A stretch of DNA of 53,281 nucleotides from Desulfuromonadales bacterium (lineage in GTDB: Bacteria; Desulfobacterota; Desulfuromonadia; Desulfuromonadales; JACZKF01). The notes under the pieces were generated by a model. The model was not told where the DNA came from and made no database searches. It saw only the letters and a list, made by a program, of their open reading frames with translations. The DNA is taken from NCBI GenBank assembly GCA_029289095.1, contig JARFUG010000014.1, forward strand, positions 1 through 53,281, in the 5' to 3' direction. Of the stretch, positions 1 through 53,281 are shown one piece after another. The stretch's first letter is position 1, and the number at the start of each line of letters is the position of its first letter. A program made the position numbers and the translations under genes.

Positions 1-671
1 GCGGCCACGACGGACTCTTCCGCGCCGCAGAGGGGGGAACGCTCTTTCTCGACGAGATCGGCGAACTCCCCCTCGAGCTTCAGCCCAAACTCCTGCGCGT
101 TCTGCAGGAAAAAGAAGTCCGCAGAGTCGGAGAGTCGCGCGCAGCACCTGTCGATGTGCGGATCGTCTCCGCGACCGCCTCAGACCTGAAAGAAGAGGTC
201 GCCAAAAGACGGTTCCGAGATGACCTTTTCTATCGTCTCGCCGTCGTGGAGATCGCACTCCCCCCCCTGCGCGAGAGGCGCGAAGACATCCCCCTTCTCA
301 TCGAAGAGTGCCTTGCGCGCATCAGCGTTCGCGAAGGCGGTTCCGTCCCCACGGTTTCTGCCGATGCCATGGCCGCCCTGCAGGATTATCACTGGCCTGG
401 AAACGTACGCGAACTCGTCAACGCCCTGGAAAGAGCCCTCATCTTTTCGACAGAGGGACGGATCGAGATGAGCGCACTCCCTTGGGAGCGCCGCCGCAGG
501 AGGCGGGAGGAGGACGACTTCTCACTGAAAACAGCGACATCGCGGTTGGAACAGGAATTCATCCGCAAGGCCCTCGACCATTCGGGAGGCAACCGCACCC
601 AGGCCGCCCGGCTGCTGGAGATCAGCCTGCGGGGATTGCTCTATAAGATGAAGGAGTATGGAATCGAGTGA
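1..671 (+). CDS. Sigma-54-dependent NtrC-family transcriptional activator (3' part only)
   Basis: The gene is cut by the left edge; the frame is open from base 3 to the stop at 669-671. The visible part is the second half of an AAA+ sigma-54 activation domain ([13 protein letters not shown] Walker B region, the arginine-rich [11 protein letters not shown] segment, [21 protein letters not shown]) followed by a Fis-type helix-turn-helix ([14 protein letters not shown]). Such proteins hydrolyse ATP to remodel closed sigma-54 RNA polymerase complexes. A response-regulator or other sensor domain would lie outside the window. It sits directly upstream of a -24/-12 promoter that leads into the first minor-pilin operon, so it is a good candidate for that operon's activator; this is inference from position. 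Confidence 0.95.
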
Positions 672-763
672 GAGGGCTCATGACCGCGCAAAATTTGCAG
701 TTCAAGGCGGATAAAGATTTGCTGTTCTGATTTAATATAGCGTAATTTAAAGATTTTCATTGT

Positions 764-779
764 TGGCACATGTTTTGCT
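764..779 (+). promoter_or_regulatory. Sigma-54 (-24/-12) promoter of first minor-pilin operon
   Basis: TGGCAC, five bases, then TTGCT: a perfect match to the TGGCAC-N5-TTGC consensus. It lies about 37 bases upstream of the pilV start, in the gap after the sigma-54 activator gene. No clear activator dyad was found further upstream apart from a short GCAAA-A-TTTGC palindrome near 687-697. Confidence 0.85.
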
Positions 780-815
780 GCTGCGAAGAGGTAAATCTTA
801 CTTCGGAGCAGATCC

Positions 816-1211
816 ATGAAAAAAATAACTGCTGACCGTGGTTTTACCCTTGTCGAGTTGTTGGTTGCCTTAACAATTTTTGCAGTAGGCCTGCTGGCCA
901 TTGCAGGGATGTCCGTCACCTCCCTGAAAGGAAACAGCCACGCAGGCACATTGACGGCAGCCACCACTCTGGCGGAAGGAATACTCGAAGAGATTCTGGC
1001 CCGCGACTCCAACGATCCCCTTTTCACCTCCAATCCCCTGCCTACAGACGCCGTCTGGAATATAGACCTGAGTCCCTTTAAGGATCTCGGGAATTTTTCC
1101 GTTACCTATACGATTGCTCCCCATCCCAGTGTGAATATGGTGGCGACCGTCACAGTTACCGTCAGAGGGCCGAGACTCGTCAGGGTTACCGGATACAAGG
1201 GGCTGGTATGA
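816..1211 (+). CDS. pilV: Type IV pilus minor pilin PilV-like (operon 1)
   Basis: This 131-residue class III prepilin has a short charged leader ending in Gly, then FTLVELLVALTIFAVG, the methylation/cleavage motif with Glu at +5. After PilD cleavage it would join the minor-pilin complex that primes pilus assembly and holds PilY1 at the tip. The rest of the hydrophobic helix and the TLAEGILEEILARDS segment match PilV family proteins. GGAGCAG lies upstream of the ATG. The gene is first in the operon and its end overlaps pilW by 4 bases, suggesting translational coupling. A paralogue at 9181 holds the same place in operon 2. Confidence 0.88.
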   Translation: MKKITADRGFTLVELLVALTIFAVGLLAIAGMSVTSLKGNSHAGTLTAATTLAEGILEEILARDSNDPLFTSNPLPTDAVWNIDLSPFKDLGNFSVTYTIAPHPSVNMVATVTVTVRGPRLVRVTGYKGLV

Positions 1212-2059
1212 CGAAATACCTGCGCTCAGAAGATGGATTTACGCTCGTTGAGCTTCTTATGGTCGTGGCCATCATGGGATTGGTGGTCATAGGAATTTAC
1301 GGCCTATACCTCAGCATGAACAGAAGCACTTACCAGCAGGAAGAAGTTGTTGAGGTTCAACAGAACCTGCGTACGGCCATGAATTATATCGGTCGAGATA
1401 TTCGCATGGCGGGTTTTATGATTCCCCTCAGCTCGACTCCCATCGAGACAGCTTCCGGAGACTCCATTACTCTCAACAGTGCCACGCTCTCAGGTCGAAT
1501 GGCCAAAATAGATGCTCCCTTCACCTGCATCGATGTCACACAGGATGTCACGGTGAAAGATCCCGAAATGGTCGACCTTTTTGATGAAAACAGGGAAGAC
1601 CTGAAATATGTCCGGATCATTCGTCCTGCAAACAGAACCCAGCCTCAGAATGCCATCTATACGGTTGCCAATAAGGATCGCACCAGCAGAACCTTGCGTC
1701 TTGCCGGCTTTTCCAATTCCCCGCCCGTACAGTTTGCGGTAGGCGACCTCATCGTGAACGTCCCATCCGGAAGTGCTTTCCCTCTCACGATTCAATACAG
1801 CCTCAATGGAGGGGATCTGGTGCGGATCAGTGGAGGCAGCGAGATCGTGGCCTCCTATCTGACCAGCCTCGAGTTCGAATATCTGCGCGCCGACGGTACG
1901 GCCATTCAGGCCGACCCTGTGCCCGCCAATCAGCTTGAACATATTCGCGCAGTTCGCGTGACCATGACAGCCGAGACCGATCCGGCAAAGAGAGCCATTA
2001 CCGGCGGGATCAAGTCACGGACGCTCACGCAGGTGTTTCGCATCCGCAATCAACGCTAG
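1208..2059 (+). CDS. pilW: Type IV pilus minor pilin PilW-like (operon 1)
   Basis: A 283-residue prepilin with leader MTKYLRSEDG and then FTLVELLMVVAIMGL. The region after the helix (EVQQNLRTAMNYIGRDIRMAGF) is characteristic of PilW. PilW works with PilV, PilX, a FimT/FimU-type pilin and PilY1 in the tip-initiation complex in the inner membrane and then at the pilus tip. The start overlaps the end of pilV (ATGA). The paralogue at 9642 shares the RDIRM-GF block and overall plan, with substantial divergence in the C-terminal half. Confidence 0.9.
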   Translation: MTKYLRSEDGFTLVELLMVVAIMGLVVIGIYGLYLSMNRSTYQQEEVVEVQQNLRTAMNYIGRDIRMAGFMIPLSSTPIETASGDSITLNSATLSGRMAKIDAPFTCIDVTQDVTVKDPEMVDLFDENREDLKYVRIIRPANRTQPQNAIYTVANKDRTSRTLRLAGFSNSPPVQFAVGDLIVNVPSGSAFPLTIQYSLNGGDLVRISGGSEIVASYLTSLEFEYLRADGTAIQADPVPANQLEHIRAVRVTMTAETDPAKRAITGGIKSRTLTQVFRIRNQR

Positions 2060-2072
2060 GAGTAAACCATCT

Positions 2073-2585
2073 ATGCATCGGCATCGATCTGGATATTTCA
2101 TTTCAACACGGACGGGAAATCTTTTTACCCCTGTCGGCAATGAGCGTGGCACTGCCCTGATACTGGCTCTTGTCATGCTTACCGTAATGAGCCTTCTTGG
2201 CGCACTGGCTCTGACGACGACCGATAGCGAACTGGGAATTTCCACGAATTTCCGGGCGTCTCAGGAGGCCTTCATCGCAGCGGAAAGAGCCGTCGAATTT
2301 GCCATGAGCAATGCCGCAGTCTTCGGTGTTGTTGGTCAGGGCACCCTTGACCTTAACGAGTTCAACGATGATATCCGCGTCGGTCGATCACAACTCGATA
2401 CAAGCGCCGTCAATGAAATCGAGTTCCTGTCGAGTGGAGACCTGCCTCCGGGCGCAGAATCCGATCCCACCTATTTCGAGGGTCGTTATTATCGCATCAC
2501 CGCGACCGGTACCGTTGACGGCCATCCCGCGGTCTCGAGCATAGAGACGCAGTTCGTGCGCATATTCCCAAAATCGGGAATGTAG
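2073..2585 (+). CDS. pilX: Type IV pilus minor pilin PilX-like (operon 1)
   Basis: A 170-residue protein with a long leader ending NERG, followed by TALILALVMLTVMSLLGALAL and the TTTDSELGISTNFRASQEAF block typical of the PilX N-terminal domain. As in many PilX proteins the +5 Glu of ordinary pilins is absent. It would be cleaved by PilD and inserted in the minor-pilin complex that carries PilY1. AGGAG precedes the start, and pilY1 begins 12 bases after the stop. Confidence 0.85.
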   Translation: MHRHRSGYFISTRTGNLFTPVGNERGTALILALVMLTVMSLLGALALTTTDSELGISTNFRASQEAFIAAERAVEFAMSNAAVFGVVGQGTLDLNEFNDDIRVGRSQLDTSAVNEIEFLSSGDLPPGAESDPTYFEGRYYRITATGTVDGHPAVSSIETQFVRIFPKSGM

Positions 2586-2597
2586 AGGAGATCACAG

Positions 2598-5500
2598 ATG
2601 AAGAGGTTTGATGCACCTCGACAAATAATGCTCGTTCTTCTTTTCGCCTGGGTTCTTTTCCCGGCGCCCGGCAATTCCCTGGGGTGGGACGATTACCTTG
2701 GCGACTCGGTCATCTATGCCGCGGGCGGAGGAGCGAAAAAGGTCAATTTCATCTTCATAATCGACCGGAGCCGGGCAACCCTGAACAGGGCGGCCGGAGT
2801 CCCTTATTTTCCCAACCATGTCTATAATGGAAGCCGTCGCCCCTGGGATATTTACGAATCCGACAACAAGGGGGATTTCAACTCCATCGTGACTGTAAAC
2901 CCGATTGAAGGGGATGCCAGTTACGATCCCAATGCAAAACTCAAGAATCTTTCCTGCAGCGCTTCCATCGTAAAAGATACGCTTCTGACGTACGGCACCT
3001 ACTCGGGCACCGGTACCGCATCGCGTCCCAATATCAGGCTCACCGGTCAGGGGAGCGTTTGTTCAACAGCTCCGAAAGGGGCGAGTTACGCCCTGGGCAA
3101 CTACCTGAACTATCTCGAGCAGCCCCCGCCCAACGACAAAGTCGTCGGGGTCGATGGACGGGACTATTTTCTCGTCGGAACACATATCTCGGATGTTTCC
3201 AACATGCCGGGGTCGGACGACACCGAGAGTTGGTCATCCTTCTGGGCTCCGGCGGGAACATCCGGAGAGGGGGACGCCTGGGCTTCAGGTCGAAATTACA
3301 CAGTGACTGCCGAGGCCGCCAAAACTCAGCAGGAAATCATGTACAACGCCGTGCGGGCGGCAATCAGCAGCAGGTTCAATGTAGCCAATTTCGGACTGGC
3401 CACCTACGGGTCGGCCAACAAGGGAGGGCGGATTTTCGAGCCGATCCGCGCTTTGTCCCTGGCAGATGTAACACCGACCGACTCCGATCCGGTGCCCCCT
3501 TTCTTCAGGCAGATTCCCGGCAGCGGCCATTCCACAGCCATTGCCCCGTATACCGCAGGTCCGGCTCGTTCTCAGGCCGAGGCTCTTTACGATGTCGGCT
3601 ACTATCTAACCGGCGGAGCAGCGAACTGGCCCTATGCCCCCATCAGCAATACGCTGAAAATCGATGAGAACATAAAGAACGACTGCAATACCCATGTGAT
3701 CTTCATCACCAACGGTCTCTCCAACGTCGACAACGATCCAAAGCTGCGGGGCATTACTTTGAATGCCGACGGCGGCATCAATTACAGCACTTCGTCGAAT
3801 CCTGAAATTGCGAGGTTGGGTGCAGACGTCACGGATGAGTCCGTCTATGGTGAAGGATCTCATCACCTGGACGACGTAGCCTGGTATCTGAACCATACGC
3901 ACGGCATCACCACGAATTTCATCCTCGCTTTCCAGAACTGGGATCAACTCGTCGCCAGGGCCGCCCACAATGGGGGAGGTCAGTTCTTTAATGTTTTCAA
4001 CGAGGAGGAACTCAGAAAAGCCCTCGAGAAGCTCCTGGTCACCATCCTCTCTGAAGTCGATACGTCCTTCGTTGCGCCCGTCGTGCCCGCCAACCCCGAG
4101 AACCGCACCTTCAGCGGTTCGCGTCTCTATCTCGGCTTTTTCCTCCCTCAGAACGATCAGCCGTGGGCCGGGAATCTGAAAAAATTCGGAATCGGCCAGG
4201 ATGGAAAGGTGGTGGACAGGCATGGCGATCGCGCCACCTGCCCCGATTATGATTCCTCCGGCAATCTGCTTGAAGTCTGCAGGGGCCTGACGGACGGAGC
4301 CTTCAAGCCGACGGCGATTTCCTACTGGAACGACTGCCCCCAGGGAAATGCGGCCTGCGCAGACGGGGCCAGCGTCGACAGGGGGGGAGTCGGAGAGCAG
4401 ATGTACAATATGCCGATTGCCGAGCGTAAGATTTTTACTTATATGGGGAGCAACGCCAACCTGACCCATTCAAGCAACAGGTTTGAAAAGAGTTCGGAAA
4501 TTCGCCAAGCTCTGCAGATGGACGGGGCTCTGGACGCCGAGAAGGATAAGGTCATCGACTTCGTTTACGGTTACGACGCGTGGGATTTTGATGAGGATGG
4601 CGTCACCAATGAGAAACGCAATTGGATTCTCGGCGATATTCTGCACTCCAAGCCGCTCGTCCTCGGTTACAGCCGATTCACCTATGAAAACGAGAACAGT
4701 TGTCCAGAGCCGGGCCAATGGGACCCCTCGACTTCTCTTGTCGAAAGTGGTGAGTTGAACAAGTCCGTCATCTTTGTCGGCGCCAATGACGGTATGCTTC
4801 ATGCCTTCCGCGATTGCGACGGAAAACCTTTGTGGAGCTTTATCCCACAGGAGTTTCTGCCTAAGCTCCCGCTCCTCAACGTCCAGGAATACCCAACCCA
4901 CCAATACTTCGTAGACGGAACGCCGACCGCTTTTATCCTGGATCAGAATCGAAACGGATTCATTGAAGCCGGCGACAGGGTGATTCTCATCTTCGGTCTG
5001 CGGCGCGGAGGAGGAAAGGACAGGCTCATCCCGACCGTCGACGGAGATCCGAGCACTTCGCGCGGGGCCTATTACGGTCTCGACGTCACCAATCCGGTAC
5101 AACCGATTTTCCTTGGGAAGATCGGCAGCACTTCCGTACCGGTAGGCGATCTGCTGCCGAGAGAGATGGGTGAGACCTGGAGTCAACCCACCATTTCGAG
5201 GATCAAGGTCGGGACGGAAATCAAGTTGGTCGCGTTTGTCGGCGCTGGATACGACAACAATGAAGATCTGCGTTACGGTAATACGCAGACCTTTCCAACG
5301 GATACGAACCTAGACACGGATACGACCGTACCGACGGACGACGCCTACATGGACAGTTCCGGCAACAAAAAGACGAGAGGGGGTGGCGGAAACCAGTTCA
5401 ATCCCAAGGGGCGTGGGATTTACGCTTTTGAAGTCGCAAGCTGGCAGCAGAGTTTCTTCGGACCCTCTTTCTGGAGTTTCGATAACTTCGGGAAAATCAT

Positions 5501-6362
5501 TGGCGGAATCACCGCGCAGAACAATGCCGACATGATCTATTCGATCCCTTCGGATCTGACGATTCTGGATACCGATTACGACGGTTTTGTCGACCGTATC
5601 TATGCCGGCGATACCGGAGGACGGCTCTGGCGTTTCGATGTGGGGAGCGCCAATCCGTCAAGCTGGACCGGCCGTATCATCTTTCAGGCGAACCTGCAGC
5701 CTGGTCAGGCTGGATACAATAGCGCCAGCAAAGGGCGGAAGATATTTTACAGACCTTCGGTTGTGGTCAAGGAAGGTTATCACGCGCTCGTTTTTGGCAC
5801 GGGTGACCGTGCCCATCCCCTTAATCTCGCTGTTCAGGACCGGCTCTATATGGTGAAGGATTCCGGACAGACGACCCCCCTGCGCGAGTCCGATCTCTTC
5901 AACGCCACCTCAACGCCCCTGGGGCTGACCACCGAACAGACCCTTGAGCTCGAAAGCAAAGCCGGCTGGTACATTACACTTCCGAATGATGGTGAGAAGG
6001 TCCTTGCTCCGGCCCTTGTCTTCAGTGGCGTTGCCTACTACACCACCTACACTCCCTCGACAGACGCTGAAGTCGTCAATTCCTGCACTGACGGGAACCT
6101 CGGAAAAGCGCGGCTATGGTCTGTCAGGTGGCGAGACGGTTCCGCAGCGTTTTATCCCACGGGCGATGACGGCAGCGGGACAGAGACGACAAACGAGGAT
6201 GTCAGGTCGCAAATCCTTGGAGAAGGCATCCCCTCAGGACTGGTGCCGACGATCAATGAGGACGGCAGCTCCGGAGGGTTCATCGGTTGTGGCGCGGGAC
6301 TCTGCATGCCGCCGCCGAGCAACAACCGTCTCGTTTATCCACTGTACTGGAAACAGCTTTGA
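2598..6362 (+). CDS. pilY1: PilY1 tip adhesin/assembly factor (operon 1)
   Basis: A 1254-residue exported protein with an N-terminal signal peptide. The N-terminal half looks like a degenerate von Willebrand A fold (NFIFIIDRSRATLNR in place of a clean MIDAS DxSxS, and HVIFITNGLSN later). The C-terminal half is the PilY1 beta-propeller: VFVGANDGMLHAFRDCDG, GAYYGLDV, VGAGYDNNEDLRYG, and a calcium-loop-like DTDYDGFVDRIYAGD. A second acidic loop, DFDEDGVTNE, precedes ILGDILHSKP. PilY1 sits at the pilus tip, promotes extension, and often gives adhesion or surface sensing; the calcium site is known in homologues and inferred here. The C-terminus PLYWKQL is nearly shared with the second copy. Confidence 0.93.
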   Translation: MKRFDAPRQIMLVLLFAWVLFPAPGNSLGWDDYLGDSVIYAAGGGAKKVNFIFIIDRSRATLNRAAGVPYFPNHVYNGSRRPWDIYESDNKGDFNSIVTVNPIEGDASYDPNAKLKNLSCSASIVKDTLLTYGTYSGTGTASRPNIRLTGQGSVCSTAPKGASYALGNYLNYLEQPPPNDKVVGVDGRDYFLVGTHISDVSNMPGSDDTESWSSFWAPAGTSGEGDAWASGRNYTVTAEAAKTQQEIMYNAVRAAISSRFNVANFGLATYGSANKGGRIFEPIRALSLADVTPTDSDPVPPFFRQIPGSGHSTAIAPYTAGPARSQAEALYDVGYYLTGGAANWPYAPISNTLKIDENIKNDCNTHVIFITNGLSNVDNDPKLRGITLNADGGINYSTSSNPEIARLGADVTDESVYGEGSHHLDDVAWYLNHTHGITTNFILAFQNWDQLVARAAHNGGGQFFNVFNEEELRKALEKLLVTILSEVDTSFVAPVVPANPENRTFSGSRLYLGFFLPQNDQPWAGNLKKFGIGQDGKVVDRHGDRATCPDYDSSGNLLEVCRGLTDGAFKPTAISYWNDCPQGNAACADGASVDRGGVGEQMYNMPIAERKIFTYMGSNANLTHSSNRFEKSSEIRQALQMDGALDAEKDKVIDFVYGYDAWDFDEDGVTNEKRNWILGDILHSKPLVLGYSRFTYENENSCPEPGQWDPSTSLVESGELNKSVIFVGANDGMLHAFRDCDGKPLWSFIPQEFLPKLPLLNVQEYPTHQYFVDGTPTAFILDQNRNGFIEAGDRVILIFGLRRGGGKDRLIPTVDGDPSTSRGAYYGLDVTNPVQPIFLGKIGSTSVPVGDLLPREMGETWSQPTISRIKVGTEIKLVAFVGAGYDNNEDLRYGNTQTFPTDTNLDTDTTVPTDDAYMDSSGNKKTRGGGGNQFNPKGRGIYAFEVASWQQSFFGPSFWSFDNFGKIIGGITAQNNADMIYSIPSDLTILDTDYDGFVDRIYAGDTGGRLWRFDVGSANPSSWTGRIIFQANLQPGQAGYNSASKGRKIFYRPSVVVKEGYHALVFGTGDRAHPLNLAVQDRLYMVKDSGQTTPLRESDLFNATSTPLGLTTEQTLELESKAGWYITLPNDGEKVLAPALVFSGVAYYTTYTPSTDAEVVNSCTDGNLGKARLWSVRWRDGSAAFYPTGDDGSGTETTNEDVRSQILGEGIPSGLVPTINEDGSSGGFIGCGAGLCMPPPSNNRLVYPLYWKQL

Positions 6363-6375
6363 GAATTGAGGGACC

Positions 6376-7308
6376 ATGAACCGCGGATCGATTGGATGGT
6401 GCATTCTATGGCCTGCCGCACTAATTGCTTTGGCGACCCTTTCAGGCTGCAGTCAGGAGCGGAAAGAAGTGTCGGTCAAGGGGACTGGGGACCGTCAGGG
6501 GATTTCGGAAAGAGACTATGCGTACGACAATTCCTCCGGCCTGTCTGTCTCGATCACACCTCGTGACCCTGGCCGGGGAGCGGCCTTGCGGGGTCAGGTG
6601 AGCGGCGCCCAAAGGGTGGACGGATGGTTCTGGTATTTGAACGATCAACTGATCTATGAAGGCGGCAGTGGAGTTTTGCCGGCCCATCAAGGGATTCGTG
6701 GCGACCATATTACCCTGGTGGTGTTCGCCGATGGGCAGGAATCTTCAGATACGGTGATCGTCGGCAACTCACCCCCGGAAATCCTTGACATTGGTCTGGG
6801 GTCCAATCAGATTTTTCGCGGCGTCGACATTACTGTTTTTCCTGATGCAGTGGATCTCGACGAAGATCCTGTCGAATTCCGTTATGTCTGGTTTATCAAC
6901 GGCGAAGAAGTCATTGGAGTGACCGGCGCAACCTTGCCGGGAAACGAGTTCTACAAGGGAGATACGGTTTCGCTTCACGTGATACCGTCAGATCATGAAA
7001 AAGCAGGCCCAGTATTTTATCCCGAACCGTTCATCATCCCGAATGGCCCTCCGAGATTCGTCAGCGATCCTCCCAGAGAATTTTCCGGCAACGAATACCG
7101 GTATCAGGTCAAGGCGGAAGATCCTGACGGCGATCCACTCACCTATCACCTTGAACAGGGACCGGCTGGCATGACCCTCAGTGATACCGGGCTTCTCGTC
7201 TGGCCCATTTCTGTTCCTTCCACCAGTGAAAACGCTGTGAGAATACTTGTCTCCGATGACGAAGGATTGTGGGCAAGTCAGGAATTCACTTTAATGCTGG
7301 GTCATTAA
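6376..7308 (+). CDS. Lipoprotein with Ig-like (He_PIG-type) domain, pilY1-linked (operon 1)
   Basis: A 310-residue predicted lipoprotein: the signal peptide ends in lipobox LSGC with Cys25. After a variable linker come repeated beta-sandwich-like segments, with NSPPEILD and NGPPRFVS at domain starts and the PREFSGNEYRYQVKAEDPDG block typical of putative-Ig/cadherin-like folds. I do not recognise a named gene. It lies between pilY1 and fimT, and a clear homologue (14963) holds exactly the same position in operon 2, sharing blocks such as INGEEV/VNGEEV, LPGN and AEDPDGD. Conserved position suggests a role with PilY1 or the minor pilins at the envelope; this is inference. Confidence 0.75.
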   Translation: MNRGSIGWCILWPAALIALATLSGCSQERKEVSVKGTGDRQGISERDYAYDNSSGLSVSITPRDPGRGAALRGQVSGAQRVDGWFWYLNDQLIYEGGSGVLPAHQGIRGDHITLVVFADGQESSDTVIVGNSPPEILDIGLGSNQIFRGVDITVFPDAVDLDEDPVEFRYVWFINGEEVIGVTGATLPGNEFYKGDTVSLHVIPSDHEKAGPVFYPEPFIIPNGPPRFVSDPPREFSGNEYRYQVKAEDPDGDPLTYHLEQGPAGMTLSDTGLLVWPISVPSTSENAVRILVSDDEGLWASQEFTLMLGH

Positions 7309-7322
7309 TCAGAGGTGCTTTC

Positions 7323-7841
7323 ATGCTTCGCGGATCAAAAGGATTCACCCTTCTAGAAGCTCTGGTGGTAGTTGCCATTGCTGCCGTCCTTGCAGCTATT
7401 GCCATACCTTCCATAGCAAGCATGCAGAAGCAAGGCGCTTTTAAAGAGGCGAGCCGAAGCATTGCAAATGTGATGCGGCAAACCCGCAGCATCGCCATTG
7501 CCGAGCATTGGGAACATCAGGTTGAATTCGATGTCGCGGGAAATCGCTTTCGCGTCAGTCGCGGCGAAAGGGCCAACGGAAGCACGAACTGGACTCAGGT
7601 GGTTCAGGACTGGACGTCTTTCCCGCCCCGAGTTCAAATACGCGCAGGCGCCAATTGCAATGTGACGACCGGCAGCACCAGACTGCAGTTTCGGCCGGAT
7701 GGTTCCTGCTTCTGGGAAGCAGGGGATACTCCCTTCATCTGTGTCATGGAAGACGACACGAAAAGATTCAGAAGCGGTGTAACATCCCGTGCAACGGGAA
7801 ACGTAGAGATTCTGCGATGGAATGGGGATTGGGTCCGCTGA
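7323..7841 (+). CDS. FimT/GspH-type minor pseudopilin (operon 1)
   Basis: A 172-residue prepilin starting MLRGSKG then FTLLEALVVVAIAAVLAAIAIPS, with +5 Glu. The C-terminal part (ANCNVTTGSTRLQFRPDGS) is the GspH/FimT-like beta domain. The ATG at 7323 was chosen because it gives a normal seven-residue leader and has AGAGGTG upstream; an in-frame start at 7269 would lie inside the lipoprotein gene and give an overlong leader. It is the last gene of operon 1 and likely the FimU/FimT equivalent joining the minor-pilin complex to the major pilin. Confidence 0.85.
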   Translation: MLRGSKGFTLLEALVVVAIAAVLAAIAIPSIASMQKQGAFKEASRSIANVMRQTRSIAIAEHWEHQVEFDVAGNRFRVSRGERANGSTNWTQVVQDWTSFPPRVQIRAGANCNVTTGSTRLQFRPDGSCFWEAGDTPFICVMEDDTKRFRSGVTSRATGNVEILRWNGDWVR

Positions 7842-7916
7842 CGCTTTACGCAAGGAGATCACAAGAAAGGACGGCGATGTTCCGGACAGAAACTAAAATG
7901 ATCCGGATTTTTTAAT

Positions 7917-7932
7917 GGGCATTTTGTTTGCA
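7917..7932 (+). promoter_or_regulatory. Candidate sigma-54 promoter upstream of secreted protein gene
   Basis: GGGCAT, five bases, then TTGCA. GG and GC have the required 10-base separation, and the -12 element is good, but the -24 element departs from TGGCAC at two positions. It lies about 112 bases before the start at 8045. If real, this gene would share sigma-54 control with the pilin genes. Confidence 0.4.
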
Positions 7933-8044
7933 ATTACTCCCAATACATCGGGCTGAAGTACTTTCCGGTCGAGTTTCCGGAGTCACTTCAAGATAGATTT
8001 TGTAGTGCGGAATATACCGCAAAATCAGATGTTAAGGAGGAATT

Positions 8045-8881
8045 ATGAGGATTTCGGCGTGGGCGTTTTTGTTTGCCCTGGTCGCGGCTTCGCCGGTCTC
8101 GGCAGGAACAGTTTTTGTCAACGGCGGTTTCGAATCGGGAGATTATTCAGGATGGACTGTATCCCAGACTCCTGAATACTGGGTCGATCCCTCCACCGGC
8201 ATGCTTTGGGACCTCAGGCCCCATGGCACGTGGGGGATCTGCCAGCACGGAGAAGTGCTCGCTTTCAATGGACAGGCATATGACTTTGCCGACAACATGT
8301 ACTCCCAACTTCTCTCTCCGAGTCTCCCGAAAACCTGCGCAGCCTCCGAAGGTTTTCGCTATGCTTTCCAGCTCCAGAATGCTGGTCAGACGCATATTCT
8401 GGCACAGGAGCTGACCTTGCCGAAGAATGCGGAGACGATTGCCTGGGATATGTTCTATAAAAACCACAATACCGTCGCGCCGCTTTTCCGCCCGGACCAG
8501 GGGATCAGGGTCTCCCTGAAAACGACGAGCGGCCAGGTGGTTGAGACTCTGTTTCGCACAGACTCCTCTTCCCCGTCAGAGATCTCGTCCTGGAAAACCT
8601 ACGCCTCGGATGTATCTCAATTTGCCGGATCGACAGTCGTGTTTGAAGTCGAAGTGACCACCTATTGGCAGCGTCTGGACGCCTACTTCGATAACTTCCG
8701 GGTTGTGGTCGCCGAGAGTGAGGAGCCTCCCCCCGTGGTCGGCGAGCCTTCACCTCCGGCAGCGTCCCAGCCATTTCCCGTTCCTCCTGGTTGGAATCGG
8801 GCTGGAAAGACGCCAAAAGGTCTCGAAAAACAGGAGAAGCTGCCTGAGGGTCTGTTTAAGGGCGACAAAGCCGGTTTCTGA
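8045..8881 (+). CDS. Secreted protein of unknown function, jelly-roll-like
   Basis: A 278-residue protein with a clear signal peptide (cleavage probably after SAG near residue 21). The body starts TVFVNGGFESGDYSGWTVS, the opening typical of carbohydrate-binding or discoidin-like beta-sandwich domains, and contains YFDNFRVVV near the end of that domain. A proline-rich linker (EEPPPVVGEPSPPAASQPFP) leads to a short tail rich in Gly, Lys and Leu. A very strong AAGGAGG site precedes the ATG. It lies alone between the two minor-pilin operons and is followed by a strong terminator. Function unknown; extracellular or surface binding is only a guess from the fold. Confidence 0.7.
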   Translation: MRISAWAFLFALVAASPVSAGTVFVNGGFESGDYSGWTVSQTPEYWVDPSTGMLWDLRPHGTWGICQHGEVLAFNGQAYDFADNMYSQLLSPSLPKTCAASEGFRYAFQLQNAGQTHILAQELTLPKNAETIAWDMFYKNHNTVAPLFRPDQGIRVSLKTTSGQVVETLFRTDSSSPSEISSWKTYASDVSQFAGSTVVFEVEVTTYWQRLDAYFDNFRVVVAESEEPPPVVGEPSPPAASQPFPVPPGWNRAGKTPKGLEKQEKLPEGLFKGDKAGF

Positions 8882-8923
8882 TCCCGGGTCCAATCGGACA
8901 GAGAATAGAAGTCTTTTTTGAAG

Positions 8924-8972
8924 AAGCCAACCCCCACTTTCGCATCGGCGCTGGTGGGGGTTGGCTTTTTTT
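8924..8972 (+). terminator. Strong rho-independent terminator
   Basis: A perfect 14-bp stem (AAGCCAACCCCCAC at 8924-8937 with its complement at 8954-8967), a 16-base loop and a run of T follow the secreted-protein gene. It isolates operon 2 from upstream transcription. Confidence 0.92.
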
Positions 8973-9064
8973 GTATCTTTTCACCTTCTTTCCGAGCTCC
9001 TGCGAGTCTTGATAGTTTGCCTCGCCGCAATCCCGGGTCATGCGGATTAATCTGCGGATTAACC

Positions 9065-9093
9065 TTGCACCACAAACTTTAGTTCGATAAGAT
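9065..9093 (+). promoter_or_regulatory. Possible sigma-70 promoter of second minor-pilin operon
   Basis: TTGCAC, a 17-base spacer and TAAGAT lie about 90 bases upstream of the second pilV. The -35 match is poor and the -10 fair. No correctly spaced -24/-12 element was found in this gap, in contrast to operon 1. Confidence 0.35.
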
Positions 9094-9143
9094 TCGTGGT
9101 CAAAACACCACCCTCCCCGGCAAAAATCGTCACAACTGAAAAA

Positions 9144-9163
9144 CCCCTGTTCCTATTCAGGGG
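9144..9163 (+). promoter_or_regulatory. Small hairpin next to second pilV start
   Basis: CCCCTG at 9144-9149 pairs with CAGGGG at 9158-9163, leaving an 8-base loop. It ends just before the likely AGCAGG ribosome binding site, so it may affect access to it. No T-run follows. Confidence 0.35.
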
Positions 9164-9180
9164 GTAGCAGGTTGAAAGTC

Positions 9181-9624
9181 ATGATTGATCGTTTGGACAA
9201 CGAGGCCGGATTCTCCTTGCTGGAAATCCTCATCGCGATCACCATCTTCGCCGTCGGGCTCCTTGCCACGGCCGGCATGCAGGTGACTGCCCTGCAGGCC
9301 AACGCCCGGGCGCACAGCATTACGACGGCCAACGCCGTTGCGGCGGGAATCATGGAGGAAATTCTCTCCTGGGCCCCGGACGATCCCCGGCTGGTTGATG
9401 AAAACTCGGGCAATGCGCACGAGTGGGATTTCGACCCCACGGCGAATGTCAACAACATTCTGGAAGTCTCCGGGGGAGGAAGGTTCGTGGCTCGTTATTA
9501 CGTGGAGCGTGACACTCCCGTTCCGAATGTCTCCACCATAACTCTCGAGGTCGAGCCGGCCGGCGGGTTCGTCGCGTTGGGTCCCGGCACAAAGGTCCTT
9601 ACAAGCCTGAAGAAAACCCAGTGA
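9181..9624 (+). CDS. pilV: Type IV pilus minor pilin PilV-like (operon 2)
   Basis: Prepilin with leader MIDRLDNEAG then FSLLEILIAITIFAVG; 147 residues from the ATG at 9181. A TTG at 9172 would add three residues, but the ATG has AGCAGG at a good distance. The N-terminal helix and the AAGIMEEILSW segment closely parallel the operon 1 PilV; the C-terminal part is different. It begins the second minor-pilin operon, and its stop lies 17 bases before the chosen pilW start. Confidence 0.87.
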   Translation: MIDRLDNEAGFSLLEILIAITIFAVGLLATAGMQVTALQANARAHSITTANAVAAGIMEEILSWAPDDPRLVDENSGNAHEWDFDPTANVNNILEVSGGGRFVARYYVERDTPVPNVSTITLEVEPAGGFVALGPGTKVLTSLKKTQ

Positions 9625-9641
9625 CCTTCGCCGGAGGCAAT

Positions 9642-10526
9642 ATGGTGAGAAACAGTCGAGGATTCACCCTTGTAGAGCTTCTGGTGGTGGCCGCAATCAC
9701 AGGAATTGTCGCTGCCGCCATTCTGTCGTTGTACATCAACGTGATGCGCTCGACCGTCGCCTCTGAGGAGGTGGCCGAGGTGCAGCAGGGGATGCGCATC
9801 GCCCTGGAGCAGATGGCTCGCGATATAAGGATGAGCGGGTTTCTCGTTCCCACCGAAAACCCGATAAGCGAAGCGAGAAATGATCGTATCACCATGGTCA
9901 CCTCCTCGGCTTTCAACAGCTTCGCGCGTATCGGCAATCCTCCTGTTACGACGACGCCTACTTTTTTCGCGACGGGTTCGACTGCGGCTGTGACGATCAA
10001 TGTCGTCAGTGACGCCATGCCGCGTCTTTTTTCCGAAAATTCCTCCTATGTCCGAATCGTCCGAACGGCATCCGGTGATGAACTCGGCGCATTCAAAGTC
10101 ATCGGAGTCAACAACTCCTCACTGCGTCTTGAACCGCTGGATGTTCCGGCAGAGGATGTCGTCCCCACTGCCGGGGATTTCATCGTGCAGGTCCCCAGCC
10201 CTTCCGACGATCCGACCTTTCCCAACGTCGTGACGTACTGGTTGGAGGACGAAACGAACATCCTGCGTCGGGAATGGAAGGCCGGCGCGACGAATGATCA
10301 ACGGACGGCGGCCATCAACATCACCGGGCTGCGTTTTGCCTACCTTCTCGACAACGGATCGGAACTGCCGGACCCTAATGCGGCGCCGGGGACGGCGGTC
10401 GCGGATAATCTGCTGGACAATATCGTTGCCGTACGTATTTTCCTGACGGGTCTCACCGAAGAGCGCAAAACGGGTGAGAGCAGGGTCCGTGAACTGCAGA
10501 CGACAGTAAAGCTTCGAAATAAATGA
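9642..10526 (+). CDS. pilW: Type IV pilus minor pilin PilW-like (operon 2)
   Basis: A 294-residue prepilin: MVRNSRG leader, FTLVELLVVAAITGIV helix, then EVQQGMRIALEQMARDIRMSGF as in PilW. GGAGG at 9633-9637 sits just before the ATG at 9642 (or a GTG at 9645); a GTG at 9621 is in frame but overlaps the preceding gene and gives an unusual leader. It shares the PilW core with the gene at 1208, and its stop overlaps the upstream context of pilX. Role as for operon 1. Confidence 0.9.
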   Translation: MVRNSRGFTLVELLVVAAITGIVAAAILSLYINVMRSTVASEEVAEVQQGMRIALEQMARDIRMSGFLVPTENPISEARNDRITMVTSSAFNSFARIGNPPVTTTPTFFATGSTAAVTINVVSDAMPRLFSENSSYVRIVRTASGDELGAFKVIGVNNSSLRLEPLDVPAEDVVPTAGDFIVQVPSPSDDPTFPNVVTYWLEDETNILRREWKAGATNDQRTAAINITGLRFAYLLDNGSELPDPNAAPGTAVADNLLDNIVAVRIFLTGLTEERKTGESRVRELQTTVKLRNK

Positions 10527-10543
10527 GCAGCAGGAGGCTGATA

Positions 10544-11104
10544 ATGCCGATACGATTCAGATCCGAAAAGAATTTACTCGTGCGGGCTGCAGCCATTGCA
10601 GGGAACGAGCGCGGCGCCGCCCTGATCCTGGCTGTCGCCATGCTTGCGATCCTGAGCGTTCTCGGCTCCATCGCGCTGATGACGAGCAATACCGAGCTGA
10701 AGGTGACGGGAAACTATCAAGCTGGAAAGCAGACGTTCATGGTCGCCGACCGCGCTGTGGAGTACGCCACGAGCCGCAATATTCTCATGACCATGGGCGC
10801 GATGGTCGACCTCGTGGACGATGCCGGCGGCGAGCACAAGGAGAATATCGAAGCCGGGGGGGGCGGTTTCCTGACTCAGGGGCGGGTTTTCGACCGCGGG
10901 CCGGGAGACCTGCCGGCAAGGATCGCCGGCGCCTACGGAACCGACTTCGGCGCCAATTTCTACCAGGTTGAGGTGACGGCGAGACAGCGGCCCGATGTAG
11001 CCGGCCAGACCAACAATTCTGCGGCGGTGCGCGTCGATACGGCGATCATCCGGATCTTCAAGACTGACGACGAAAGTATCTTCTACACCACCGGGGGAGG
11101 GTGA
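10544..11104 (+). CDS. pilX: Type IV pilus minor pilin PilX-like (operon 2)
   Basis: A 186-residue protein with the PilX core NERGAALILAVAMLAILSVLG, then NTELKVTGNYQAGKQTFMVADRA. A perfect AGGAGG at 10532-10537, six bases before the ATG at 10544, decides the start over the in-frame ATG at 10523 that overlaps the end of pilW. As in operon 1, the usual pilin +5 Glu is missing. A glycine-rich stretch (EAGGGGF) follows the helical part. Confidence 0.87.
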   Translation: MPIRFRSEKNLLVRAAAIAGNERGAALILAVAMLAILSVLGSIALMTSNTELKVTGNYQAGKQTFMVADRAVEYATSRNILMTMGAMVDLVDDAGGEHKENIEAGGGGFLTQGRVFDRGPGDLPARIAGAYGTDFGANFYQVEVTARQRPDVAGQTNNSAAVRVDTAIIRIFKTDDESIFYTTGGG

Positions 11105-11108
11105 TCCG

Positions 11109-14100
11109 ATGAAAAAAGCCTGTATCGCCATAACGGCATTCGCCCTCGTGGTTTGCGCTCAAAGCTCGTCCTGGGGCGCACCCGACACCTACATCGGCGA
11201 CGCGGCCATCTACTCTGCCCTCGATACGGGTCCCGACCGGCCCAAGCCGCATGTGCTGCTTCTGATCGACACCAGCAGGGCGACTCTCAACAGGGCTTCA
11301 GGGGTTGCCTACAACCCTGACCAGATCTATTCGGGGCCCTACCACCAGTGGGGCGTTTATTTTGCAAATACCCAAGGGAATTTCCCCCTCAACAACCTGG
11401 TGGTCTACAGCGCGACTTCCGCTCTGGAGGGGATCACCTGCTCAGCCGCCGTGATCAAGAATTCCCTGCTTTCCAGCGGAACCTATTCCGGGTCCGGCAC
11501 CAGCGACTTTCCGAGCCTGGTGAACCAGGGAAATAGCGCTGGCGCATGCCGCACCGGCAACAACCAGGGGGGCGCTTACGCCCTGGGGAATTTTCTCAAC
11601 TACCTGGCCAGCGATGCGGGGCACGACAGCGCGTACCGCCACATCTATACCTGCCAGATCGCTTCGCGCAAGGGGCAGGGCAATAACTTCGATGATCCGG
11701 TAACCGTAGAGAACGGTTGTGTCGGCATCTTTTCACCGGTCAAGGACCATGACGGAAGCCTCGCCGAGGCAATTCCCGGTGTCGGCTCGAACTGGCGGGA
11801 ATACTGGGTGATGACGGAAGGGGGATGCATCCCTGGAGTCGGGAATTGCGCCAGCAACTCTTCTCCTCCGGCAGTTGCGGTTCCCGAGATCGAATTGTGG
11901 AGTTCGAATCAATACTACACGGCTTCCACTGGCGCCGGAGGGACCCAGAGGGAGATCATTTACAATGCCCTCGCCCAGGTGGTCGACGGGGCGCGCTTCG
12001 CCGTGAAGTTCGGCGCCATAACGTACAGCCAGAACAACAAGGGGGGCAATGTCGCCTATCACATGAGCGACCTGAGCAACGATGCCACCTTTAACGCCTT
12101 TTTGACTGCGCTCCCCGGCCCTGGCGAGAACGATGGTGCTCCCCTGGTCAACTCAAACACCGCTCGCCCCATGGCCGAAGCCCTTTACGATGCGGGATAT
12201 TACCTGGGAGTCAAGTATCCGGCGCCCAACTCCAGCTACTCCATTCCGACAAATGCCGTCTTTCCTCTGGACGGCAGCAACTTCGGCGCGCATAAAATCA
12301 GCCCGCATATGCCCACCGCAGCCAATCCGGCTCACAGAAACGAATGCGAGTACAATCACATCATCCTCATAACCAACGGACTCCCCCGAGATGACGATGC
12401 GATGAACCTCGAACGACTCATCGACGCCGCCGGAGACGGACGGACTTTGGCAGAGGAAAAGGTTTACGGACAAGGGAGCCATTTTCTTGACGATGTCGCT
12501 GCCTTCCTTTACAAGCAGGAAGGGATCGTCACCCACACCGTGCTGGCCTTCCAGTCGGCCGATCCGCTGATCCAGACCGCCGCCTATGTCGGGGGAGGCA
12601 CCTTCCACAACGTCTATAATGCCAATGAACTCGCCGAGGCGCTGACCAAACTTCTCGCCGGCATCGTGCTCGAGGTCGATACATCCTTCGTAGCGCCGGT
12701 CGTCCCGGCGAGCAGCACAAACAGAACGATCAGCAGCAACCGGGTATACCTCGGTCTGTTCAAGCCGCAGATGAATCGTCCCTGGCTGGGGAATCTCAAG
12801 AAATACGGCGTCAGCTCCAACCTGACCCTCCTCGATCGAAGCAACGCCGAAGCCACCGATCAGTACGGTGATTTTCTCCCGAATTCGAAGTCCTACTGGG
12901 GGGATGACGGCACTGTGAATCAAAGGATAATGTCCATCAGCGGTCTTCTGCCGGAGTCCATGGGCGACGGCGGGGAAGTTGCCGCAGGGGGGGTCGGCGG
13001 AACGCTTCTTCTCGATCTGCTGGCCGGACGCGAAAACAACCAGAAAGCCTGGGAGGTCCGCAACATCTATACATGGGTCAATGGTACGTCTCCCGTCGAC
13101 ATCACCTCCGCCAACAACCGTTTTTCGCCAGCCAACACGCATCTGACGGCCGACATCCTCGATGTTTCCGAAGGTGAGCGGGACAAACTGATCGCCTTCG
13201 TCGCCGGCGCCGATGGCTACGACGACAACAACAATGGAGACGCGACGGAGATCCGCGACTGGGTCCTCGGCGACATCCTCCATTCCAAGCCGCTGATCTT
13301 CAATTACAGCGGTTATACCGCTGCGCAGGAAAACAACTGCGACTACAACAAGGGAATGATCTATGTCGGCTCCAACGACGGCATGTTTCATGCCTTCCGG
13401 GACTGCGACGGTTCCGAGGCCTGGGCCTTCATCCCCGACAATGTTCTCCCCAACCTGAGATACCTGAGGCAGACGGAACATTACTACTTCCTTGACAGTC
13501 CGCCGACCGCCTATGTGCACGATGTGAACGGCAACAACATCATCGAAACCAACCTGGGCGACAAGGTGGTCCTGATCTTCGGGCAGGGGCGCGGCGGCGG
13601 CCGAAGCACCCTCGACGCCAACGGCTCCCGGGGGGCCTATTACGCCCTCGATGTCTCCAATCCGGATCAACCGGTGCTGCTGTGGCGTATCGACAGCGAT
13701 ACCAGCGGCTTCGGAGAGCTCGGCCAGACGTGGAGCCCCCCACGATTGGCCAAGGTCAGGGTCGGCGCCGAGGTGAAGGTCGTCGCATTCGTCGGCGCCG
13801 GTTACGACAACAATGAAGACCTGCGTTTCGGCAGCAACATGCTTTTCCCCGGCACCACCACGGCCTCGACCAATACCACCCTGCCCACCGGCGATGCGGG
13901 CAACGTGACGTCATCCGGCAGCTCCCAGCCCTTCAACCCGCGGGGCAGAGGCATATACGCCATCGAGATTGCGACTCTCCGCCAGGGGTTCGGAGCCTGT
14001 TCGGAAGGGGTTTTCTGCCCCGATTTCAGCAGCAGCGGATCGCTCGTCTGGTCTTTCGTCCACCAGTCCGGCAACGGGATGAATTACTCGATCCCGTCCG

Positions 14101-14963
14101 ATCTGACGGTGCTCGACATGAGCGGCAACGGTTTTCAGGACCGCATCTATGTCGGCGATACGGGCGGCCGCATCTGGCGTTTCGACGTCGGATCGACCAA
14201 CACGGCGGACTGGACGGCATCGGCGAGAATGATCTTCAAGTCGAACAAGGACGGCGAGACCAATACCGGCCGGAAGATTTTCTACCGCCCGACGGTGGCC
14301 CTTGCCGGTGGTTATCCCACCCTCTATTTCGGCACCGGGGACCGCAACCATCCGCTGAACACCGCCGTGACCGACCGAATGTTTTCGGTCAAGGACAAGG
14401 GACAGACCACCCCCGTGGATATCGACGATCTCGTGAATCTTACGGAGAACAGGCTGCAGGCTTCGAATGCAACAACAGATGAAATCCTCCAGATTCTCGG
14501 GGCTCTCGGCGCCGCCAATAAATACGGGTGGTACATCGACCTCAATGAAAATGCCGGCGAAAAGGTGCTCGCCTCGGCGTTGGTCTTTAACAGGCAGGTC
14601 TTCTACACTACCTATACGCCTTCGCCTTCCGATGATCTCGATGCCTGCCAGGTGGGGAACCTCGGCACATCAAGACTTTATCACCTCGACTACTACACCG
14701 CCGAGGCCGTATTCAACTACGACATCGACAACGACAATTCAACCGCATATGCCGATAATGAGCGCATCTACGGTGGCGACGGGATCGCCCTGATGCGCAG
14801 CGACCGGGTGAGAAACATCGGTGTCGGCATCCCGTCGGGGATCGTGACCCTGATCGACGCCAGCGGCAAGGTCACCCTGATGATCAGCAGCAGTAACCGA
14901 GTCGGCACCTACCAGGCTCCCGACGCCCGGATGATGACCCCTTTGTACTGGATGCAGTTCTGA
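11109..14963 (+). CDS. pilY1: PilY1 tip adhesin/assembly factor (operon 2)
   Basis: A 1284-residue exported protein homologous along its length to the PilY1 at 2598. The N-terminal domain has HVLLLIDTSRATLNRASG and NHIILITNGLP (vWA-like, imperfect MIDAS). The middle has the conserved TSFVAPVVPAS block. The propeller half has YVGSNDGMFHAFRDCDG, GAYYALDV, VGAGYDNNEDLRFG and the loop DMSGNGFQDRIYVGD, which keeps Asp/Ser/Asn/Asp at calcium-loop positions. An Asn/Asp-rich loop, DDNNNGD, precedes VLGDILHSKP. It has more cysteines in the N-terminal half than copy 1, so a different disulphide pattern or ligand is plausible. The C-terminus is PLYWMQF. The stop overlaps the next start (TGATG). Confidence 0.93.
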   Translation: MKKACIAITAFALVVCAQSSSWGAPDTYIGDAAIYSALDTGPDRPKPHVLLLIDTSRATLNRASGVAYNPDQIYSGPYHQWGVYFANTQGNFPLNNLVVYSATSALEGITCSAAVIKNSLLSSGTYSGSGTSDFPSLVNQGNSAGACRTGNNQGGAYALGNFLNYLASDAGHDSAYRHIYTCQIASRKGQGNNFDDPVTVENGCVGIFSPVKDHDGSLAEAIPGVGSNWREYWVMTEGGCIPGVGNCASNSSPPAVAVPEIELWSSNQYYTASTGAGGTQREIIYNALAQVVDGARFAVKFGAITYSQNNKGGNVAYHMSDLSNDATFNAFLTALPGPGENDGAPLVNSNTARPMAEALYDAGYYLGVKYPAPNSSYSIPTNAVFPLDGSNFGAHKISPHMPTAANPAHRNECEYNHIILITNGLPRDDDAMNLERLIDAAGDGRTLAEEKVYGQGSHFLDDVAAFLYKQEGIVTHTVLAFQSADPLIQTAAYVGGGTFHNVYNANELAEALTKLLAGIVLEVDTSFVAPVVPASSTNRTISSNRVYLGLFKPQMNRPWLGNLKKYGVSSNLTLLDRSNAEATDQYGDFLPNSKSYWGDDGTVNQRIMSISGLLPESMGDGGEVAAGGVGGTLLLDLLAGRENNQKAWEVRNIYTWVNGTSPVDITSANNRFSPANTHLTADILDVSEGERDKLIAFVAGADGYDDNNNGDATEIRDWVLGDILHSKPLIFNYSGYTAAQENNCDYNKGMIYVGSNDGMFHAFRDCDGSEAWAFIPDNVLPNLRYLRQTEHYYFLDSPPTAYVHDVNGNNIIETNLGDKVVLIFGQGRGGGRSTLDANGSRGAYYALDVSNPDQPVLLWRIDSDTSGFGELGQTWSPPRLAKVRVGAEVKVVAFVGAGYDNNEDLRFGSNMLFPGTTTASTNTTLPTGDAGNVTSSGSSQPFNPRGRGIYAIEIATLRQGFGACSEGVFCPDFSSSGSLVWSFVHQSGNGMNYSIPSDLTVLDMSGNGFQDRIYVGDTGGRIWRFDVGSTNTADWTASARMIFKSNKDGETNTGRKIFYRPTVALAGGYPTLYFGTGDRNHPLNTAVTDRMFSVKDKGQTTPVDIDDLVNLTENRLQASNATTDEILQILGALGAANKYGWYIDLNENAGEKVLASALVFNRQVFYTTYTPSPSDDLDACQVGNLGTSRLYHLDYYTAEAVFNYDIDNDNSTAYADNERIYGGDGIALMRSDRVRNIGVGIPSGIVTLIDASGKVTLMISSSNRVGTYQAPDARMMTPLYWMQF

Positions 14964-15913
14964 TGGGAACAGGTGCGCAATACCTGCTAAAAGGGGTGTC
15001 TCTGGCTTTGCTGGCTGCTCTGTCGCTGTCGGGATGCGGCAAGAAGGAAGAGGCGACGGAGAGTGCCCAACCGGCGAGTATCTCCCACCCATCCCCTCTC
15101 GATGCGAGGGGAGATGCCGGAGCGGTCCCGGCGAACAGGCAGACACTGACTATTCTGCCTGAGGCGCCGACAACCGCGGACCCCCTGATGGCCATTTTTC
15201 GGGCAACCTCCGGACGGATCGATTATCGATGGGAGAAGAACGGTCAGACGATCCCCGACGAAGAACGCAATAGACTCGCGGCTGCGCATTTTGCCAGGGG
15301 GGATGTCGTCACTGTCATCGTCGAAAACAACGGCGAAACCTTCAGGGCTGATTCCGTCATCGGCAACACGCCGCCGGTGGTGCTCGATGTATCGTTCGAA
15401 AACCCGGCCATTCATCGTGGGGTCGATATTGAGCTGATCGCTACGGGCGCCGATGACGACGGAGACGACGTCGGCTTTCTTTTTCGATGGTACGTCAATG
15501 GGGAAGAAGTCGATTTCATCGATGGACCGACGCTTCCCGGTAATCGATTCCACCGGGGGGATTCAATCCATTTCGTCGTTACGCCCTATGACGACCAGGA
15601 CGAAGGGATCCCTTACGAGGGGTCGCCCTTTGTCATTCCCAATGCGCCCCCCTTTTTCGTCTCTACGCCGCCGCTCGACTTTTCCGGCGACAGCTACAGC
15701 TATCAGGCAAGGGCGGAAGACCCCGACGGGGATGAGGTCTCCTATGCACTGGAGAACCCACCGCCCGGGATGACGATTCACGGCAGAAGCGGACAGATCG
15801 ACTGGCGATTGGAGGATCTCCCGGACGGCGCATATCATATCGTCATCGTCGCGATCGATTCACAAGGGCAGAAAGGGTACCAGGAGTACACCATGACCGT
15901 GGTGCGGCGATGA
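14963..15913 (+). CDS. Lipoprotein with Ig-like domains, pilY1-linked (operon 2)
   Basis: A 316-residue predicted lipoprotein with lipobox LSGC (Cys25), the same position as in its homologue at 6376. It has NTPPVVLD and NAPPFFVS domain starts, RWYVNGEEV, LPGN and YQARAEDPDGDEVSYAL. The last ~90 residues look like a putative-Ig (He_PIG) fold. Start and pilY1 stop overlap (TGATG), implying coupled translation. The repeated gene order in both operons makes this a likely third partner of PilY1 and the minor pilins, perhaps anchoring or escorting PilY1; no function is established from sequence. Confidence 0.77.
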   Translation: MGTGAQYLLKGVSLALLAALSLSGCGKKEEATESAQPASISHPSPLDARGDAGAVPANRQTLTILPEAPTTADPLMAIFRATSGRIDYRWEKNGQTIPDEERNRLAAAHFARGDVVTVIVENNGETFRADSVIGNTPPVVLDVSFENPAIHRGVDIELIATGADDDGDDVGFLFRWYVNGEEVDFIDGPTLPGNRFHRGDSIHFVVTPYDDQDEGIPYEGSPFVIPNAPPFFVSTPPLDFSGDSYSYQARAEDPDGDEVSYALENPPPGMTIHGRSGQIDWRLEDLPDGAYHIVIVAIDSQGQKGYQEYTMTVVRR

Positions 15914-15923
15914 GAGGCTCGAG

Positions 15924-16385
15924 ATGATGGGCAACAACAGAGGATTGACGCTCCTGGAAGTTCTGATCGTGGTCGTTCTCATTGGGATCATGGCGGCAGT
16001 CGCTGCCCCTTCCTGGATGGCATGGTCGAAAAGCGCCCGCTTCAAAGATGCGTCCCAGGTAAGCTCCTCGGCGATGCGCCAGGCCCGGGGGCATGCGATC
16101 AACATCAATCAGCGGGTGAGGGTCGACTTCAACATCGATGCACAGTCCGTCACAGTCAATGTGGTCGGCGCCGACGAGCAGATATTTCTTTCCCAGTTCG
16201 GCGAAGGAATCATTCTGCGCGGAGGGGCGAACTGCACCACGACAAGCGGGACCGTTTCGATCACCTTCAACCCCAACGGTTCTTCCGGTACCGGATATGT
16301 CTGTGTCGGCGACAGTTCGGCCATGAAATACAGGATTGGAGTCGGAGTCGCCAACACGGGGCGAATCGTCACCACACGGCTCTGA
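15924..16385 (+). CDS. FimT/GspH-type minor pseudopilin (operon 2)
   Basis: A 153-residue prepilin: MMGNNRG leader, then LTLLEVLIVVVLIGIMAAVAAPSW. Residue +1 is Leu rather than Phe; Glu +5 is kept. The C-terminal region (GANCTTTSGTVSITFNPNGSS) matches the gene at 7323 and the GspH/FimT fold. It closes the second minor-pilin operon and is followed by a hairpin. Confidence 0.85.
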   Translation: MMGNNRGLTLLEVLIVVVLIGIMAAVAAPSWMAWSKSARFKDASQVSSSAMRQARGHAININQRVRVDFNIDAQSVTVNVVGADEQIFLSQFGEGIILRGGANCTTTSGTVSITFNPNGSSGTGYVCVGDSSAMKYRIGVGVANTGRIVTTRL

Positions 16386-16406
16386 GCTCCTCCCCTCGAT
16401 TTCCCA

Positions 16407-16435
16407 CGGCTCCCAGGCGTTTCGCCGGGGAGCCG
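16407..16435 (+). terminator. Hairpin after second minor-pilin operon
   Basis: CGGCTCCC at 16407-16414 pairs with GGGAGCCG at 16428-16435, with an inner GGCG/CGCC stem and a TTT loop: about 12 bp with one mismatch. There is no T-tract, so intrinsic termination is uncertain. Confidence 0.5.
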
Positions 16436-16506
16436 CGGATACGGCCCCTCGTCTTTCCTCACCCCGCCTTGTTTCCCCTTGCAACCCCAACGCCCTTTTT
16501 TTATAG

Positions 16507-16541
16507 TGGTATCCTTGGTTTAATGCACCAGATGGATACCA
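16507..16541. promoter_or_regulatory. Inverted repeat before MNT/HEPN pair, possible operator
   Basis: TGGTATCC at 16507-16514 and GGATACCA at 16534-16541 form a perfect 8-bp dyad with 19 bases between, ending three bases before the start codon. Toxin-antitoxin operons are often self-regulated through such sites; this is inference. Confidence 0.4.
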
Positions 16542-16544
16542 TTC

Positions 16545-16919
16545 ATGGACCGTGACGTCGAACACTACCTCCCCGCCTGGCGCAAGCGCCTGCAAGAAGA
16601 CGCCGTCGCCCTTGAAAAGCGCCGCCAGGAAGCGCGGGACGCTGCCAACCGGATGGCCCGGATTCTGGTCGAGGAGTTCGCGGCGCGGCGGGTTTTTCTT
16701 GTCGGGTCTCTCCTGAATGCCGAAAGCTTCGGCAAGCATTCGGACATCGATCTCGTCGTGGAAGGGCTGAAACCTTCGGGTCACTTCAAGGCGCTCGACC
16801 GCATCTGGAGGGAGTTGCCCAAGGGGATGGAAGTCGATCTGATCCCGTTCGAAGATGCACATGAGTCGCTGCAGGAGTTGACTTTGAAGGAAGGGCTGCT
16901 TCTTCATGAACAGCATTGA
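16545..16919 (+). CDS. MNT-type minimal nucleotidyltransferase (antitoxin of HEPN/MNT pair)
   Basis: A 124-residue protein. An N-terminal helical region is followed by FLVGSLLNAESFGKHSDIDL, with Gly54-Ser55 and the Asp67-x-Asp69 pair of the nucleotidyltransferase fold, and a possible third acidic residue in MEVDLIP. In characterised HepT/MntA systems the MNT protein adds AMP to the HEPN RNase and inactivates it. The next gene is a HEPN protein overlapping by 14 bases, which supports the pairing. No strong ribosome binding site is visible. Confidence 0.8.
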   Translation: MDRDVEHYLPAWRKRLQEDAVALEKRRQEARDAANRMARILVEEFAARRVFLVGSLLNAESFGKHSDIDLVVEGLKPSGHFKALDRIWRELPKGMEVDLIPFEDAHESLQELTLKEGLLLHEQH

Positions 16920-17385
16920 AGTTTCGATTCTCGTCACCGAGATCGAAAAAGAGCTCAAGAATCTTGAACGTCTCGGAGCCGAGATGGACGAGGTCCTCCA
17001 GCGCCCTGAGCCGTCTTCCGTCGAGGTGCGGGCCGCGGGAAGTATCCTGCACGACTTCTACTGCGGTGTGGAAAAAATTTTCAAGAGAATCGCTTCCCGA
17101 TTGGATCGCGACATCCCCTCGGGCGACGACTGGCATCTGCAACTTCTGGAGAGGATGACAATTGCCCTGCCAGGAATTCGCCCCGCCGTCGTCAGCGAGG
17201 ATCTCAAGGGGAGATTGTCAGAGTTTCTGCGGTTCAGGCATCTGTTCAGAAATATCTATGGTCATGAGCTGCGCTGGAGCCGCATAAGCGAACTCGGTCA
17301 TGGAATGCAGGAGGTGCTCGTTCTTTTCAGGGGGGAACTCGAGCGTTTTATCGATTTCATCAGAAACGTGCAGGAAAATCTCTAA
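16906..17385 (+). CDS. HEPN-domain protein (HepT-like toxin)
   Basis: A 159-residue all-helical protein with the HEPN motif R-x4-H: Arg115-Asn-Ile-Tyr-Gly-His120. In classical HepT the motif continues H-x-Tyr, and that Tyr is the target of AMP addition; here the residue is Leu122, with a Tyr at 118 instead. The RHLFRNIYGHEL block is like the longer HepT-like_2 group. Predicted to be an RNase toxin held inactive by the MNT protein. It overlaps that gene and lies 17 bases before the DUF1015 gene, so all three may be co-transcribed. Confidence 0.75.
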   Translation: MNSIEVSILVTEIEKELKNLERLGAEMDEVLQRPEPSSVEVRAAGSILHDFYCGVEKIFKRIASRLDRDIPSGDDWHLQLLERMTIALPGIRPAVVSEDLKGRLSEFLRFRHLFRNIYGHELRWSRISELGHGMQEVLVLFRGELERFIDFIRNVQENL

Positions 17386-17402
17386 CCGGAGGCGTTCAGC
17401 CC

Positions 17403-18749
17403 ATGGCCAAAATCGTCCCCTTTCGTGCTCTTCGTTACAGCCTGACCAGGATTTCCGATCCGGCCCGCGTGATGGCCCCCCCCTATGACGTGATTTCGCC
17501 GTCGCTGCAGGATGCCCTCTATCATCGAGACCCCTTCAACGTCGTTCGGCTGATCCTCGGCAAGACGACCGACGAAGACTCCGGGTCGAACAACCGCTAT
17601 ACCCGCGCTGCCGCCGACTTCCGGCTCTGGGAGCAGGAGGGAGTCCTTGTGCGCGACACCATGCCGTCCATCTACCTGTACGATCAGCTCTACCGGACCG
17701 AGGACGGTCAGACCGTCAACCGAAAAGGGTTTATCGCTCTTGCGCGCCTGGAAGATTTTTCCTCCGGCGTCGTCAAGCCCCACGAAAAGACCCTCTCGGG
17801 CCCCAAGACCGATCGCCTGCAACTGACCCGTGCCTGCCGGGCGAACTTCAGCCCCATCTTCTCTCTCTATTCCGATCCGTGCTGCGTCCTCGAGTTCTTC
17901 ACCAAAAAGGTGAAAGAGCGCCCCGGCGACCTCGAAGTGAGCGACGACGACGGCGTCGTCCATCGTCTGTGGCAGGTGACTGATCCGGCAATCATCGAAA
18001 AAGCGCAAGGGGTGCTCGACAGCAAGCCTCTTTTTATCGCCGACGGGCATCACCGTTACGAGACGGCTCTCAACTACCGCAACGAGATGCGCGAGAAGCA
18101 TCCCGATTTCACAGGTAAGGAGCTTTTCAATTACGTGCTGATGTATTTCGCCAATATGGAAGACCAGGGGATGAGCATCTTTCCCACCCATCGGCTGGTG
18201 CACAGTCTCGAATCCTTCCAGGTGGAGCCTTTCCTCGGGCGCCTGCGCGAGTTCTTCGACATCGAGGCGGTTCCCGCAGATCCTGCGGACCCCAGTGCCC
18301 GCCGCACCCTGCGCGAAGGGCTGGCCCGACGGGGCGCCGAAAAGCGCGTTCTCGGACTCTTCTGCGGCGGGCGCACCTTTTATTACCTGACGATCCGGGA
18401 CGAGGCCCTGATGGATCGCTTTTTCGATGCCAGGGCGCCCAAGGCGCTGCGCACTCTCGATGTTTCCATCCTGCATCGGCTCATTCTCGAGTCCATTCTG
18501 CAGATCACCCCCGAGGCCCAGGAGGCGCAGACCAATCTGAAATACATCAAGAATTTCGATGAGCCTTTCGAACAGGTCGAAAACGGCAATGCCCAACTCG
18601 CTTTTCTCATGAATCCCACACGCATGAGCGAGGTGCGCGATGTCGCCAATGCCGGAGAAAAGATGCCCCAGAAGTCGACTTATTTCTATCCCAAGCTTCT
18701 GTCGGGGCTCGTCATCAACAAGATCGTCGAAGGGGAGACGGCCGAGTAA
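17403..18749 (+). CDS. DUF1015 family protein
   Basis: A 448-residue soluble protein recognised as DUF1015 from its N-terminus (IVPFRALRY, VMAPPYDVISP), the FNVVRLILGK block, and IADGHHRYETAL in the middle, a motif with conserved Asp-Gly-His-His. The family is widespread in bacteria and often sits near amino-acid biosynthesis genes, but its reaction is not established. CGGAGG precedes the ATG. No signal peptide or membrane segment is visible. The gene ends just before a dyad-rich element. Confidence 0.88.
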   Translation: MAKIVPFRALRYSLTRISDPARVMAPPYDVISPSLQDALYHRDPFNVVRLILGKTTDEDSGSNNRYTRAAADFRLWEQEGVLVRDTMPSIYLYDQLYRTEDGQTVNRKGFIALARLEDFSSGVVKPHEKTLSGPKTDRLQLTRACRANFSPIFSLYSDPCCVLEFFTKKVKERPGDLEVSDDDGVVHRLWQVTDPAIIEKAQGVLDSKPLFIADGHHRYETALNYRNEMREKHPDFTGKELFNYVLMYFANMEDQGMSIFPTHRLVHSLESFQVEPFLGRLREFFDIEAVPADPADPSARRTLREGLARRGAEKRVLGLFCGGRTFYYLTIRDEALMDRFFDARAPKALRTLDVSILHRLILESILQITPEAQEAQTNLKYIKNFDEPFEQVENGNAQLAFLMNPTRMSEVRDVANAGEKMPQKSTYFYPKLLSGLVINKIVEGETAE

Positions 18750-18765
18750 GGGCGCAGCCAACCAA

Positions 18766-18893
18766 ATGTCCCCCCTATGAAATAGGGGGGATGCCTGGAG
18801 GGCAGGGGGGTCCGTTTGAAAGTTGCCGAGGGTGGGCAGTGACCCCCCTGGCTCGTGACGCGAGCCTTCCCCCCTGTTTTATAGGGGGGACAT
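18766..18893. repeat. MITE-like 128-bp dyad element between DUF1015 gene and rnr
   Basis: Perfect 13-bp terminal inverted repeats, ATGTCCCCCCTAT at 18766-18778 and ATAGGGGGGACAT at 18881-18893. Each end can also fold on itself. Internally AGGGGGGTC and GACCCCCCT pair, as do GGCTCG and CGAGCC. No open frame of its own. It looks like a non-autonomous mobile element or REP-like unit; related but not identical to the GGAGGGG elements elsewhere in the window. Confidence 0.7.
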
Positions 18894-18931
18894 ACCTTGT
18901 CCAGTGTAAAATTTGTTTCCGAGATTCTCAC

Positions 18932-21208
18932 ATGCCCCTGACCGCATCCGACATTCTGAAATTCCTAGAGAAGAACGCCTCGCGCCCCCTGACGGTCCGG
19001 GAAATCGTCTCCGGGTTCGATCTCCCGCGTCGCGACCGTTCGCGGGCCGTGCGTCTCATCGAGGAAATGGCGCGCGAGGGGACGCTCGTACGCCTGAAGG
19101 GAGAGCGCTATTCCATCCCTCGCCAGGTGAACCTCGTCACGGGGACCGTTTCGGCCCACCGCGACGGATACGGATTCATCTCCTCGCCGGACCGCCCCGA
19201 CGTCTTCATCCCTGCCCGCTACATGCGCGAGGTCATGCATGGCGACCGGGTCGTGGTGCGGGTCGAGCGCGGCTGGCGCGGCGCAAAACCGGAGGGGAGG
19301 GTGATCCGCGTTCTCGATCGCGTCCACCAGACGGTCGTCGGAAGGTACGAGGCGGGTCCCCGCTTCGGATACGTCGTTCCCCTCGATCCCCGCCTGACCC
19401 ACGACGTCTATATCGCCGAGGGGGAGAGTTTCGGTGCGAGACCTGGGCAGATCGTCATCGCCCGCATCGACGCCTACCCGGAGCGGAACCGAAACCCCGA
19501 AGGGGCGATCATCCAGGTGCTTGGCGCTGCCGACGATCCGGAAGTCGAGATCCTCACCATCGTCCACAAGCACGGACTCCCCTACGAATTCCCCCCCGAA
19601 GTGCTCGATGAAGCCGCCGTCGTTCCCGACCGGGTGCGCGACGAGGACAGGAAAGGACGCAGGGATCTGCGCGACATCCCCCTGGTGACCATCGACGGCG
19701 AGACGGCGAAGGATTTCGATGATGCGGTGGCCGTGCGCGACGAAGGGGAGGGGAGAGTGCGCCTCTGGGTCGCCATCGCCGACGTCGCCCACTATGTGGC
19801 CGAAGGAAGCCCCATCGACCGCGAGGCCTACGAGCGATCGACGAGCGTCTATTTTCCAGGACGGGCCGTTCCGATGCTCCCCGAAGCTCTGAGCAACGGG
19901 ATCTGCTCCCTTAACCCCGACGTCGAGCGTCTCGCCATGACGGCCGAGATTCTCTTCGATGCGCAAGGGGCGCGCCTCGAAAGCTCCTTTTATCCCGCGG
20001 TGATTCGCAGCCGGGCGCGCCTGACCTACACCGAGGTCTGGGAGGTGCTGAAGAACGACGGCGAGAGCCCCGCCATTGACGAGGAATTGAGGGGCGGCCT
20101 CCGCCTCATGCGTTCTCTGGCCGAGCGCCTGACCGCCATGAGACGCACGCGCGGAAGTCTCGATTTCGATCTCCCCGAAGCCGAAATCATTCTCGACCTG
20201 CGGGGGAAACCCGAAAATATCGTCCGCGCCGAGCGCAACGCCGCGCACCGCCTCATCGAAGAATTCATGCTTGCCGCCAATGAGGCCGTCGCCGCCTTTC
20301 TGAGCGCCCGCGAGACGCCCATCCTCTATCGGGTCCACGATCCCCCGGCGCCGGAGAAACTGCAGGCTTTTCAGCAGTTCGTCGCCAACTTTAATTACGG
20401 TCTCGTCCTCGAAGACGGCGGCGTCGACCCGCGCCGTCTGCAGGCCCTTCTGGCCGAGGTCGAGGGCAAACCCGAAGAGCGCATGATCAACCAGGTTCTG
20501 CTGCGCAGCATGCGGCAGGCCCGCTACGCACCGGAGAATACAGGACATTTCGGTCTCGCCGCTGATCTCTACTGCCACTTCACCTCTCCGATTCGTCGCT
20601 ACCCCGATCTCATGGTCCACAGGACGTTGAAAAAGGAGCTGACTCGCCGCTCCAGCGCAGCGCATCGGGCCAGGCTCGAAAAGACCCTTCCGACAGCCGG
20701 CGAGCACACCTCGCAGATGGAGCGCCGCGCTATGGAAGCGGAGCGCGAGGTTATCGACCTGAAGAAGTGTCAGTTCATGGCCGACAAGGTGGGCGAGGTT
20801 TTCGATGGCTTCGTTTCCGGGGTGCAGCCCTTCGGTTTCTTCGTCGAACTCAAGGACTATTTCGTCGAGGGGCTGGTGCGCGTCTCATCTCTCCTCGATG
20901 ATTTCTACGAGTACGAAGAGGACCTGCACCGCCTCATCGGCCAGAACCGACGCCGCCAGTTTCAGATCGGCAGCCCCGTACAGGTCACCGTCCAGTCGGT
21001 CAATCTCGACAGGCGAGAGATCGACTTCGCCCTCGCTTTTGAAGGCGGAGGACAAAGGACGGAGGACCGCAAAGGACAGAGGACAGAGGACGGACGACAG
21101 AGGACGGGCGCAAAAGATCGAGGACGGAGGACGGACGACAGAAGGCAGAAGACCGAAAAAGATCGAGGACGGACGACGGATGACAGAGGACGGAGGAAAA
21201 GCAGATGA
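18932..21208 (+). CDS. rnr: Ribonuclease R (RNase II/R family exoribonuclease)
   Basis: A 758-residue 3'-to-5' exoribonuclease. Order of domains: winged-helix N-terminal domain (TASDILKFLEKNASRPLTV), two cold-shock OB folds (VSAHRDGYGFI, about 70-200), the RNB catalytic domain (DGETAKDFDDAVAV with the metal-binding Asp cluster, about 245-570) and an S1 domain (GEVFDGFVSGVQPFGFFVEL). From about residue 706 the sequence becomes a tail of Arg, Asp, Glu, Lys, Thr and Gln encoded by a degenerate 7-base repeat (21050-21206). The ATG at 18932 was chosen for alignment with the family; an upstream in-frame start at 18791 lies inside the mobile-like element. The basic tail may still bind RNA. Confidence 0.93.
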   Translation: MPLTASDILKFLEKNASRPLTVREIVSGFDLPRRDRSRAVRLIEEMAREGTLVRLKGERYSIPRQVNLVTGTVSAHRDGYGFISSPDRPDVFIPARYMREVMHGDRVVVRVERGWRGAKPEGRVIRVLDRVHQTVVGRYEAGPRFGYVVPLDPRLTHDVYIAEGESFGARPGQIVIARIDAYPERNRNPEGAIIQVLGAADDPEVEILTIVHKHGLPYEFPPEVLDEAAVVPDRVRDEDRKGRRDLRDIPLVTIDGETAKDFDDAVAVRDEGEGRVRLWVAIADVAHYVAEGSPIDREAYERSTSVYFPGRAVPMLPEALSNGICSLNPDVERLAMTAEILFDAQGARLESSFYPAVIRSRARLTYTEVWEVLKNDGESPAIDEELRGGLRLMRSLAERLTAMRRTRGSLDFDLPEAEIILDLRGKPENIVRAERNAAHRLIEEFMLAANEAVAAFLSARETPILYRVHDPPAPEKLQAFQQFVANFNYGLVLEDGGVDPRRLQALLAEVEGKPEERMINQVLLRSMRQARYAPENTGHFGLAADLYCHFTSPIRRYPDLMVHRTLKKELTRRSSAAHRARLEKTLPTAGEHTSQMERRAMEAEREVIDLKKCQFMADKVGEVFDGFVSGVQPFGFFVELKDYFVEGLVRVSSLLDDFYEYEEDLHRLIGQNRRRQFQIGSPVQVTVQSVNLDRREIDFALAFEGGGQRTEDRKGQRTEDGRQRTGAKDRGRRTDDRRQKTEKDRGRTTDDRGRRKSR

Positions 21209-21251
21209 CCCTGCGCCCTTGCTGTCCTCCGTCCTCTGTCCTCTGTCCTCA
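21050..21251. repeat. Heptanucleotide array, purine arm in rnr and pyrimidine arm after it
   Basis: Words such as GGACAGA, GGACGGA and CGACAGA recur at mostly 7-base spacing from 21050 to about 21195, inside the rnr reading frame. From about 21222 to 21251 the complementary CTGTCCT/CCGTCCT words follow, so the two arms can pair. Because 7 is not a multiple of 3, the encoded peptide has a 7-residue pseudo-repeat. Confidence 0.85.
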
Positions 21252-21267
21252 GGCCCCAGAGATCTGA

Positions 21268-22245
21268 ATGGAACTGATACGCAACCTCGAACAGATAAAC
21301 CGCCCCTGGCCCGCCCCCGTCGTCACCATCGGCAACTTCGACGGTGTGCATCTGGGCCATCGTGAAATTTTCCGGCGCCTCATCTCCGAGGCCGACAAGA
21401 TCGGCGGCACGTCGGTCGTCCTCACCTTCGTTCCCCATCCTCGCAAGTTGCTCGATCCCCAGCGTGCGCCGCTGCAGATCAACACCTATACCGAAAAGGA
21501 ACGGCTGATCGCTGCCTCCTGCGTCGATGTGCTCATTTGCGCCCCATTCACCCGTGAAATGGCGGATTATTCCGCCGAGCGCTTCGTCGACGAGATCCTG
21601 GTCGGACGTATCGGCGTGCGTCGACTGATCGTCGGATACGATTACGCTTTCGGAAAGGGAAGACAGGGGGACATCGATTTTCTCCGTCGAAAAGGGGCGC
21701 AGTCCGGTTTCGACGTCACGGTCCTCTCCCCCGTGTCGCAGCATGGAGAAATCTACAGCTCGACTCGCATACGCGAGATGATTCTCCAGGGGCGCATGGA
21801 GGATGTCGTTCCGTTGCTGGGGCGGCACTTCACTCTCCAGGGAGAGGTGGTCCACGGCTCTAAAAGAGGGAAAAAGCTCGGCTTTCCTACGGCTAATCTT
21901 GCAACGGAAAAAGAGCTTCTGCCTCCCGCCGGCGTCTATGCCGTCAAAGTCAGGCATGGGGAGAAGATCCTCGACGGCGTCGTCAACATCGGCTTCAACC
22001 CGACCTTCGGCCCTGGAAAGCTTTCGCTCGAAGTCCACCTTCTCGACTTCCAGGGGGAGATCTACGGTGAGACGCTGCGCCTCTATTTCTTATCGCGGCT
22101 GCGGGAAGAAAAGCGATTCCCGTCCGTCGAGACTCTCGTCGAGGCTATCGGTGAAGATGTTCGGCAGGCGCGTGGCATCCTTGCGGGGGCGCAGATCAGG
22201 GAGTATCGCGATTACCTCGATTGCGGGTACAAAAAACATCCCTAG
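21268..22245 (+). CDS. ribF: Bifunctional riboflavin kinase/FAD synthetase
   Basis: A 325-residue cytoplasmic enzyme that phosphorylates riboflavin to FMN and adenylates FMN to FAD. The N-terminal FAD synthetase domain has VVTIGNFDGVHLGH and the YSSTRIREMI motif; the C-terminal riboflavin kinase domain has KRGKKLGFPTANL and VVNIGFNPTFG. Length fits the family. It follows the rnr repeat tail with only a weak ribosome binding site in view. aroE follows after about 120 bases. Confidence 0.95.
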   Translation: MELIRNLEQINRPWPAPVVTIGNFDGVHLGHREIFRRLISEADKIGGTSVVLTFVPHPRKLLDPQRAPLQINTYTEKERLIAASCVDVLICAPFTREMADYSAERFVDEILVGRIGVRRLIVGYDYAFGKGRQGDIDFLRRKGAQSGFDVTVLSPVSQHGEIYSSTRIREMILQGRMEDVVPLLGRHFTLQGEVVHGSKRGKKLGFPTANLATEKELLPPAGVYAVKVRHGEKILDGVVNIGFNPTFGPGKLSLEVHLLDFQGEIYGETLRLYFLSRLREEKRFPSVETLVEAIGEDVRQARGILAGAQIREYRDYLDCGYKKHP

Positions 22246-22369
22246 CCCACGGAACCCGGGATGAAGTCATTGATATTCTCCCCTTTCTGTGTTAATCCGT
22301 GGCGTATTAACTCCCTCCCTTGGTAGGAAGGGCTGGGGGAGGATGGTGATCAGCAGCGAGGCACTCCGG

Positions 22370-23227
22370 ATGCTCATCCGCGGCAGCACGAAAATTTACG
22401 GCATTCTGGGTGACCCCGTTGCTCATTCCCTTTCGCCGGTGATGCAGAACGCCGCCTTTGCGGAAGTCGGAATCGACGCCGCCTATGTGCCGTTTCATGT
22501 CCGACCCGACGACTTGAAAGACGCCGTCCAGGGAATTCGTGCTCTCAAGATCTGCGGGGTGAACGTCACGGTCCCGCACAAAGAGGCGATCTGCCCGCTG
22601 CTCGACCGTCTCGATCCTCTGGCTGCGGCCATCGGCGCCGTCAATACCGTCCGCAACGATGACGGCCTGCTGACCGGGTTCAACACCGACGCTTCCGGGT
22701 TTTTGCGCTCTTTGCGCGAAGATCTGGAGTGGAGTCCCGAGGGGCGTCGTGTCCTGCTCCTCGGGGCAGGGGGTGCGTGCCGGGGGGCTGTCGTCGCACT
22801 CGCCGAGGCCAGGGCGTCCGCCCTGGTCATCGCCAACCGCACGCAGGCGCGGGCGGATGATCTCGTCGCCCGGTACGGCAGGGCTTTCCAGGGCACAGCT
22901 TTTGCTAGCCTGCCCCTCGTCGGCGCTCGCCTGGCCGAGGTCTTCCCCGAGATCGACCTGGTAGTGAACACATCGTCGATCGGTCTGGGAGGGGGAGATT
23001 CCATCGATCTCCCCTGGGGGCGGCTGCCGTCGCAGGCCCTTTTCTACGACATGGTTTACGGCCGCGGGGGGACGCCTCTGCTTCACGCCGCGACCGGGCA
23101 CGGGATCCGGGGGACCGATGGCCTCGGAATGCTCGCCTGCCAGGGGGAGGACGCCTTTGCCATCTGGACCGGGCGCACGCCCCCGTCCGGGCTTATGAGA
23201 AAAAAACTGCATTCATTCAATACGTAG
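22370..23227 (+). CDS. aroE: Shikimate dehydrogenase (NADP+)
   Basis: AroE reduces 3-dehydroshikimate to shikimate. Evidence: YGILGDPVAHSLSPVMQNAAF substrate-binding region (Ser-Leu-Ser), NVTVPHKE with catalytic Lys, GAVNTV, GFNTDASGF, LLGAGGACRG nucleotide loop, VVNTSSIGL and DMVYGRGGTPLL. I chose ATG 22370 (285 residues) because it gives the usual short N-terminus and has GCGAGG eight bases upstream; ATG 22343, with GGGGGAGG directly before it, is also possible. With aroK, aroB and aroQ further on, four shikimate-pathway genes lie in this window. Confidence 0.93.
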   Translation: MLIRGSTKIYGILGDPVAHSLSPVMQNAAFAEVGIDAAYVPFHVRPDDLKDAVQGIRALKICGVNVTVPHKEAICPLLDRLDPLAAAIGAVNTVRNDDGLLTGFNTDASGFLRSLREDLEWSPEGRRVLLLGAGGACRGAVVALAEARASALVIANRTQARADDLVARYGRAFQGTAFASLPLVGARLAEVFPEIDLVVNTSSIGLGGGDSIDLPWGRLPSQALFYDMVYGRGGTPLLHAATGHGIRGTDGLGMLACQGEDAFAIWTGRTPPSGLMRKKLHSFNT

Positions 23228-23250
23228 AAGTGGGGATTTCGCATTTTTTG

Positions 23251-23278
23251 CTCACACCCCACTCCTTACTCCTCACGG
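23251..23278. repeat. Short heptanucleotide array upstream of pilB
   Basis: Four in-phase 7-base words with core CTCAC/ACTC (for example CTCACAC and CCCACTC) end 25 bases before the pilB start. Confidence 0.6.
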
Positions 23279-23303
23279 GCTTAAAGGGGGATTTTTAGTC
23301 CAT

Positions 23304-24992
<1,689 letters not shown>

Positions 24993-25004
<12 letters not shown>

Positions 25005-25038
25005 GCTGCACGCCTTGGCGTGCAGCTCAATCATCGGC
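24993..25038. repeat. Perfect 22-bp palindrome across the pilB stop codon
   Basis: Bases 24993-25014 are an exact inverted copy of 25017-25038, with only TT between. It covers the last pilB codons and the stop. No T-run follows, so it is not a standard terminator; it may be an mRNA-stabilising hairpin or half of a duplicated gene end. Confidence 0.9.
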
Positions 25039-25042
25039 GTAG

Positions 25043-25152
25043 CCAGAATCCAGAATCCAGGAGCCAGGAGTAGAATCAAAAACCTGAAACCTGAAACCTG
25101 GGATGTGGACCTGGCCTTTGTATTTCTCCTGGCTTCTGGCTTCTGGATTCTG
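25043..25152. repeat. Inverted heptanucleotide arrays before pilT
   Basis: The left arm 25043-25070 has CCAGAAT and CCAGGAG words; the right arm 25126-25152 has CTCCTGG, CTTCTGG and ATTCTGC. The arms pair at about 25 of 28 positions. Between them are ACCTGAA words, also 7-base. The right arm ends about 20 bases before the pilT start. Confidence 0.85.
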
Positions 25153-25171
25153 CTTAAAACAAGGATCATCA

Positions 25172-26299
25172 ATGTCTACCGAAAACAAACCAGGCATGCA
25201 GGTATTGCTCAAGGCGATGGTCGAGGCGGGGGCTTCGGACCTGCATATTACGACCGGGGCGCCCCCCATGCTGCGGATCGACGGGAAAGTCTCGCCTCTC
25301 AAGCTGCCGCCCCTGGGGGCAACCGATACGAAACAACTGTGCTACAGCATTCTCACCGATTCTCAGAAGAGGAAGTTCGAGGAGGAGAGCGAGCTCGACC
25401 TTTCCTTCGGAGTCAAGGGCCTATCGCGCTTCCGCGGCAACCTCTTCATCCAGCGCGGCGCTCTCGCCGGAGTCTTCCGGCGCATACCGTTCAAGATCCT
25501 CACCTTCGACGAGCTCGGTCTTCCTCCCGTCATCCGCGAGATCTCCCGAAAGCCGAGGGGGCTGGTCCTTGTCACCGGGCCGACGGGCAGCGGAAAATCG
25601 ACTACCCTGGCGACGATCATCGACACCATCAATCAGGAGCGTCACGACCATATCGTCACCATCGAAGACCCCGTCGAATTCATTCACAAGCACAAGAACT
25701 GCATCGTCAACCAGCGGGAAGTCGGCGCCGACACACAGTCGTTCAAGAAAGCGCTCAAATACATCCTGCGGCAGGACCCAGACGTTGTTCTTCTCGGTGA
25801 GTTGCGCGACCTCGAAACGATCGAGGCCGCCCTCACCATTGCTGAGACGGGGCATCTCTGCTTCGCGACCCTGCACACCAACGGCTGCGTCCAGACGATC
25901 AACCGCGTCGTCGACGTCTTTCCCACTCATCAGCAGCAGCAGGTGCGCACGCAGCTCTCCTTCGTCCTCGAGGGGGTCATCTCGCAGACGCTTCTGCCCA
26001 AAATCCATGGCTCCGGGCGGGCTCTGGCTCTGGAGGTCATGGTCCCCAACGTCGCCATCCGCGCTCTCATCCGCGACGACAAGGTCCATCAGATCTACTC
26101 GCAGATGCAGATGGGGCAGGAGAAATTCGGCATGCAGACGATGAACCAGTCCCTTTTCATGCTCTATCACAAGAAACAGATATCGATGGAAATGGCCCTA
26201 GCCCGCTCCAGCGACACGGAAGAACTCAAGCAGATGATCGCCAATCCGACGTCGGTTCTGCGCCGGAATGTGCCCGGCGCGGTTGGGGGCAGGGGGTAG
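25172..26299 (+). CDS. pilT: Type IV pilus retraction ATPase PilT
   Basis: A 375-residue hexameric ATPase that drives pilus depolymerisation and twitching. It has Walker A GPTGSGKST from Gly136, the Asp box IEDPVEF, Walker B LLGELRD, His box TGHLCFATLHTNG, and the PilT-specific C-terminal AIRALIRD motif needed for retraction. ATG 25172 with AAGGAT upstream fits the family start; in-frame codons back to 25103 lie in the repeat. It follows pilB, separated by the inverted heptanucleotide arrays. Confidence 0.97.
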   Translation: MSTENKPGMQVLLKAMVEAGASDLHITTGAPPMLRIDGKVSPLKLPPLGATDTKQLCYSILTDSQKRKFEEESELDLSFGVKGLSRFRGNLFIQRGALAGVFRRIPFKILTFDELGLPPVIREISRKPRGLVLVTGPTGSGKSTTLATIIDTINQERHDHIVTIEDPVEFIHKHKNCIVNQREVGADTQSFKKALKYILRQDPDVVLLGELRDLETIEAALTIAETGHLCFATLHTNGCVQTINRVVDVFPTHQQQQVRTQLSFVLEGVISQTLLPKIHGSGRALALEVMVPNVAIRALIRDDKVHQIYSQMQMGQEKFGMQTMNQSLFMLYHKKQISMEMALARSSDTEELKQMIANPTSVLRRNVPGAVGGRG

Positions 26300-26344
26300 G
26301 GCTCGAAGGGCGCCAGGAAAATCTTTATAAGACCATGTTTTTAC

Positions 26345-26493
26345 TTGGTGTCTTGGAGCGTGGTGGTGGGTCTTTGGATTTTTGCGATTTGATCAAAGGT
26401 TAAAGGTAAAAGCTTCACGACGGATTCATTGTGATGGTAGACGGTCGGGCCTGGGTTTCTCCTGGCTCCCGGCTACTGGCTCCTGGATACTGC
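26345..26493. repeat. Heptanucleotide words before pilC
   Basis: The clearest part is 26459-26493: five uninterrupted 7-base words including CTCCTGG and ending ATACTGC, 17 bases before the pilC start. Weaker 7-base periodicity (TTGG words near 26345-26380, AAAGGTT/AAAGGTA near 26394-26410) lies upstream in the same gap. Confidence 0.75.
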
Positions 26494-26510
26494 CTTAAAG
26501 AGGTTAAATC

Positions 26511-27728
26511 ATGCCCAAGTACTCCTGGGAAGGGAAGACCCGCACCGGGCAGGTGCAAAAAGGGGATATGGAGGCGCCCAACGAAGAGGCCGTAACCGCG
26601 ACTCTTCGGCGCCAGGGGATCATGCCCTCCAAGATCAAGGCGCGCGGCAAGGGGCTCGACGTGGAGATCAAGATTCCCGGGCTCGAGCCGAAGGTGACGA
26701 CCAAGGACCTTGTCGTCTTCACCCGCCAGTTCGCCACCATGATCGACGCCGGTCTTCCCCTTGTTCAGTGTCTCGATATTCTCGGGCGTCAGCAGGAGAA
26801 CAAGACCTTCCGCAGGATCCTCATCGACGTGAAGGAGAGCGTCGAATCGGGCTCCACCTTCGCCGAGGCGCTAAGAAAGCATCCGAAGGCCTTCGACGAT
26901 CTCTACGTCAACCTGGTGGCGGCGGGGGAAGTGGGGGGGATTCTCGACACCATCCTCAATCGCCTCGCCGCCTACATCGAAAAAGCTCTCAAGCTCAAGA
27001 AGAAGGTCAAGAGCGCCATGACCTACCCGACGACCATCGTCGGGATCGCGGTGCTCGTCATCTCCGTCATCCTCATCTTCGTCATTCCGGCTTTCGAGTC
27101 GATGTTCGCCGACTTCGGCGGCAGCCTCCCGGCGCCGACGCAAATCGTCATCAACCTCAGCAACTTCATCCAGAGCTATATCCTGGTGATCATCGGCGTT
27201 GTCGTTCTCGTGATCTTCGCCTTCAAGAGGACGTACAGGACCCAAAAAGGACGCGCCGTCATCGACGATGTCGCCCTCAAGCTTCCGATCATGGGAGTGC
27301 TCATTCGCAAGGTCGCGGTCGCCAAGTTCACCCGCACGTTGGGAACCATGATTTCGAGCGGCGTGCCGATCCTCGACGGCCTCGATATCGTGGCGAAGAC
27401 GGCCGGAAACAAGACGGTCGAAAAGGCGATCTACAAGGTCCGTCAGAGCATCAGTGAAGGAAAGACGATCGCCGAGCCTCTCGAGAAGTCCGGCGTCTTC
27501 CCCCCCATGGTCTGCCAGATGATCAATGTCGGCGAACAGTCCGGTTCGATCGACACCATGCTCAACAAGATCGCAGACTTCTACGACGACGAGGTCGACG
27601 ATGCGGTGGCGAACCTCACCGCCATGATGGAACCGCTCCTCATGCTCTTTCTCGGGACAACCGTCGGAGGACTCGTCATCGCCATGTACCTCCCCATCTT
27701 TCAGCTCGCGGGGACGGTCGGGGGGTAA
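26511..27728 (+). CDS. pilC: Type IV pilus platform protein PilC
   Basis: A 405-residue inner-membrane protein with two T2SSF (GspF-like) cytoplasmic domains and three membrane segments: one near TYPTTIVGIAVLVISVILIF, one near YILVIIGVVVLVIFAF, and one at the C-terminus (MLFLGTTVGGLVIAMYLPIF). It links PilB/PilT movement to pilin insertion or removal. AGAGG and an ATG follow the heptanucleotide array. Its stop overlaps the start of pilS (TAATG). Confidence 0.97.
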   Translation: MPKYSWEGKTRTGQVQKGDMEAPNEEAVTATLRRQGIMPSKIKARGKGLDVEIKIPGLEPKVTTKDLVVFTRQFATMIDAGLPLVQCLDILGRQQENKTFRRILIDVKESVESGSTFAEALRKHPKAFDDLYVNLVAAGEVGGILDTILNRLAAYIEKALKLKKKVKSAMTYPTTIVGIAVLVISVILIFVIPAFESMFADFGGSLPAPTQIVINLSNFIQSYILVIIGVVVLVIFAFKRTYRTQKGRAVIDDVALKLPIMGVLIRKVAVAKFTRTLGTMISSGVPILDGLDIVAKTAGNKTVEKAIYKVRQSISEGKTIAEPLEKSGVFPPMVCQMINVGEQSGSIDTMLNKIADFYDDEVDDAVANLTAMMEPLLMLFLGTTVGGLVIAMYLPIFQLAGTVGG

Positions 27729-29365
27729 TGGGCAGGGCGTCCGAACCGGTTTACCACCTGACGCGTCGACAGCTCAACTGGCTCCTCCTCGCACGGGTTC
27801 TCGTTTTCACCCTCCTCCTGGGGGGGACGATCCTGTATCATCTGAGGGCCGAGGGGAAGGCCTATCCGGTCCTCCCCTTTCTATACGGTCTGGGGGTCGT
27901 CGCCTATCTCCAGGCATTCGTTTCGGCGCTCCTTCTCCCTCTGGCCGAGCGGCTGCGCCTCTTCGCGCAGGTGCAGATCACCTGGGATCTCCTCCTGGTC
28001 ACGGCTCTCATCTACGTCACCGGTGGAGTCGGGAGTATCTTCTCCTTTCTTTATCTCCTGGTGATCGTCAGCGGCAGCGTCTTTCTGGGGCGCAAGGAAG
28101 TCTTCGTCGTCGCTTCGGCCGCCGCCATTCTGTACGGCGCTCTCCTCGATCTGCAGTTCTACGGCTACCTCCCTCAAATCGAAGGTCTGGCATTTCCACA
28201 AGAAATCGACGGGGGGAGGGTCTTCCACGCCGTCTTCGTCCATGTCCTCGCCTTTTTTCTGACGGCCTTTCTCAGCGGGACGGCGGCCGAGCGTCTGCGC
28301 CGGAGCGAATCGGCCCTGCACAAACGCACCATCGACTACGAAGAGCTCGAAAATCTCAACAAGACGATCCTCGCCCATATCAGCAGCGGACTGCTGATGA
28401 TCAATCCCCAGGGACGCATCCGGTCCTTCAACTCGGCTGCCGAGAAGATCACCGGGCACTCCCTCGAAGAGGTTTATGATCTCGATGTCCGCATCCTTTT
28501 TCCGACTTTGAAGGTTTTCGACGATGAAGGTTTCATTCTCGTCAGCCGAGGCGAGGCGGGCCTGATCGATCGCCAGGGGCGCCATTTGATTATCGGATAC
28601 GCTTCAACCGTTGTCCACGACCCCCAGGACAAGCCTCTGGGGCTGCTCGTCACTTTCCAGGACCTGACCTCTTACAAACGAATGGAGGAAGATCTCAAGC
28701 GCACCGATCGTCTCGCTGCGGTGGGTCGCCTCGCTGCGGGAATCGCACACGAAATTCGCAATCCACTTGCCGCCATCAGCGGGTCGGTTCAACTCCTCAT
28801 GGAGGCCGAGAGTCTGCAGGAAGGGGACCGGCGTCTCATGGGAATCGTCGTGCGAGAGGCCGACCGCCTGAGCCATCTCCTTACCGATTTTCTTCTCTAT
28901 GCGCGCCCCACGCCGCCAAGTCCGACGCAGGTCGACGTCTCCAGGCTCCTCGACGAACTCGCCGACGTCATCTCCTCCGACAAGCGATTCGAGCGCATCC
29001 GCATCCGCAGGGATTACCCCCCCGGGGTTCACATGCTCATCGATCAGAAGCAGATCAACCAGGTCCTCTGGGACCTGGCAATCAACGGCGCCGAGGCGAT
29101 GGAAGGCAAGGGGGAGCTCCGGTTCGGCATCCGTCCCGATGAGTCTCTTCTCTTTATCGAAGACACCGGCTCCGGCATCGACCCCGAATCCCGCGAAAGA
29201 ATTTTCGAACCGTTCTATACAACAAAAGAGGGCGGGACGGGACTCGGCCTATCCACCGTCTATACCCTCGTCAAGGGGCACGATGGGCGGGTGGAGGTCA
29301 CGGCCGGGGAAAAAGGCGGGGCGCGATTCGTCCTGCGGTTTCCCGGGAGAATGATCCCAAGGTAG
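27728..29365 (+). CDS. pilS: Sensor histidine kinase PilS
   Basis: A 545-residue membrane sensor: about six N-terminal transmembrane segments (first ~190 residues), a PAS domain (LLMINPQGRIRSFNSAAEKI), HisKA with phosphoacceptor His341 in GIAHEIRNPLAAISG, and a HATPase domain with IEDTGSGID and GGTGLGLSTVY. In Pseudomonas, PilS senses pilin in the membrane and controls PilR. The start overlaps the pilC stop and pilR follows, so it is part of the pilBTCSR unit. Confidence 0.95.
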   Translation: MGRASEPVYHLTRRQLNWLLLARVLVFTLLLGGTILYHLRAEGKAYPVLPFLYGLGVVAYLQAFVSALLLPLAERLRLFAQVQITWDLLLVTALIYVTGGVGSIFSFLYLLVIVSGSVFLGRKEVFVVASAAAILYGALLDLQFYGYLPQIEGLAFPQEIDGGRVFHAVFVHVLAFFLTAFLSGTAAERLRRSESALHKRTIDYEELENLNKTILAHISSGLLMINPQGRIRSFNSAAEKITGHSLEEVYDLDVRILFPTLKVFDDEGFILVSRGEAGLIDRQGRHLIIGYASTVVHDPQDKPLGLLVTFQDLTSYKRMEEDLKRTDRLAAVGRLAAGIAHEIRNPLAAISGSVQLLMEAESLQEGDRRLMGIVVREADRLSHLLTDFLLYARPTPPSPTQVDVSRLLDELADVISSDKRFERIRIRRDYPPGVHMLIDQKQINQVLWDLAINGAEAMEGKGELRFGIRPDESLLFIEDTGSGIDPESRERIFEPFYTTKEGGTGLGLSTVYTLVKGHDGRVEVTAGEKGGARFVLRFPGRMIPR

Positions 29366-29422
29366 GGGTTGTTTTCATCCATTTGCAGGTATTATAATCC
29401 GGAGCCTTGATTCCAGAAGGCG

Positions 29423-29502
29423 TGAATGAGTAATGGAATAACTCGTAAGGAGTTAAAAGCTGGTTCCCACATCGCTTATCACTCATCACACATTACGCAT
29501 TT
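29423..29502. repeat. Heptanucleotide inverted arrays before pilR
   Basis: Right part 29475-29502 is four in-phase 7-base words (CTTATCA, CTCATCA, then CATTA-type words). The left part from 29423 contains the complementary TGAGTAATG text. The array ends 15 bases before the pilR start. Confidence 0.7.
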
Positions 29503-29517
29503 AAGAAAGCAGTACCG

Positions 29518-30912
29518 ATGCCCGAATCAGAAAGCAAATTCCGCATTCTCGTGGTGGACGACGAGGAGAGCCTTCGCGAATACCTCGCCATTATGCTCCA
29601 CCGTGAAGGATATCACGTCGATGCCGTCTCCGACGGAGCCCAGGCCGTCGCCCGCCTGAAGGAGTACGGCTATGACCTGGTGATCAGCGACATCAAGATG
29701 CCCCGCTTCACCGGATTCGAGCTTCTCCGGCACATCAAGGACCGCACCCCTGAAACGGCCGTCATCATGGTCACCGCCTTCTCCACCACCGAAGAGGCGG
29801 TCGAGGCGATGAAGCAGGGGGCCTACGACTACATCACCAAGCCCTTCAAGAACGAGGAGATTCGCCTCGTCATCAAGAACGCCCTCGAGCGCCAGTCCCT
29901 GCGTCATGAAAATCAGGAGCTGAAGAAAGAACTCGAGCGCCGATACTCCTTTGGCAACCTCATCGGCAAGAGCAAATCGATGCAGGAGGTTTACGATCTC
30001 ATCCAGAAGGTCGCCTGCAGCCGGGTCAACGTCCTGATCACCGGGGAGAGCGGCACCGGCAAGGAAGTCGTCGCCAAGGCGATCCACTACAACAGCGACC
30101 GCAAGGACAGGCCCTTTCTTCCCATCAACTGCGGCGCAATCCCCGAAAACCTCCTCGAGAGCGAACTCTTCGGCCACGAAAAAGGCTCCTTCACCGGCGC
30201 TTTCCAGCAGAAAACGGGCCTCTTCGAGGTCGCCAACGGCGGCACCGTCTTTCTCGACGAAATCGGCGAACTCCCCCCGATGATGCAGGTCAAGCTGCTG
30301 AGGGTGCTGCAAGAGCGCGAGTTCCGCCGCGTCGGCGGCACCCGCGACATTCAGGTCGACGTGCGCCTCATCGCTGCCACAAACAAGGACCTCGAACAGG
30401 CCGTCGCCGAGGGCGAATTCCGCGAAGACCTCTTCTACCGCCTCAATGTCATCCGCCTCTCCCTTCCCCCCTTGCGGGATAGGCGCGAAGACATTCCCCT
30501 TCTGGTCGAGCATCTTTACCGCAAGATGTCCGCGAACGAGACGGTCACCGTCTCCGAGGCGGCGATGCGTCGCCTTCTCGACTACAACTGGCCTGGGAAC
30601 ATCCGTGAACTCGAAAATGTCCTGGAGCGCTGCGTCGTCCTCGGGCATGGCAACGTTCTCGAAGAAAACTTTCTCCCACCCCAGTTGCAGCCCCGCCCCG
30701 CCGAGGGCTCCGCGGGGCTCACCGATCTCCCCGAATCCGGCCTCGACCTCGACGAATACCTCGGCGGCATCGAAAAAGAAATCCTCCTCAAGGCCCTCGA
30801 GCGAACCGGCGGCGTACGAAAAAAAGCCGCAGAACTCCTCGGCATCACCTTCCGCTCCATCCGCTACCGTCTGGCCAAGTTCGGCATCGACCCTGACGGG
30901 GAAGAAGAGTAG
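29518..30912 (+). CDS. pilR: NtrC-family response regulator PilR
   Basis: A 464-residue activator: receiver domain with phosphoacceptor Asp58 (VISDIKMP), AAA+ sigma-54 domain (GESGTGKE near 176, [35 protein letters not shown]) and a Fis-type helix-turn-helix (GGVRKKAAELLGITFRS). The sigma-54 contact loop reads GSFTGA instead of GAFTGA, a common variant. It would activate pilA from the -24/-12 promoter at 31069. The neighbouring pilS and downstream pilA support the name. Confidence 0.96.
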   Translation: MPESESKFRILVVDDEESLREYLAIMLHREGYHVDAVSDGAQAVARLKEYGYDLVISDIKMPRFTGFELLRHIKDRTPETAVIMVTAFSTTEEAVEAMKQGAYDYITKPFKNEEIRLVIKNALERQSLRHENQELKKELERRYSFGNLIGKSKSMQEVYDLIQKVACSRVNVLITGESGTGKEVVAKAIHYNSDRKDRPFLPINCGAIPENLLESELFGHEKGSFTGAFQQKTGLFEVANGGTVFLDEIGELPPMMQVKLLRVLQEREFRRVGGTRDIQVDVRLIAATNKDLEQAVAEGEFREDLFYRLNVIRLSLPPLRDRREDIPLLVEHLYRKMSANETVTVSEAAMRRLLDYNWPGNIRELENVLERCVVLGHGNVLEENFLPPQLQPRPAEGSAGLTDLPESGLDLDEYLGGIEKEILLKALERTGGVRKKAAELLGITFRSIRYRLAKFGIDPDGEEE

Positions 30913-30931
30913 GGCGCGATTCATCGCGCCC
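30912..30931 (+). terminator. Hairpin after pilR
   Basis: GGGCGCGAT at 30912-30920 and ATCGCGCCC at 30923-30931 make a perfect 9-bp arm pair starting at the stop codon (inner pairs must open to form a loop). Only a weak T-rich tail (GGTTCTTCC) follows. Confidence 0.55.
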
Positions 30932-30968
30932 GGTTCTTCCAGATTGCACCCCACCCAGCACACAAAAG

Positions 30969-30983
30969 TGACAAGAATTGTCA
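30969..30983. promoter_or_regulatory. Candidate PilR upstream activating sequence
   Basis: TGACAA-GAA-TTGTCA is a perfect 6-bp dyad about 85-100 bases upstream of the pilA -24 element, where enhancer sites for sigma-54 activators usually lie. A third half-site, GTGAC, follows at 30990. Pseudomonas PilR sites contain TGTC, which is present here. Confidence 0.6.
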
Positions 30984-31068
30984 GCCAAAGTGACCTTCCT
31001 GGGATGAAATTCCCCCTTCGCTGATATCGGGTCTCCCAAAATCGCGTAATCTTCGGCTTCTAACTTCT

Positions 31069-31084
31069 TGGCACCAAGGTTGCT
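31069..31084 (+). promoter_or_regulatory. Sigma-54 promoter of pilA
   Basis: TGGCAC-CAAGG-TTGCT matches the consensus fully. Expected transcription start is near 31096, giving a leader of about 105 bases before pilA. A hairpin (GGCCGAA at 31152-31158, TTCGGCC at 31162-31168) lies in that leader. Confidence 0.9.
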
Positions 31085-31122
31085 AAAGGATAGAGCGACA
31101 CGTTCGACAGGGAGAGGCATCC

Positions 31123-31200
31123 ATGCCGACCCCTGCATTCGATCCAAGCCTGGCCGAATCGTTCGGCCACCATTTCGGTTCAATGCGAAAGGAGAAGTAG
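31123..31200 (+). CDS. Candidate 25-codon leader ORF upstream of pilA
   Basis: ATG at 31123 with GGGAGAGG five bases upstream; the frame stays open for 25 codons and stops (TAG) one base before the pilA ATG. Its last codons contain the pilA ribosome binding site, so its translation could couple to, or compete with, pilA initiation. The peptide MPTPAFDPSLAES... is soluble and unlike known proteins. It is in a different frame from pilA, so it is not an extended prepilin. It could be chance. Confidence 0.4.
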   Translation: MPTPAFDPSLAESFGHHFGSMRKEK

Positions 31201-31201
31201 C

Positions 31202-31414
31202 ATGTTGAAGAAATTCAAGAAGTCCGAGAAGGGTTTCACCCTGATCGAGCTGCTGATCGTCGTCGCGATCATCGGCATCCTGGCGGCCATCGCCATTCCG
31301 CAGTTCGCTTCCTACCGTGAGCGGGCCTTTAACTCCGGAGCCCAAAACGACCTCCGCACTATCAGAACCACCCTCGAAGGCTTCTATACCGATAACTTCC
31401 AGTATCCCAATTAA
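31202..31414 (+). CDS. pilA: Major type IV pilin PilA, short Geobacter type
   Basis: A 70-residue prepilin: 11-residue leader MLKKFKKSEKG and a 59-residue mature form beginning FTLIELLIVVAIIGILAAIA. It lacks the globular C-terminal domain of ordinary pilins, as in Geobacter PilA-N. The mature chain has eight aromatics (F1, F24, Y27, F32, F50, Y51, F55, Y57). Proposed roles in Geobacter relatives are pilus formation and, debated, long-range electron transfer or secretion. AAAGGAGA lies upstream. The next gene is a small secreted protein that may supply the missing domain. Confidence 0.95.
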   Translation: MLKKFKKSEKGFTLIELLIVVAIIGILAAIAIPQFASYRERAFNSGAQNDLRTIRTTLEGFYTDNFQYPN

Positions 31415-31444
31415 TGTCCCAATCCTGTTGATGAGGAGTATAAG

Positions 31445-31798
31445 ATGAAAAAAATAGTCCTTTTAGTTCTTGTCATGTGTTTTGTTTCCGTCAATGCTTT
31501 TGCTCAAGGGCAGGAGAGTGATGGCTCCCTTTTAACGCTAAGCTCGCCTACTGGCGGTTTCAATGACCTGGTTATAGGCCTTTCCAACCAGGTGCAAGCT
31601 GTTTATTACAACGATGGAAGCCAGTGGTTTTCGATTGGCACTGCACATAAAGGTGGAACACGTATTTACGCCACTGCCCAAGACATCACCAACATATACT
31701 CGGCCATCAAATCCCCTGGTGAGGATGCGGATTGGAACGGAATGGCTACCGGCCAAGATGAATCCGACACTTGGCAAACAGGTTGGACTGCACTGTAG
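31445..31798 (+). CDS. Small secreted pilin-partner protein (Spc/PilA-C-like)
   Basis: A 117-residue protein with a classical signal peptide (cleavage predicted after Ala20, AFA/QG) rather than a prepilin leader. The mature part is small and polar: SPTGGFNDLVIGLSNQVQ, YYNDGSQWFSIGTAHKGG, and YATAQDITNIY. Its place 30 bases after pilA and its size match the Geobacter gene described as short pilin chaperone or PilA-C (geopilin domain 2), which stabilises PilA. GAGGAG precedes the ATG and a strong terminator follows. Homology should be tested by alignment. Confidence 0.75.
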   Translation: MKKIVLLVLVMCFVSVNAFAQGQESDGSLLTLSSPTGGFNDLVIGLSNQVQAVYYNDGSQWFSIGTAHKGGTRIYATAQDITNIYSAIKSPGEDADWNGMATGQDESDTWQTGWTAL

Positions 31799-31804
31799 GT
31801 CTTT

Positions 31805-31847
31805 TAGACAAAGAAAGCCCCTCTAGCAGAGGGGCTTTCTTTGTCTA
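31805..31847. terminator. Strong terminator after pilA operon
   Basis: A perfect 20-bp stem, TAGACAAAGAAAGCCCCTCT at 31805-31824 with its complement at 31828-31847, loop AGC. The stem carries AAAGAAAG on one side and CTTTCTTT on the other. Confidence 0.92.
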
Positions 31848-31884
31848 AGCTTGAAGATTGTAGGACGTTTTTGGTAGGTCTATT

Positions 31885-33705
31885 TTGAAGTTTTTTGTTT
31901 TCACATCCATTATAGTGTCCTTTTTCATCGTAATTCCGATACTGCCAAGTCATAGCTCCGGCGCAAAATCATATTTTTTCTTTTTTTTTACCATAGCTTT
32001 ATTGTTTTTTTCATCAGTCAAAATAAAACATCTCAAAATTGACTCAGCCTTTATCTGGTACTTCTTCTTTGCTTTCGCCTTTATTCTCTCTGGTTTTTTC
32101 AGTAAGGACACAATTTCCGCCTATATTCTGATTGCTGGGATAATTTCAAGTGTTGTTTATCTCCTGCTTATCAGAGACCTTGTTTTAAGGGACAGCTCTG
32201 TCATAATTGGCGGTGTATTTTTATTAGCTTTAGTCTCCGTATTGTTCGCTTCCCTTGGTTTGCTGCAATATCATGACTATCTACTTCATGGTCGTCGATT
32301 TGATGCTCTAATCCCTCATTTTCTCCCAAGCACTGGGGTGCGTTTAAGCGGCCCTTTCGGACAACCCAATTTCCATGCAACAGTCATCCTTATCGGTCTC
32401 TGTGCGTTCGGCTATTTATATAAGACTGATTTCAGAAAGCATGAGGGCGTGTGGCTTCGCATTGGGCTTCCGCTGCTTGTCATACTCCTCTTCTTAAATT
32501 TTTTTCTAACGAACTCGCGATCCGGCTTTGTTTCTCTGATTTCCATTGTGTTAGCACTTTTCCTTTTTCAAAAATATCTTTTTAAAAAAAGGGGGCTGCT
32601 GATCTTTTCGAAAAAAGAGTCCTTATACCTGTTGCTGCTGATAGGCTTCTCTTGGTTTCTTTATTGGTTAACCATTTCATATTTTTTGCCACAAGGCCAG
32701 CATATAGATATCGTCAGGGGGGGGAGCATCTACAATCGCCTTAATATCTGGGTTGCGACCTTGTTAATGGCTTGGGATCACCCCTGGCTGGGTATCGGAC
32801 CTGATAACTTTAAAAATTATTTACCAGAGTATCAGATCAAGGCTCATGGATTGACCAGTTTGCTGTATGAAGACCTAACCTACACCCGATGGTCCCATAA
32901 TGATTATCTACAGGTGCTGGCCGAAGGTGGCCTTGCCGCTTTTGCTTCTATGGCAGTCTTTCTGATTGTCGTTGGGAAGCGTATCTGGCGCGGCCTTGGT
33001 TCCTCTGGTTCATTGGGGCAGGTATTTATTCCCTTGGCTCTCATTCCTTTACTGGTGCATGGTTTTTTTGAGTGGCCGCTTCGGTTCGCTCCCTTGCTTG
33101 CCACTTTCTTGCTATTGATTGCCTTTGCGCTGCCGTACGATAATAAATTTTTTACGTTTAACATCGACCATCCAGTTTGTCGTGGCATTCTTGTAACCCT
33201 ATGTTGTTTTTTTCTAGGAGTGGGCGTATGGGCGTTCTACTGGGAGGTTCAAGCCGGTAATCTTAAGTCTCGCACCGGTAATATTGAAAAACTGGCCGAA
33301 AACCTGGATCTGTTAGAAAAGCTCTCAGAACATCCGGTGACTGCTTTAATTATCCTCAAGCAGGGGATTCACCCCTACCTGCGATATGCTGTGCGTGAAA
33401 ACGATGTTGAATTGGCCCAGCGCCTCAGCCCAATAATGTCAAGATTAATTCCGATGGAAGGGGCAGCCTGGCAATGGTATAATTTAGCCCGCGTCCAACT
33501 GACGGCTGGTGAAGAAGATGAGGCGAGGGTTTCAGTTCTAAGATCGATCGATCTTAACCCGATTCATGAACCTTCTTGGCAGTTGCTTCGATATCTGAAC
33601 GCCTTGCAAGCATCTCAGATTACAGGACGGCCCATCGACGAATTCTTTCCGAAATCACACTTTGAGGTTCCTGATGCTAGAGATTTGCTTCTCCAACATC
33701 TCTAA
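31885..33705 (+). CDS. PglL/Wzy-type O-oligosaccharyltransferase or O-antigen polymerase
   Basis: A 606-residue protein with about a dozen transmembrane segments in the first ~430 residues. The periplasmic block RLSGPFGQPNFHAT resembles the GQPN motif of PglL-type O-oligosaccharyltransferases; LTNSRSGFVSL and HPWLGIGPDNFKNYLPEY belong to the Wzy_C/WaaL superfamily. The C-terminal ~150 residues are helical and TPR-like. It may transfer glycan to pilin or polymerise an extracellular polysaccharide; in Geobacter a similar block downstream of pilA is linked to the xap anchoring polysaccharide. The start is TTG with GGTAGG upstream. Base composition is far more AT-rich than the flanking genes. Confidence 0.85.
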   Translation: MKFFVFTSIIVSFFIVIPILPSHSSGAKSYFFFFFTIALLFFSSVKIKHLKIDSAFIWYFFFAFAFILSGFFSKDTISAYILIAGIISSVVYLLLIRDLVLRDSSVIIGGVFLLALVSVLFASLGLLQYHDYLLHGRRFDALIPHFLPSTGVRLSGPFGQPNFHATVILIGLCAFGYLYKTDFRKHEGVWLRIGLPLLVILLFLNFFLTNSRSGFVSLISIVLALFLFQKYLFKKRGLLIFSKKESLYLLLLIGFSWFLYWLTISYFLPQGQHIDIVRGGSIYNRLNIWVATLLMAWDHPWLGIGPDNFKNYLPEYQIKAHGLTSLLYEDLTYTRWSHNDYLQVLAEGGLAAFASMAVFLIVVGKRIWRGLGSSGSLGQVFIPLALIPLLVHGFFEWPLRFAPLLATFLLLIAFALPYDNKFFTFNIDHPVCRGILVTLCCFFLGVGVWAFYWEVQAGNLKSRTGNIEKLAENLDLLEKLSEHPVTALIILKQGIHPYLRYAVRENDVELAQRLSPIMSRLIPMEGAAWQWYNLARVQLTAGEEDEARVSVLRSIDLNPIHEPSWQLLRYLNALQASQITGRPIDEFFPKSHFEVPDARDLLLQHL

Positions 33706-34600
33706 AGCCTACGACCCTGGGCTTTTCAAAAAAAAAGTTCAGGCTGTTTCCAACCTTAGCTTCGATGTGAGGCAAGGTGAAGTCTTTGGTCTTATTGGCC
33801 CTAACGGGGCAGGGAAAAGCACGACCATTCGCATGCTGCTTGGTCTTATCAGACCTGATTCAGGATCTATTTTGTTCCGTGGTAGACCTTTGCGGGAAAC
33901 GCCTATCCACCGCGATATTGGGTATTTGCCTGAGAATCCATACCTTTACGATCATCTTAACCTGCTTGAACTGCTGACGTTCTGTGGACGGACATCCGGA
34001 CTTGACGCAAAGGCTATTTTTGAGCGCGGGCAAGGTCTCATGACCAAACTCAATTTGCTGAATGCCCAAAAACGACCCCTTCGGACTTTTTCAAAGGGAA
34101 TGTTGCAACGTGCCGGGATTTGCTTTGCTCTGCTCCATAATCCTTCAATCGTTGTCCTGGACGAACCCATGTCGGGCCTCGACCCTATTGGCCGAAAGAT
34201 GGTGTTTGACTTAGTGATGGAATTGAAAGGAGAGGGAAAGACAATTTTCTTTTGTTCGCATATTCTCAATGATGTGGAGCGCCTATCAGACCGCATCGGT
34301 CTGATCAACAGAGGACGACTAGTGCGGTTGTTCGAGGGTACGGATTTCTCGAGAAATGACGATAAAACTGTTGTTTTGCGCATTTCGGAGCTTGACGCGA
34401 CCCAACGTCATGAACTTCAGATGATGGGGGGACGGCTGCGCCAGGAAGGTGTTGAACTGCTACTCGCAGTTCCGGAAGGCAGTTACTATCCCATCAATAG
34501 ATATTTGGAGAAACAAGAGATTGCGGTTCTCGGCGGGCGTTCGGAATGGGTTTCCTTGGAAGAGATGTTTATGGGGATCGTCAAGGAGGAGGCTGCATGA
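33674..34600 (+). CDS. ABC transporter ATP-binding protein (ABC-2 type)
   Basis: A 308-residue ATPase subunit with Walker A GPNGAGKST, a signature-like region RTFSKGMLQRAGICFALLHN, Walker B IVVLDEPMSGLDPIGRK, and H-loop FFCSHIL. The C-terminal part extends beyond the ATPase core as in ABC-2/NatA-like exporters. ATG 33674 was chosen: GAGG lies six bases upstream, and it overlaps the previous gene by 32 bases. The permease start overlaps its stop. Likely exports a lipid- or polysaccharide-linked substrate; XapD of the Geobacter anchoring-polysaccharide cluster is a possible equivalent (from memory). Confidence 0.9.
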   Translation: MLEICFSNISKAYDPGLFKKKVQAVSNLSFDVRQGEVFGLIGPNGAGKSTTIRMLLGLIRPDSGSILFRGRPLRETPIHRDIGYLPENPYLYDHLNLLELLTFCGRTSGLDAKAIFERGQGLMTKLNLLNAQKRPLRTFSKGMLQRAGICFALLHNPSIVVLDEPMSGLDPIGRKMVFDLVMELKGEGKTIFFCSHILNDVERLSDRIGLINRGRLVRLFEGTDFSRNDDKTVVLRISELDATQRHELQMMGGRLRQEGVELLLAVPEGSYYPINRYLEKQEIAVLGGRSEWVSLEEMFMGIVKEEAA

Positions 34601-35412
34601 GAGGCATGCTTTCGCTGGCGGTGATAACATTTAAAGAAGGAATTCGGAACCGCTCTTTGTTCGGAATCGCTTTGTTGGCGTTGTTCCTCTTTGGTTTGAA
34701 CATTACTGTAGCCGGATTTTTCATGCGGGATATCGGCAAGGTGACGGTCGACATAAACCTGTCTGCTCTCAATTTTGCTGGACTGCTGCTGATCTTTTTT
34801 GTCGGCATCAACCTGATGGCTAAGGATATTGACAGAAAAACCATTCATCTCGTGCTGTCCAAGCCCCTCAGTCGTTCCCAGTATATTTGTGGTAAATATT
34901 TTGGGATCCAATTTTTTATCACTGCATCGCTGATGCTCTTGATGGTCTTCTCCTGCCTTACGGTGGCGCTGCTACTCCAACTGTATCCTAATTATTTTGA
35001 TGGTTTTTCCTGGGGGATTTTCTTTGTAGCCACTTTTTTTATCTTCGTGAAACTTTGGCTTCTTAGTGCGGTGGTGATCTTTTTCAGCTCCTTGACCAGC
35101 AGTTCACTGATAACGCTTATCTTTTCTCTCGCCACTTATGTGGCCGGAGTCACAATTGAAGAGGTTGTATTTTATCTGAAGACTGAATTGGCTGCGCAGG
35201 AACGGATTATTTCAGAGTCTCTAAAAAGCTTCATCGAAGTGATTTCCTGGGTCGTACCTAATTTCGCTGCCTTCGATTTTACCATGGAAGCGGCGCACGG
35301 CTTGGCCATAAATACTGATCGGCTTATGGTCTCCTTCGGTTACGGTGTGCTCTATAGTGCTATTCTACTGCTGTTGGCCTCCCTGATTTTCTCGCGTCGG
35401 GAGTTCAACTGA
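34597..35412 (+). CDS. ABC-2 type transporter permease
   Basis: A 271-residue membrane protein, about six transmembrane segments, with the ABC-2 N-terminus LAVITFKEGIRNRSLFGIAL and the KDIDRKTIHLVLSKPLSRSQY loop characteristic of these permeases. The start ATGA overlaps the ATPase stop and AAGGAGGAGG precedes it. Partner of the ATPase at 33674. The next gene starts in overlap with its stop, so all four genes of this block are probably one operon. Confidence 0.9.
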   Translation: MRGMLSLAVITFKEGIRNRSLFGIALLALFLFGLNITVAGFFMRDIGKVTVDINLSALNFAGLLLIFFVGINLMAKDIDRKTIHLVLSKPLSRSQYICGKYFGIQFFITASLMLLMVFSCLTVALLLQLYPNYFDGFSWGIFFVATFFIFVKLWLLSAVVIFFSSLTSSSLITLIFSLATYVAGVTIEEVVFYLKTELAAQERIISESLKSFIEVISWVVPNFAAFDFTMEAAHGLAINTDRLMVSFGYGVLYSAILLLLASLIFSRREFN

Positions 35413-36281
35413 TGCGGCTGGGGTGGTCTCTTCCGGTTCTGTTTGTCGCCCTGGTTCTCTATTGCTTGCTTCTGCCAGAAGTTTGGGTCAGCCGTGAGCA
35501 GGTGCGTTCAGAGGTTCAAGCCGGTTATATCATCCCCTCGCAATTCAGCCGGATCCTTGCATTAGGAAACAAGGGAATATTGGCTGACTTTCTCTTCCTA
35601 AAAACGGCAACTTTCATCGGCGGTCGGGGAGGGGCCGGGCAACCTCTGTCCGAGGAGGACTGGCATTACGTGATCCGTAGCTTAGATGTAATCACGGATC
35701 TTGACCCGTATTTTTCTGATCCTTATACATTGGCAGCAGGCTTGCTGTCCTGGGATGCTGGCAAGCCGGAAGAAGCCAACCGCCTCTTAAAAAAGGGATT
35801 TCATTACCGGACTTTCGATTGGCGATTGCCTTTTTTTATAGGCTTCAATTATTTTTACTTTTTGCGCGACTATGAAACCGCGGCTGATTATATTATGACT
35901 GCCTCCCAACTTCCAAATAGTCCCGCTTATCTTCCCACATTAGGAGCACGTCTTGCTTATTACGGGGGGAAATCAAAAACTGCATTGCTTTTTCTGCAGG
36001 AAATGATCGCTGACACCGATGATGCTTTACTTCGTAGACGTCTGGAATTACGATTACTTGCCCTGGAAAGGGCCGTCATTATTGAAGAAGCTTTAGAGCA
36101 CTTTAAGCTTCGGGAAAACCGTCTTCCTGCCCCTTCTGAACTAGTAGAGTTAGGGTATCTGCCTGAGCTCCCTCCCGATCCTTATGGAGGCCAATGGGTG
36201 TTGCTGCCCAATGGCCGAGTTTTTAGCACTAGCCGATTCGTGGTGGTTGATTCTAATAGAGATAACGCAGTTGAAGAATAG
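35412..36281 (+). CDS. Membrane-anchored TPR-like protein
   Basis: A 289-residue protein with one N-terminal hydrophobic anchor (SLPVLFVALVLYCLLLPEVW), then a soluble part with helical repeat character: DPYFSDPYTLAAGLLSWDAG, KPEEANRLLKKGF, NYFYFLRDYETAADYI, a TPR-like pattern. A C-terminal segment (LPAPSELVELGYLPELPPDPYGG) resembles endings of similar exporter-linked proteins. The gene starts within the permease stop (TGATG) and ends the AT-rich operon. I do not recognise a specific family; a scaffold for export or surface assembly is the best guess. Confidence 0.7.
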   Translation: MRLGWSLPVLFVALVLYCLLLPEVWVSREQVRSEVQAGYIIPSQFSRILALGNKGILADFLFLKTATFIGGRGGAGQPLSEEDWHYVIRSLDVITDLDPYFSDPYTLAAGLLSWDAGKPEEANRLLKKGFHYRTFDWRLPFFIGFNYFYFLRDYETAADYIMTASQLPNSPAYLPTLGARLAYYGGKSKTALLFLQEMIADTDDALLRRRLELRLLALERAVIIEEALEHFKLRENRLPAPSELVELGYLPELPPDPYGGQWVLLPNGRVFSTSRFVVVDSNRDNAVEE

Positions 36282-36636
36282 AGGGCTGGGCCGGCTCGGT
36301 GTTTTCTGAACAAGCTCACTGTACCCCGCAGGGGATTAGGGGGGACATAGTTGTTGATCTACCGAAATTTAGATGGGGTAGGGATATAGTTAAAATTTGT
36401 AATTGTTCGCTGGGATTTAAAGATCTGTCGACATTTCCGCAGATTTCCCTGGCGATTCTGTTCGGATCCGTGGCTACTCTAAGGTCAATTTACCACAGAG
36501 GCACAGAGAACTCAGAGAAGTTCAAAGGCCAAGAGAGATCCCTGTTCCTTTGTGTCCTCAGTCGCTCTGCGGTTCAAGCTTTTCGGTTTTTGCCCGTTTG
36601 ATTGGTCAAGTTTGATTCAATAGGGGATTTTTTTTC
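36282..36636. other. Gene-free 355-bp stretch before pilD
   Basis: No convincing gene: a 100-codon frame at 36299-36601 lacks homology I can recognise and overlaps repeats. The stretch is AT-richer than pilD. It holds a CACAGAG-family inverted repeat at 36488-36575 and a GGGGATTAGGGGGGACA stretch near 36330 resembling one end of the element at 18766. Confidence 0.6.
36488..36575. repeat. CACAGAG-family inverted repeat
   Basis: ACCACAGAGGCACAGAGA at the left is a near-complement of the right end (TTTGTGTCC ... TCTGCGGT), so the unit can fold into a long imperfect hairpin. Related units occur at 45681 and 47075. Confidence 0.75.
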
Positions 36637-37407
36637 TTGGTTCACATCGCTTTTCCCGCCATCGCCTTCATCCTCGGAGCCGTCATCGGCTCTTTTCTCA
36701 ACGTCGTCATCTACCGCATCCCCGCCGGCGAGTCGATCGTCTCCCCGGGGTCGCGCTGCCCGCAATGCGGCACGGCCATCCGGTGGTATCAGAATATCCC
36801 CGTCCTGAGCTGGGCCGTTCTGAGGGGGCGCTGCGCCTCGTGCGGCATTTCCATCTCCGTGCGCTACCCATTTGTGGAGGCGCTCACCGGCGCTCTCTTC
36901 GTCCTCGTCTTTCTCGCCTTCGGCCTTCAAGGCGCCACCGTCGTGTATTGGGTCTTTGTTGCGGCGCTGGTGGCGATCACCTTCATCGATCTCGACCATC
37001 AGATCATCCCCGACGTCATCAGCCTCCCCGGCATTCCCGCCGGCTTCGCGGCCTCTTTTTTCGTTCCGTGGCTCTCCTGGAGCGATTCCCTCATCGGGAT
37101 CGTACTCGGCGGCGGGAGTCTCTATCTCGTGGCTGCAGGGTATGAGATCCTGACAAAGAAAGAGGGGATGGGGGGAGGGGACATCAAGCTGCTGGCAATG
37201 ATCGGCGCCTTTCTCGGCTGGCAGGCCGTTTTGCCGGTGATCTTTCTCAGTTCGCTCATCGGCTCTCTCATCGGCGTTCCTCTCATGCTCATCAAGAAAG
37301 CCGACGGCCGCCTGGCCATCCCCTTCGGACCATTTCTGGCACTCGGCGCCGTGATATACCTGCTCTGGGGCCGCCAAATCGTCTCCTGGTACTTTTCCTT
37401 TTTTTGA
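36637..37407 (+). CDS. pilD: Prepilin peptidase/N-methyltransferase PilD
   Basis: A 256-residue inner-membrane aspartic protease. The N-terminal cytoplasmic domain has SFLNVVIYRIP and the two zinc-type pairs CPQC and CASC; the catalytic Asp residues are in ITFIDLDHQIIPD and GGGDIKLLAMIG. About eight membrane segments. It cleaves and methylates all the prepilins encoded here (PilA, two sets of PilV/W/X and FimT-like). The start is TTG with AGGGGA upstream, sitting after a run of T. It lies upstream of pilM rather than next to pilC, as is common elsewhere. Confidence 0.95.
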   Translation: MVHIAFPAIAFILGAVIGSFLNVVIYRIPAGESIVSPGSRCPQCGTAIRWYQNIPVLSWAVLRGRCASCGISISVRYPFVEALTGALFVLVFLAFGLQGATVVYWVFVAALVAITFIDLDHQIIPDVISLPGIPAGFAASFFVPWLSWSDSLIGIVLGGGSLYLVAAGYEILTKKEGMGGGDIKLLAMIGAFLGWQAVLPVIFLSSLIGSLIGVPLMLIKKADGRLAIPFGPFLALGAVIYLLWGRQIVSWYFSFF

Positions 37408-37422
37408 AATGTCAGTTGAAAG

Positions 37423-37485
37423 CTCCTCACTCCTCTGCCCTCTGTCCTCTGTCCTTGCCTCTTGCTCCTGGCTCCTGGCTCCCGC
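37423..37485. repeat. Nine-word heptanucleotide array after pilD
   Basis: Nine 7-base words without an indel (63 bases). The word changes from CTCCTCA through GTCCTCT to CTCCTGG and CTCCCGC while the phase is kept. It ends 17 bases before the -35 box of the pilM promoter. Confidence 0.9.
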
Positions 37486-37501
37486 TTTCGTATTAATTCC
37501 T

Positions 37502-37530
37502 TTGACAACATACGTTTTAATAAATAGTAT
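37502..37530 (+). promoter_or_regulatory. Sigma-70 promoter of pilMNOPQ
   Basis: TTGACA, 17 bases, TAGTAT: perfect -35 and a fair -10 with ideal spacing, about 130 bases before the pilM start. Confidence 0.7.
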
Positions 37531-37544
37531 TAGCATCGTGCTAA
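37530..37544. promoter_or_regulatory. Dyad at the pilM transcription start, possible operator
   Basis: TTAGCA-TCG-TGCTAA is a perfect 6-bp dyad that begins at the last base of the -10 box and covers the expected start of transcription, a classic repressor position. The cognate protein is unknown. Confidence 0.45.
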
Positions 37545-37659
37545 ACGGGGATTCTTCCGCACTTTTCCCCCCTGCGGCTTTATGGTACGGGCTTTGCTTA
37601 AATTCCCCGGATGGTGGCTCCTGAGGACTCACTTCATCCTCTATAAGACGGGATCATAG

Positions 37660-38718
37660 ATGCTATTCAAGGGAAAAAAGGACATCGTCGGCATCGATAT
37701 CGGTTCGAGCTCCGTCAAGCTTGTCCAATTGCGGCAGGTCAAAGGCGCCTTTCAGCTCGTCAATGCCGGCGCGGCCCTTCTGCCGCCGGAGGTGATCGTT
37801 GACAACGCGGTCATGGATACGGGCACCCTGATTCAGACCCTCCGCGATCTCGTCGAGAGCCATAAAATCAAGACGAAAAATGTCGCCGCCTCGATTTCTG
37901 GCCATTCGGTCATCATCCGCAAGGTCCAGCTTCCGGTCATGACGCAGGACGAGGTTGAAGCCTCGATTCAGTGGGAGGCCGAACAGTACATCCCCTTCGA
38001 CATCTCCGAGGTGAACCTCGATTTCCAGATCCTCGGCCCCGATGACAAGGATCCCTCGGTCATGGCGGTCATCCTCGTTGCGGCCAAGAAGGATTTCGTC
38101 AGCGATTACATCTCGGTTTTCAGGGAAGCCGGGCTTAATCCTCAGGTCCTGGATGTCGACTGTTTCGCCCTCGAGAACGTCTTCGAGGCCAACTACCCCA
38201 TTACGGAAGGGGAGGTCGTCGCCCTGATCAACATGGGGGCGAGCGCCATGAACGTCAACATTCTGAAGGGTGGCATGTCGGCTTTCACCCGCGACATCCA
38301 GGTCGGCGGCAATGTTTTCAATGATGAAATCCAGAAACGACTTGGCCTCAGCGGCGAGGACGCTGAAATGGCCAAGCTGGGCAGTCAACTGGACGGAGTC
38401 GATCCGGAACTCGTGAAAGATGTGCTTGACGACTCGGCTGAAAGCCTCGCCCAGGAGTTGCAGCGATCCCTCGATTTCTTCTCGGCGACCTCTGGAGACC
38501 AGAAGGTCCAGAAAGTCTATATCACGGGCGGACTGTCCAGGATGCCGCAGATGAGAAAAGCCCTCGAGCAGCGTCTTGGGATATCCGTCGAACTGCTCGA
38601 TCCGTTTCGGGAGGTTGTCGTTAACGAGGCGCAGTTCGACCCGGATTATATCCGTGAGGTCGCCCCCATGCTTTCGGTGGCGACCGGGCTCGCCATGAGG
38701 AGGCTGGGCGACAAATGA
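37660..38718 (+). CDS. pilM: Type IV pilus alignment protein PilM
   Basis: A 352-residue cytoplasmic actin-like ATPase. It begins DIVGIDIGSSSVKLVQLRQV (phosphate-1 motif), has VEASIQWEAEQYIPFDISEV and KVYITGGLSRMP (adenosine motif). It binds the cytoplasmic INLLP motif of PilN and connects the PilN/PilO/PilP subcomplex to the motor. First gene of pilMNOPQ, downstream of a clear sigma-70 promoter; pilN overlaps its stop. Confidence 0.96.
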   Translation: MLFKGKKDIVGIDIGSSSVKLVQLRQVKGAFQLVNAGAALLPPEVIVDNAVMDTGTLIQTLRDLVESHKIKTKNVAASISGHSVIIRKVQLPVMTQDEVEASIQWEAEQYIPFDISEVNLDFQILGPDDKDPSVMAVILVAAKKDFVSDYISVFREAGLNPQVLDVDCFALENVFEANYPITEGEVVALINMGASAMNVNILKGGMSAFTRDIQVGGNVFNDEIQKRLGLSGEDAEMAKLGSQLDGVDPELVKDVLDDSAESLAQELQRSLDFFSATSGDQKVQKVYITGGLSRMPQMRKALEQRLGISVELLDPFREVVVNEAQFDPDYIREVAPMLSVATGLAMRRLGDK

Positions 38719-39317
38719 TAAGGATCAATCTTCTTCCCGTCAAAGCGGTCCAGCGCAAAGAGAAGCTCCGCGGGCAACTCGTCGTCCTCGGGCTCTCGCT
38801 CGTTCTGGCGGGCGCAGGATGCGCCGCGGCGTACGCCTCCATCGTCTCGAAGATCGAAGCCGAGAACGAGGCGATCGACCGCACCCAGAACGAACTCAAT
38901 CAGTTGAGACGCACCTTGGGGGAGGTGGCGCAATACAAGAAGCTGCAGGGCGAGGTCGAAGCCAAGCTCGGGGTGCTCGCACAGTTGAAGGAGGCCCGCT
39001 CGGGCCCTGTGAAATTGCTCGACGAGCTCAGCAACGCCCTTCCGGAGAGGCTCTGGCTGACCTCTTTCAGGGAGACAGGTGGAAACGTCACCATGAGCGG
39101 CATCGGGCTCAATGAAAAGACCGTCGCAGAGTTCCTCAGGAACCTCGAAGCGTCCCCCTATTATCGGAATGTCGAATTGCGGGTCATCGAGCAGATTACC
39201 CAGGGAGATCAGAGGTTGCACAAGTTCGACCTGACCTGTCGGGTCGCCGGAGCTCCCGCGCCTCCTCCGGCCTCGCAGCCGGGCCGAAACCCTCAGCGCC
39301 CCCCTGCCAGACGATGA
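38715..39317 (+). CDS. pilN: Type IV pilus alignment protein PilN
   Basis: A 200-residue inner-membrane protein. The N-terminal MIRINLLPVK motif is the PilM-binding segment; one membrane helix follows (VLGLSLVLAGAGCAAAYA), then a coiled coil (about 50-90) and a periplasmic ferredoxin-like domain. The C-terminal ~25 residues are Pro- and Arg-rich. It overlaps pilM by 4 bases. Confidence 0.93.
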   Translation: MIRINLLPVKAVQRKEKLRGQLVVLGLSLVLAGAGCAAAYASIVSKIEAENEAIDRTQNELNQLRRTLGEVAQYKKLQGEVEAKLGVLAQLKEARSGPVKLLDELSNALPERLWLTSFRETGGNVTMSGIGLNEKTVAEFLRNLEASPYYRNVELRVIEQITQGDQRLHKFDLTCRVAGAPAPPPASQPGRNPQRPPARR

Positions 39318-39326
39318 GGTGAATTG

Positions 39327-39902
39327 ATGAACCCCCGTATAGAACAGATCCTCAAGCTCCCCGCCTACCAGCGCGGCGCTATCCTTGTCGTCCTGCTGGC
39401 GGTGCTGGTAGGAGCGTTCGTCTTTCTGGTCTACCTTCCGAAACAGGAAGAACTTGCCGGCCTCGAACAGAGGCATGCCCAGCTCCAATCCCGCCTCCAG
39501 GAAGACCGGCGCATTGCGCGGGACCTTCCGAAATTCAAGGCGGAGTACGAGAAGCTCCAGGAGCAGCTCGCAAATGCCCTGACCGAACTTCCCAACGAGA
39601 AGGAAATCCCGGCTCTTCTGACGACCATTGCGGCTCTCGCTCGGGACAACGGTCTCGACGTCGTGCGTTTCCGCCCCGGCAATGAAGCGCCCAGAGGTTT
39701 CTATGCCAATGTCCCCGTGGAGTTGAGACTCGTCGGTTCCTATCACGAGATCGCCATGTTCTTCAACGCGGTATCGCATCTCTCTCGCATCGTCAACATC
39801 GATAACCTCAACATGGGCAATGCACGAAGCGCTGACGGGAGAACGACCTTGACGGTGGAGTGCATGGCGACAACCTTTCGCTTTATCGAGGGAGCCAAAT
39901 GA
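39327..39902 (+). CDS. pilO: Type IV pilus alignment protein PilO
   Basis: A 191-residue protein with one N-terminal membrane helix (GAILVVLLAVLVGAFVFLVY), a coiled coil and a periplasmic domain; NEKEIPALLTTIAALARDNG and the end VECMATTFRFIE are typical PilO. ATG 39327 was chosen with GAGGT six bases upstream over TTG 39324. It heterodimerises with PilN and overlaps pilP by 4 bases. Confidence 0.93.
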   Translation: MNPRIEQILKLPAYQRGAILVVLLAVLVGAFVFLVYLPKQEELAGLEQRHAQLQSRLQEDRRIARDLPKFKAEYEKLQEQLANALTELPNEKEIPALLTTIAALARDNGLDVVRFRPGNEAPRGFYANVPVELRLVGSYHEIAMFFNAVSHLSRIVNIDNLNMGNARSADGRTTLTVECMATTFRFIEGAK

Positions 39903-40411
39903 AACCTGCGATCCGGGCTCTTGCCGCTGGTCTGATTGTGCTTCTCAGCGCCTGCGGGAAGGAAGAACCACCTCCTTCCATGCCTGAGGCTCCCAGGCGA
40001 ACCGCCGCTCCAGCGCCACAAGTCGAAGCGCCGCAGGAGGTCGCCGAGGAAAAGGAACAGCTCTACGTCTACAACCCTGCAGGACGTCGGGATCCTTTCG
40101 AGCCTCTCCTCATGGTCAGGAGGCCTGTCGTGGAGAGCGAAGCTCCACTCACCCCCCTTCAGACCTTCGAGCTGACACAGCTCCGCCTGACCGGCGTCAT
40201 CATCGGCAAAGGCGCCCCCCGGGCGATGGTCGTCGCGCCGGACGGGAAGGCCTACATACTGGAGCGTGGAATACGGGTAGGGAGAAACAACGGCGTGGTC
40301 AAGGACATCCGCAGGGACGCGGTGCTCGTCGAAGAGCGTTATTACGATTTTTCCGGCGAAGTGCGCACGAACGTTCTCGAAATCACACTTCCGAAGCGGG
40401 AAGGAGTTTAA
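39899..40411 (+). CDS. pilP: Type IV pilus lipoprotein PilP
   Basis: A 170-residue lipoprotein with lipobox LSAC (Cys19), a proline-rich linker, then the PilP homology domain (RDPFEPLL, LRLTGVIIGKGAPRAMV). It links PilN/PilO to the secretin PilQ. The ATGA start overlaps the pilO stop; an in-frame GTG at 39860 would ruin the signal peptide. Lipidation would use Lgt, encoded at 50344. Confidence 0.93.
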   Translation: MKPAIRALAAGLIVLLSACGKEEPPPSMPEAPRRTAAPAPQVEAPQEVAEEKEQLYVYNPAGRRDPFEPLLMVRRPVVESEAPLTPLQTFELTQLRLTGVIIGKGAPRAMVVAPDGKAYILERGIRVGRNNGVVKDIRRDAVLVEERYYDFSGEVRTNVLEITLPKREGV

Positions 40412-40415
40412 TGTC

Positions 40416-42632
40416 ATGGTGAATGGCCTTTTCATGCGGACCAGAGGCAAAATCCCGATTCTAACGGCGCTTCTGCTCCTCGTCTGCCTCGGAGGCGTTG
40501 CCGGTGGCGAGGACGCTGCGGCGCCTGACCGCGCCTCTACGGTGACGGCTGTCGAAATCGGCAGCGCACAAACCCTCCTTCAGGCGGACGGCCCCATAGG
40601 TCGCTACCGGTTCTTTCGCCTCGACGAGCCCCACCGGCTCGTCGTCGATCTCTATGATGTCCGCCCCGGGTTCGACGAGCGCTCCTTCTCAGGGACCGGC
40701 GCTCTCGAGCGTGTGCGGGTCGGCATTTTCGACGACAGGACGCGGTTCGTTTTCGATGCGCCTGAGAATGTCGTCGCCTCCGCCCAGGTCCGACCGGAGG
40801 GGAATGCCATCGCCGTCTCCTTCCCGAGCGGCGCCGGGACGGCTTCGGCAGCGGCCGAGCGCCCTCGCGCATCCGCAGCGCCCGTTCCGCCGCCTTCCGC
40901 TTCCCCTCGCATCTCCGTAACGGCCGTCGAATTCGAGGTGAAAGGGGGGAAATCGATCCTGACCGTCGATCTCTCCGGCTCCACAGAGATCGTCGAGCCT
41001 GTCTTCAGCGGGAACGTCGTGCGCTTCGGCGTGGTCAACGCATCCATTGATCGGGCGCTGCGCCGCACCATCGACACGTCCGCCTTCCCAAGCGCCATCC
41101 TGCGAATCACCCCCTATACGGCTCTTGAACATGGCCGGCAGGAGGTTCGATTCGCCACGGAGCTGAAAGGCGATGTCCCCTATGCCCTTCGCCGAGAAGG
41201 GAACCGCCTCATTTTCGAAGTCGAAAACCGACAGTTCGCCCAGGCCCCTGCGCCCGCTGTCGAGACGCAGAGACTTCCGGTGCTCAATGCCTCGCCCGAA
41301 AGCCGTCCCCGGCCCGAAGCCGCCACCGCTCCTGCTGCCGCGGTTCCTCCTTCAACGGGTTCCCCCGTCATCACGATGACCGGCGCCGAGACCGCCGTCG
41401 CCGCGCCAAGGGGAAGAGAGTACGGCGGCGAGAGGATCTCCCTCGTCTTCGACAACGCCGATATCCGCAGCATCCTTCAGCTCATCGGCGAGGTGAGCAA
41501 CCTCAACATCATCGCCAGCGAGGCGGTCCGCGGAACAGTCACCCTGCGCCTTGTCGACGTTCCCTGGGACCAGGCTCTCGATCTCATTCTCGAAACGAAC
41601 GGTCTCGGGATGCTGCGCGACGGCAACGTCGTGCGCATTCTTCCCCGCGGTGAAATCCGTGCCATGCGTCAGGCGGAGCTCACCGCTGCCCGGGACGAGA
41701 GACAACTCGAGCCGCTTATAACGCAGGTCATCCCCGTTTCCTATGCCGATCTCGGCGCGATCGTCGGACCTTCCCGTGAACTGCTCACCGACCGCGGAAA
41801 GGTCACCGCCGATCCCCGCAACAAGCAGATCATCGTTACTGACATCTCTCCGATCATCGATGAGGTCAGGCGCCTCGTCCGCATTCTCGACACCCCCGAG
41901 CGCCAGGTCATGATCGAGGCGAGGATCGTCGAAGCCAACTCAACCTTCCAGCGCGATCTCGGCGTCCGGTGGGGTATTTCCCACAGGCCTGAAACGGGCG
42001 ATATCAGCCGAATCGATGTCGGCATGGGGGGCGGCTTTCTTGTTCCGCTCCCCGCACCTGGAACTGCCGGCACCTCCGCGGGTCTCGGCAGCGGCATCAC
42101 CTTTGGACGCCTCGGCATCGACAGCACCGTCCTCGATCTGCGCATTTCCGCTCTTGAGAACGCCGGGCACGGCAAGGTCGTCTCCACTCCTCGCGTGACC
42201 ACACTCAACGGCGGCAGGGCATTGATCTCGCAGGGGACGAAAATTCCCTATCAGACCGTGAGCGACCAGGGTACGCAGACGCAGTTCGAGAACGCCGAAC
42301 TGCGCCTTGAAGTCTCTCCGGTCATCAATCCCGACAATAGCGTAATCCTCGATATCCGGGCCTCCAACAGCTCTGTGGGTGCAACCGTGCCCACGGGCCT
42401 CGGAGGCACCGCTATCGCCATCGATGAAAGAAGGGCCGAGACCAAAGTCCTCGTGCGCGACGGCGAGACGACGGTCATTGGCGGCATCTTCGTCGAGAGC
42501 GAGCGCGAGAGCGAGGTTGGAGTTCCCCTGCTCATGAGGGTCCCCATTCTCGGTCACTTCTTCAAGTCGACCACGACGGCCAGCGAGCGCCGCGAACTGC
42601 TCGTCTTCATCACGCCGCGCATTTTGAACTAG
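40416..42632 (+). CDS. pilQ: Type IV pilus secretin PilQ
   Basis: A 738-residue outer-membrane secretin with a signal peptide, two AMIN domains (about 40-135 and 165-270) that bind peptidoglycan in homologues, a Pro/Ala linker, an STN/N0 domain (VFDNADIRSILQLIGEVSNL), an N1 domain with IIVTDISP, and the secretin domain from about 490 (VMIEARIVEANSTFQRDLGV, and ERRELLVFITPRIL at the end). It forms the exit channel for the pilus. AAGGAG lies nine bases upstream of the ATG at 40416. Confidence 0.96.
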   Translation: MVNGLFMRTRGKIPILTALLLLVCLGGVAGGEDAAAPDRASTVTAVEIGSAQTLLQADGPIGRYRFFRLDEPHRLVVDLYDVRPGFDERSFSGTGALERVRVGIFDDRTRFVFDAPENVVASAQVRPEGNAIAVSFPSGAGTASAAAERPRASAAPVPPPSASPRISVTAVEFEVKGGKSILTVDLSGSTEIVEPVFSGNVVRFGVVNASIDRALRRTIDTSAFPSAILRITPYTALEHGRQEVRFATELKGDVPYALRREGNRLIFEVENRQFAQAPAPAVETQRLPVLNASPESRPRPEAATAPAAAVPPSTGSPVITMTGAETAVAAPRGREYGGERISLVFDNADIRSILQLIGEVSNLNIIASEAVRGTVTLRLVDVPWDQALDLILETNGLGMLRDGNVVRILPRGEIRAMRQAELTAARDERQLEPLITQVIPVSYADLGAIVGPSRELLTDRGKVTADPRNKQIIVTDISPIIDEVRRLVRILDTPERQVMIEARIVEANSTFQRDLGVRWGISHRPETGDISRIDVGMGGGFLVPLPAPGTAGTSAGLGSGITFGRLGIDSTVLDLRISALENAGHGKVVSTPRVTTLNGGRALISQGTKIPYQTVSDQGTQTQFENAELRLEVSPVINPDNSVILDIRASNSSVGATVPTGLGGTAIAIDERRAETKVLVRDGETTVIGGIFVESERESEVGVPLLMRVPILGHFFKSTTTASERRELLVFITPRILN

Positions 42633-42642
42633 TGTAAGATCG

Positions 42643-42663
42643 GTGACTGGTGACTGGTGACTG
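42643..42663. repeat. Three-copy heptanucleotide repeat after pilQ
   Basis: GTGACTG three times in perfect tandem, starting 11 bases after the pilQ stop. Confidence 0.8.
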
Positions 42664-42712
42664 GCGGGTTTGCTTCTGGATGTGAGCTTCTGTAAAATCT
42701 GATTGATCTCCG

Positions 42713-42742
42713 GAAGAGGACAGGTTCATCCCTGTCCTCTTC
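42713..42742 (+). terminator. Perfect 12-bp hairpin between pilQ and aroK
   Basis: GAAGAGGACAGG at 42713-42724 pairs with CCTGTCCTCTTC at 42731-42742; loop TTCATC. No T-run follows, so it may be an attenuator or stabilising hairpin rather than a classical terminator. Confidence 0.5.
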
Positions 42743-42772
42743 TGATTGCGCCCTTTCACCCGGACAGGTCCG

Positions 42773-43315
42773 ATGCGCGACGAGCGAAATATCATTCTCA
42801 TCGGCTTCATGGGGTCGGGCAAAAGCACCGTGGCCGAGGTCCTCCACGGGATGGGCTTCGATTGCATCGACCTCGACGCGCTGATCGTCGAGCGCAGCGG
42901 TCGCACCATCCCAGAGATCTTCGCACGGGACGGGGAAGGCGTTTTCCGCGATCTCGAAACCGAGGCCCTTCGCTCCCTGGCAGGCCTTCGACGGGCTGTC
43001 GTTTCCACCGGCGGCGGGATCGTCGGTCGGGAGGAGAACTGGATTCTCATGAAGGCGCTCGGAACCATCGTCTATCTACAAGCCGGATGGGAGACGCTGC
43101 GCACCCGCCTCGCCGCAGGGGAGGGGAGACCCTTGGCCGATAAGAGCGACTGGTCCAAGGTCGAAGCCTTGTGGCGGCGCCGTCTCCCCCTCTACGAAAA
43201 GGCCGATCTCATCGTCGATACAGACGACCGCACTCCCGAGGAAGTTGCGGAGAGGATTATGAAGGCAGTATCCAGGAGTTGGGAGTTAGGAGTTACCTCC
43301 CCCGGCCCCTCCTAA
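42773..43315 (+). CDS. aroK: Shikimate kinase
   Basis: A 180-residue enzyme (shikimate to shikimate 3-phosphate). Walker A IGFMGSGKST, then GFDCIDLDALIVERSGRTIPEIF, GEGVFRDLETEAL and the STGGGIV motif, and the lid region RTRLAAGEGRPL. ATG 42773 fits the family start; a TTG at 42746 is in frame. The last ~12 residues (SWELGVTSPGPS) are encoded by repeat DNA (GGAGTTA words and a GGAGGGG element), not by family sequence. Confidence 0.93.
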   Translation: MRDERNIILIGFMGSGKSTVAEVLHGMGFDCIDLDALIVERSGRTIPEIFARDGEGVFRDLETEALRSLAGLRRAVVSTGGGIVGREENWILMKALGTIVYLQAGWETLRTRLAAGEGRPLADKSDWSKVEALWRRRLPLYEKADLIVDTDDRTPEEVAERIMKAVSRSWELGVTSPGPS

Positions 43316-43374
43316 AATAGGAGGGGAGAAAAAACTCCCCCTCCTTGATTAGGAGGGGGTTGGGGGGTGGTAGA
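43275..43374. repeat. Heptanucleotide words plus GGAGGGG dyad element at end of aroK
   Basis: GGAGTTG/GGAGTTA words at 43275-43295 run into two dyads: CCCCTCCT-AAAAT-AGGAGGGG and CCCCCTCCTTG-ATTAGGAGGGGG. A GGGGGGTGGTAG half follows. The aroK stop lies inside. Confidence 0.85.
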
Positions 43375-43414
43375 AGAACAACTGACGGCCGTGCAGCGGC
43401 CTTTTGGAGTTTCG

Positions 43415-44509
43415 ATGAAAAAACTGACTGTCGGTCTTGGCGATCGCAGTTATCCGATCTGGATCGGCGCCGACATTCTTGCGCGCCTGGGCGAAGCCCT
43501 GCGCGAAGTCTCTTTTCCGAAGCGCATCGCCGTCGTGAGCAACCCGACGGTCTTCGAGCGCTATGGGGAGACGGTGCTCGATTCGCTCGGCAATGCCGGG
43601 ATGAACGCTTCGGTGATCACCATTCCGGACGGCGAATCGCACAAGGACCTCCAGACTCTCGAGACTGTGTACGATGCGCTCATCGCCGGCGGCTTCGATC
43701 GGGGGAGCGCTCTCGTCGCCCTCGGCGGGGGGGTCGTGGGCGACCTTGCCGGGTTCGCCGCCGCAACGTTTCTGCGCGGCATCCCCTTCGCCCAGGTCCC
43801 GACGACCCTCCTTTCGCAGGTCGACAGCTCGGTAGGGGGAAAGACGGGAGTCAACCACCGCCTCGGCAAGAACCTCATCGGCGCCTTTTATCAGCCGATG
43901 CACGTGCACATCGATGTTGCGACCCTCCGGTCCCTCCCCGCCAGGGAGTTTGCCGCCGGGATGGCCGAAGTCGTCAAATACGGCGTCATCCGTGACCGGG
44001 AGTTCTTCGATCAACTTGCGACGTCCCGCGACCGTCTCCTTCAGCAGGAGCCGGAGGCGCTCGTGGAGGCGGTGAAGAGGTCTTGCCAAATCAAGGCCGA
44101 TGTTGTAGAAAGTGACGAAAAAGAGAGCTCTTTGCGCGCCATTCTGAACTTCGGCCACACCTTCGGCCATGCCGTGGAGACCCTTTCCGGATACGGCGAG
44201 TTCCGCCATGGTGAAGCGGTCGCCATCGGGATGGTCGCTGCCGCGCTGGCGTCAAGGAGCCTCGGCCTGTGCTCCCGGGAGGATGTGCTCGAGATCCGCG
44301 ATCTTCTCACGGCCCTGCAGCTTCCCACGACTCCCCCGCCTTTCTCTCTCGAGGCTTACCTGAAGGCGATGGGCCGGGACAAGAAGGTCAAGGGGGGGAT
44401 GCTCCGCATGGTGCTCAACCGGGGGATCGGCGACTGCGCCATCACCGAGATTCCCGATCCGGAAACCCTCTTCAGGAATGTCCTCTCGGAATGGAATTCT
44501 CTCCTTTAG
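43415..44509 (+). CDS. aroB: 3-Dehydroquinate synthase
   Basis: A 364-residue NAD- and metal-dependent enzyme making 3-dehydroquinate from DAHP. Evidence: PDGESHKDLQTLETVYDALI, GGGVVGDLAGFAAATFLRGI (NAD loop), QVPTTLLSQVDSSVGGKTGV, LNFGHTFGHAVE (metal His) and the KKVKGGMLRMVL region. ATG 43415 is preceded by GGAG; upstream in-frame codons to 43367 lie in the repeat. It follows aroK, as in many bacteria. Confidence 0.96.
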   Translation: MKKLTVGLGDRSYPIWIGADILARLGEALREVSFPKRIAVVSNPTVFERYGETVLDSLGNAGMNASVITIPDGESHKDLQTLETVYDALIAGGFDRGSALVALGGGVVGDLAGFAAATFLRGIPFAQVPTTLLSQVDSSVGGKTGVNHRLGKNLIGAFYQPMHVHIDVATLRSLPAREFAAGMAEVVKYGVIRDREFFDQLATSRDRLLQQEPEALVEAVKRSCQIKADVVESDEKESSLRAILNFGHTFGHAVETLSGYGEFRHGEAVAIGMVAAALASRSLGLCSREDVLEIRDLLTALQLPTTPPPFSLEAYLKAMGRDKKVKGGMLRMVLNRGIGDCAITEIPDPETLFRNVLSEWNSLL

Positions 44510-44532
44510 TGAGTTGGGAGGCCTGATCTGCC

Positions 44533-44856
44533 ATGACCGATTATCTCCACCGTCCCCCTGCAGGGGAGCCTGACGATCCGATCGCCACCCCCACCATCGC
44601 CGCCATCTACCTTCGGCAGGGACTCCCGCATCGGGCGCTGAAAGTCTACCGGAACCTCGTCAAGCGCGATCCTTCGAACGCTGCGCTGCGCCGCCAGATG
44701 GATGAGCTTGAAGCGCGCATCCGTGCCGAAGACGAGGCCATCCGCGAGAAACGCGAGGAGAGCGCCGCCAGCCATCCCGCGTTGCTCGCCGACCGGCAGG
44801 TGGCGCTCCTTTCCCTCTGGCTCGAAGCCGTCACGAGGAGGAAACGGCATGTTTAA
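44533..44856 (+). CDS. Small helical TPR-like protein of unknown function
   Basis: A 107-residue protein. The segment ATPTIAAIYLRQGLPHRALKVYRNLVKRDP is a single TPR-like unit; the rest is a charged helix (DELEARIRAEDEAIREKREE). No membrane segment. It lies between aroB and a roadblock/LC7 gene, overlapping the latter by 8 bases. Similar small genes occur at this place in Geobacter relatives as far as I recall. A partner role for the next gene product is inference. Confidence 0.65.
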   Translation: MTDYLHRPPAGEPDDPIATPTIAAIYLRQGLPHRALKVYRNLVKRDPSNAALRRQMDELEARIRAEDEAIREKREESAASHPALLADRQVALLSLWLEAVTRRKRHV

Positions 44857-45208
44857 AGAGATCCTGCGTAACATTGTCGAACAGAGCGGCGGCGCCATCG
44901 GCGCTGTCCTCATGGGATATGACGGCATCGCCGTCGATGAGTTTTTCCGCGAAGGAGTCGAAGAGGACCTCGCGCGGATGTCGGTCGAGTACTCCGCCTC
45001 TCTCAAGGAGATCAGGCAGGCCGCGGGCATTCTCAATACCGGCGCCATGGAAGAGGTCTCCATAAAGACCGGCAGGCATCAGTTGATCGTCCGCTCCCTG
45101 AACGACGAGTACTTCGTCGCCCTGACCCTCGAAGCCGGCGGGAATTTCGGCAAGGGTCGCTTTCTTCTCATGCGCGAAGCGCATGCCTTGCGCGAGGCTC
45201 TTTCGTGA
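44849..45208 (+). CDS. Roadblock/LC7 domain protein (MglB-like)
   Basis: A 119-residue protein: [32 protein letters not shown] is the roadblock/LC7 alpha-beta start, and [23 protein letters not shown] the end. Such proteins form dimers that regulate small GTPases; MglB acts on MglA and so on cell polarity and, in Myxococcus, pilus positioning. No mglA is in the window. GAGGAGG lies about seven bases before the ATG at 44849. It overlaps both neighbours (44856 and 45205), so it is in the aroB-aroQ operon. Confidence 0.85.
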
Positions 45209-45648
45209 ACCCGGTGAAGATCCTCGTCCTGCACGGCCCCAATCTCAACCTCCTCGGGACGCGAGAGCCGCAGGTGTACGGCAGCGACACTCTCGACGCC
45301 ATCAACGATCGCGTGAGCGCCCTCGCACCTGAACTCGGCGCCACCGTCGTCTTCTTTCAGTCCAACCACGAAGGGGAACTGATCGACCGCATTCATCAGG
45401 CCCGCCAGGAGGAAATCAAGGGGATCCTCTTCAACCCCGGCGGTTACACGCACACGAGCGTCGCCCTGCGCGATGCGGTCGCCGCCGTCGGCATCCCGAC
45501 CGTCGAAGTCCACCTGTCCAACGTACACGCCCGCGAACCGTTCCGTCATCACTCCTACATCGCCCCCGTCGCCATCGGACAGATCAGCGGCTTCGGGGCC
45601 GAAGGATATCTTCTGGCGTTGCGGGGTATTTTAGCGAAAATAAAATAG
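45205..45648 (+). CDS. aroQ: 3-Dehydroquinate dehydratase, type II
   Basis: A 147-residue dodecameric enzyme (3-dehydroquinate to 3-dehydroshikimate). [17 protein letters not shown] holds the catalytic Tyr/Arg region; [28 protein letters not shown] and [17 protein letters not shown] are all diagnostic. The start is GTG overlapping the previous stop by 4 bases. Confidence 0.97.
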
Positions 45649-45680
45649 TTTGCTAATCTGCTGGAGTATTCAAAAGCATT

Positions 45681-45850
45681 ACCACAGAGGCGCAGAGGAC
45701 ACAGAGAAATTCAAAGAATAACTCCATTAGTACTGATCTCCCGCATGGATCTTCCCCCCCTCCTGGATCAGGAGGGGGTCGGGGGGTGGTAGAGATCAAG
45801 AAGACCTTAGCACCCCCACCCCCCCCTGAAATAGGAGGGGAGAAAAAACG
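45681..45850. repeat. CACAGAG unit followed by GGAGGGG dyad element
   Basis: ACCACAGAGGCGCAGAGGAC at 45681 is one CACAGAG unit. From about 45725 comes ATTAGTACTGATCTCCCGC, then CCCCTCCT/AGGAGGGG dyad, GGGGGTGGTA...TAGCACCCCC dyad, and a second AGGAGGGG dyad. The same flank ATTAGTACTGATCT occurs at 53028. No gene in the 290-base gap. Confidence 0.85.
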
Positions 45851-45938
45851 CTGCGCGGAAGGGGATGTTTTGGAGTACGATATGAACGAATGTGAGAAGA
45901 TTTCAAAGTCCATTGTTTATTGAAAGTAAAACCCCGAT

Positions 45939-47015
45939 ATGATACAAAACAGAGCCGAAAAAGCGACCGCCCTGCTCGATGAATGCGGAGTCGATGCTCT
46001 TGTTTTTCTCCATCCTCCCAACATCCGCTATCTGTGCGGATTCACTGGAACGGACGGCGTCCTGGCGGTCACGGCGAAGGGTGACTGCTTTCTGACCGAT
46101 TCACGCTACACCACCCAGGCCCGTTCCCAGGTCGCCGCCGCAGAGATCCGCCAGTACCAGGTCAAGTTCGACGGTGTGACGGGATGGCTGCGTGAACAGG
46201 GGGTTCGGCGCATCGGGTTCGAGGCCGAGACAGTCGCTTTCGCCTCGGCCAGGCGCCTCAGGGAAAAGGGCGACGCCGACTGGGAGTGGGTTCCCCTGGA
46301 GAAGCCGCTTCAGTCCCTGCGCGCGCTCAAGGATGCCGAGGAAGTTGCGGCTCTTGCCGAAGCGGCGCGACTCAATGCCGAGGCCTTTGAAGAGATACTC
46401 CCCATGGTGCGTCCGGGGGTTTGCGAGCGCGACATCGCCCTGGCGCTCGAGTTTGCCCTCAAGCGTTTGGGAGGCGAAGAGAAGGCCTTCGATTTCATCG
46501 TCGCATCGGGAGAGCGGGGCGCCTTGCCGCACGGCGTGGCGTCCGACAAGGAGATCCGCGCCGGCGAACTCGTCACCCTCGATTTCGGGACCCGCATCGG
46601 CGGCTATCACTCGGACGAGACCGTGACGGTCGCCGTCGGCGACGTTTCCCCCCGGTTACGGGAGATCTACAATCTCGTGCTCCGCGCCCACGACGAAGCG
46701 ATGGCGGCCCTGAGCCCCGGAGTTTCTCTGCGGGAGATTGACGCCGTCGCCCGCGATCTCATCACCGCAGGCGGGTACGGCGAATTTTTCGGTCATGGCC
46801 TGGGGCACGGCGTCGGTCTCGAAGTCCACGAGTCCCCGACCCTTTCGACCCGGTCCGACGATGTCGCCCGCGAGGGGATGATCGTCACCATCGAACCGGG
46901 GATCTATCTCCCCGACGAGGGCGGCGTCCGCATCGAGGACACGGTTCAGGTCACAGCCGACGGATGCAGACCCCTCACACGCATTCCAAAGGATTTCCGG
47001 ATACTCCCGGCTTGA
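45939..47015 (+). CDS. Xaa-Pro aminopeptidase family (M24) metallopeptidase
   Basis: A 358-residue cytoplasmic peptidase that removes N-terminal residues before proline or cleaves X-Pro dipeptides. N-terminal creatinase-like domain (NIRYLCGFTGTDG), then the catalytic domain with metal ligands in LDFGTRIGGYHSDET, GHGLGHGVGLEVHE, IEPGIY and GVRIEDT. PepP and PepQ cannot be separated from sequence alone. The ribosome binding site is weak, and the upstream gap is full of repeats. Confidence 0.93.
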   Translation: MIQNRAEKATALLDECGVDALVFLHPPNIRYLCGFTGTDGVLAVTAKGDCFLTDSRYTTQARSQVAAAEIRQYQVKFDGVTGWLREQGVRRIGFEAETVAFASARRLREKGDADWEWVPLEKPLQSLRALKDAEEVAALAEAARLNAEAFEEILPMVRPGVCERDIALALEFALKRLGGEEKAFDFIVASGERGALPHGVASDKEIRAGELVTLDFGTRIGGYHSDETVTVAVGDVSPRLREIYNLVLRAHDEAMAALSPGVSLREIDAVARDLITAGGYGEFFGHGLGHGVGLEVHESPTLSTRSDDVAREGMIVTIEPGIYLPDEGGVRIEDTVQVTADGCRPLTRIPKDFRILPA

Positions 47016-47052
47016 TGCTACTGGTCAATAATATCTGAAAGCAAAGAGGCAT

Positions 47053-47153
47053 CTCACGCCCGCTTCGCTCGAGCCACAGAGGACACAGAGAAAAGCGTTT
47101 GGAGTTTCTCTGCGAACTCTGCGTCTCGAGTGAGCGAAGCGAACGGGCGAGAG
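47053..47153. repeat. Inverted CTTCGCTCGAG/CACAGAG element in accB leader
   Basis: CTTCGCTCGAG at 47063-47073 and CTCGAGTGAGCGAAG at 47125-47139 are complementary apart from four extra bases. Inside are CACAGAGGACACAGAG and TCTCTGCGAACTCTGCG. The CGCCCG/CGGGCG ends also pair. The unit would lie in the accB mRNA leader. Confidence 0.8.
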
Positions 47154-47239
47154 AATCGTTTTTCAACGATCTATTCAGGACGGCCCAGTCTATTCACCAG
47201 GGCGCCGTTCACAATCGTCACAAGGAGGACGTTTTTCGC

Positions 47240-47725
47240 ATGGATATCAAGGATCTCAAAGTTCTGATCAAGATGGTCACCGAAACCGATATCACCGAGT
47301 TCGAAATGGAGGGCGCCGAGGAGAGGATCGTCATCCGCCGCGGCAAGAACCAGGAGATCGTGCATGTGACCTCGCCGGTCTATGCGTCCGCCCCCGCTCC
47401 GGCCGCCTCTCCTGCTCCCTCCCAGGCTCCTGCCGCTGCGGCCGGGTCGGCTCCCGCCGCTCCCCAGAAGGCCGTCAACGAAAAATACGAGACGATCACT
47501 TCTCCCATCGTCGGCACCTTCTACCGCGCCCCGTCCCCCGACTCCGATCCCTATGTCCAGGTCGGAACCGTCATCGACAAGGGGCAGACCTTCTGCATCG
47601 TCGAAGCCATGAAGCTCATGAACGAGATCGAAGCCGAATTCAAGTGCAAGATCGTCGAGATCCTCAAGGAAAACGCCCAGCCGGTCGAATTCGGCGAGGC
47701 GCTGTTTTTGGTTGAAAGAATCTGA
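47240..47725 (+). CDS. accB: Biotin carboxyl carrier protein of acetyl-CoA carboxylase
   Basis: A 161-residue protein that carries biotin in the first step of fatty-acid synthesis. The N-terminal region (DIKDLKVLIKMVTETDITEF) is typical, followed by an Ala/Pro linker and the biotinyl domain with EAMKLMNE; biotin attaches at Lys125. AAGGAGG lies about 11 bases upstream of the ATG at 47240. In-frame codons back to 47099 come from the repeat. accC follows. Confidence 0.95.
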   Translation: MDIKDLKVLIKMVTETDITEFEMEGAEERIVIRRGKNQEIVHVTSPVYASAPAPAASPAPSQAPAAAAGSAPAAPQKAVNEKYETITSPIVGTFYRAPSPDSDPYVQVGTVIDKGQTFCIVEAMKLMNEIEAEFKCKIVEILKENAQPVEFGEALFLVERI

Positions 47726-47731
47726 AAGCAG

Positions 47732-47794
47732 TTTTGAATTTTGAATTAATCTAGAGATTGCCTTGGCTTTGGCCTTGAGCCTCGGGCCTTGCGC
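47732..47794. repeat. Nine-word heptanucleotide array between accB and accC
   Basis: TTTTGAA twice, then degenerate words leading to GCCTTGG, CTTTGGC and CTCGGGC, all in one 7-base phase for 63 bases. It ends 19 bases before the accC start and just before GGAG. Confidence 0.85.
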
Positions 47795-47813
47795 CTGTTT
47801 TCGGAGAAAACCC

Positions 47814-49151
47814 ATGTTCCATAAAATTCTGATCGCCAATCGCGGCGAGATTGCGCTTCGGATCATCCGTGCCTGCAAAGAGCTCGGCATCAAGACCGTG
47901 GCGGTGCACTCGGATGTCGACAGCCAGGCGCTGCATGTCATGCTGGCCGACGAGAGCATCTGCATCGGTCCGGCCCCGAGCGCCAAGAGCTACCTCAACA
48001 TGAAGGCCATCATCAGCGCGGCCGAAGTCACCGACGCCGACGCCATCCACCCCGGCTACGGATTTCTCTCGGAAAACGCCGAGTTCGCCGAAATCTGCGA
48101 GAACTGCGGCATCACCTTCATCGGCCCCACCGCCGACAGCATGCGCCGCATGGGGGACAAGATCAGCGCCCGCCAGACGGTGACCGCCGCCGGGGTTCCG
48201 ATTCTCCCCGGCACCAAGGACGGGGTGAAATCGGTCGAAGAGGCCGTGCGCATCGCTGAAGAGATCGGCTATCCCGTCATCATCAAGGCGACCGCCGGAG
48301 GCGGCGGCCGCGGTATGAAGGTCGTCCATTCGCCCGCCTCCCTCCCCAACGCCTTTGCGGCGGCGCGCTCCGAGGCGCAGGCCGGTTTCGGCAACCCCGA
48401 CGTCTATATCGAGAAGTTCTGCGAACGCCCACGCCACGTCGAAATTCAGATCCTTGCCGACAAGCACGGCAACGTGATCCATCTCGGCGAGCGGGACTGC
48501 TCCATCCAGCGGCGCCACCAGAAGCTCATCGAAGAGGCGCCCTGCCCGGTCCTCACCCCCGAACTGCGCAAGAAGATGGGCGAGTGCGCGGTGGCAGCCG
48601 CCAAGTCCGTGAATTACTCCAGCGTCGGCACGATGGAGTTTCTCCTCGACCAGCAGGGGAACTTCTATTTCATGGAGATGAACACCCGCGTTCAGGTCGA
48701 ACACCCCGTCACAGAGATGGTCACCGGGATCGACATCATCAAGGAGCAGATCCGCTCCGCCGCGGGGCTGCCCCTGCGTTTTCGGCAGGAAGACATCAAG
48801 ATCAGCGGCCACTCCATCGAATGCCGCATCAACGCCGAACACCCCTTCAAGTTCACCCCGTCGCCCGGGAAGATCGACGGCTATCACCCGCCGGGAGGAC
48901 TCGGCGTGCGCGTCGACAGCGCCGTCTACGACCAGTACACCGTTCTTCCCCACTACGATTCGATGATCGCCAAGCTCATCGTTCACGCCGACACCCGCGA
49001 GGAAGCGATTCACCGCATGGCACGGGCTCTGGACGAATACATCATCGAAGGGATCAAGACGAGCATCACCTTCCACCAGAGAATCATGAGGAACAAGGAA
49101 TTCATCGAAGGGGATGTCGACACGGGATTTCTGGAGAGGATAAACTTTTGA
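47814..49151 (+). CDS. accC: Biotin carboxylase
   Basis: A 445-residue ATP-grasp enzyme that carboxylates biotin on Acc[25 protein letters not shown]-binding [12 protein letters not shown], the [18 protein letters not shown] block, [15 protein letters not shown] and the C-terminal ECRINAEHP are all present. ATG 47814 has GGAG seven bases upstream. accB/accC are adjacent as in most bacteria; the carboxyltransferase genes are not in the window. Confidence 0.97.
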
Positions 49152-49156
49152 CTCTC

Positions 49157-49246
49157 TCCCCCTCCTGGATCAGGAGGGGGCCGGGGGGTGGTTAAGACTT
49201 CGAAGATCTTACCACCCCCAACCCCTCCTGAAATAGGAGGGGAGAA
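49157..49246. repeat. GGAGGGG triple-dyad element between accC and lipM-like gene
   Basis: Three dyads in a row: CCCCTCCTGG/TCAGGAGGGG, GGGGGTGG...CCACCCCC (with AAGACTTCGAAGATCTT at the centre), and CCCCTCCTG/TAGGAGGGG. The last AGGAGGGGAG also serves as the only visible ribosome binding site of the next gene. Confidence 0.88.
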
Positions 49247-49253
49247 ATTTATT

Positions 49254-50075
49254 ATGCTCTTAACCGAAACCTGGCGCCTCATCCGGACGCCCCCTCTTCC
49301 GGGGGGTATCAATATGGCCGTCGACGAGGCTCTTTTTGAGTCGGTGGCGGCGGGGCGGTCTCTGCCGGTGCTGCGCCTGTACCGGTGGTCGCCTCCGGCG
49401 CTCACCCTCGGCTATGCGCAGTCGGGGGAGGGGGAGGTCGACTACGATGCCTGCCGGGAGATGGGGATCGACGTCGTGCGCCGCTCCACAGGGGGACGTG
49501 CCGTCCTCCATGAGAACGAGGCGACCTACTGCATCGTCTCACCCGAACGATCGAACATCTTTCCAGGCGGAATCCTCGAAAATTACCGCGTCATCGCCGG
49601 CGTCCTTCGGCAGATGCTCAACTCCTTCGGCCTCGAGGCCGTGCTCGCTTCCGGGCGCCGCAGAGGAGGGGAGGGGGAGAGCGGCGTCTGTTTCGTCTCC
49701 CCTTCGGTTCACGAACTCGTCCATAACGGGTGCAAGATGACAGGGAGCGCCCAAAGGCGCGGCGCCGGGGTCTTTCTGCAGCACGGCTCCATCCCCGTCG
49801 ATCTCGATCTCGATCGCCTCTGCCGCGCCCTTGGAAGGCGCCCCGGTTCTCTGGAGAAGCGAAAGGAAGCCCTTGCCTCCAAGGTCGGATGGCTGAACCG
49901 TTTCCTTTACTCACCCGCCGCCGTCGACCAGGTCGAAGATCGTCTCATCGAAACCTTCGCCCAACATCTTGGAATCGCCCTGGAAACATCGGAACTGAGC
50001 GAGGAGGAGTGGGAAAGAGCTAAGAAGCTGAGGGGCAATTTTGAATCGGTCTACGACCCGCCAGCCCCCTCCTAA
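49254..50075 (+). CDS. Octanoyltransferase LipM-like (LplA/BPL family)
   Basis: A 273-residue enzyme of the biotin/lipoate ligase fold. RRSTGGRAVLHENEATYCI is the RRxxGG motif; GVCFVSPSVHELVHNGCKM followed by TGSAQRRGAGVFLQHGSI matches LipM octanoyltransferases, where the Cys of CF is the acyl-carrying residue. It would move octanoate from acyl carrier protein to lipoate-dependent proteins. LplA-type ligase activity cannot be excluded. The C-terminus (PPAPS) and stop are encoded by the following repeat element, so the original end may have been replaced. Confidence 0.85.
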   Translation: MLLTETWRLIRTPPLPGGINMAVDEALFESVAAGRSLPVLRLYRWSPPALTLGYAQSGEGEVDYDACREMGIDVVRRSTGGRAVLHENEATYCIVSPERSNIFPGGILENYRVIAGVLRQMLNSFGLEAVLASGRRRGGEGESGVCFVSPSVHELVHNGCKMTGSAQRRGAGVFLQHGSIPVDLDLDRLCRALGRRPGSLEKRKEALASKVGWLNRFLYSPAAVDQVEDRLIETFAQHLGIALETSELSEEEWERAKKLRGNFESVYDPPAPS

Positions 50076-50193
50076 TCAAGGAGGCGGAGTTATTTTCCCC
50101 CTACCTGATCAGGTGGCGCTTCAACAGACATTGTAGGGGGGCTTCCACAGATAACTCCCCTCCTGTTTTAGGAGGGGTGGGGGGTGGTAAGGT
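50061..50193. repeat. GGAGGGG element, reverse orientation, at end of lipM-like gene
   Basis: The same dyads as elsewhere but reversed: CCCCCTCCTAATCAAGGAGGCGG first, and CCCCTCCTGTTTTAGGAGGGG followed by GGGGGGTGGTAAGG last. An extra ~70 bases with CTGATCAGG and GTAGGGGGG lie between. The upstream gene stops inside it. Confidence 0.8.
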
Positions 50194-50302
50194 TTTCATC
50201 GTTTCGTTTTGAATGATTGCCGAATTTCCGTATAATAATTCGGCTTCCGCCTTCGCCGAGGCGTCTTCGCCAAGCTGCGCCGGACAAGCCTGGCTCAGTT
50301 TT

Positions 50303-50337
50303 TCCTTCATCCCTATCCTTCAGCCTTCATCCTTGGT
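50303..50337. repeat. Five-word heptanucleotide array before lgt
   Basis: Five in-phase 7-base words based on CCTTCAT (for example TCCTTCA, CCTTCAG, CCTTGGT) end six bases before the lgt start, where a Shine-Dalgarno sequence would be expected; none is seen. Confidence 0.75.
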
Positions 50338-50343
50338 CTCCCT

Positions 50344-51129
50344 ATGCCTTTCCCCAACATTGATCCCGTCATCTTCGAAATAGGACCCTTCGCCGTGCGC
50401 TGGTACGGGATGATGTACCTGGTCGGGTTTACGGCCGCGTACTTTCTCATCCGCTACTATGTGCGCCTGCGCAAGTTTCCCCTGCCCAAGGAGGGGGTGT
50501 CGGATCTCCTTTTCTACTGCATCCTCGGCCTCATTATCGGCGCACGTCTCGGCTACGTCGTCTTCTACCATCTTCCCTACTACCTGCGGAACCCTCTCGA
50601 GATTTTCTATGTCTGGGAAGGGGGGATGAGTTTTCACGGCGGGCTGATCGGCGTCGTCCTTTGCACCCTCTGGTTCTGCCGCAGCAGGAATCTCTCCATC
50701 CTTCTGACCGGCGACATCCTCGTCTCCTCGGCTCCCGTGGGGATCGGGCTTGTGCGGGTCGCCAATTTCATCAACGCCGAACTTTACGGCCGCGTGACCG
50801 ACGTCCCCTGGGGGATCGTCTTTCCCGGCGCCGGTCCCGAGCCGAGGCATCCGAGCCAGCTCTACGAAGCCTTTCTCGAAGGACCCGTCCTCCTGGCGAT
50901 CCTCTGGTGGCTTCACAAGCGCCAGGCCTCCCCGGGCGTCCCCCTCTTCTCCTTCATCATGCTCTACGGGATCTTCCGATTCTTTGTCGAGTTCTTCCGC
51001 CAGCCCGACGCCCATCTAGGCTTCCTCTGGGGAGGCGCAACCATGGGACAGCTCCTGTCCCTGCCGATGATTCTGATCGGGATCGGGGGGTTGGTTTTGG
51101 TTCGGTATTATGGAAAAAACAGGCAATAG
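50344..51129 (+). CDS. lgt: Prolipoprotein diacylglyceryl transferase
   Basis: A 261-residue inner-membrane enzyme with about seven membrane segments that attaches diacylglycerol to the lipobox Cys of prolipoproteins. GGMSFHGGLIG and VRVANFINAELYGRVTD are the signature regions, with HPSQLYEA and GLFR-like GIFRFFVEFFRQPD later. Its clients in this window would include PilP and both PilY1-linked lipoproteins. No ribosome binding site is visible because the upstream bases are a pyrimidine-rich array. Confidence 0.96.
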   Translation: MPFPNIDPVIFEIGPFAVRWYGMMYLVGFTAAYFLIRYYVRLRKFPLPKEGVSDLLFYCILGLIIGARLGYVVFYHLPYYLRNPLEIFYVWEGGMSFHGGLIGVVLCTLWFCRSRNLSILLTGDILVSSAPVGIGLVRVANFINAELYGRVTDVPWGIVFPGAGPEPRHPSQLYEAFLEGPVLLAILWWLHKRQASPGVPLFSFIMLYGIFRFFVEFFRQPDAHLGFLWGGATMGQLLSLPMILIGIGGLVLVRYYGKNRQ

Positions 51130-51139
51130 GCGTATGAAC

Positions 51140-51285
51140 TCCCCCTCCCTGATTAGGAGGGGGCGGGGGGGTGGTAGAGACCGAGCAGATCTTACCACCC
51201 CCGACCCCTCCTAAAATAGGAGGGGAGAAAAACATGTCTTCCGTCCTTCCCTTTAGCTCTTGGACTCCTGACTCCTGGATACTGC
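51140..51285. repeat. GGAGGGG triple-dyad element plus heptanucleotide array before HAD gene
   Basis: 51140-51229 has the dyads CCCCTCCCTGATTAGGAGGGG, GGGGGTGGTA...TACCACCCCC and CCCCTCCTAAAATAGGAGGGG. From 51236 there are 7-base words (GTCTTCC, GTCCTTC, CTCTTGG), one inserted base, then CTCCTGG and ATACTGC up to three bases before the ATG at 51288. Confidence 0.85.
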
Positions 51286-51287
51286 CT

Positions 51288-51905
51288 ATGACCTTCCGCG
51301 GCATCGTCTTCGACTGCGACGGCGTTCTTTTCGAGAGCCGTCAGGCGAATCTTGTCTTCTACAACACCGTCCTTGCGCATTTCGGCCGACCCCCGATACG
51401 GGAGGACGACCGGGAAACGTGTCACCTGTGCCATACCGCCGCCAGCCCGCAGGTCCTTGCCGCCCTCTTCGGCGAGGAGGAGGGGGAAAGGGCGCTCGCC
51501 TATTCCGCCACCCTCGACTACCGCGACTTCATCCCCTATATGATCCCCGAGCCGGGGATGATCCAGGGGCTATCCGAACTCTCCCGGCGCTATCCGCTCG
51601 CAGTCGCCACCAACCGGGGGACAAGCATGCCGGAGATTTTAAAGCACTTCGACCTGACCGATCATTTCAGCGCCGTTGTCACCAGCCGGGACGTGCCGCG
51701 CCCCAAACCGCACCCGGACATGCTCCACCTGGCGGCCAAACGCCTCGGATTCAGGGAGGAAGAACTCCTCTTCGTCGGGGATTCGGAGCTCGACCGTCGC
51801 GCCGCCCAGGCCGCCGGAATGCCCTTCGCCGCCTACAAGTGGGACGGCAGCGATCTGAGGGTCGATGGATATTTTGAGTTGATGAGGTTGTTGTTGGAAG
51901 GTTGA
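51288..51905 (+). CDS. HAD-superfamily hydrolase (phosphoglycolate phosphatase-like)
   Basis: A 205-residue phosphatase with motif I VFDCDGVLFES (nucleophile Asp), motif II AVATNRG, motif III region RPKPHPDML and motif IV VGDSELDRRAAQAAG. The cap contains CHLCH, a chance CxxCH with no export signal. ATG 51288 aligns best with the family; an in-frame ATG at 51234 with a strong GGAGGGGAG site would add 18 residues encoded by repeat DNA. Substrate unknown. Confidence 0.88.
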   Translation: MTFRGIVFDCDGVLFESRQANLVFYNTVLAHFGRPPIREDDRETCHLCHTAASPQVLAALFGEEEGERALAYSATLDYRDFIPYMIPEPGMIQGLSELSRRYPLAVATNRGTSMPEILKHFDLTDHFSAVVTSRDVPRPKPHPDMLHLAAKRLGFREEELLFVGDSELDRRAAQAAGMPFAAYKWDGSDLRVDGYFELMRLLLEG

Positions 51906-51918
51906 CCTTGAAGGGCAA

Positions 51919-52009
51919 TTTTGAATTTTGAATTGAATCTTGAACCTTTGGCCTTTCACCTCTGTCGTCCGTCCTCCGTCCTCCGTCCTCTGGCTCCCAA
52001 CTCCCGCCC
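51919..52009. repeat. Thirteen-word heptanucleotide array between HAD and rsbW-like genes
   Basis: Thirteen consecutive 7-base words with no indel (91 bases). The text drifts from TTTTGAA to TTTGGCC, then TCCGTCC, and finally CCCAACT and CCCGCCC, in one phase. It fills the space between convergent genes. Confidence 0.92.
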
Positions 52010-52012
52010 TTC

Positions 52013-52441
52013 TCACTTCATCATCTTGTTCAACGACTTCACCATCTCCAGAACATGCCCCCCGTTGTACTTTCGGTAGCTGACCTGGTCCATGAGGGTT
52101 CGGATGATGTAGACGCCGCGGCCGTGCTCGTCGAGATGGTCTGCGTGGCGCAGGCTCGAGATGTCGAATCCCTGCCCCTGGTCGTAGACCTTGATGTTCA
52201 GGTTGCGGTCGAGGATGGTGATGGTGATGTGGACTTCCTTCTCCGGATCTCCTTCATTGGCATGCTGAATCGCATTGGTCATCGCCTCGGTCAGGACGAG
52301 GTTGATGTGGTAGGCCAGCTCTTCCCGGTCGCCATGATACCGCCTCAGGGTTCTGGCGATGTCTTCGCCGATCCTGCCGATCAGACTCAGATAACGGGTC
52401 TGATTGGGAACCTTGATGTCGACTTCGATCTTTTCTTTCAT
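52013..52441 (-). CDS. RsbW-like anti-sigma/serine kinase (HATPase)
   Basis: A 142-residue GHKL ATPase of the RsbW/SpoIIAB family: ELAYHINLVLTEAMTNAIQHAN (N box), ILDRNLNIKVYDQGQGFD (G1 box) and DEHGRGVYIIRTLMD (G2 region). Such proteins bind a sigma factor or phosphorylate a STAS partner. The upstream gene on the same strand encodes that kind of STAS protein. No target sigma factor is in the window; in this group the pair may instead serve a PP2C-type phosphatase pathway elsewhere. GAGG lies before the start. Confidence 0.9.
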   Translation of the reverse strand: MKEKIEVDIKVPNQTRYLSLIGRIGEDIARTLRRYHGDREELAYHINLVLTEAMTNAIQHANEGDPEKEVHITITILDRNLNIKVYDQGQGFDISSLRHADHLDEHGRGVYIIRTLMDQVSYRKYNGGHVLEMVKSLNKMMK

Positions 52442-52496
52442 GTAATCCTCGACAGGTAAGGCGGTTCGGCGACCAACGCTCCCCGCGGGGGTGAAT

Positions 52497-52832
52497 CTAG
52501 AAGCTTGCGACGGCTTCCTGGGACGTAGGGAAGATCTCGAAGACCCTGTGCAGACGCGTCAGCTCGAACATCGATTTGACCTGGGGCTGAAGGCCGCTCA
52601 GCTTGAGGTTTCCATTGCGGGCGCTGGCATTCTTGAAGCCGGAAACGAGCGCGCCGAGGCCGGATGAGTCGACGAAGCGCACTTCGTGCAGATCGATGAC
52701 GATGCTCGCCTTCCCTTCCTCAAAGAGATGCAGCATCTGAGCCTTCAGTTCCCCGCTGTTATGGGCATCCAGACGTTCTTCCTTGATCTCGATCAGAACC
52801 ACGGCTCCCTGCTCTTCGATATGGACGATCAT
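52497..52832 (-). CDS. STAS-domain anti-sigma factor antagonist
   Basis: A 111-residue SpoIIAA/RsbV-like protein: AVVLIEIKEERLDAHNSGEL, then VIDLHEVRFVDSSGLGALVSG with the phosphorylatable serine at position 57. It would free a partner from the RsbW-like kinase when dephosphorylated. The start at 52832 is decided by GGAGA five bases upstream; an ATG at 52880 is in frame but lacks this. It precedes the kinase gene by 55 bases, likely one operon. Confidence 0.9.
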   Translation of the reverse strand: MIVHIEEQGAVVLIEIKEERLDAHNSGELKAQMLHLFEEGKASIVIDLHEVRFVDSSGLGALVSGFKNASARNGNLKLSGLQPQVKSMFELTRLHRVFEIFPTSQEAVASF

Positions 52833-52911
52833 TCCAGTCTCCTTTATGTCGTATTTGTCAGCGTCTGTTTTCAATAACATATCATAGAAAATCGGGGTCT
52901 GACCAGCTTAT

Positions 52912-53016
52912 GCAGAATCCAGAATCCAGAATCCAGGAGCCAGGAGCCAGGAGAAAATCAGGTTCGAGGCCCGAGGCCCGAGGCCGGAGGCAAAAGGCCA
53001 AAGGGTTTAATTCAAA
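52912..53016. repeat. Fifteen-word heptanucleotide array upstream of STAS gene
   Basis: Fifteen in-phase 7-base words (105 bases). Read on the minus strand toward the STAS gene, it passes from TTTGGCC and TCGGGCC words to CTCCTGG three times and ends in ATTCTGG/ATTCTGC, the same ending as the arrays before pilT and pilC. It ends about 80 bases before the start codon. Confidence 0.92.
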
Positions 53017-53027
53017 AAATTACCCGA

Positions 53028-53190
53028 TTAGTACTGATCTTCCGCATGGGTCTTCTCCCCCTCCTGGATCAGGAGGGGGGCGGGGGGTGGTAGAGATCAA
53101 GAAGACCTTACCACCCCCAGCCCCTCCTAAAATAGGAGGGGAGAAAATACGCCTCACCTTACCCCTTCTCGGGAAGGGGATATTTTTGGA
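53028..53190. repeat. GGAGGGG triple-dyad element with long flanks
   Basis: Starts ATTAGTACTGATCTTCCGC (shared with 45728), then CCCCTCCTGGATCAGGAGG dyad, GGGGGTGGTA...TACCACCCCC, and CCCCTCCTAAAATAGGAGGGG. GGGAAGGGGATATTTTTGGA downstream resembles text after the copy at 45850. The 450-base end of the window holds no gene. Confidence 0.88.
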
Positions 53191-53226
53191 ATCTGCGGAA
53201 GATTCGTTCTATTCAGGAAAAATTAT

Positions 53227-53275
53227 TCCGTCCTCCGTCCACCGTCCCTTAACTCCCAACTCCCGCCCGTCACTC
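53227..53275. repeat. Heptanucleotide array at right edge
   Basis: Seven in-phase words: TCCGTCC-type words, then CCCAACT and CCCGCCC, the same order as in the array at 51975-52009. It may continue past the window. Confidence 0.85.
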
Positions 53276-53281
53276 CACCTT

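Follow-up and report, generated by a model that had tools for sequence, protein, structure and literature searches.

Heptanucleotide arrays in the gene spacers of a Desulfuromonadales genome follow a polarity set by position, not by the repeated word

The spacers between genes of a Desulfuromonadales genome carry tandem heptanucleotide arrays, and the rule that governs their placement does not depend on the repeated word. The layout of a tandem spacer is stop codon, purine arm, loop, pyrimidine arm, SD, start codon, where purine-sense denotes an arm whose G-rich strand is sense (stop side) and pyrimidine-sense one whose C-rich strand is sense (start side). A CTCCTGG array is one half of such an inverted pair and not a one-way promoter element.

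Genome, sample and definitions

The source is a draft genome (Desulfuromonadales bacterium, GCA_029289095.1) with 3.5 Mb in 154 contigs, and the window is the 53,281-nt stretch of contig JARFUG010000014.1 that was analysed as a whole. Counts beyond the window come from sampled stretches totalling 1.24 Mb, the window included; some were picked for array matches and the rest by contig number, which biases array density but not orientation. Placement counts for CTGG arrays in tandem spacers refer to a first 0.87 Mb subset. Counts over all words and the statistics on two-arm spacers, folding, convergent and divergent spacers and array endings refer to the full 1.24 Mb. A simple codon model served for gene calling, and start positions are approximate.

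Arrays in the window

CTCCTGG occurs 32 times in the window, compared with 9.5 ± 2.8 times in shuffled sequence, and the window contains 18 period-7 stretches, where every other period between 4 and 21 gives 0–8 (runner-up period 14, with 8). The CTCCTGG arrays are thus not a product of chance. An earlier note on this DNA had described four of them, before pilT, pilC, a HAD gene and a STAS gene, all oriented toward the gene and ending in ATTCTGC or ATACTGC, and all four are present as and where it described them. Pfam matches back pilB, pilT, pilC and the STAS gene, while HAD is solely that note's label. The reversed partner it proposed for the pilT array was likewise recovered: the two 27-nt arms (25044–25070 and 25126–25152) are 93% complementary and lie 55 nt apart. 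Its count of four out of four is real but describes a selected set, as the array at 43261–43295 and a CTCCTGG array at 37465–37485, which is located after a stop and has no ATTCTGC ending, behave differently. The main features are as follows.

21040–21201, plus strand: purine-sense GGACGGA/GGACAGA arrays within the RNase R gene, at its 3' end (RNB domain, Pfam)
21216–21255, plus strand: pyrimidine-sense CTGTCCT array in the spacer after the RNase R gene, complementing the arrays at 21040–21201
23304–25004, plus strand: pilB, upstream cistron (stop codon 25002–25004; Pfam T2SSE and MshEN)
24993–25038, no strand: perfect palindrome over the pilB stop codon, with 22-nt arms and a 2-nt centre
25044–25070, minus strand: purine-sense stop-side arm CAGAATCCAGAATCCAGGAGCCAGGAG; the minus strand reads CTCCTGG..ATTCTG
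25080–25100, plus strand: AAACCTG x3 array inside the loop of the predicted hairpin
25126–25153, plus strand: pyrimidine-sense start-side arm before pilT, CTCCTGGCTTCTGGCTTCTGGATTCTGC, ending in ATTCTGC and followed by TTAAAA
25172–26299, plus strand: pilT, downstream cistron (ATG at 25172; Pfam T2SSE)
26459–26493, plus strand: pyrimidine-sense array before pilC, CTCCTGGCTCCCGGCTACTGGCTCCTGGATACTGC, ending in ATACTGC and followed by CTTAAA; stop-side arm not clear
26511–27728, plus strand: pilC (ATG at 26511; Pfam T2SSF)
37417–37491, plus strand: mixed pyrimidine-sense array immediately downstream of a stop codon, contrary to the placement rule
43261–43295, plus strand: purine-sense array within the shikimate kinase gene, at its 3' end (SKI domain, Pfam)
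51264–51285, plus strand: pyrimidine-sense array ACTCCTGACTCCTGGATACTGC, separated by 2 nt from the ATG (51288) of the gene labelled HAD
51914–52008, no strand: convergent spacer in which the left stop has a G-rich AATTTTG arm and the right stop a C-rich CCTCCGT arm
52912–52953, minus strand: array before the STAS gene, CTCCTGGCTCCTGGCTCCTGGATTCTGGATTCTGGATTCTGC; minus-strand order CTCCTGG x3, ATTCTGG words, terminal ATTCTGC

The start of the STAS gene (minus strand) is 52880 in the list of open reading frames and 52832 according to the codon-model gene caller. A search of the 53,281-nt window against Rfam returned no match at the gathering score.

Several other repeats accompany the arrays. 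The palindrome at 24993–25038 consists of the pilB 3' end and its inverted copy in the spacer, which is what a template switch would produce. In the 21040–21255 region, the RNase R gene itself has a 3' end built of GGACGGA/GGACAGA arrays, which code for a C-terminal tail. A separate dispersed palindrome family (...AGGAGGGG...GGGGGGTGGTAG...) occurs in spacers with heptad arrays at 53077–53124 of the window and on contigs C12, C105 and C125, and a further spacer repeat family with CTTGGTG/CACCAAG words lies at 26330–26420 and on contig C104 (3896–4129).

Position, polarity and period

The 0.87 Mb subset contains 33 CTGG arrays in clean tandem spacers. All 13 with CTCCTGG in sense lie 11–28 nt before a start codon, where random placement would put 2.7 in the 10–31 nt band. 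Among the 20 in complement sense, 16 are no more than 6 nt from the upstream stop codon (1.8 expected at random), and the remaining four are 8, 12, 18 and 39 nt away from it. Outside tandem spacers, one convergent and one divergent spacer of the subset hold a CTGG array each. The idea that the arrays point toward the downstream gene therefore holds for the 13 before starts, but the other 20 of 33 have the opposite orientation and follow stops. Scoring orientation relative to the next gene, the check proposed in the earlier note, gives 13 versus 20, which looks random, so this check would have wrongly discarded the idea; sorted by position, the same arrays are almost perfectly ordered. The defined array end suggested by the four examples extends to the genome-wide sample: a word composed of ATT, ATA, ATG or CTA plus CTG is gene-proximal in 43 of 77 CTGG arrays and distal in 10 of 77 (P = 2.6e-8).

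When all heptamer words were counted, stop-side arrays were G-rich in sense in 62 cases and C-rich in 13, and start-side arrays were C-rich in 44 and G-rich in 8 (P = 2e-14). Removal of the CTGG words left the polarity in place, with 35 G-rich and 6 C-rich arrays on the stop side and 5 and 28, respectively, on the start side (P = 9e-10). Inspected spacers displayed the same layout with GGAGTGA/CTCCTCA, GGGACGC/GTCCCGC, AAGGCCA and other words. In convergent spacers, each of the 14 arrays has its G-rich strand in sense relative to the gene at whose stop codon it lies. Divergent spacers are depleted, holding 6 of 147 arrays although they make up 20% of spacer length (P = 3e-8). Array-free spacers show no G/C skew of this kind.

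Period 7 dominates in the tandem spacers of the 1.24 Mb sample (127 arrays, compared with 12 of period 8 and 3 of period 6). Identity at lag 7 is at background in the coding end, climbs from the stop codon and drops about 15 nt before the start. Two simple sources of this pattern were considered and rejected. Avoidance of SD sites is not the sole cause of the polarity, as 23 arrays without SD-like tetramers still obey the rule (P = 0.012), as do all 14 convergent arrays. The stop codon does not seed the word either, given the weak lag-7 identity (0.25/0.53/0.44) across the codon itself.

A period-7 array is present in the last 60 nt of 23 of the 89 contig ends examined, compared with 2% of random 60-mers, and the draft assembly breaks at long arrays. 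Contigs with such ends include C1, C6, C10, C24, C29 and C65.

Pairing and folding of the two arms

At least two arrays were detected in 35 tandem spacers. Thirty of these hold one arm of each kind, and the order is purine then pyrimidine in 30 of 30. The arms within a spacer share a word family, with a complementarity of 16.7 compared with 10.5 ± 1.0 after swapping of partners. Within the CTGG family (n = 15 two-arm spacers), real partners (22.6) were no more complementary than swapped ones (24.5), which indicates that the match is one of family rather than word order, with no word-by-word covariation. Mirror duplication of the arms is unsupported by this comparison. The slightly lower value of the real CTGG partners possibly reflects avoidance of perfect palindromes or an assembly bias.

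A single array was detected in 56 of the 91 array-bearing tandem spacers. Arrays for which no partner was detected keep the polarity (26 purine and 6 pyrimidine on the stop side, 4 and 11 on the start side; P = 0.0007), which they may have inherited from a pair whose other arm was lost.

Two-arm spacers have a mean folding z of −4.1, compared with −1.8 for array-free spacers (P = 0.001). The pilB–pilT spacer with its flanks reaches z = −9.6, partly because of the separate palindrome with 22-nt arms. Folds no better than those of shuffled sequences were obtained for the pilT–pilC spacer, which has one clear arm (z = −0.5), and for some two-arm spacers (contigs C5 and C54).

Other genomes and orthologous spacers

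The array words are rare within the class, with matches in 5 of 276 other genomes. When 84,980 species were scanned, the CTCCTGG..ATTCTG order turned up in Nitrospirae, Verrucomicrobiota, Acidobacteria, Phycisphaerae, Leptolyngbya, Chryseolinea and others; the Nitrospirae genome and the Acidobacteria genome each contain dozens of copies and none of the reversed control pattern. The placement rule is obeyed by samples from three other phyla combined (22/6 and 1/14; P = 9e-6) and by all seven other genomes taken together (34/9 and 4/29; P = 7e-9). By itself, the Verrucomicrobiota sample is mixed, and being small it weighs little.

We compared the orthologous pil spacers in 29 genomes belonging to the order. 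In 5 of these 29 relatives, the pilB–pilT spacer is occupied by heptad arrays of unrelated words, most of them purine then pyrimidine, with words such as GGTTCGA/TCGAACC, GGTAGCG/CGCGCCA and TGACTGG/ATCACTA. The pilT–pilC spacer has arrays in three relatives as well, one of them weak, and most other relatives have shorter pil spacers without arrays. At this one orthologous pilB–pilT spacer of a conserved operon, individual lineages have thus gained arrays or replaced them.

Interpretation

We tentatively favor the reading that the arrays are arms of intercistronic and 3'-end RNA hairpins, made of heptad words with fast turnover and serving a REP/BIME-like role; from the computational evidence this may well be correct. 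The spacers would be transcribed by read-through. In the mRNA the purine arm would begin at the stop codon and its pyrimidine complement would end just before the next SD, or, in convergent pairs, at the opposite stop. A hairpin formed in the cell would fold the spacer back and bring the stop codon near the next SD. Because the words repeat every 7 nt and both arms draw on one word family, many pairing registers would be available and slippage in copy number, the presumed source of the arrays, would be tolerated. Structured RNA a few nucleotides from the stop would probably affect expression by acting on termination or stalling, on coupling with the following cistron, or on how the upstream message decays from its 3' end.

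The main rival, which we regard as possible but somewhat doubtful, is that the arrays are functionless spacer filler, generated in dispensable DNA by 7-nt slippage (possibly linked to the polymerase footprint) together with inverted template switching, and limited by coding sequence and SD sites. Array extent is indeed bounded by coding sequence and SD, the words are sporadic and lineage-specific, and the arms share family but not word order. Furthermore, the 3' end of pilB recurs, perfectly matched and inverted, in the pilB–pilT spacer itself, the enrichment at contig ends (23/89 versus 2%) is consistent with long unstable repeats, and heptamer slippage has been proposed earlier (cited in PMC4692102). 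What filler leaves unexplained is the G-rich sense after stops (62 of 75), the purine-then-pyrimidine order in every two-arm case (30/30) and the convergent polarity (14/14).

Hairpins that stop or reduce transcription between cistrons, in both directions for convergent pairs, are an improbable account of the arrays. Convergent and tandem placement together with divergent depletion would suit it, and Xanthomonas transcripts begin or end more often at G4-forming repeats (PMC4692102). However, the sole terminator-like site between pilB and pilT is short, weak, outside the arms and no more than shuffled sequences give, no T run was seen by eye after the arms, and the arrays interrupt a conserved pil operon.

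Mobility, which the earlier note had raised, is very unlikely, whether by a transposase (REPIN/RAYT-like) or by reverse transcription. Hundreds of dispersed copies with defined ends and identical words in distant phyla would fit a mobile repeat, but the genome encodes no reverse transcriptase, the examined flanks of its four Y1 transposase genes are free of CTGG arrays, loops are not conserved and one genome holds many words. Least probable of all are binding sites for a word-specific protein (IHF/HU-type or CsrA-type) or G-quadruplexes: GGGAATC repeats do form G4 in vitro (PMC4692102) and IHF/HU was a guess for G. metallireducens (PMC2700814), but many unrelated words obey the rule, including words without GGG and without GGA-type motifs, words differ at the one orthologous pilB–pilT spacer, and a single binder cannot recognise them all.

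Beyond the hairpin reading in this genome, it is conceivable, though more doubtful, that word-independent heptad hairpins arise independently in operon spacers across phyla, with period, polarity and site kept while the sequence turns over. If such a class is real, it would imply a general process that makes 7-nt arrays, combined with selection for RNA structure in spacers. If the layout and not the word is what persists, a genome with dozens of words would allow many tests in parallel, and two old questions would become testable: why 7 is the preferred period, and why it is the G-rich strand that comes after the stop.

Comparison with known systems

Cyanobacterial STRR are tandem intergenic heptanucleotide repeats with several words, features that the present arrays share, as compared here at one Leptolyngbya locus.

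The closest description of placement concerns heptamer repeats with the words GGGAATC and GGGGA(C/T)T in Xanthomonas and Nostoc (Rehm et al. 2015, PMC4692102). The G-rich strand of these repeats is coding near stops and non-coding near starts; the repeats lie between aligned ORFs and are depleted between divergent ones, form 70–75 inverted pairs per Xanthomonas genome and are mostly transcribed. The authors discussed G-quadruplexes and could not assign a role. The arrays reported here share the intergenic period of 7, nearly the same placement, the inverted pairs and the divergent depletion. They differ from that single word family in having many words, with one family shared per spacer, in additional phyla, and in that words differ at an orthologous spacer. 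Unlike GGGNATC-type G4 words, the main words here (CCAGGAG, CCAGAAT and AATTTTG) lack GGG; most cannot form G4s with three G tiers, and G4 formation is therefore not the general cause.

A related word occurs in Geobacter metallireducens, where multicopy sites include class 3, tandem MTYCTGA, as well as class 2, with 16 to 48 sequences per class and proposed as IHF/HU sites (Aklujkar et al. 2009, PMC2700814). Related words and inverted pairs also occur among our arrays, which may resemble these sites in their tandem heptamers and opposite-strand pairs at variable distance; the text consulted gives no stop/start rule for the sites. The TAACTGA repeats of marine Beggiatoaceae are intergenic and mostly in one orientation just before start codons (MacGregor 2015, PMC4679880). 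They are intergenic heptamers sporadic across phyla, as here, but consist of one word in direct repeats, with a single inverted case and without a stop-side arm.

REP/BIME elements of E. coli are palindromes of intergenic DNA, and some of them lie no further than 15 nt from a stop codon (PMC12306157). The present arrays are likewise intergenic palindromes near stops with few between divergent genes, but they are built of heptads and no REP-like head was seen. The examined flanks of four Y1_Tnp genes contained no CTGG arrays; with no RAYT linked to them in the DNA examined, we do not file the arrays as REPs.

Heptamer repeats have so far been described piecemeal, in cyanobacteria, Xanthomonas, Geobacter and Beggiatoa, each explained by its own word. 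If it is the layout and not the word that is conserved, these earlier word-based explanations need revision.

Follow-up and report, generated by a model that had tools for sequence, protein, structure and literature searches.

Tandem 7-base words (heptads) stand in arrays between the genes of this Desulfuromonadales genome, and the rules of placement and strand that they follow are new here. A putative RNA stem-loop role is the best reading of their placement, strand polarity and arm matching. Whether the arrays are, in full, dispersed and fast-evolving intercistronic stem-loop elements with tandem 7-base arms and a putative REP/BIME-like role, without being REPs, we regard as an even call. 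An origin by turnover of 7-nt units together with copying between loci is well supported, and a neutral origin is the main rival.

In many bacteria, no intergenic tandem repeat is commoner than that of period 7 (PMC6344855). The question of why seven is now testable, with unrelated heptads in the same gap, strict placement and strand, and a 7-nt step in close species pairs. If the RNA reading holds, the arrays would tune operons as a REP-like layer that each species evolves afresh, with no conserved sequence for a homology search to find. If the mutational reading holds, they would measure a 7-nt step inherent in the copying of bacterial DNA.

DNA analysed

The window is one contig, 53,281 nt in full, of a 3.5-Mb home genome in 154 contigs; 1.26 Mb of this genome was analysed, and the count of lag-7 segments against shuffles covered 750 kb with 95 kb noncoding. 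The PilB of the window shares 77-86% identity with proteins of Desulfuromonadales (Geoalkalibacter, Desulfuromonas, Geobacter), which places the organism in this group. For comparison we used Desulfuromonas sp. CSMB_57 (G030; 395 kb), a third species (G033; 310 kb), 80 PilB loci of other species, and smaller samples of a same-family genome (G001) and a same-order genome (G020). As a home-made dicodon finder supplied the gene calls, some gap borders are approximate.

Heptad arrays of the window

The arrays and related features of the window are as follows, R-rich meaning purine-rich and Y-rich pyrimidine-rich.

21040..21259, plus strand: R-rich arrays of AGGACGGAGGACA words, reaching into the RNase R gene (18791-21208) at its 3' end
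24993..25038, no strand: perfect palindrome of 22 nt, in which the final pilB codons and stop stand next to their inverted copy
about 25041..25152, plus strand: two heptad arrays in inverted orientation between pilB and pilT, CAGAATCCAGAATCCAGGAGCCAGGAG, spacer, CTCCTGGCTTCTGGCTTCTGGATTCTG
26459..26492, plus strand: Y-rich heptad array CTCCTGGCTCCCGGCTACTGGCTCCTGGATACTG, directly 5' of the pilC ribosome-binding site
37423..37485, plus strand: heptad array of CTCCTCA, CCTCTGT and CTCCTGG, with the prepilin peptidase gene upstream and pilM downstream
42642..42664, plus strand: GGTGACT three times, just past the stop at 42632
47732..47796, plus strand: TTTTGAA twice and a degenerate GCCTTGG/CTTGAGC array, in more than one register
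51917..52009, plus strand: heptad array of TTTTGAA, CCTTTGG, TCTGTCG, TCCGTCC, CTCTGGC and CCCAACT, in the gap where a HAD hydrolase gene (51171-51905, plus) and a HATPase_c_2 gene (52013-52441, minus) converge
52906..53004, minus strand: two adjacent heptad arrays, CAGAATC/CCAGGAG at 52913-52953 and GAGGCCC/GAGGCCA at 52965-53004, upstream of a STAS-domain gene (52497-52880, minus)
53227..53268, plus strand: short array of TCCGTCC and further words, AACTCCC and a final AACTCCCGCCC

The array at 51917..52009 is Y-rich on the plus strand and is thus R-rich right after the stop of the minus-strand HATPase_c_2 gene. Its stretch 51990-52009 repeats the final AACTCCCGCCC of 53227..53268, so that two sites carry one word sequence. 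The two arms of the pilB-pilT pair are 27 nt long and 93% complementary. The palindrome at 24993-25038 suggests, from its sequence, fold-back copying, which may be a source of second arms.

The R-rich arrays at the RNase R 3' end pair with a Y-rich array (21222-21250) before ribF. The 3' end of the gene lies inside an array, and arrays can extend into genes. The RNase R frame entering the array has a low-complexity C-terminal tail after the S1 domain (end of domain at residue 747 of 805).

The period-7 signal across genomes

The first-pass annotation had reported tandem 7-base words in gaps at four places of the window; the words are there, with a lag-7 identity of 0.67-0.75 in three of the four runs. 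The autocorrelation against shuffled controls that it proposed shows an excess across the genome. Noncoding gaps of the home genome hold 108 lag-7 segments (4.5 kb, 4.8% of 95 kb), and shuffled gaps hold 0. Any lag other than a multiple of 7 yields 0-7 segments, near zero throughout, and coding DNA has almost no lag-7 segments. In comparison, G030 has 35 segments against 1 in its shuffle, and G033 has 20, its other lags giving 0-2 when multiples of 7 are set aside. Across the PilB loci of the 80 species, lag 7 gives 30 segments and the other tested lags, again non-multiples of 7, give 0-2. The 44-kb sample of G001, from the same family, has no lag-7 array. These are period-7 noncoding repeats above chance, as in the bacterial heptamer-repeat class (LSSR of Mrazek; SPADE 2018).

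Masking of the called arrays leaves a weak lag-7 signal in co-directional gaps (z 3.9) but none in divergent ones (z -1.5), which is what decayed arrays would give. Heptad arrays also lie at contig ends (L009:1-55, L014:1-54, L018:1-26, L025:11-98, L046:17-55). They thus break the assembly, and the true number and length of the arrays are probably underestimated.

Register is kept between touching words and lost across spacers

The same annotation had described four indel-free runs of 9, 9, 13 and 15 words. The run at 37423-37485 has a lag-7 identity of 0.75. At 51919-52009 the identity is 0.68 (0.67 at 52912-53016; lags 4-6 and 8-10 give 0.17-0.36), and one step is short (TTTTGAA TTTTGAA TTGAA TCTTGAA), so that "without any indel" is not strictly true there. 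The other two are not single phase-locked runs. At 47732-47794 the lag-7 identity is 0.50 and the lag-6 identity 0.47, and neighbouring words in mid-run match at 2, 2, 0 and 2 of 7 positions. The stretch 52912-53016 consists of two arrays broken by AAAATCAGGTTC, with a 12-nt spacer and 1/7 matches on each side of the break, and the relative phase of the two arrays is the worst possible offset.

A complete change of word with the phase kept on a fixed 7-base ruler was the central claim of that annotation. The phase is in fact kept only where words touch and share letters. In the home genome, 41 adjacent runs of different words touch or lie at most 7 nt apart, and 30 of the 41 overlap. All 30 overlapping pairs stand at the best-Hamming register (5 expected); since an overlap by definition means common letters, part of this figure is automatic. 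Of the 30, 13 differ by one base, 10 by two and 7 by three. An overlap of several bases would seldom arise between random joins. Across spacers of at least 15 nt the register is random (3/18 with 3.9 expected, and 0/6 with 1.7 expected). Thus the ruler was overstated, and we rejected a global one.

The main words in a common register are GCTCCTG, GCTTCTG, GATTCTG, TCCTCTG, TCTTCTG, TCTTCCG and GCCTTTG. As they share fixed anchor letters in this register, the "complete" word change is a walk within a degenerate unit, and touching words are variants of a unit such as NNYYCTG. Register is kept between them because such a unit is copied and changed by point mutation. We infer that slippage or duplication would produce copies of 7-nt units, which point mutation would alter before a new round of amplification; neighbouring words would in this way keep register and anchor letters (e.g. 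CTG) while ending up quite different. The second arm, and the multi-word strings found in other gaps, would come from fold-back and ectopic copying.

Vocabulary and sharing of words between loci

The analysed 1.26 Mb of the home genome holds 137 arrays that use 49 words of about 1170 possible. CCTGGCT alone occurs at 46 loci, and 131 of the 194 word-locus events fall in words with at least 5 loci (1.4 expected). G030 uses three words, mainly TTCAGCC, and none is in common with the home genome; its two dominant words are related and lie at 23 and 11 loci. The vocabulary of each genome is thus small and peculiar to it.

In the pilB-pilT gap, most other species among the 80 PilB loci have no array. 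The others carry unrelated heptads (TTTTGAA, CAGTCCC, CGCGCCA, TTCAGCC, GCGGAAT, AGCAGGG and others). Thus the sequence is not conserved, while the period, the place and the strand are. The annotation was therefore right that simple slippage of one word does not account for the arrays: the period of 7 is itself conserved, with unrelated heptads in the same gap of different species. Vertical inheritance of the words at a locus was rejected on the same observation.

Non-periodic 21-mers across word switches recur 194 times at independent loci, against 31-59 times with the heptad order shuffled inside arrays. Most array flanks are unrelated: the 255 flank sequences give 25 similar pairs, and many of these are neighbours or belong to other dispersed repeats. 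We rejected transposon-like copies carried with their flanks. The word order is polarised on the Y strand, with TCYTCYG before GCTCCTG in a ratio of 11:2 and GCTCCTG before GATTCTG in a ratio of 26:9; plain slippage does not predict this. The shared vocabulary and multi-word strings at unlinked loci mean that copying between loci, or selection, is also needed.

An enzyme that adds templated 7-nt units (telomerase-like or another templated polymerase, with genome-specific templates) would account for the words and junctions common to unlinked loci, for the polarised word order and for the two related dominant words of G030. We consider it highly improbable, given 49 words in one genome and the ordinary unit gain and point change that close pairs show inside old arrays; the sole candidate checked, a Y1 transposase, does not track the arrays. 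Only marginally less remote is a dedicated activity that writes or homogenises 7-nt units behind stops, with templates from the genome, polarised spread between gaps and a strand set by transcription. If true, this would be a templated repeat-writing system at operon junctions.

Change between close species

The annotation had suggested comparing the same gaps in relatives, and close species pairs show an exact 7-nt gain and in-register base changes. Between L116 and L121, which are 95.8% identical, the pilB-pilT gap differs by exactly one 7-nt unit and in-register changes (ATCGAAC TTTGAAC CTGGAAC against ATCGAAC TTCGAAC TTCGAAC TTCGAAC, an inserted element being separate). This is the one case of exact unit gain between close species. 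Between G033 and G035 (about 90%), array length and register are kept and the units differ, with no gaps in the arm alignment (CGCGCCG CGCGCTA CGCGCTA CGCGCCA against CGCGCCC CGCGCCT CGCGCTA CGCGCCA). Another arm has diverged far more than its flanks, without an indel. These differences are ordinary unit turnover of tandem repeats.

The gain of 7 nt and the drift in place also suit a neutral by-product, in which slippage has an intrinsic 7-nt step and the arrays survive, without function, where they are least harmful (after stops rather than inside promoters or genes). Among tandem repeats, heptamers rank first in most of the surveyed prokaryotes, and the SPADE authors found no clear clue to their function (PMC6344855). 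Mrazek 2007, cited in PMC4679880 and PMC4692102, proposed a polymerase footprint with an interaction length of 7 nt; for the unit of 7, a property of polymerase slippage has been suggested in print. Unrelated words in the same gap fit as well. Slippage alone gives neither the purine-first polarity nor the matching of arms within a gap (p=2e-4), and it does not explain why dozens of unlinked gaps have words and multi-word strings in common. On balance we hold the neutral account to be possible and somewhat doubtful.

A ~140-bp insert starting GGCGTCGCAAAAAGTCCG lies at the pilB stop codon in the pilB-pilT gap of L121, L098 and L100. In L121 it has ATGATT repeats at both ends, and L116 lacks it; it is a small mobile element. 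G035 also has a sequence of 30-37 nt that is identical at at least 25 places, in both orientations and often in close inverted pairs, and that is also present at L231:8381-8417. This is a REP-like dispersed repeat.

Placement, strand polarity and pairing of the arms

In the home genome, arrays occur in 76 of 659 co-directional gaps (11.5%) and 10 of 101 convergent gaps (9.9%). Divergent gaps are the longest class, yet only 1 of 99 has an array. G030 has arrays in 2 of 23 divergent gaps, so that exclusion from this class is not universal. Within the home genome, 27 segments start 0-4 nt past a stop codon.

The strand of the arrays depends on their position in the gap. The first quarter of co-directional gaps has 38 R-rich and 3 Y-rich segments, and the last quarter has 10 Y-rich and 2 R-rich. 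The same polarity is seen in other species (8:3 and 14:2) and in G033 (4:0 and 7:0), and the layout of G030 is similar, with 9 Y-rich and 0 R-rich segments in the last half of the gap. The typical order is stop, purine heptads, T-run loop, pyrimidine heptads, ribosome-binding site and start. An intrinsic terminator has a GC-rich hairpin with a T-run behind it; the T-run here sits in the loop, 5' of the 3' arm, and the next ribosome-binding site follows the 3' arm.

R and Y arms stand together in 23 gaps, against the roughly 3.5 that the arm counts predict if the two were independent, and the R-then-Y order is found in 26 gaps. Arms of the same gap give a duplex of -34.2 kcal/mol compared with -26.2 kcal/mol for swapped arms (permutation p=2e-4). 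The fold z of array gaps is -2.7 and that of control gaps -1.4. Some R/Y arm pairs bind poorly (-5.9 to -15 kcal/mol). Many gaps are one-armed (34 R-only and 11 Y-only), so that a hairpin is not always possible. We rejected a cistron-circularising pairing, with a Y arm before a gene and an R arm after it: only 4 genes have both, and there is no clear gain over swapped pairs.

Once made in mRNA, the arms may fold. The resulting intercistronic hairpins would act in a REP/BIME-like manner on message stability, on access of Rho to the C-rich arm or on downstream translation, and the purine-first order would hold the C-rich arm paired. Among the three causes that the first-pass annotation offered (an enzyme working in 7-base steps, a protein array reading 7-base units, and selection on the RNA), selection on the RNA is the best supported. 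The array-reading DNA protein is disfavoured by the unrelated words between species and the near absence from divergent gaps.

Relation to known repeats

Cyanobacterial STRR repeats are degenerate tandem heptanucleotides between genes, and the present arrays resemble them in this. By description, another host phylum and other words set them apart. STRR repeats are also cited in PMC4692102. They had been given as the only parallel, which is incorrect, as others exist among prokaryote heptamers (PMC6344855), in Geobacter metallireducens (PMC2700814) and in Xanthomonas (PMC4692102). The best reading is that the present arrays are a multi-word variant of known bacterial heptamer repeats.

The class 3 paired sites of G. 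metallireducens consist of five tandem heptanucleotides MTYCTGA on opposite strands, in 8 pairs with one consensus, and were read as regulator-binding sites (PMC2700814). Both sets come from the same order and show tandem heptads and inverted pairs of variable spacing that lie within an operon, between its genes (proBA in G. metallireducens, pilB-pilT in the home genome). About five paired heptads on opposite strands are found here too, in the 27-nt, 93% complementary arms and the 26 R-then-Y gaps. Of the words, CTCCTGA (listed as ACTCCTG, 4 loci) fits MTYCTGA, the dominant CTCCTGG is one base off and most are further away. The home genome differs in its 137 arrays per 1.26 Mb, its 49 words, the switching inside arrays and the rules of placement and polarity.

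Binding sites with a 7-bp pitch for a DNA-binding protein (a global regulator, HU/IHF type), as proposed for those paired sites, would be in keeping with a genome-specific vocabulary at many loci and with inverted pairs of variable spacing. We think this unlikely: one genome has 49 words, none common to G030, the phase is random across spacers, and only 1 of 99 divergent, promoter-bearing gaps has an array.

The Xanthomonas GGGAATC repeats are intergenic, lie 28 nt from the upstream but 160 nt from the downstream ORF, fall between divergent ORFs in 7-8% of cases and form about 70 convergent inverted pairs, with array length and sequence differing between close species (PMC4692102). The present arrays are likewise intergenic heptads, as are the Nostoc GGGGATT repeats (PMC4692102), and share with GGGAATC the closeness to the upstream ORF, the scarcity in divergent gaps and the inverted pairs. 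The Xanthomonas and Nostoc repeats are one G-rich word, capable of forming a G-quadruplex, whereas here there are many words and the dominant ones lack GGG. The G-quadruplex reading was rejected, as CCAGGAG, CAGAATC, ACAGAGG and GAGGAGT have GG at most and no G3 tract.

The TAACTGA repeats of Beggiatoaceae and cyanobacteria are also dispersed intergenic heptad arrays with a genome-specific word (PMC4679880). In the Beggiatoaceae genome they lie immediately 5' of start codons, and repetition of neighbouring words is rare (PMC4679880); here, in contrast, arrays follow stop codons and related words share one array. Intrastrand triplex motifs (PMC4666352) were rejected: such a motif is a fixed 37 nt and oftener upstream of ORFs, and is thus not the same as the heptad arrays.

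With REP/BIME elements the arrays share many copies, an extragenic position downstream of genes and predicted mRNA stem-loops (gap classes, fold z). They differ in having no conserved 20-40 nt palindrome (49 words, with arms varying by locus) and no RAYT link, and in having arms built of 7-nt arrays that can expand. Mobile elements of the REP type, mobilised by RAYT (TnpA_REP, Y1) transposases, could explain palindromic, extragenic, many-copy arrays downstream of genes, and the home genome has Y1 transposase genes. Still, 13 of the 14 Y1 loci examined lack a nearby heptad array, both home-genome loci included, and no palindrome is conserved. Y1 genes also occur in array-poor relatives; G001 has equally many of them (4), yet its 44-kb sample has no lag-7 array. 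We rejected this mobilisation, which we judge the least probable of all the accounts.

Two further kinds of repeat adjoin or contain heptad arrays. A ~200-bp dispersed element (CCCCTCCTGGATCAGGAGGGG ... CCACCCCCAGCCCCTCC ... TTACCCCTTCTCGGGAAGGGG) lies at 53020-53220 of the window, near 10351 of L036 and near 2350 of L166; it is near-identical in several gaps and often adjoins heptad arrays. Larger tandem duplications of 155 and 183 bp have whole heptad arrays inside them (L015:12131-12330 and L235:8301-8551).
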